In this document: piece by piece, positions 1 to 20,445 of the stretch | How positions within the stretch are numbered: the first letter of the stretch is position 1 | Layout: each line of letters opens with the position of its first letter | IMG/VR virus record: IMGVR_UViG_3300005527_003305 | Span: 1 to 20,445 of that record | From: a virus | Length of the DNA stretch: 20,445 nt | Reading direction: 5' to 3' (one strand) | Translations under genes and position numbers: made by a program | Notes under the pieces: model-generated | Database searches by the model: none | What the model saw: only the letters and a program-made list of their open reading frames with translations | Told to the model about the DNA's origin: nothing

Positions 1-22
1 AAACAATTAAACAAAAACAAAT

Positions 23-316
23 ATGCAAAAATTAAAACCACTAAATGGGATAGCCGTACTGAAGGTCGTCGAAGAAGAAGAGATGACTTACGGAAACATA
101 GTTTTACCAGATATGGGTAAAGAACGTCCAGACATGGGAGAAGTTGTAGAGTGCAGTGACACCTATAATTGGCACAAAGGATCTTATTACGAAACCAAAC
201 TCAAACCAGGCCAAAGAGTGCTAATTCCAAAAATGGGTTCTATGAAAGTTAACGTAGACGGAGAAGATTACATATTAATCAAAGAAACAGAAATTTTAGC
301 AATTTTAGAAAAATAA
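23..316 (+). CDS. groES: GroES co-chaperonin
   Basis: Co-chaperonin of 97 aa, the normal length of bacterial GroES. It should form a heptameric lid on GroEL in the cytoplasm and close the folding chamber. Visible hallmarks are the N-terminal strand KLKPLNGIAVLKV, the mobile loop around residues 20-35 with the hydrophobic IVL tripeptide (NIVLPD) that docks on GroEL, the GEVVE strand, and the C-terminal half with PGQRVLIPKMG and the ending ILAILEK. The loop has TYGNIVLP where bacteria usually have TAGGIVLP, a modest divergence. The gene sits 4 nt upstream of GroEL and is surely cotranscribed with it. The leader is A-rich (aaacaaat) without a Shine-Dalgarno sequence. The promoter must lie left of the window. 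Confidence 0.93.
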   Translation: MQKLKPLNGIAVLKVVEEEEMTYGNIVLPDMGKERPDMGEVVECSDTYNWHKGSYYETKLKPGQRVLIPKMGSMKVNVDGEDYILIKETEILAILEK

Positions 317-320
317 AAAT

Positions 321-1943
321 ATGAGTACAACAAAATTTGTAAAAGGACAAGAACTTAAAGAGAAGTTACTTGCAGGTATAGAAAAACTAAACGACGCAGT
401 TGGTTCTACGCTTGGTCCAGGAGGAAGAACCGTTTTGATAAAAGAACTAAACGGAGAAACCAAAATTTCAAAAGATGGCGTATCTGTAGCTAAAAGCTTT
501 GGCGAATTAGAGGATCCTATAGAAACGATTGGAGCAAACTTAGTAAAACAAGTGAGTATCAAATCTGCTAACGAGGCCGGCGATGGAACAACAACCTCTA
601 CTATCATTGCAACTGAAATGATTAAGGAAGGTCTAAAAGAAATAAGACAGGGAACAAATGCTGTTGAAATTAAGAATCAGATAGATAGCATAGTTAGCGA
701 AATCATAGATCAAATAAAAAATAAGTCTGTTGATATAGAATCAGAAGAGCAGATCAAACAAGTAGCTACTATCTCTGGTAACAACGACACAGAAATTGGA
801 AGTCTTATCGCTACCGCTATTGACAAAGTTGGAAGAGAGGGCGTAATCACTTTAGAAGAGTCTAAAACTGGAGACACTCAATTGGAAGTTGTTGAGGGCA
901 TGCAGTTTGAAAGGGGTTACAAGAGTCCGTACTTTGTAACAAACAACAACACAATGCAGTCTATTTTAGAAAATCCTTATATTTTACTATACGACGGTAA
1001 AATATCTACCGCTCAAGAGCTATTGCAGGTGATGACAAAGGTTAACTCTGAAAATAAACCGTTGCTTGTGATAGCTGAAGACTTTGGAGACGAAGCTTTA
1101 GCGACAATGATTGTTAACAAGATGCGTGGCATAGTTCAAGCGTGCGCTGTTAAAGCTCCTGACTTCGGAGAGCGAAAGACACTGATTTTAGAAGACATAG
1201 CTATCTTAACAGGCGGACAAGTACTTTCTAAAGACAAAGGACACAAGCTAGATAAACTTCCAGCCGGCCAGTTGAGTCAGTATTTGGGAACGTGTAGATT
1301 AGTAACAGTGTCAAAGGACGAAACAACCATCGTAGACGGAAAAGGGGATTTAGAAAAGATAGAAACTAGAGCAAAAGAAATAAAAGAGCAGATAGACAAA
1401 GCAACATCGTTCTTTGAAAAAGAGAAGCTACAAGAGAGACTTGGTAAAATGATCGGCGGAGTTGCAATCATCAGCGTAGGCGGCAATTCAGAAGTAGAGA
1501 TAAAAGAGAAGAAGGATAGATTAGAAGATTCGCTATACGCGACAAAAGCTGCATTAGCTGAAGGTATCGTACCAGGAGGAGGAAGCATATTATACCAACT
1601 TTCTTTAAAATTAAAATCCGAAGACACAACAAGCGCTAGTGTGGCCAAAGAGATCGTTAGGAAAGCGATTCAAGCTCCATTTAAAAAGATACTATCAAAC
1701 GCAGGAGTCGAGGATTGGTGGAATAAAGTGCCTAACGAAGGAGAAGTTTACGACGCTAAGAGCCACAGAATAGTAAATGGACTCGAAGCAGGCATCATAG
1801 ATCCAGCTAAGGTTGTGATCACAGCTCTACGAAACGCATCATCTGTAGCAGGCACAGTACTCACAACAGAAAGCGTAGTGTTTGAGAAGAAAGATAAAGA
1901 TGAGAAAGCTGATCCGATGGCAGGAATGATGGGAGGAATGTAA
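321..1943 (+). CDS. groEL: GroEL group I chaperonin
   Basis: Full-length group I chaperonin of 540 aa (bacterial GroEL is about 548), an ATP-driven 14-mer folding chamber partnered with the GroES encoded 4 nt upstream. The equatorial ATP-site motifs are present: LGPGGRTV at residues 31-38, KDGVSVAK with the conserved Asp at 52, and GDGTTT at 87-92 with the catalytic Asp. In the lower equatorial region, GIVPGGG precedes the C-terminal helices, and the protein ends in the Gly/Met tail MAGMMGGM. The first ATP loop usually reads LGPKGRNV; Lys to Gly and Asn to Thr are departures that might alter nucleotide handling. Phage GroEL would presumably fold abundant virion proteins or replace host GroEL; its clients cannot be read from sequence. 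An intrinsic terminator follows directly. Confidence 0.96.
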   Translation: MSTTKFVKGQELKEKLLAGIEKLNDAVGSTLGPGGRTVLIKELNGETKISKDGVSVAKSFGELEDPIETIGANLVKQVSIKSANEAGDGTTTSTIIATEMIKEGLKEIRQGTNAVEIKNQIDSIVSEIIDQIKNKSVDIESEEQIKQVATISGNNDTEIGSLIATAIDKVGREGVITLEESKTGDTQLEVVEGMQFERGYKSPYFVTNNNTMQSILENPYILLYDGKISTAQELLQVMTKVNSENKPLLVIAEDFGDEALATMIVNKMRGIVQACAVKAPDFGERKTLILEDIAILTGGQVLSKDKGHKLDKLPAGQLSQYLGTCRLVTVSKDETTIVDGKGDLEKIETRAKEIKEQIDKATSFFEKEKLQERLGKMIGGVAIISVGGNSEVEIKEKKDRLEDSLYATKAALAEGIVPGGGSILYQLSLKLKSEDTTSASVAKEIVRKAIQAPFKKILSNAGVEDWWNKVPNEGEVYDAKSHRIVNGLEAGIIDPAKVVITALRNASSVAGTVLTTESVVFEKKDKDEKADPMAGMMGGM

Positions 1944-1950
1944 TAACAAG

Positions 1951-1975
1951 GAGCGCCCTAACAAGGCGCTCTTTT
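1951..1975 (+). terminator. Rho-independent terminator after groESL
   Basis: A perfect 7-bp GC-rich stem, GAGCGCC (1951-1957) with GGCGCTC (1965-1971), a 7-nt loop, then TTTT. It begins 8 nt after the GroEL stop. It ends the chaperonin operon and implies that the next gene has its own promoter. Confidence 0.88.
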
Positions 1976-1994
1976 CACATAATAAATAAAGTAT

Positions 1995-2876
1995 ATGTTC
2001 GAAAACAAGTGCACAACAAAAGAAAGCCTAGACGAAACCAACGGTAGGAATCTAGAGTACTACCTAAACATAACCAAAGACTATAAACATAATTTTACAT
2101 TCGTAACAAAAGACATAGATGGCTTTAAAGTCATAGATGATGGAGAGTTTCAGTATGGGACTAAAGCTAAGATGGCAGATTTTTTTATATCCCAAATTAA
2201 GGAAGATTCAATGGTGTATTGCTGTCCGAGAACGGGATATGCTCCTTACTCTTTGTGTTACCTAGCCAAGAAGTACAACAAGAAACTGTACCTTGTAATG
2301 CCAGCCTCAGAGAAAGCGTCGGAACACCAACTCACAGCCATAGAAGAAGGCGGCATACCTTTGTTCGTAAGGATACCAGCGATGCCAACAGCAAACATAT
2401 GGGCAAAGAAGTTCGCAGAAAAGATTGGAGCTAGGTTCCTTCCATTTGGTCTTAAGCACGAGATGGTTGTGGCAGGCGGTGTTAGAGTGTTCTACGATAA
2501 CTTCAAAGACTCAAACATAGAAACGATGTGGTCTGTATTCTCTACCGGGGTACTATCAAGAACTCTTCAGATAGCAATACCTAAAGCTGAATTCAACGCG
2601 GTAGCAGTAGCAAGAAACATTCAAGAGGGAGAATTAGGCAGAGCAAACTTCTACAGTTATGATAAGGCGTTCACCAAAAACTCAAGGATCACACCGCCTT
2701 TCGACTGCGTTCTCACCTACGACGCTAAAGGCTGGGAAATGATCAAACAACACGGGAAACAAGGAGACTACTTTTGGAACGTGGCGCCGGCTATGAGAAA
2801 ACCGAATCTAAAACCAAGCGACATAGACTCGAATAGGGCGTGGGGAGATTTCACAGATTTAGAGCGTGGTATTTAA
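1995..2876 (+). CDS. Probable PLP-dependent enzyme, fold type II (cysteine synthase/ACC deaminase-like)
   Basis: A 293-aa protein whose layout matches fold-type II PLP enzymes (cysteine synthase, ACC deaminase, D-cysteine desulfhydrase). An early Gly-x-Lys element, YGTKAKM at residues 54-60, corresponds to the GNKxRK segment that carries the Schiff-base lysine, making Lys57 the candidate. A region resembling the substrate-binding loop follows (CCPRTGYAPYSLCYLAKKY, about 75-93), then KLYLVMPASE, like the 'v.mP..s' strand, and FSTGVLSRTLQIA (about 184-196), like the glycine-rich phosphate-binding turn. The substrate cannot be named. It may be a divergent or non-catalytic member, because the classic SGN and GGG loops are not clean. 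The ATG is chosen for its A-rich leader after the groESL terminator. Phage homologues of this fold are known, but their role is unclear to me. Confidence 0.55.
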   Translation: MFENKCTTKESLDETNGRNLEYYLNITKDYKHNFTFVTKDIDGFKVIDDGEFQYGTKAKMADFFISQIKEDSMVYCCPRTGYAPYSLCYLAKKYNKKLYLVMPASEKASEHQLTAIEEGGIPLFVRIPAMPTANIWAKKFAEKIGARFLPFGLKHEMVVAGGVRVFYDNFKDSNIETMWSVFSTGVLSRTLQIAIPKAEFNAVAVARNIQEGELGRANFYSYDKAFTKNSRITPPFDCVLTYDAKGWEMIKQHGKQGDYFWNVAPAMRKPNLKPSDIDSNRAWGDFTDLERGI

Positions 2877-2906
2877 AACATCTATTTAATTTATTTAATT
2901 TTTTAT

Positions 2907-2920
2907 ATATTTATATTAAA
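2907..2920 (+). promoter_or_regulatory. AT-rich promoter-like element, copy 1 (ATATTTAT-type)
   Basis: ATATTTATATTAAA lies 23 nt (start to start) before the ATG at 2930. Near-identical elements stand before the genes at 7543 and 9262. The shared core and similar spacing suggest a phage promoter class; the -10/-35 assignment is not clear. Confidence 0.4.
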
Positions 2921-2929
2921 TATAATACA

Positions 2930-3229
2930 ATGAGTCAAAGAGTACAAGAATCTAAATCTCCAAAAAGTAAAGGTTTTAAAGAAGTGTATACTGGAGAGTA
3001 TAATCTTTTTTTAAAGAAACATAGCGGATACGATGATGAATATTTAATAATTATTATGATTGGAGATAATGAAGTAGATACACAAATGATAGTGCGTGGA
3101 GACGGAAGAGTTGTTGGGTCTACTGGGTGTGATTGTACAATGTTTTTTCAAGCAATATCTAAAGATATGGTTAAAAATCTAAAAAAATATGACTTGAAAA
3201 AAATGTCAAAAAACTTAAAACAGACTTAA
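2930..3229 (+). CDS. Hypothetical protein, 99 aa
   Basis: No family recognised. The open frame extends upstream to 2840 inside the previous gene, but translation probably starts at the ATG at 2930: the extra 30 residues are encoded by the AT-rich intergenic stretch, and the ATG has an A-rich leader (taatacaATG). The protein has a Lys-rich N-terminus, a central segment with two hydrophobic beta-like stretches (EYLIIIMIG, TQMIVRG), a Gly/Cys motif GSTGCDCT (residues 63-70) and a very basic C-terminal tail (KNLKKYDLKKMSKNLK). It is small and soluble, possibly nucleic-acid or protein binding, but that is only suggested by charge. Codon usage is more AT-rich than in the chaperonin genes. A promoter-like element before it and a terminator after it make it look like an independent unit. 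Confidence 0.7.
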   Translation: MSQRVQESKSPKSKGFKEVYTGEYNLFLKKHSGYDDEYLIIIMIGDNEVDTQMIVRGDGRVVGSTGCDCTMFFQAISKDMVKNLKKYDLKKMSKNLKQT

Positions 3230-3236
3230 TAAGTCT
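3222..3236. repeat. 15-bp palindrome over the stop codon
   Basis: AGACTTA (3222-3228), a one-base centre, and TAAGTCT (3230-3236) form a perfect dyad that overlaps the stop codon of the preceding gene. It could be a weak hairpin assisting termination or a dimeric protein site; neither is proven. Confidence 0.4.
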
Positions 3237-3262
3237 ATAAGCTAAAATCACTTAATTGTTTT

Positions 3263-3287
3263 AAAGCATCTTTATGGTGCTTTTTTT
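3263..3287 (+). terminator. Rho-independent terminator
   Basis: AAAGCATC (3263-3270) pairs with GGTGCTTT (3276-3283) as an 8-bp stem with one G-U pair and a 5-nt loop. The 3' arm runs into a T tract ending at 3287. It lies 34 nt after the stop at 3229, in the 123-nt gap before the next gene. Confidence 0.75.
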
Positions 3288-3333
3288 ATGACTTTAAAAA
3301 GTACTGCGATTTTTGATTTTACCAGTTCACTAC

Positions 3334-3352
3334 TATTTAGTAAATTGCTGTT
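3334..3352 (+). promoter_or_regulatory. Repeated 19-nt leader motif, copy 1
   Basis: TATTTAGTAAATTGCTGTT abuts the ATG at 3353. A copy with 17 of 19 identical bases abuts the ATG at 4492 at exactly the same distance. This is likely a phage promoter or 5'-leader element driving the metabolic genes; which part is bound by polymerase is unknown. Confidence 0.55.
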
Positions 3353-3724
3353 ATGGTGTTAGCTATAATAGGAAGTCGGTCATTTAACGATATGGAACTT
3401 TTAGAGGAAAAGCTTTCTGAGTACGTAGGAAAAGCCACTAGAGTAGTTAGCGGTGGAGCTAAAGGAGCAGATTCTTTGGCAGAAAGATGGGCATTCAGAC
3501 ACGGATGCGATCTTTCAATTCACTTACCGGACTGGAAAAAACACGGTAAAAAGGCCGGATTCATTAGGAATATTGAGATAATAAACGAGTGCGATGAGTG
3601 CGTAGCTTTTTGGGACGGTAAGAGTAGAGGCACACACCACTCAATATTTATGTGTAACAAGCTTAACAAAAAAGTAACAATAGTAGAGTATGAAAAAATT
3701 GATAGAGGGAATAAGATACAATAA
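3353..3724 (+). CDS. SLOG/DUF2493 (YspA-like) nucleotide-binding Rossmann protein
   Basis: A 123-aa single-domain protein of the YspA/DUF2493 branch of the SLOG superfamily. The family signatures are all present in order: AIIGSRSF at residues 4-11, VVSGGAKGADSLAERWA at about 31-47, the W-KKHGKKAGFIRNIEI segment with the HGKxAGxxRN motif at about 61-76, and VAFWDGKSRGTHHSI at about 84-98. SLOG domains bind nucleotides or nucleotide-derived ligands and related members cleave them, but this branch has no settled reaction. The gene is preceded by the repeated leader motif and its 3' end overlaps the next gene by 35 nt in another frame, so the two products are probably made together. Confidence 0.85.
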   Translation: MVLAIIGSRSFNDMELLEEKLSEYVGKATRVVSGGAKGADSLAERWAFRHGCDLSIHLPDWKKHGKKAGFIRNIEIINECDECVAFWDGKSRGTHHSIFMCNKLNKKVTIVEYEKIDRGNKIQ

Positions 3725-4439
3725 AGAGAGCGATAAGTTCGAATTCGTGTGGAATGATGATGCTCCTGGTGATCTTGTCAATCTAAAATTACAGAGGTAC
3801 AACAAGCTGTTATCCACAAAGGATGGCAACAAAGTGTATTACGCGTATAAGATAGATAGCGCTCAAAAGGATCAAAGTGCTCTTTTAAGAAAAAGCATAA
3901 AGTACATGGACACGAAAGTAAACCGTGAAGATGTGGAATTGATGATCTCTAAAGCTGTTGTTAACTTTAATGCCCTATCTCCGCTTTCTAACTACGATCT
4001 TATCATAACCCCTAAGAGTACTTCAAACGTATTGGATCTATTAAAGAACTTCATACACGCTAAGGCAGGAAGTAATACGCTGCTATATTCTGACGTATTT
4101 GTAAAGAACACAGTAGACAACATTCAATTTGACGAAGAGAAGCTAAACAAATTGCCACAAGACAAGCGTGATAAAATAGTTTTGATACTAAATAAAGTCT
4201 TCAGTAAACAGGACTATAAGATTAAATCTTTGCCTCCCAGATTCAGAAAGTATGTAATGAATTTTTTAAAGTTTAATACAGAAGTAGAGAAGAGGCTAAT
4301 GAACAAGATAATCGGAGGTAAAATACTGTTGGTAGACGATATATTGACCGAGGGTACAACTATAAAAAGTATGTCAAATCTTCTAAAAAGCGTTAATGCA
4401 CTCGACGTAACCTCTTTTGTACTATTAACCAATAAATAA
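3690..4439 (+). CDS. Phosphoribosyltransferase-like protein
   Basis: A 249-aa protein ending in a type I phosphoribosyltransferase signature, ILLVDDILTEGTTIKSM (residues 212-228). It fits the 13-residue PRPP-binding pattern with two acidic residues (Asp216, Asp217), except for Glu at the position usually Ser/Thr/Ala. An upstream strand-loop, YDLIITPKSTSN (102-113), resembles the conserved 'ivpvP.s' region of ComF-like members. Residues 1-95 are unassigned and between the two motifs is a helical, charged insert. The base or acceptor cannot be predicted. It could salvage nucleobases or act on a nucleotide ligand handled by the overlapping SLOG gene. The 35-nt overlap suggests translational coupling. 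The upstream ATG is retained because the next in-frame ATG (3907) would remove 72 residues. Confidence 0.7.
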   Translation: MKKLIEGIRYNKESDKFEFVWNDDAPGDLVNLKLQRYNKLLSTKDGNKVYYAYKIDSAQKDQSALLRKSIKYMDTKVNREDVELMISKAVVNFNALSPLSNYDLIITPKSTSNVLDLLKNFIHAKAGSNTLLYSDVFVKNTVDNIQFDEEKLNKLPQDKRDKIVLILNKVFSKQDYKIKSLPPRFRKYVMNFLKFNTEVEKRLMNKIIGGKILLVDDILTEGTTIKSMSNLLKSVNALDVTSFVLLTNK

Positions 4440-4472
4440 TTACTAAAAACTATTAGTACGAATTCAAAAAAA

Positions 4473-4491
4473 TATTTAGTAAATTACAGTT
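4473..4491 (+). promoter_or_regulatory. Repeated 19-nt leader motif, copy 2
   Basis: TATTTAGTAAATTACAGTT directly precedes the ATG at 4492 and matches the element before 3353 at 17 of 19 positions with the same spacing to the start codon. It occupies most of the 52-nt gap. A short inverted repeat, TACTAA/TTAGTA (4441-4458), lies just upstream. Confidence 0.55.
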
Positions 4492-4767
4492 ATGAAACAG
4501 AATAGCATACTACAACAAGCACACGAGATTGTATTCGAACGCGGTGAAGAGAAGGAACGCCAATATGGACCTTTTGAAGAAGGCATGGAACAAACAGCTA
4601 GAATAGCTTCCGAAATGTCAAGAAAAGAACTAACAGCTTTCGACGTATACAATGTTCTTATAGCTCTTAAACTATCTAGAGCTTCTTGGAATTACAAAGA
4701 AGACAACTATCTAGACGCAGTTGCATACATGGCATCGTTAGACAAGTATCTATCAAACAAAAAATAA
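4492..4767 (+). CDS. DUF6378-like phage protein
   Basis: A 91-aa all-helical protein resembling the DUF6378 family of phage proteins: an N-terminal 'ILQQAHEIVFERGEEKERQYGPFEEGMEQTA' type segment with the (R/Q)xYG motif at about residues 24-26, then TAFDVYNVLIALKLSRA (48-64) and a DNYLDAVAYMASL ending (71-83) that recalls the acidic ExxxD helices of all-alpha NTP pyrophosphohydrolases. Family function is not established to my knowledge; a nucleotide-related role is inferred from its place beside dUTPase and dCMP deaminase. It starts right after the second copy of the repeated leader motif, so it likely heads the operon continuing through the dNTP genes. Confidence 0.6.
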   Translation: MKQNSILQQAHEIVFERGEEKERQYGPFEEGMEQTARIASEMSRKELTAFDVYNVLIALKLSRASWNYKEDNYLDAVAYMASLDKYLSNKK

Positions 4768-4773
4768 ACAGTT

Positions 4774-5049
4774 ATGACTTACACACTTACATTTCTTGGG
4801 GTTGCAATTACCCTGTTCTTGGCCGATGTATTTTGGGCCCTATATTTCATTAAGATCGAAGAGAGAAACAGCCTGATGTCAGGAGTATACGGATCACTAA
4901 TCTATTTATTTGGTGCATTCGCAGTTACCCAATACACAGAAGACAAAAGCTTCATCATTGCTGCAGTTCTTGGAGCTTTCTTAGGAACATATGTAACAGT
5001 TGAATGGAAAAGAAGAAAAGACAAAAAAGAAAAAACAACAAACGTATAA
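4774..5049 (+). CDS. Small integral membrane protein, three predicted TM helices
   Basis: A 91-aa protein with three hydrophobic stretches at about residues 4-26, 37-53 and 59-77, followed by a strongly basic tail (KRRKDKKEKTTN) that should stay in the cytoplasm by the positive-inside rule. An Asp (D18) lies in the first helix. It has no signal peptide cleavage site and no recognised domain. It begins 6 nt after the previous stop and ends 1 nt before the dUTPase start, so it is embedded in the dNTP operon although its role there is unclear. It is not an evident holin, since no lysis genes are nearby, but that cannot be excluded. Confidence 0.7.
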   Translation: MTYTLTFLGVAITLFLADVFWALYFIKIEERNSLMSGVYGSLIYLFGAFAVTQYTEDKSFIIAAVLGAFLGTYVTVEWKRRKDKKEKTTNV

Positions 5050-5050
5050 C

Positions 5051-5488
5051 ATGAAAATTAAAAAAATCAGAGACGTAAAGACGCCTTCCAGAGGCACACC
5101 AGACAGCGCAGGCATAGACTTCTATATTCCTGATGATTATATTACGCAAGCTAAAACGCTGCACCCAGGTGAATCGGTGCTGATCCCAAGCGGTATTAAA
5201 GCGAATGTACCTGATGGATACGGACTTGTAGCTATGAATAAGAGCGGTGTAGCCACAAAGCAAGGCTTGACCTACGGCGCCCAGTTGGTGGACCCAGATT
5301 ATACAGGAGAGATACATATACATGTCTTCAACGTATCTGATAAACCGCAGACCATTCAACCTGGTCAGAAGATCATGCAGTTTGTCCTCATTCCAATCAA
5401 CTTCGAAAACGTAGAACTAGTAGATGAGTTACCAGAAAAACAAACAACAAGAGGCGATAAAGGGTTTGGAAGTACGGGAGTCTTCTAA
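5051..5488 (+). CDS. dut: Trimeric dUTPase (dUTP diphosphatase)
   Basis: Hydrolyses dUTP to dUMP and pyrophosphate, keeping uracil out of DNA and supplying dUMP. At 145 aa it is the standard homotrimeric length. The conserved motifs appear in order: SAGIDFYIP (motif 1, residues 19-27), NKSGVA (motif 2, 63-68), GAQLVDPDYTGEI (motif 3, 77-89, with the likely catalytic Asp81), QPGQKIMQFVLIP (motif 4, 103-115) and RGDKGFGSTG (motif 5, 134-143), the C-terminal arm that closes the active site. The frame is open upstream to 5000 within the membrane-protein gene, but the ATG at 5051 gives the normal N-terminus (MKIKKI) and avoids a 17-residue Lys-rich extension. The 3' end overlaps the deaminase frame. 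Confidence 0.95.
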   Translation: MKIKKIRDVKTPSRGTPDSAGIDFYIPDDYITQAKTLHPGESVLIPSGIKANVPDGYGLVAMNKSGVATKQGLTYGAQLVDPDYTGEIHIHVFNVSDKPQTIQPGQKIMQFVLIPINFENVELVDELPEKQTTRGDKGFGSTGVF

Positions 5489-5894
5489 GCAACAAAGATT
5501 GGACAGCGTTTACATGGCCATGGCTTTGGCCGTGTCTACGCTTTCTCACTGCAAACGAAGCCAAGTGGGTGCCATACTCGAAAAGGGGCAAAACATAATA
5601 AGTATGGGGTATAACGGCACCCCAAGCGGAATGGATAATTGTTGCGAAGATGAAGACAACAATACGAAACCCATTACACTACACGCCGAAATGAATGCAG
5701 TTATTAAGGCAGCAAAGACTGGAAACTCGGTACAAGACTCAACTCTTTACATCACACTCGCGCCCTGTATAGAGTGTGCCAAATACCTATTGCAATCCGG
5801 AATCCAGAGAGTTGTATATTTACAGGACTACAGGAATATGTCGGGAGTAGAACTATTAAAACAATTCATAAAAGTAGAAAAGCATGATAAATAA
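5424..5894 (+). CDS. dcd: dCMP deaminase
   Basis: A zinc-dependent deoxycytidylate deaminase converting dCMP to dUMP, of 156 aa from the first ATG. Zinc-site residues are clear: HAE (His87, Glu89 as proton shuttle) and PCIEC (Cys115, Cys118). KRSQVGAILEKG and YNGTPSGMDNCC (63-74) match the T4-type deaminase, which is allosterically fed by dCTP. The start is uncertain: the ATG at 5424 overlaps dUTPase by 65 nt. The next ATG, at 5514, would cut into the first helix. A TTG at 5499 would give a T4-like N-terminus without overlap. I keep 5424 because overlaps also occur elsewhere here. It overlaps the next gene by 11 nt. The gene symbol is a loose convention for this activity. Confidence 0.9.
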   Translation: MSYQKNKQQEAIKGLEVRESSKQQRLDSVYMAMALAVSTLSHCKRSQVGAILEKGQNIISMGYNGTPSGMDNCCEDEDNNTKPITLHAEMNAVIKAAKTGNSVQDSTLYITLAPCIECAKYLLQSGIQRVVYLQDYRNMSGVELLKQFIKVEKHDK

Positions 5895-6531
5895 TAACAT
5901 ATACAAGAATCCAACAGAAGCGTTTGAGCAAGCTTACCACTACATAAATTCGTACGGTAAGTTCTTTGCAGGAACCAAAGCCATGTTCAATGCATCTTTC
6001 AGCGTATTGAATCCATTGGATAACGTAATCAAAACAGAAGTTAGAAAGTTCAATCAAGGGTACGCAGACTACGAATGGGATTGGTATCTCAAAGGCGATA
6101 GAGACGCATCAGAAATATCAGAAAGAGCAAAGATATGGAAGAACATGATGATACCAGGTACTACAAACGTCATTAGTAACTATGGATCTTTTTGGAATAA
6201 AAATGGCCAGTTAGACAGAATGGTTAACGAGCTTAAGAATAATCCAAGCACAAGAAGAGCTGTGTTGGTTCACTACGACCCCAACGAATTGGATCTATAC
6301 CAATACGATACGCCGTGCAACCTGGTTCTTAACTTCTATCTCGAGGATGATAGGTTAGAATTGACAGTGTTTGCAAGATCTATAGACTTGTGGTTCGGGT
6401 ATTGTAACGATCAGTATTGCTTCTCAAAGTTAATGCAGTTGGTATCAGAAAGAACTGGTTACCAAGTTGGCAAAATGCATTGGGCAATCACTAATCTCCA
6501 TTTGTACGAGAGACACTGGAACAAACTATAA
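5884..6531 (+). CDS. Thymidylate synthase family enzyme, probably dCMP hydroxymethylase
   Basis: A 215-aa member of the thymidylate synthase/deoxypyrimidine hydroxymethylase family, shorter than bacterial ThyA (264). The phosphate-binding Arg pair is in NPSTRRAV (Arg124, Arg125), the catalytic Cys in TPCN (Cys145), RS at 165-166, and the C-terminal LHLYERH (205-211). Aligned without gaps to E. coli ThyA from the catalytic Cys through RSxD..LGLPFNIASY, the base-reading Asn becomes Asp176 (FGYCNDQYCF). That change is the known determinant for cytosine rather than uracil in T4 dCMP hydroxymethylase, and SNYG (98-101) replaces the GPVYG of ThyA. The His after the catalytic Cys is Asn146. It would use dCMP and methylenetetrahydrofolate; a dCMP methylase is the main alternative. 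It overlaps dCMP deaminase by 11 nt. Confidence 0.8.
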   Translation: MINNNIYKNPTEAFEQAYHYINSYGKFFAGTKAMFNASFSVLNPLDNVIKTEVRKFNQGYADYEWDWYLKGDRDASEISERAKIWKNMMIPGTTNVISNYGSFWNKNGQLDRMVNELKNNPSTRRAVLVHYDPNELDLYQYDTPCNLVLNFYLEDDRLELTVFARSIDLWFGYCNDQYCFSKLMQLVSERTGYQVGKMHWAITNLHLYERHWNKL

Positions 6532-6546
6532 AAACAAATAAAGGTT

Positions 6547-6999
6547 ATGACAATCAGATTAAGCAGAGAGTTTTTAGAAGAACAGTTGGCAAAACTAACT
6601 CCAACTTCCTACAATCCATATTATTGGCACAGGAGATACAAATCAAAAGAAGAGCTAAGTAACAAGTATCCGCTATACGAGAGGATAGCGCACGGAGACT
6701 TCGATCATTCTGAGTACTACTATCAAGCTGAATACGAGATGTATCTACTAGAAGATAAACTAAAGACTTGTAAAAACGTAGACGAAGAGCACGACGCTAG
6801 AGGTTTGTTTATGGAAAGGCGTAGAAAGTTGATAGCAGATTACGAGAAAGAAGAAGCTAAGCGAATGGATAAACTAAAGTCCTCTTTCGTTAAAACTTTT
6901 AAGATAAACAAAGATCTACTAGAATCTATTATGGAAAACTTTGAAGGGGATTTGTTAGATTTATACCAATACATAAAAACAAAAAAATATGAACAGTAA
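6547..6999 (+). CDS. Hypothetical charged helical protein, 150 aa
   Basis: No family recognised. The protein is highly charged and aromatic. Residues 18-70 are rich in Tyr/Trp/His (TSYNPYYWHRRYKSK, HSEYYYQAEYEMYLL). Residues about 60-115 look like one or two long amphipathic helices, possibly coiled coil (EDKLKTCKNVDEEHDARGLFMERRRKL). The C-terminal part is a small helical segment (DLLESIMENFEGDLLDLYQYI). There are no transmembrane segments, signal peptide or metal-binding cysteine pairs. It begins 15 nt after the TS-family gene behind an A-rich leader (aataaaggttATG) and overlaps the zinc-ribbon gene by 11 nt, so it belongs to the same transcription unit. Confidence 0.75.
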   Translation: MTIRLSREFLEEQLAKLTPTSYNPYYWHRRYKSKEELSNKYPLYERIAHGDFDHSEYYYQAEYEMYLLEDKLKTCKNVDEEHDARGLFMERRRKLIADYEKEEAKRMDKLKSSFVKTFKINKDLLESIMENFEGDLLDLYQYIKTKKYEQ

Positions 7000-7228
7000 C
7001 CCAAGTTCACCGAAACTGAACATCACAATAGACAAGACCACAGGTGTTGTTTGCGAAGAGTGTGGATGCAATGTATTCACAGAAGTGCTTATGCTAAGAA
7101 AGGCTTCCAAGTTTATAACAGGCACAGCGCAAGATGCATTGATCCCAATTCCAGTGTTTGCATGCGCAAAGTGCAAGCACATCAACAAAGATATGCTATC
7201 TCCCGATCTTAAAAACGTAGAGGAGTAA
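6989..7228 (+). CDS. Zinc-ribbon phage protein, 79 aa
   Basis: A small protein with two CxxC knuckles, Cys22-x2-Cys25 (CEECGC) and Cys59-x2-Cys62 (CAKC), forming a probable treble-clef or zinc-ribbon site. Between them are a conserved-looking LRKASKFITGTAQDALIPIPVFACAKC segment and hydrophobic strands. Proteins of this pattern recur in large myovirus genomes, but I know of no assigned function; zinc ribbons often bind nucleic acid or protein partners. It overlaps the preceding gene by 11 nt (leader aaaaaatATG) and lies 3 nt before the next gene. Confidence 0.75.
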   Translation: MNSNPSSPKLNITIDKTTGVVCEECGCNVFTEVLMLRKASKFITGTAQDALIPIPVFACAKCKHINKDMLSPDLKNVEE

Positions 7229-7231
7229 ATT

Positions 7232-7492
7232 ATGGGAGATTATAGAAGCGAAACAGGTTTTACGACTTTGAATGGCAACAATTCTAGAACAATACTAAAA
7301 ACTGATTCTATAGTTGACTCTGTGATTGATTCTTTCGTAGATAGATCAAGGATAGGGAAAGAAAAGTACGGTACCGATTTAGATAGAAGCGACCTTAGTC
7401 TTTACGATTGGATAGAACACATGCAAATGGAATTGCAAGATGCAATACTGTACTTAGAAAAAATTAAAAAGGTTATAGGTGGAAAAAACTAA
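7232..7492 (+). CDS. MazG-like NTP pyrophosphohydrolase domain protein
   Basis: An 86-aa protein. Its central and C-terminal part, FVDRSRIGKEKYGTDLDRSDLSLYDWIEHMQMELQDAILYLEKIK (residues 35-79), matches the pattern of short phage MazG-like/all-alpha NTP-PPase proteins: RxxxGxxKYG, then W..H...EL.DA..YL. The acidic helix ExxDA (about 67-71) would hold magnesium. Such enzymes hydrolyse (d)NTPs to (d)NMPs. Next to a possible dCMP hydroxymethylase, a dCTPase role like T4 gp56 is an attractive but unproven idea. The set of acidic ligands is shorter than in full MazG, so it may be a minimal or inactive form. The first 30 residues are unassigned. The homing endonuclease gene follows after a 50-nt gap. 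Confidence 0.6.
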   Translation: MGDYRSETGFTTLNGNNSRTILKTDSIVDSVIDSFVDRSRIGKEKYGTDLDRSDLSLYDWIEHMQMELQDAILYLEKIKKVIGGKN

Positions 7493-7524
7493 ACTAGAAA
7501 TTCACTTGTTATATGGAACTACGC

Positions 7525-7538
7525 ATATTTATTATAAA
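7525..7538 (+). promoter_or_regulatory. AT-rich promoter-like element, copy 2 (ATATTTAT-type)
   Basis: ATATTTATTATAAA lies 18 nt (start to start) before the ATG at 7543. It shares its core with the elements before 2930 and 9262. It would give the homing endonuclease its own transcript. Confidence 0.4.
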
Positions 7539-7542
7539 CAAT

Positions 7543-8301
7543 ATGCAAATTTATAAAACAACTAACTTAGTAAATTCAAAGATCTATATAGGAAAAGACG
7601 TTAAAGCTAGACCAAGTTATCTAGGATCTGGATTAGCACTAAAATCTGCTATTAAAAAGTATGGAGCTGAACTCTTTAAGAAAGAAGTGTTAGAGGATAA
7701 CATAATTGATAAGTCTGTATTAGCTAGTAGAGAGAAGTATTGGATAGCTTATTATAATTCTAACAATCCGAATATAGGTTACAATCTAACAAAGGGCGGA
7801 GATGGAGGAGATGTTTGTATAGGTAGAGTTACTATAAATAAAGATAACGTGGAAAAGAAAGTGGCTAAAAGTGAATTAGAGTTTTATATAAATAATGGAT
7901 GGAAGTTGGGATTAACAGAAGATCATAAATTAAATTGTAGTATTGGTCGCAAAGGCAAGGGTTTAGGAAAAGATAATGGAAATTATGGAAATCCCACAGG
8001 ATTTAAAGGAAATGCTACATCTTTCAAACCAGGAGAATTACACCCGATGTATAATAAAAAACAAAGTATAGACACTATTAATAAAAAAATTGAAACTAAA
8101 AGAAAAAACGGCACTTTATCAAATAACGGTTCAGAAAAAAGAAAAAAACCTATATTACAATACGATTTAAGCCACAATTTTGTAAAAGAGTGGTCGGGAG
8201 TTAGAGAAGCGATGAATGCATATAATCAAGCTAGAGTAGGCGACGTAGCAAATGGAAATGCTAAAACTGCAGCTGGATATTATTGGAAATGGAAAAATTA
8301 A
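7543..8301 (+). CDS. Free-standing GIY-YIG homing endonuclease
   Basis: A 252-aa protein with an N-terminal GIY-YIG nuclease domain: IYKTTN (residues 3-8), YIG (15-17), YLGSG (26-30), the likely metal-binding Glu in REKYWI (Glu64) and the GYNLTKGGDGG closing motif (79-89). It is followed by an RVTINKDNVEKKVAKSEL...GWKLGL segment (about 95-124) like the short NUMOD-type repeats of phage endonucleases, a Gly/Asn-rich region with HPMYNKK typical of NUMOD3 (about 140-173), and a C-terminal IENR1-like DNA-binding unit (ILQYDLSHNFVKEWSGVREA, 204-223). The frame is open from 7513, but the ATG at 7543 starts exactly at the nuclease fold. It stands between intact genes and no intron is seen. Its AT-rich composition suggests separate acquisition. 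Confidence 0.9.
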   Translation: MQIYKTTNLVNSKIYIGKDVKARPSYLGSGLALKSAIKKYGAELFKKEVLEDNIIDKSVLASREKYWIAYYNSNNPNIGYNLTKGGDGGDVCIGRVTINKDNVEKKVAKSELEFYINNGWKLGLTEDHKLNCSIGRKGKGLGKDNGNYGNPTGFKGNATSFKPGELHPMYNKKQSIDTINKKIETKRKNGTLSNNGSEKRKKPILQYDLSHNFVKEWSGVREAMNAYNQARVGDVANGNAKTAAGYYWKWKN

Positions 8302-8305
8302 AGTT

Positions 8306-9220
8306 ATGAGCAAAAAAAATGAATTAAAAATTAATCATGCGTATCAAAAATCAGTGAGTTATTCTCAGTACTCTATGTACGAATCTTGCCAGTATCAGTG
8401 GTATTTAGCTTATGTAAAGAAAAAGAAGATATTTAAACCAGGCATATTTCTATGTTTTGGTACTTCTTTTCACGAAACGTTACAGAATTACCTTGAAGTT
8501 ATGTACAACAAATCCATAACTGCAGCTAACGAAATAGATCTGTCCGCTTACTTAGAAGACAGAATGATAGAGAACTATAAGAAAGATCTTGAAGACAGCA
8601 ACAACAATCACTACACAACAAAAGAAGAGTTTTCAGAGTTTATTGCAGATGGTGTAACAACTTTGGAGTGGTTTAAGAAAAATAGAGCAAAATACTTTTC
8701 AAAGAAAGATACTGAGTTGGTAGGCATAGAAATCCCTGTCTTACAATCAGTTACAGAATACAGTCCAAACGTGCTAATTCAGGGTTACATAGACTTCATA
8801 CTGTATCACAAGAACACAGATACTTACACGATATACGATATAAAAACATCTACTCGTGGATGGGGAGATAAGGAAAAGAAGGACGAAATAAAGCTTAGTC
8901 AAATTTTGTTATACAAGCACTTTTATTCCAAAGCGCTTAACATAGATCAAGACAAGATAGACGTAAAATTCTTTATAGTAAAAAGAAAGATATACGAAAA
9001 CGTAGAGTTTCCCATACCTAGGATTCAAGAATTCGCTCCTGCTAACAAGACTAAGAAGGTTAAAGATGCTTACAATAGACTTGAAAACTTCATAAAGGAG
9101 TGCTTCACTCCAGAAGCCAAGTACAATACCGAGAGAATCTATAAAAAGAACCTATCTTCTTGTAAGTGGTGTCAATTCTCAAACAGTCCCGAACTTTGTA
9201 ATAAAAAACATGAGGAATAA
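8306..9220 (+). CDS. RecB/Cas4-like PD-(D/E)XK nuclease with predicted Fe-S cluster
   Basis: A 304-aa nuclease of the PD-(D/E)XK superfamily. SYSQYSMYESCQYQWYL at the N-terminus carries Cys28; GTSFHETL has the conserved His56; QGYIDFILY holds the catalytic Asp163; IYDIKTS gives Asp178 and Lys180 (D-x-K form); and QILLY (199-203) is the RecB QxxxY motif. Three C-terminal cysteines, Cys286-x2-Cys289-x8-Cys298, with Cys28 form the four-ligand arrangement of AddB/Cas4-type [4Fe-4S] nucleases. It probably trims DNA ends during replication or recombination. No Cas1, Cas2 or CRISPR array accompanies it. The frame opens upstream at 8252 inside the endonuclease gene, but the ATG at 8306, 4 nt after that gene's stop, is preferred. 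Confidence 0.85.
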   Translation: MSKKNELKINHAYQKSVSYSQYSMYESCQYQWYLAYVKKKKIFKPGIFLCFGTSFHETLQNYLEVMYNKSITAANEIDLSAYLEDRMIENYKKDLEDSNNNHYTTKEEFSEFIADGVTTLEWFKKNRAKYFSKKDTELVGIEIPVLQSVTEYSPNVLIQGYIDFILYHKNTDTYTIYDIKTSTRGWGDKEKKDEIKLSQILLYKHFYSKALNIDQDKIDVKFFIVKRKIYENVEFPIPRIQEFAPANKTKKVKDAYNRLENFIKECFTPEAKYNTERIYKKNLSSCKWCQFSNSPELCNKKHEE

Positions 9221-9248
9221 ATGTATATTTCTATGTTTATGTATATTT
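9221..9248. repeat. Direct repeat of ATGTATATTT upstream of the RHH gene
   Basis: ATGTATATTT occurs at 9221-9230 and again at 9239-9248, spaced 18 bp apart (start to start), in the 41-nt gap before a ribbon-helix-helix gene. Tandem sites of this kind suit dimeric RHH regulators, so this is a candidate autoregulatory operator. AT-rich sequence makes chance repeats likelier. Confidence 0.35.
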
Positions 9249-9256
9249 ATATAAAA
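9243..9256 (+). promoter_or_regulatory. AT-rich promoter-like element, copy 3 (ATATTTAT-type)
   Basis: ATATTTATATAAAA lies 19 nt (start to start) before the ATG at 9262 and matches the elements before 2930 and 7543. It may drive the RHH gene and the glycan module behind it. Confidence 0.4.
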
Positions 9257-9261
9257 CAACA

Positions 9262-9483
9262 ATGGAGAAGAAATTTTCAACAACAACAGTCAAACTACCT
9301 GATAAAATGTACCAGGACTACAAGATAATGTCAATAAGATCAACGATGAACTTCCAAGATCTTGTGCATAGATCTATGTTCTTGTATTTAACGGACTCTA
9401 ACTTTAGACACAAAATACACCAAACGTACACAACTCACTACACGGGTAGCGATATGATGAATGCTATAACTAATCACATATAA
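9262..9483 (+). CDS. Ribbon-helix-helix (CopG/Arc-like) DNA-binding protein
   Basis: A 73-aa protein with the ribbon-helix-helix pattern: a short strand FSTTTVKLPDKMY (residues 5-17), helix A (QDYKIMSIRSTMN), and helix B FQDLVHRSMFLYLTD (31-45) after the turn. Proteins of this fold dimerise, insert the paired strands into the major groove, and often repress their own operon. The C-terminal tail (SNFRHKIHQTYTTHYTGSDMM) is outside the fold. The gene stands at the head of the long glycosyltransferase operon, 7 nt before it, and carries direct repeats in its leader, so it may regulate the module. The target is inference. Confidence 0.7.
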   Translation: MEKKFSTTTVKLPDKMYQDYKIMSIRSTMNFQDLVHRSMFLYLTDSNFRHKIHQTYTTHYTGSDMMNAITNHI

Positions 9484-9490
9484 ACATTTT

Positions 9491-10933
9491 ATGCTAGAAG
9501 GTTACATTGAAAAATCAAAAAGAAAAAAGATATTGTTGATGGGAGACGATCTTAGGATGCACTCCGGTATCGCAACAATGTCAAGAGAAATCGTGTTAGG
9601 TACCGCTCACAGATTCAATTGGGTAAATTTAGGTGCCGCAATCAACCATCCAGATTTTGGTAAAAGGCTGGATCTATCACAAGACACAAACAATGTTACA
9701 GGTTTGAGCGACAGTAGCGTTATGCTGTACCCGTCAAACGGTTACGGAACGCCAGAAGTAGTTAGACAACTTTTGGAGATAGAAAAACCAGACGCTATAA
9801 TGCTTTTCACAGACCCGAGATATTGGATCTGGTTTTTTCAAATGGAAAGCGAGATAAGAAAGAAAATACCTGTAATTTACTACCACATATGGGACGATTA
9901 TCCAGCGCCATTGTACAATTCTCCTTACTACGAATCTTGCGATTTACTCATGGGAATATCGAAGCAAAGTAAACTTATTAGCGAATTAGTGCTTGGAGAT
10001 AAAATCAAAGGAAAAATATCCACTTACGTTCCTCACGGAATAAACGAAAAGTACTTTTACCCGATAAATGAATTCATGGTAGAAGACTATAAAAAATTGC
10101 AAGATGAAAAAAAGGCGATTTTTGGAGAAGACATTCCAGAGTTTGTTGTGTTTTACAACGCAAGAAACATCAGAAGAAAGTGTACATCTGATCTCATAGC
10201 AGCTTATTCTGTATTCTGTGATAAAATAGGAAAAGAAAAAGCAAAGAAGTGCGCTTTATTGTTACACACCCAAGCTATTGATGAAAACGGAACGAACTTA
10301 AACGCAGTAACAGAATTGCTCTGCGATCCTGAGTATCAAAAAGTAAAATTCGTACAACACTCGCTACCCACGGATGCCATCAACAGGCTTTATAACATGG
10401 CAGACGTTACGGCTCTAATTAGCTCTAACGAAGGTTGGGGACTATCTTTAACCGAATCGATGATGGCTGGCAGAATGATCATAGGCAACGTGACTGGAGG
10501 AATGCAAGATCAAATGAGGTTCGAAGATGAAAAAGGTAAATGGGTCAATCTAACCAAAGACTTTCCTTCAAACCACTACGGCAGATACAAAAAGTGCGGT
10601 AAATGGGCAGTACCAGTTTTTCCAACTAATTTAAGCCTTGTTGGATCGATACCAACTCCTTACATATTCGATGATAGATGTGATTTTAGAGACGTTGCTA
10701 AAGCTATAGAAGACATTTACAACATGTCACCTGAAGAGAGACAAGAGCGCGGGCTGGCAGGAAGGGATTGGGTTACTTCAGAAGAGTCAATGATGAGCTC
10801 AAAAAACATGTGCAATAACGTTATATTTTCTATAGAAACAACATTCAAGAGTTGGAAACCAAAGAGCAAATTTGAACTCATAAAGATAGAAAAATTACCA
10901 AGAAAACAAATAAAACACAAACTAGTATACTAA
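9491..10933 (+). CDS. GT-B glycosyltransferase, GT4-like
   Basis: A 480-aa retaining-type GT-B glycosyltransferase. The N-terminal Rossmann domain has a KKILLMGDDLRMHSGIATMSREI opening (residues 12-34, with the G-I-A turn for the acceptor) and YYHIWDDYPAP (130-140). The linker holds YVPHGINEKYF (179-189), and the C-terminal nucleotide-sugar domain has FYNARNIRRK (221-230) and the GT4 E-x7-E motif EGWGLSLTE (314-322), followed by MAGRMIIG. Donor and acceptor are unknown. It lacks signal or membrane segments, so it works in the host cytoplasm. It is followed 2 nt later by a second GT of the same general class; the two are divergent rather than recent duplicates. Confidence 0.88.
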   Translation: MLEGYIEKSKRKKILLMGDDLRMHSGIATMSREIVLGTAHRFNWVNLGAAINHPDFGKRLDLSQDTNNVTGLSDSSVMLYPSNGYGTPEVVRQLLEIEKPDAIMLFTDPRYWIWFFQMESEIRKKIPVIYYHIWDDYPAPLYNSPYYESCDLLMGISKQSKLISELVLGDKIKGKISTYVPHGINEKYFYPINEFMVEDYKKLQDEKKAIFGEDIPEFVVFYNARNIRRKCTSDLIAAYSVFCDKIGKEKAKKCALLLHTQAIDENGTNLNAVTELLCDPEYQKVKFVQHSLPTDAINRLYNMADVTALISSNEGWGLSLTESMMAGRMIIGNVTGGMQDQMRFEDEKGKWVNLTKDFPSNHYGRYKKCGKWAVPVFPTNLSLVGSIPTPYIFDDRCDFRDVAKAIEDIYNMSPEERQERGLAGRDWVTSEESMMSSKNMCNNVIFSIETTFKSWKPKSKFELIKIEKLPRKQIKHKLVY

Positions 10934-10935
10934 AT

Positions 10936-12249
10936 ATGAAACCGTTATGCGTAATAAGCGCTCCAATAGACACTGCTAGTGGATACGGAGCCAGAGCCAG
11001 AGATTTTGTTAAAGCTCTATATGAATTGAAAAAAGATCAGTGGGAAATAAGATTGCTCTCACAGAGATGGGGTTCAACTGCTTGGGGATACATACAAGAA
11101 CACGAATCAACGTGGGGTTTTTTAAACAATCTTATGTTGCCAAACAACCAACTCACAAGACAACCCGATTACTGGTTTCAGATTACTGTACCTAACGAAT
11201 TTCAAAGAGTTGGAAAGCTAATGAATGTCGGATTGACAGCTGGAATAGAAACAACAATATGTCATCCGTCTTGGGTAGACGGGGTTAATAGAATGGACTT
11301 AACTCTAGTGTCTTCTGAGCACGCCAAAAACGTTTTTAAAAACTCACAATTCGAAGAGAGAGATCAACAGAACAATCTGAAGAGGAAGATATCCTTGGAA
11401 AAACCAGTAGAGGTGCTCTTCGAGGGACTTGACTTGAGTAGGTTTTTCTATATCGATGATAAAGACATACCTAAAACAGAAATAGCAGAATCTTTAAAAC
11501 AAATTAACGAAGAATTTAATTACCTATTTGTTGGCCACTGGTTGCACGGAGATAACGGAGAAGACAGAAAGAACATCTCAGGATTGATAAGGTTGTTTTT
11601 AGAAACATTCAAGAACAAGAAGAAACGTCCTGGTTTGATTCTAAAAACCACAAAGGTAGCTAACAGCGTGATGGACAGAGATGAAATCTTGGAAAAAATA
11701 GAGAGCATAAGAAACTCTATCAATTCGAACGATTTACCGAACATATATCTACTTCATGGAGATCTTAATGAAGAGGATATGAACATAGTTTACAACCACC
11801 CGAAAGTGAAAGCTATGGTGTATTTTGGACACGGCGAAGGTTTTGGTAGACCACTACTAGAGTTTTCGATATCTAAGAAACCCATTATAGCATCGGGCTG
11901 GTCGGGCCATCTAGATTTTCTTAACAACGAGTATTGCGTTCTAATACCGGGAGAATTAAAAAACATTCATCCATCTGCGGTAGTAGAAAACATATTGATA
12001 CCAGAATCCCAGTGGTTTAAAGTGGATGAAAAAGTTGCAAAAAAGTCTATGGAACAAGTCTACGAGAATTATAGCAAAGTAGTTTCTGAAAAATCCAGCA
12101 GACAATCCTATTACGTAAAGAGCAATTTTTCTTTTGAAAAAATGACTGAGAAACTTATGAACTACGTGGATGCTTTTCCAAAACCGGTAGAAGTAAAGCT
12201 TCCTACTCTCAAGAAAATTGAATTACCTTCTTTAAAAAAAATAGGATAA
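10936..12249 (+). CDS. GT-B glycosyltransferase, GT4-like
   Basis: A 437-aa glycosyltransferase. The N-terminal CVISAPIDTASGYGARARDF (residues 5-24) is the glycine-rich acceptor-side opening of GT-B enzymes. VLFEGLDLSRFFY (160-172) marks the inter-domain linker, FVGHWLHGDNGEDRKN (198-213) the C-terminal domain start, and GHGEGFGRPLLEF (298-310) the E-x7-E donor-phosphate motif, followed by KKPIIASGWSGHLDFL. Specificity is unknown. The extreme C-terminus is odd: KLPTLKKIELPSLKKIG is a tandem 8-residue repeat (LP[T/S]LKKI) after the fold ends, perhaps a membrane- or partner-binding tail. It lies between another GT and a small unknown gene with 1-2 nt gaps. Confidence 0.87.
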   Translation: MKPLCVISAPIDTASGYGARARDFVKALYELKKDQWEIRLLSQRWGSTAWGYIQEHESTWGFLNNLMLPNNQLTRQPDYWFQITVPNEFQRVGKLMNVGLTAGIETTICHPSWVDGVNRMDLTLVSSEHAKNVFKNSQFEERDQQNNLKRKISLEKPVEVLFEGLDLSRFFYIDDKDIPKTEIAESLKQINEEFNYLFVGHWLHGDNGEDRKNISGLIRLFLETFKNKKKRPGLILKTTKVANSVMDRDEILEKIESIRNSINSNDLPNIYLLHGDLNEEDMNIVYNHPKVKAMVYFGHGEGFGRPLLEFSISKKPIIASGWSGHLDFLNNEYCVLIPGELKNIHPSAVVENILIPESQWFKVDEKVAKKSMEQVYENYSKVVSEKSSRQSYYVKSNFSFEKMTEKLMNYVDAFPKPVEVKLPTLKKIELPSLKKIG

Positions 12250-12250
12250 C

Positions 12251-12478
12251 ATGAAAGACAAACACTTTGTAATATGGTTGAAGGGTTTCGTAACAGCTTG
12301 TCACAGTCATTTACCAACCCCTGCTCAGTGGGATCAATTGGTAGAAAAACTAAACACTGTTAAGAGCGAGGGCGATAAACAAACACAAGATGATTGTTTG
12401 GCTCCAACTCTGGCTTCTTACTACTACTCGACAAACACCAATCAAATAGCAAAAAGTAAAAAGATATTACATGACTAA
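12251..12478 (+). CDS. Hypothetical protein, 75 aa
   Basis: No named family. It opens with KDKHFVIWLKGFVTACHSHLPTPAQWDQLVEKLNTV (residues 2-37), a predicted helix-turn-helix-like pair of amphipathic helices with a Pro break, followed by a polar tail with YYYSTNTNQ. I recall similar short WLKGF..A......P....W..L...L proteins as widespread phage hypotheticals, but no function is known to me. It starts 1 nt after the preceding GT stop and overlaps the next gene by 8 nt, so it is cotranscribed with the glycan genes without evidence of a glycan role. Confidence 0.7.
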   Translation: MKDKHFVIWLKGFVTACHSHLPTPAQWDQLVEKLNTVKSEGDKQTQDDCLAPTLASYYYSTNTNQIAKSKKILHD

Positions 12479-12923
12479 ACAAAAAACAGATTCATTGATT
12501 GATTGCCCGTTATGCAAAGAAAAATTCGCTTGTTATTCCATAAAGATGAATGAGAATAAAAACACCTACCTTTGCTTGGGGTGTGGCTACCAATCAAACG
12601 ATCTCATGAAACAGGGAGATTTTGACGAAGAGCAATACGAACAAGAAATGCCTGAGTTGTATAAAGACTTAAAGAGATTGGACGAAGAAAACAGGGTTTG
12701 GTATCCGTCTGTGGTGAATATTCAAGAAAAGGGCACAGTATTTGTTAATGGCACTTGTAAAGAAGACGCTAGATGGTCGGCGATAAAGAGCGTTGAATTG
12801 ACAGAAGAAGAAAAACAAAAACCCATGTTCAAGGATAAAACTCACAAATCAGACTCATCAACTCTAAAGGACTTTGGATCAGATTATCTGAGCTGTCTAG
12901 AATATATTGGGATAGATGTGTAA
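12471..12923 (+). CDS. Zinc-ribbon protein, 150 aa
   Basis: The N-terminus carries a four-cysteine zinc ribbon, Cys12-x2-Cys15 (CPLC) and Cys35-x2-Cys38 (CLGC), in a layout like small transcription-factor or RNA-polymerase-associated ribbons. The rest is acidic (DFDEEQYEQEMPELYKDL, about residues 50-67) and includes a beta-rich segment RVWYPSVVNIQEKGTVFVNG. The C-terminal segment STLKDFGSDYLSCLEYIGID is predicted helical. There are no enzymatic motifs. Overlap of 8 nt with the preceding gene and a 9-nt gap to the next place it in the operon. It could be a phage adaptor protein, but this is a guess from architecture. Confidence 0.72.
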   Translation: MTKQKTDSLIDCPLCKEKFACYSIKMNENKNTYLCLGCGYQSNDLMKQGDFDEEQYEQEMPELYKDLKRLDEENRVWYPSVVNIQEKGTVFVNGTCKEDARWSAIKSVELTEEEKQKPMFKDKTHKSDSSTLKDFGSDYLSCLEYIGIDV

Positions 12924-12932
12924 AATTATAAT

Positions 12933-13553
12933 ATGGCAACAATATCTTACGCGATTCCTGTTTGTAACGAACACGAAGAATTAGATAAACTACTGACTCT
13001 TTTAATTAAGTGTAAAAGAAAAGAAGACGACATAGTTATACAGTGCGATCAAGGAAATACAACAAAACAGGTGTATGAAGTTATATCAAAACACAGTGAT
13101 CACGTAAAAGTTGTGGAGTTTCCTCTTAAAGGAGATTTCGCAAGTTTTAAGAACAATCTAAAAAAACATTGTGTAGCAGATTGGATATTTCAAATAGACG
13201 CAGACGAACTACTGCACGAAGTATTTCTAGAAAATTTGCCTGAAATACTGGAAAATAATCCTGAAGTACAACTGTTTTGTCTTCCAAGAATTAACACCGT
13301 TGAAGGATTGACTCAAGACCACATAAACAAATGGGGATGGAGCGTTAACGAGAAAGGTTGGGTTAATTTCCCAGATGTTCAAACTAGAATAATCCAAAAT
13401 TCTCCAAAAATACAGTGGGTTGGTAAAGTACACGAAGTGATATATGGGCACAGTTCACAAGCAGTTTTACCAATTGAAGAGGCGTACTGTATACTACATC
13501 ACAAACACATTCGTAGACAAGAAATTCAAAATACGTTGTACTCAATGATATGA
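12933..13553 (+). CDS. GT2-family glycosyltransferase
   Basis: A 206-aa GT-A fold, inverting family 2-like transferase. ATISYAIPVCNEHEELDKL (residues 2-20) is the standard first strand and loop, IVIQCDQGN (35-42) carries the nucleotide-contacting Asp, and WIFQIDADELL (84-94) has the metal-binding DxD (Asp89-Ala-Asp91). The ending FPDVQTRIIQNSPKIQWVGKVHE (146-168) is the F.d.Q.R....  .i.W.g.vHE pattern of WaaE/LgtF-like subfamilies that transfer hexoses to lipopolysaccharide cores. At 206 residues it is short for the family but contains the catalytic domain. It ends in TGA. The next gene follows after a 46-nt AT-rich gap with a TATAAT-like box. Confidence 0.85.
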   Translation: MATISYAIPVCNEHEELDKLLTLLIKCKRKEDDIVIQCDQGNTTKQVYEVISKHSDHVKVVEFPLKGDFASFKNNLKKHCVADWIFQIDADELLHEVFLENLPEILENNPEVQLFCLPRINTVEGLTQDHINKWGWSVNEKGWVNFPDVQTRIIQNSPKIQWVGKVHEVIYGHSSQAVLPIEEAYCILHHKHIRRQEIQNTLYSMI

Positions 13554-13574
13554 AAAAAGCTTCAATAACTAGAG

Positions 13575-13580
13575 TATAAT
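13575..13580 (+). promoter_or_regulatory. TATAAT-like box in the GT gap
   Basis: A perfect TATAAT sits 20 nt (end to ATG) before the gene at 13600, in the 46-nt gap after the GT2 gene. No convincing -35 is seen about 17 bp upstream, so this is a weak candidate for an internal promoter. Confidence 0.22.
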
Positions 13581-13599
13581 AAAATAAAAAAACATAGTT

Positions 13600-13854
13600 A
13601 TGGTAAATCAAGAAACATACCAAGATCAAGAGAGAGTTTATACAGAGATAAGACAAAGATACTGTTTGCACAATTGGGTATTTCACTACAACCCGTTTAC
13701 AGAATTATGGAACGCGATACACCGTGATAGATATGTTGATTATTGGTATAATACAAATTCAAATTACGTACTAAAAAGCACCCAAATATACACACTAGTA
13801 GATTTGATTTTAAAGATTGAAAACAATAAATTAAATTTAGAAGACATAAAATAA
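13600..13854 (+). CDS. Hypothetical protein, 84 aa
   Basis: No family recognised. It is rich in aromatic residues (RYCLHNWVFHYNPFTELWNAIHRDRYVDYWYN, residues 19-50) with a helical Leu-rich end (YTLVDLILKIENNKLNLEDI). It has the size and composition of an accessory phage protein, with no metal site, membrane segment or signal. Its leader has gttATG, the start context shared with several genes here. It lies between a GT2 gene and the sugar 3-dehydrase, 7 nt before the latter. Confidence 0.65.
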   Translation: MVNQETYQDQERVYTEIRQRYCLHNWVFHYNPFTELWNAIHRDRYVDYWYNTNSNYVLKSTQIYTLVDLILKIENNKLNLEDIK

Positions 13855-13861
13855 TCGCATA

Positions 13862-15184
13862 ATGGTTACAGAAAAACAGATACTCGAACTTGTGGAAGAG
13901 TACATAAAACAAAAACACGGCCAAAAGTCTTGGAAAGCAGGAGAAGATTGGGTGCAGTACGCAGGTCCGTATTTTGATTCCGAAGAATACGTTGCAGCAG
14001 TAAAAACCCTTCTTGGAGAATGGTTGGTTTTGGGAGCGGAAGCGATAAAATTTGAACGTAAATTCCCAAAGAAGTTTGATAAAAGTTACGGTCTATTGAC
14101 TAATAGCGGTTCAAGCGCTAATCTTCTTATGATGTTAGCGATGACTTCTAAAAGATACAAGAACTTTCCGAAAGGCACAAAAGTAATTACGCCTATCGCA
14201 GGCTTTCCGACAACAATCAATCCAATACTTCAAGTTGGATTTACACCAGTTTTCGTTGATATAGAGTTAGAGACACTTAATTTAGACCTTGATCAGGTGG
14301 AGCAAGCTTGCATAAACAATCCTGATGCAAAGATAATAACTTTCGCTCACGTGTTAGGTAATCCTCCAAACATGAATAGGCTGATGGAGATTGTTAAGAA
14401 GTACAATCTAATACTGCTAGAAGACTGTTGCGATGCTTTAGGTTCCACTTACGAAGGCAAAGCTTTAGGTTCGTTTGGAGAAATGGCAAGTTGTTCGTTT
14501 TATCCTGCACACCATATCACAATGGGAGAGGGAGGTTTCGTAGCAATGAACGATCCACAGTTGGAGAGAATAGTGAGGAGCTTTAGAGAATGGGGAAGAG
14601 GTTGTTACTGCGTTGGAAAACAGAACTTACTTGAAAAGGGATCATGTGGTTGTAGGTTTAACAACTGGGTACCCAGCATACCAGACGAATTATTCGACCA
14701 CAAGTACGTTTACGAAGAGATTGGTTATAACCTAAAACCTATAGAACTTCAAGCTGCAATAGGGCTGGTGCAAATGAATAAATTGGAAGAGATAGGGCAG
14801 AAGAGAAAAGAAAACTATAAAAATCTGTTTAAAGCATTTGAGAAGTACAAGCAATATTTTCACTTACACGAAGCTCAACAAGGTGCAGACGTAGATTGGT
14901 TTGCTTTTCCTGTCACAGTAAAAGACGGAGCTCCATTCAAAAGATCAGACATTTGTAAGTTCTTTGAGTCAAATAAAGTGCAAACAAGACCGTACTTCGC
15001 TGGAAACGTTATGCTGCAACCAGCTTACGAAGGAATTATGGATCCAAAAGAGGTCATAGAAAAATACCCTGTAGCAAGAAAAGTTACGACAGACACTTTT
15101 TTCTTAGGTACTTCACCAGTAATTAACAAAGAGAAAGTAGATTACATAGAATCTGTATTAGATAAATTTATAGAACAGTTATGA
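13862..15184 (+). CDS. rfbH: RfbH/E1-type NDP-4-keto-6-deoxyhexose 3-dehydrase
   Basis: A 440-aa DegT/DnrJ/EryC1-fold enzyme of the RfbH (E1) branch, which uses PMP and a [2Fe-2S] centre to remove the C3 hydroxyl of an NDP-4-keto-6-deoxyhexose. Evidence: LTNSGSSANLLM (79-90) binds the cofactor phosphate. LLEDCCDALGSTYEGKALGSFG (185-206) contains the pyridine-N Asp. SFYPAHHITMGEGG (212-225) has His217 where aminotransferases have the Schiff-base Lys, the hallmark of 3-dehydrases. WGRGCYCVGK...GSCGCRFNNW (244-269, Cys248, Cys250, Cys262, Cys264) corresponds to the family's Fe-S cysteine segment; ColD lacks such a centre. The usual partner reductase is not in the window. It overlaps the next GT by 4 nt (ATGA). 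The nucleotide carrier (CDP or dTDP) is not decided. Confidence 0.88.
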   Translation: MVTEKQILELVEEYIKQKHGQKSWKAGEDWVQYAGPYFDSEEYVAAVKTLLGEWLVLGAEAIKFERKFPKKFDKSYGLLTNSGSSANLLMMLAMTSKRYKNFPKGTKVITPIAGFPTTINPILQVGFTPVFVDIELETLNLDLDQVEQACINNPDAKIITFAHVLGNPPNMNRLMEIVKKYNLILLEDCCDALGSTYEGKALGSFGEMASCSFYPAHHITMGEGGFVAMNDPQLERIVRSFREWGRGCYCVGKQNLLEKGSCGCRFNNWVPSIPDELFDHKYVYEEIGYNLKPIELQAAIGLVQMNKLEEIGQKRKENYKNLFKAFEKYKQYFHLHEAQQGADVDWFAFPVTVKDGAPFKRSDICKFFESNKVQTRPYFAGNVMLQPAYEGIMDPKEVIEKYPVARKVTTDTFFLGTSPVINKEKVDYIESVLDKFIEQL

Positions 15185-16164
15185 AAATTTGTTTTTTGAC
15201 GGAGATGGGTTTAGAAGGCAAAGTTCCAAGCAATCACACAAACATGAGGACAGAATTCGCTTGGATGTTTGCACTTGATGCTGATCACAGACACATAAGA
15301 AATTATCATAATGTTGTAGGATACGATCATGTTTTTATTATATTCCCAAAAGGCGAAGTGTATCTTAACGCTGTAGGTGGAAAGTTAGTAGATAAGAAAA
15401 ATCCGGTTAGCGATTTACTACATTCAGACTTCATAGAAGTATTAAAAAGCAACAACAAAAAGGTTCACTACGTTCAAGAAGGCCCGCACTGGTTATATAA
15501 CGACTATGAATTAGCGGATCAAATACAGTTTTATAACATGCTCTCTGGATGCGATTCTATATTCTCACACAACGAATCAGATGTACAGTACTATAGAGGC
15601 TTGCTTCCAACGAAACGAGTGCATGTGATGCCGACTTTAATGATAGAAAGCGTAATATCAAAAATACAGCAGAAGACAGAGGATAAGACGATAATCGGGG
15701 GAAACTTTGCTAGATGGTACGGAGGATTTGAAAGTTATATAGTAGCTCAAGAGTTTGAAGTGCCTATTTGGGGACAAACGTCCCATGCAACCAGAGACGG
15801 AGAGAGCCAATTAGTAAATTTACTCCCAAGAGTGATGTGGACTGACTGGATGATGCAGCTAAGTTCTTTCAAATATGCAGTACATTTGATGCCCACAGCT
15901 GCAGCAGGTACGTTTGGGTTAAACTGTGCGTACTTTGGCATACCGTGCATAGGAAACGAAGACGTAGATACACAGAGGTTGTGCCACCCCGATCTAGCAG
16001 TAAACGTCAAAGATATGAAAAAAGCCAGATCTTTGGCAAATAAGTTGAAGCAAGACGAGGGATTCTATGAACACTGTTCTAATTTAGCTATAACTAACTG
16101 CGAAAGATACTATAGTTTAAAACATTTTAACAACACACTTAAAAATATATTACATGAACAATAA
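15181..16164 (+). CDS. Probable GT-B glycosyltransferase
   Basis: A 327-aa protein with an N-terminal KICFLTEMGLEGKVPSNHTNMRTEFAW opening (residues 2-28) and a C-terminal half resembling the nucleotide-sugar-binding domain of GT-B enzymes: TIIGGNFARWYGG (170-182), VPIWGQTS, then SSFKYAVHLMPTAAAGTFGLNCAYFGIPCIGNEDVDTQRLCHP (about 233-273), with the small-residue turn and late acidic/polar motif. It lacks a clean E-x7-E signature, so the exact family is uncertain. It overlaps the 3-dehydrase by ATGA and the next transferase by 11 nt, pointing to tight coupling in the glycan operon. It could be a non-catalytic GT-fold protein. Confidence 0.65.
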   Translation: MKICFLTEMGLEGKVPSNHTNMRTEFAWMFALDADHRHIRNYHNVVGYDHVFIIFPKGEVYLNAVGGKLVDKKNPVSDLLHSDFIEVLKSNNKKVHYVQEGPHWLYNDYELADQIQFYNMLSGCDSIFSHNESDVQYYRGLLPTKRVHVMPTLMIESVISKIQQKTEDKTIIGGNFARWYGGFESYIVAQEFEVPIWGQTSHATRDGESQLVNLLPRVMWTDWMMQLSSFKYAVHLMPTAAAGTFGLNCAYFGIPCIGNEDVDTQRLCHPDLAVNVKDMKKARSLANKLKQDEGFYEHCSNLAITNCERYYSLKHFNNTLKNILHEQ

Positions 16165-16885
16165 ACATGTGTTAGTAATTACCGGTTGCGATGAAGCCAT
16201 GCATTCAGTGCTAGATCTTACTATACCTTCAAAATTAAGATACACTCAAAAACATGGATACGACTTTAATGTGCTGAGATCTTTTAGATCATTTCCGCAC
16301 ATAGGTGTAGATGCTAAAAACCCTATCGGTTTAGGATTTGCTCGTACCATACATGTATTTCAAATGTTAGAGCACTACGATGTTGTTATGTGGATAGATG
16401 GAGACTCTGTTATCACGAACGATAATTTTACAATAGATGATTTTATAAATGATCAACATACGATATATTTTTCTTACGATTGGCCTGTTGCTATGGACGG
16501 TAGTACTGGCCACGTTGGATTTAGTGGTGGTAATTTTATAATAAAATCCACAGAACACGTTGAAGAATTATATAGTACATTTATAGAATATAGTAAACAT
16601 TTCTTAAACGATCACGGAGCAGACCAAACGTGTTTAAACGTAATACACAATAACACACCACTTAGAAAGCACTACGGATTGTTAGAACACAAATACTTAA
16701 ACGCAGTGCCTGAGTTTATAACAAGAACTAGCGTGTGGCAAGCAGATCCAAATAGAACTGGTCCAAATAGGCGTTTTAGTATACCTTCTCCGTGGAATAA
16801 AGATTGTTTTCTTGCCCACTTAACCGGATGTAATACGGCTGACAGAATAGATTTACTACAAAACGAGTTCAAAGATTATTTGTAA
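16154..16885 (+). CDS. GT-A glycosyltransferase, GT34-like
   Basis: A 243-aa transferase resembling the GT34/GMA12-MNN10 group of retaining galactosyl/xylosyl-type enzymes. KHVLVITGCDE (4-14) begins the Rossmann-like fold. KLRYTQKHGYDFNVLRSF (27-44) is the 'ky.YC..hgYd' type segment. VVMWIDGDSVITN (77-89) holds the DxD metal site (Asp82-Gly-Asp84). GFSGGNFIIKST (122-133) and DHGADQTCLNVI (153-164) match the acceptor/product region, and FLAHLTG (219-225) supplies the late metal-binding His222. It is closely packed with neighbours (11 nt overlap upstream, 1 nt gap downstream). Acceptor and sugar are unknown. Confidence 0.75.
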   Translation: MNNKHVLVITGCDEAMHSVLDLTIPSKLRYTQKHGYDFNVLRSFRSFPHIGVDAKNPIGLGFARTIHVFQMLEHYDVVMWIDGDSVITNDNFTIDDFINDQHTIYFSYDWPVAMDGSTGHVGFSGGNFIIKSTEHVEELYSTFIEYSKHFLNDHGADQTCLNVIHNNTPLRKHYGLLEHKYLNAVPEFITRTSVWQADPNRTGPNRRFSIPSPWNKDCFLAHLTGCNTADRIDLLQNEFKDYL

Positions 16886-16886
16886 T

Positions 16887-18536
16887 ATGAAACAAAATAA
16901 GTTCAAAATAATAATCGCGTCTTATAACAATGAAGATTGGGCATATTACAATATAGTTAGTGTGCTCAATCAAACTTATAAAAATTTTAATGTAGTTTAT
17001 GTTGATGACTGTTCTACAGATAATACCAATTCAATAGTATCTGATCTTATAAAAAATGATAATAGATTTAATCTTATAAGAAACAAAACAAATCTTGGAG
17101 CCGATGGAGGAGCAATATATAACTATATTAGATTTTACGAATCGCTAGAAGACGAAGAGATATGTGTATCTATGTGCGGAGATGATTGGCTGATAGATGA
17201 AAATGTATTAGAGAATCTAAATAACTACTACAACAAGTACGATGTTTGGATGACATACGGAGAATTCTATGTTTACGATGGGTCAGAGGATGTTTTAAAA
17301 GCCAATCCACAAAATACCCCATATCCAGACTTTGTGCATCAATATAAGCTATATAGAAAAGACATATGGAGAGCAAGTCATTTATTAACTTTTAGGGGAT
17401 TTTTAGCAAAAAAGATAGATCTTAATGATATAAAATCAAGATACAATAACAAGTGGTTTTATCATGCACCTGACTTAGCTGTTGCTTATCCGTGTTTAGA
17501 AATGTGTCCAAAAGAAAAGATAGGTGTTGTTGATTTTCCAACATATGTTTGGAATTCAAGCGAGCAGTGTCAAGTAAGAACTAGGCACAGAGAGTCTGAA
17601 GACAACATGAAATATGAAATCGAAATTAGAAACAAAAAACACTACAAGGAGGGTTTAACTGGAGAAAAATTACCTCAGATAAACGCTATTGGTGGAAGTA
17701 GAGAAAACAACGATATACCAAAAGATTTTACTTATGTGTATAATATGCGTGATGGAGAATTTGATGCTGTCATAATACCTGATATGGAGATCATTAGATA
17801 CATTGAAGGGCAAATATGCATAGACAAGAAGTGTCCAGTGATAGCTGATATACACGAACCTCCTTATTTGTTTGAGCAACAGAGAGTTTACGATACTGTA
17901 TACAAAAACTATAAGATGTTTGATCGTATACTCACTTACGATGAAAGACTACTAACACTACCAAACGCAGTATTCAGAAACGGAGGGTACGAATGTGTAT
18001 TAAATAAAAGCGTACACACTGAAGAATATCCGACATTATCAGACGCCAGTCTATATTCAATATATGATAAAAGTAAAAGCGTATCTATAATAAGTTCGAA
18101 CAAAACATTTACGGATGGCCACAGATACCGCGTATCTTGCGTAGAATTAATAAGGCGTAACGATCAGAGTGTGGACATTTATGGAATGGGTTATAACCCA
18201 ATAAATGGAAAATTGATCGGTTTAAAAGATTATAAGTATTCTATCGCTATAGAAAACGGTGTATATAAAAACTATTTTACTGAAAAAATATTGGATTGCT
18301 TTTTAACAGGCACTATTCCAATCTATAGGGGATGTACAAACATTTTAGATTTTTTTAATCAAAAAGGAATAATTACTTTTGATACCCATGAAGAGCTTTT
18401 AGAAGTATTAAAAACAATAAGAAATGGTGGTTATGATATAGACAAGACAATTATAGAGGAGAACTACGAATTGGCTTTGAAGTATCGATACGACAATGAT
18501 AAGATATTTAATAAATACATAAAAGATTTAATATGA
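16887..18536 (+). CDS. Bifunctional glycosyltransferase: GT2 domain fused to GT10 fucosyltransferase-like domain
   Basis: A 549-aa fusion. Residues 1 to about 230 form a GT2 domain: FKIIIASYNNEDWAY (6-20), VVYVDDCSTDNT (36-47), NLGADGGA (69-76), SMCGDDWLID (95-104, with the metal-binding Asp pair) and WMTYGEF. Residues from about 285 resemble GT10 alpha-1,3/4-fucosyltransferases: FDAVIIP (292-298), then DYKYSIAIENGVYKNYFTEKILDCFLTGTIPIYRG (448-482), which contains the ENxxxxxYxTEK donor-binding motif (Glu456-Asn457, Thr465-Glu466-Lys467) and the following G-T-I-P-I-Y strand. Donor is predicted to be GDP-fucose-like or a related deoxysugar nucleotide. The AT-rich N-terminal region differs slightly in composition from flanking genes. 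It overlaps the dehydratase gene by ATGA. Confidence 0.87.
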   Translation: MKQNKFKIIIASYNNEDWAYYNIVSVLNQTYKNFNVVYVDDCSTDNTNSIVSDLIKNDNRFNLIRNKTNLGADGGAIYNYIRFYESLEDEEICVSMCGDDWLIDENVLENLNNYYNKYDVWMTYGEFYVYDGSEDVLKANPQNTPYPDFVHQYKLYRKDIWRASHLLTFRGFLAKKIDLNDIKSRYNNKWFYHAPDLAVAYPCLEMCPKEKIGVVDFPTYVWNSSEQCQVRTRHRESEDNMKYEIEIRNKKHYKEGLTGEKLPQINAIGGSRENNDIPKDFTYVYNMRDGEFDAVIIPDMEIIRYIEGQICIDKKCPVIADIHEPPYLFEQQRVYDTVYKNYKMFDRILTYDERLLTLPNAVFRNGGYECVLNKSVHTEEYPTLSDASLYSIYDKSKSVSIISSNKTFTDGHRYRVSCVELIRRNDQSVDIYGMGYNPINGKLIGLKDYKYSIAIENGVYKNYFTEKILDCFLTGTIPIYRGCTNILDFFNQKGIITFDTHEELLEVLKTIRNGGYDIDKTIIEENYELALKYRYDNDKIFNKYIKDLI

Positions 18537-19501
18537 AAAAAATAGTATACGTTACAGGTTGTCTAGGTTTTATAGGATCTTACGTAACAAGGAAATGTTT
18601 AGAACTCGGTTGGTATGTTAAAGGAGTTGATAAGATAACTTACGCGGCTAATAAAGATTTGCTTACTGAGTTTAAGAAAAATAAGAACTTTTCGTTTGTA
18701 CACTGCGATATAAACGAATTGACTTTTCTTTACGATTGCGATTATGTGATAAACACGGCTGCCGAAACACACGTAGGTAATTCTATAATGAGTAGTTTAG
18801 AATTTGTAAAATCAAATATAGATGGCGTACACAATTTACTTGAGTTAATAAAAAACTATAGAAGCGAAAATGGCAAAAAACCAGCGTTGATACATTTTAG
18901 CACAGACGAAGTTTATGGAGATATAGAAAGCGGAGATCATTACGAAACAGACACGCTAAAACCTAGTAACCCATACTCAGCTACAAAAGCGGCCGCAGAC
19001 ATGCTCGTTATGGCTTGGGGAAGAACTCACAATATCCCATACATGATTGTTAGACCTACAAATAATTACGGAATGGGTCAATATGTTGAGAAACTCATAC
19101 CAAAAGCAATAAAGTTTTTGAATATAGGTAGGAAAATACCTTTACACAATAACGGAGAACCCTATAGAAACTGGTTACACGCAGAAGATACTGCTACTGC
19201 AGTAATTACATTAATCGAAAAAGGAAAAATAGGAGAGATATACAACGTAGCTGGTGGATTTGAACAACAGAATATAGATACTATAAAAAAGATAATTACA
19301 GAGTACGTAGAAATAGCAAACTGGCAAGACTTTTACGACATAGAACATTACGTAGATTTCTCTTGCGACAGACCTGGTCAAGACGTACGCTACGCATTGA
19401 ACGATGATAAACTAAGATCTTTAGGTTGGTCACCAAAAAAACAGTTTGATGCAGAATTAAAACATATTGTAAATTATTATAAGAACAAATTTGTATGGTA
19501 A
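18533..19501 (+). CDS. NDP-glucose 4,6-dehydratase, RmlB-like
   Basis: A 322-aa extended short-chain dehydrogenase that converts an NDP-hexose to its 4-keto-6-deoxy form with bound NAD+. The NAD motif is VTGCLGFIGS (7-16). VDKITYAANKDLL (32-44) and CDIN follow as in RmlB. The catalytic Thr-Asp-Glu is in STDEVYG (Thr124, Asp125, Glu126), and the YxxxK pair is in NPYSATKAAADM (Tyr148, Lys152). RPTNNYGMGQ (174-183), YRNWLHAEDTATAV (211-224) and CDRPGQDVRYALNDDKLRSLGWSP (278-301) are the late RmlB signatures. These motifs favour dTDP-glucose over CDP-glucose, but the nucleotide is not proven, so no symbol is assigned. It overlaps the following gene by 7 nt. It is the probable first step feeding the 3-dehydrase. 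Confidence 0.88.
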   Translation: MKKIVYVTGCLGFIGSYVTRKCLELGWYVKGVDKITYAANKDLLTEFKKNKNFSFVHCDINELTFLYDCDYVINTAAETHVGNSIMSSLEFVKSNIDGVHNLLELIKNYRSENGKKPALIHFSTDEVYGDIESGDHYETDTLKPSNPYSATKAAADMLVMAWGRTHNIPYMIVRPTNNYGMGQYVEKLIPKAIKFLNIGRKIPLHNNGEPYRNWLHAEDTATAVITLIEKGKIGEIYNVAGGFEQQNIDTIKKIITEYVEIANWQDFYDIEHYVDFSCDRPGQDVRYALNDDKLRSLGWSPKKQFDAELKHIVNYYKNKFVW

Positions 19502-20445
19502 AAGTTAGTGATTTAGTGGCAGAGTTTCTGGTAGAAAAGAAAATACAGGTTGCTTTTGGAATAATAGGATCTGCAAATTCACACATATTTGATTCAATAT
19601 CGGATAAAGGTTACACAAAAGTAGTGTACGTTCACCATGAGCAAGCAGCAGTGATGGCAGCGGGGTCTTACTATAGGGCCACTGGAAAAATATCTGCGGC
19701 TATAGTTACTGCTGGAGCCGGATCAGCAAACGCGATAACCGGAGTCATTAGTAATTGGGCTGATTCTATACCGTGTTTAGTAATATCAGGACAAGAATCC
19801 ACAAAATATATAAAAGAGCATGCCAACTTAAGGATGATTGGAACTCAAGGTTTTGATGTAGTTGAGATGGTTAAACGCGTTACAAAGTATGCTAAGACTG
19901 TTATAGATAAGAATGAAATAGTCAAGTGTCTTAACGAAGCATGTAGTTTTGCGCTTAGTGATAGACACGGTCCTTCATGGATAGATGTTCCTTTTGATAT
20001 ACAAAGTGCATTTGTAAATAAAGAAGAACTTGAAGTGTTTGAAGAACCCAAATCAGATCTTACAGCTGTAAGCGTTAAAGAATTACTAGATTTGTTAAAA
20101 ACCTCAAAAAGACCAGTAATATTAGGAGGATACGGCATAAAGGCGTCAAATAGTCAAAAAGAATTCGATAGTCTAGTAAGATCATACAAAATACCCGTCT
20201 TACTATCTTGGTCAGCTATAGACGTACTATCCCACGATCACCCGTATAACTTCGGAACTTCTGGACTTTACGGACAGAGGCGAGCTAACTTCATATTACA
20301 GAATTGTGATCTATTGATAGTGCTTGGTAGTAGATTGGCTTTACCTCAAACGGGATACAACATAGATAACTTTGCACCAAACGCAAAAATTATTATGGTT
20401 AACAACGACCGAAATGAATTAGATAAGTACGCAAATAGATACGAC
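19495..20445 (+). CDS. TPP-dependent acetolactate synthase-like enzyme, partial (C-terminus beyond window)
   Basis: 317 codons are visible, with no stop before the window end. The N-terminal pyrimidine-binding domain is intact: VKVSDLVAEFLVEKKI (2-17), FGIIGSANSH (21-30), and HHEQAAVMAAGSYYRATG (47-64) with the catalytic Glu49 that activates the thiamine ring. VTAGAGSANAITGV (71-84), then a central FAD/ADP-like domain (SKRPVILGGYGIKA, LLSWSAIDV, LIVLGSRLALPQTG). LRMIGTQGFDVVEMVKRVTKYA (112-133) resembles the LPS-cluster branch of this family rather than biosynthetic AHAS. In yersiniose biosynthesis a homologue (YerE) adds an acetyl unit from pyruvate to an NDP-4-keto-3,6-dideoxyhexose; that role is inferred here from context. 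Starts with a 7-nt overlap. Confidence 0.85.
   Translation, partial: MVKVSDLVAEFLVEKKIQVAFGIIGSANSHIFDSISDKGYTKVVYVHHEQAAVMAAGSYYRATGKISAAIVTAGAGSANAITGVISNWADSIPCLVISGQESTKYIKEHANLRMIGTQGFDVVEMVKRVTKYAKTVIDKNEIVKCLNEACSFALSDRHGPSWIDVPFDIQSAFVNKEELEVFEEPKSDLTAVSVKELLDLLKTSKRPVILGGYGIKASNSQKEFDSLVRSYKIPVLLSWSAIDVLSHDHPYNFGTSGLYGQRRANFILQNCDLLIVLGSRLALPQTGYNIDNFAPNAKIIMVNNDRNELDKYANRYD

Follow-up and report, generated by a model that had tools for sequence, protein, structure and literature searches.

A phage gene cassette that may direct the first steps of C4-branched 3,6-dideoxyhexose synthesis

The yersiniose gene set of Yersinia comprises RfbF, RfbG, RfbH, RfbI, YerE and YerF. A 2025 review (PMC12247030) singles out YerE-like enzymes as the one decarboxylase subclass for which isolated ketones are known substrates, states that the vast majority of them have no known sugar structure, and names viruses among the places still to be explored. 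It also reports that ErwE (erwiniose) and MMAR_2332 (caryophyllose), both YerE-like, favour hydroxylated, longer 2-oxo acids (PMC12247030), and ErwE is described as preferring 4-hydroxy-2-oxo acids and not using pyruvate (PMC12188165, PMC12247030). JanthE of Janthinobacterium sp. HH01 (structures 8rph, 8rpi and 8rpj), of the YerE-like subclass, is described as taking 4-hydroxy-2-oxovalerate, with benzaldehyde as acceptor, and as also accepting pyruvate (PMC12188165, PMC12247030), its physiological substrates being stated as not yet identified (PMC12188165). In an open-literature search (YerE, JanthE, and branched sugars with phages), partly swamped by unrelated papers, no publication describing a YerE-like enzyme from a phage came up.

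The window, by which we mean the whole stretch of DNA analysed (20,445 nucleotides), is a 20.4-kb viral record whose end truncates its last gene, that of a TPP enzyme; a 70.5-kb record identical to it supplies the complete gene and those downstream (locus L001). The three enzyme genes of the original prediction were confirmed at the positions given for them (starts 13862, 18533 and 19495, + strand), with best E-values of 2.5e-142, 1.3e-90 and 1.3e-59, which are not those of chance matches. Between them lie three open reading frames that the prediction had not mentioned, encoding p327 and the GT34-like and GT2 + GT10-like proteins (Table 1). The genes share one strand and overlap or abut, start 15181 falling within 13862-15184, 18533 within 16887-18536 and 19495 within 18533-19501, which is consistent with the single operon that had been proposed. 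Homologues of p327 occur in several related phage islands, and a homologue of the upstream GT2 gene (12933..13553) lies at most 10.5 kb from 43 of 65 phage RfbH genes, among the matches listed. As in the yersiniose pathway, a 4,6-dehydratase, an RfbH-type 3-dehydrase and a YerE-like carboligase are found in one operon; unlike it, the locus has an RmlB-like enzyme in place of RfbG and carries aldolases, and neither RfbF, RfbI nor a clear YerF was found. The prediction of a yersiniose-type cassette is partly supported: the pathway class is largely right, but a two-carbon branch is less likely than a longer one, and the E1 reductase and nucleotidyltransferase were not found on the 70.5-kb record.

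Table 1. Features of the glycan island in the window and of the adjoining part of the identical 70.5-kb record (L001)
Feature	Position	Strand	Length (aa)	Remarks
Island glycosyltransferase	9491..10933	+		phrog_2170, 60.9 bits
Island glycosyltransferase	10936..12249	+		phrog_2170, 55.8 bits
GT2 glycosyltransferase, upstream, same glycan island	12933..13553	+		PF00535, 36.7 bits (cut-off 23.3)
RfbH/E1-type PLP, [2Fe-2S] 3-dehydrase	13862..15184	+	440	predicted 3-deoxy-4-keto sugar formation
p327	15181..16164	+	327	no Pfam, NCBIfam or PHROG match
GT34-like glycosyltransferase	16154..16885	+	243	PF05637, 41.9 bits (cut-off 23)
Two-domain GT2 + GT10-like glycosyltransferase	16887..18536	+	549	PF00535, 65.4 bits; PF00852, 36.4 bits; both above cut-off
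RmlB-like NDP-hexose 4,6-dehydratase	18533..19501	+	322	TIGR01181, 303.7 bits
YerE-like (JanthE-like) TPP carboligase, 5' part of gene	19495..20445	+	317	TPP_enzyme_N and _M
TPP carboligase, complete gene	L001:10001-11767		588	from the identical 70.5-kb record
HpaI1	L001:11764-12468			directly after TPP gene
HpaI2	L001:12458-13213			
LdpA-like Fe-S protein	L001:13215-14375			
HAD	L001:14368-14745			
SDR, general epimerase type	L001:14742-15662			
FkbM	L001:15634-16281			
GT2	L001:16247-17569			

For the comparisons, the best 80 of 167, 80 of 94 and 80 of 89 relatives were used, so that frequencies are those among the matches listed; the related records are fragments, and tree rows were picked by hand for spread. 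Counts of TPP loci take each distinct TPP protein once and require 3 kb or more of flanking sequence on both sides (clade A, that of the window, 7 of 7; its sister phage clade B, 49 of 61; clade C, 12 of 14; bacteria, 59 of 80), and those of RfbH neighbourhoods take each distinct RfbH protein for which the downstream sequence extends 8 kb or more (n = 65).

The TPP enzyme has JanthE as its best solved match (8rph, 488 bits, spanning residues 2-578 of 588), the next scoring 270 and 227.5 bits. It falls in a JanthE-like clade in a quick tree (100% SH-aLRT) and in a careful 25-row tree (100/100); JanthE, which couples keto acids with ketones, represents the characterised YerE-like enzymes in both. 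The active-site positions named for JanthE in PMC12188165 (V121, Y268, P293, Y297 and K567) read T, Y, P, Y and K in 7/7 rows of clade A, four of the five being the same as in JanthE, while its ThDP motif, CDG(G), is GDG(S) in 6 of those 7 rows. The top NCBIfam models are nevertheless acetolactate synthases, as would be expected of an enzyme aiding branched-chain amino-acid synthesis in the host. This reading is highly improbable: the best of those scores lie far under cut-off (325 of 738 and 311 of 538), the AU test on the careful tree rejects any topology that unites the window's group and acetolactate synthases (p 4.5e-56), and in all 11 acetolactate synthases four of the JanthE positions hold a different residue and the fifth falls in a gap. 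True glyoxylate carboligases (L272 and L281; 1149 and 1176 bits against a cut-off of 711) likewise form a clade of their own in the quick tree, outside the 58-row set that contains the window's enzyme. The enzyme groups with neither family; either grouping would have counted against the original prediction. A phage-only TPP clade, with one Flavobacteriaceae row, receives 99% in the quick tree and is left open by the careful one. Named phage records contain no close YerE-like enzyme; the best matches reach 32-34%, those with annotation being acetolactate synthases.

The PLP enzyme passes the NCBIfam RfbH model (NF011936, 474.6 bits against a cut-off of 423), and its best solved structure is E1 (3bcx, 344.6 bits; ColD, 176). 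The Schiff-base Lys is replaced by His, as had been predicted (YPA-H217-H; in the alignment the 3bb8 chain reads K where the query reads H), and Cys 190, 248, 250 and 262 align with the E1 cysteines as a four-cysteine [2Fe-2S] set, in accordance with the predicted Fe-S 3-dehydrase. YPAHH occurs in every motif pattern listed for phage RfbH (115 of 133 rows listed), and the same listed rows carry the four-Cys set; in a tree, the phage RfbH proteins form a clade that adjoins bacterial RfbH and E1, one bacterial row (L134_4704) being unstable and ColD unplaced. The E1 partner reductase, E3, expected past position 20445 was not found on the 70.5-kb record, nor was the expected nucleotidyltransferase; none of the 45 related viral records, that record among them, has a Fer2 match, though as fragments they offer no proof of absence. 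The lack of a Fer2 match would suit a PLP enzyme working without E3 as another type of 4-keto-sugar enzyme, for example a transaminase, with the TPP enzyme branching its product or unrelated to it. We regard this as very unlikely, since the Schiff-base His and the intact cysteines favour dehydrase chemistry, and related dehydrases such as SpnQ can be served by host ferredoxin systems.

At 18533, the predicted RmlB-like 4,6-dehydratase is an extended SDR with the motifs STDEVYG and YxxxK. Its best model is that of dTDP-glucose 4,6-dehydratase, the CDP model scoring 81.4 bits, and in a tree it lies in a virus-only clade that adjoins the RmlB of hosts, CDP-type RfbG being distant, so that by sequence it appears closer to the dTDP-glucose type; because the TIGR01181 score is below the 365.1-bit cut-off, the nucleotide is predicted only. 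Erwiniose, in contrast, is built on a CDP sugar (PMC12247030). Among the matches listed, at identity thresholds of 38-40%, RfbF and RfbG of the CDP-glucose route were found in none of the 68 phage TPP loci, compared with 54/59 and 52/59 bacterial loci, respectively. No NTP_transferase match exists across the 70.5-kb record, and host dTDP-glucose is therefore the probable substrate. As for known phages, 274 of 50,697 named records match with a similar protein (e.g., the dTDP-glucose 4,6-dehydratase of Klebsiella phage 05F01), some of them being bacterial DNA, and the best-listed matches show about 39% identity.

Genes downstream of the TPP gene in L001 fit a sugar-branching pathway and not the unrelated one that would have refuted the prediction; a YerF-like reductase had been expected among them, and the SDR there is of a general epimerase type, with no clear YerF-like protein. 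Among the matches listed, HpaI1 is the next gene in 7/7 clade-A loci, where DmpF/DmpG, the 4-hydroxy-2-oxovalerate aldolase/acetaldehyde dehydrogenase genes, are found in 0/7; in clade B, DmpF or DmpG occurs in 42 of 49 loci and DmpF takes the place of HpaI1 in 41 of 49, and bacterial JanthE-like loci (other than that of JanthE itself) carry DmpF/DmpG in 56 of 59. The DmpF and DmpG of one phage locus (L030) exceed their model cut-offs. HpaI1 resembles class II pyruvate aldolases while scoring far under equivalog cut-offs (68.5 of 368.8); H32 and R57, which we take to be the catalytic His and Arg, and E131 and D158, presumably the metal-binding Glu and Asp, are invariant in 8/8 rows and align with YfaU. 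HpaI2 retains E105 and D133. With HpaI-type aldolases encoded just after the TPP enzyme, a hydroxylated branch of more than the two carbons of yersiniose is probable, and the donor that such an aldolase would make is of the type preferred by ErwE and MMAR_2332, whose hosts are bacteria.

We therefore favour, with moderate confidence, the view that the phage encodes the opening part of a pathway to a C4-branched 3,6-dideoxyhexose with an aldolase-derived, longer hydroxylated branch. We observed directly which genes are present, the families they belong to, their active-site residues and the conserved order in which they lie; from these we infer the substrates, direction of reaction, order of steps, product and attachment site. 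The RmlB-like enzyme would form an NDP-4-keto-6-deoxyhexose, and the RfbH-type enzyme would take off the 3-hydroxyl with electrons supplied by the host through a ferredoxin or a reductase, a source suggested because no dedicated E3 was found. HpaI1 would combine pyruvate and an aldehyde into a 4-hydroxy-2-oxo acid, which the TPP enzyme would decarboxylate. Addition of its acyl unit at the C4 ketone would yield a tertiary alcohol whose hydroxylated branch exceeds that of yersiniose in length. Reduction or epimerisation by the SDR and methylation by the FkbM protein may follow, and the glycosyltransferases would link the sugar to a glycan of the virion or of the host surface. Against this, a DmpF-type acylating aldehyde dehydrogenase, which could supply the aldehyde for HpaI1, is present in 0/7 clade-A loci among the matches listed. 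Three loci of this clade also deviate: L006 has another His-bearing DegT protein and no RfbH, L004 shows just a truncated DegT fragment where its stretch ends, and L010 has RfbH, the phage-type RmlB not being found.

Two other assignments of these enzymes have to be weighed. The first is the two-carbon, pyruvate-derived branch of the original prediction, with an acetyl unit added as in yersiniose and the aldolases devoted to a separate keto-acid (ulosonate-like) sugar. The acceptance of pyruvate by JanthE (PMC12188165, PMC12247030) speaks for it, as do HpaI2-LdpA-HAD genes found apart from TPP: in L253, L256 and L260, stretches without TPP or RfbH, they stand beside cytidylyltransferase genes (CTP_transf_3 in L253 and L256; in L260, over two KDO-cytidylyltransferase subfamily cut-offs), so that the aldolases may serve another keto-acid sugar, and a small cyanobacterial genome (L303) has them with a KDO-cytidylyltransferase-like gene. 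We nonetheless consider it unlikely, given the invariable position of HpaI1, which is that of DmpF in the sister clade, and given L006, which keeps TPP-HpaI1 where HpaI2, LdpA and a window-like HAD were not found. In the second, the RmlB/RfbH pair would make a plain 3,6-dideoxyhexose, with the TPP enzyme and aldolases acting on another ketone; among the matches listed, 26 of 65 phage RfbH loci have no TPP gene in the counted stretch, and some TPP loci have no RfbH. This we judge improbable, because, again among the matches listed, the same overlap of RmlB stop and TPP start recurs in 34 of 40 distinct junctions with an adjacent RmlB, an RmlB-type gene accompanies TPP in 58 of 68 phage loci, and RfbH is present in 56 of 59 bacterial relatives. 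At least four of the 26 RfbH loci (L024, L044, L047 and L056) have a TPP gene further along the record (L211, L196, L213 and L204).

Many related environmental phages share the RfbH/RmlB core with interchangeable branch-making genes, and from these sequence comparisons the virus-specific core is judged to be recombined among phages with different TPP/donor modules. A tentative extension, to which we give somewhat less than even credence, is that the core would yield 4-keto-3,6-dideoxyhexose and accept plug-in YerE-like modules, each with its own keto-acid partner (HpaI, DmpF/DmpG or perhaps PanB). If so, phages would be a combinatorial source of branched sugars, including structures unknown from bacteria, and the modules would keep virion or host-surface glycans changing in an arms race; sugars that decorate virions would mean that phages make a glycan of their own and not a copy of the host's. 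The finding extends YerE-like enzymes, a type hitherto described from the surface sugars of bacteria, to phages, where an aldolase partner predicts the donor, and 4-hydroxy-2-oxovalerate would be a likely physiological donor for JanthE-type enzymes. Surveys that label such genes acetolactate synthase or 4-hydroxy-2-oxovalerate aldolase may misread them as amino-acid metabolism.

The LdpA-like Fe-S protein was considered as a dedicated substitute for E3 and rejected: it lies near just 6 of 65 phage RfbH genes, among the matches listed, and is present without RfbH in L253, L256 and L260. Homologues were found in 0 of 247 genomes of the phylum of Flavobacterium and 0 of 398 of that of the Burkholderiaceae genome, which shows little, and in 140 of 244 of the phylum of Cyanobium, where the matches are taken to include true LdpA; in five neighbourhoods there, no TPP-cassette gene was labelled. 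Its predicted structure resembles a TIM barrel, the Fe-S insert being modelled poorly (mean pLDDT 73.2), and its fold matches are broad only, e.g., Rubisco and tryptophan synthase.

The final third of the window, which is an entire viral record of 20,445 bases, is a run of genes whose neighbours abut or overlap, and it carries together the RfbH/E1-type dehydrase, the RmlB-like dehydratase and the thiamine diphosphate (TPP) enzyme that the original prediction had placed in a single operon. A 70.5-kb record, IMGVR_UViG_3300008448_000057, is identical to the window over the compared 20,427 of 20,445 bases and extends beyond its end, giving a whole TPP enzyme of 588 amino acids followed, in order, by HpaI1 (an HpcH/HpaI aldolase), HpaI2 (a divergent protein of the same family), an LdpA-like protein bearing two 4Fe-4S motifs, a HAD phosphatase, an SDR protein, an FkbM methyltransferase and a GT2 protein, and then by an HNH-like and a RecA/UvsX-like protein. 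We regard this record as a phage because it also encodes gp32-like and UvsX-like proteins, DnaB, DNA polymerase and ribonucleotide reductase. The window itself holds a phage-type GroEL-like chaperonin gene (phrog_5725; 321-1943) and a homing endonuclease gene (7513-8301) adjoining a phage exonuclease gene, with a thymidylate synthase gene not far off.

Genes of the run at the 3' end of the window
Feature	Start	Strand	Basis
RfbH-type dehydrase	13862	+	family profiles
327-aa protein, no family	15181	+	profile searches
GT34-like protein	16154	+	profile match
GT2+GT10-like protein	16887	+	profile matches
RmlB-like dehydratase	18533	+	profile match
TPP enzyme, 5' part	19495	+	profile match

The closest solved relative of the TPP enzyme is JanthE (8rph; 488 bits), acetolactate synthases coming next (270 and 227.5), and every one of the 25 models listed for it, mostly acetolactate synthases, stayed under its cut-off. 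In a tree of 77 rows, it fell inside the JanthE-like clade (100%), within a mostly phage subclade (99%) that includes one Flavobacteriaceae sequence and with two glyoxylate carboligases standing apart; a careful tree of 25 rows returned the JanthE-like clade (100/100), the mutual grouping of phage rows not being decided, and forcing the window clade together with acetolactate synthases cost 87.8 log units (p 4.5e-56). The enzyme groups with neither of these other two families, a grouping that would have refuted the original prediction. At the five JanthE active-site positions named in PMC12188165, clade A (that of the window enzyme) has T, Y, P, Y and K in 7/7 rows, while 11 acetolactate synthases have none of JanthE's residues, one position being a gap. 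The CDG motif, termed unique or uncommon in PMC12188165 and PMC12247030, is shared by all 17 rows of the sister phage clade B and by 15 of the 18 bacterial rows, which include two paralogues belonging to another subtype; its first position in clade A is G in six of seven rows and A in one. Three Pseudomonas clusters (L120, L123 and L127) have tandem TPP genes, the first of another subtype (31-33% to the window enzyme) beside a JanthE-like one.

The genes following the TPP gene hint at its donor. Among the loci listed, when each distinct TPP protein is counted once and flanks of 3 kb or more are required on each side, HpaI1 is the next gene in 7/7 clade A loci, with DmpF/DmpG (acetaldehyde dehydrogenase/4-hydroxy-2-oxovalerate aldolase) in 0/7, whereas DmpF or DmpG accompanies 42/49 clade B and 56/59 bacterial JanthE-like loci (drawn from L091-L170). 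In one phage (L030), the pair scored above cut-off with the models of acetylating acetaldehyde dehydrogenase and of 4-hydroxy-2-oxovalerate aldolase. HpaI1 resembles class II pyruvate aldolases, far under every exact-function cut-off, and retains H32, R57, E131 and D158 in 8/8 rows, presumably the catalytic His and Arg and the metal-binding Glu and Asp. Two enzyme types, both of which can form 4-hydroxy-2-oxo acids from pyruvate, thus alternate in one position after the TPP gene. According to PMC12188165 and PMC12247030, (i) JanthE accepts 4-hydroxy-2-oxovalerate, with benzaldehyde as the tested partner, (ii) ErwE favours 4-hydroxy-2-oxo acids and does not use pyruvate, and (iii) JanthE also takes pyruvate. 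The bacterial DmpF/DmpG neighbours predict that JanthE-type enzymes naturally draw on 4-hydroxy-2-oxovalerate as donor, and we infer a hydroxylated 2-oxo acid as the phage donor. Against this, pyruvate might be the donor and the aldolases might serve something else, as both point (iii) and the occurrence of HpaI2-LdpA-HAD genes adjoining cytidylyltransferase genes without a TPP gene would allow. For a hydroxylated donor, a PanB (3-methyl-2-oxobutanoate hydroxymethyltransferase) gene over cut-off, directly 3' of a TPP gene of the further phage clade C (L033:15541-16467), is perhaps a third route.

HpaI2, LdpA-like and HAD genes travel as a set (L001:12458-14745 in the 70.5-kb record; L253, L254, L256, L259, L260 and L303), also without TPP or RfbH genes in the stretch examined. 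The cytidylyltransferase neighbours are in phages L253, L256 and L260, and in L303, a small cyanobacterial genome, the set occurs together with HpaI and a KDO-cytidylyltransferase-like gene.

The window PLP enzyme passed the RfbH model (474.6; cut-off 423), and among solved structures it scored 344.6 bits to E1 and 176 to ColD. It has His at the Schiff-base position, where the aligned E1 entry 3bb8 has K and aminotransferases have Lys, and its Cys 190, 248, 250 and 262 are kept across the phage rows listed (115/133). All 33 phage RfbH rows in the tree fall into a single clade (SH-aLRT 98%), with E1 and the bacterial RfbH rows as its neighbours. RfbH is absent from the clade A locus L006 and, within the stretch examined, from L004. 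The remaining 7/49 clade B loci make up a group of their own, with a His-bearing DegT protein of another kind and neither RfbH nor an RmlB-type gene; such TPP genes lie near it in L180, L181, L182, L184, L186, L187 and L191, where no RfbH, RmlB-type or DmpF/DmpG gene was found within the loci examined. This protein reads SFYASHVITAGG in L180 and L182, and that of L180 scored 275 against the RfbH model (cut-off 423).

The dehydratase carries STDEVYG and YxxxK motifs and scored 303.7 bits with the dTDP-glucose model (under the cut-off of 365.1) and 81.4 with the CDP-glucose model. The 25 phage RmlB-type rows form a virus-only clade (99%); eight host RmlB rows lie outside it (95%), and 10 bacterial RfbG rows stand at a great distance (100%). 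These scores and this tree lead us to prefer, with some reservation, dTDP over CDP as its nucleotide. Among the loci listed, phage-type RmlB (at least 40% identity, a threshold that would miss host-type RmlB) accompanies 58/68 phage and 0/59 bacterial TPP loci. With Pseudomonas references passing CDP-glucose models, at 38-40% identity thresholds, RfbF and RfbG were found in 0/68 phage loci listed and in 54/59 and 52/59 bacterial ones, respectively. The E3 reductase and nucleotidyltransferase for which the original prediction proposed looking past position 20445 did not appear: a profile search found Fer2-type reductases in 0/45 viral records (control positive in 12/14 genomes), and NTP_transferase, present in 10/45, was not found in the 70.5-kb record. 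The host would have to supply RfbH's electrons.

Of the distinct RfbH genes of phages, 65 had 8 kb of downstream sequence to examine; an RmlB-type gene is in reach of 57 of them and a TPP gene of 39, and at least four further RfbH loci have a TPP gene farther along the same record. TPP type is not clustered on the RfbH tree (A, 6 changes in 6 rows against a mean of 5.9 after shuffling; B, 10 in 11 against 10.2; C, 7 in 8 against 7.7) and is interspersed on the RmlB tree (B, 9 in 11; C, 7 in 8), A being partly clustered there (4 in 6, as low in 7/500 shuffles). The ATGGTAA overlap of RmlB stop and TPP start is common to 34/40 distinct junctions. We read the scattered types and shared junction as a probable sign that phages have recombined the core with different branch modules.

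A review presents YerE-like enzymes as belonging to bacteria and mentions viruses as a field not yet explored (PMC12247030), and surveys of viruses list as auxiliary genes rfbH (PMC10653327), acetolactate synthase together with rfbG (PMC8226683) and 4-hydroxy-2-oxovalerate aldolase (PMC13303688). Our search of open-access literature found no report joining rfbH, acetolactate synthase and aldolase genes or naming a phage YerE-like enzyme. When 50,697 named phage records were compared with the TPP enzyme, the top hits reached about 32% identity, the annotated ones being acetolactate synthases.

The enzyme set is surrounded by glycosyltransferase genes. In a 106-kb phage record (L010:7700-14720), an RfbH-TPP-HpaI1-HpaI2-LdpA-HAD run lies directly 3' of a major head protein gene (phrog_2522), which suggests, without proving, that the sugar decorates the capsid of that phage. 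In the virus of the window, a TonB-dependent receptor on the record, of a type that we take to be associated with Bacteroidota, and the Flavobacteriaceae sequence among the phage TPP enzymes lead us to guess at a Bacteroidota host. The receptor-like gene (L325:11203-13455 of the 70.5-kb record; Plug and OMP_b-brl_3 domains) is unusual phage cargo, and the gene after it (L325:13452-14657) is lipoprotein-like by eye.
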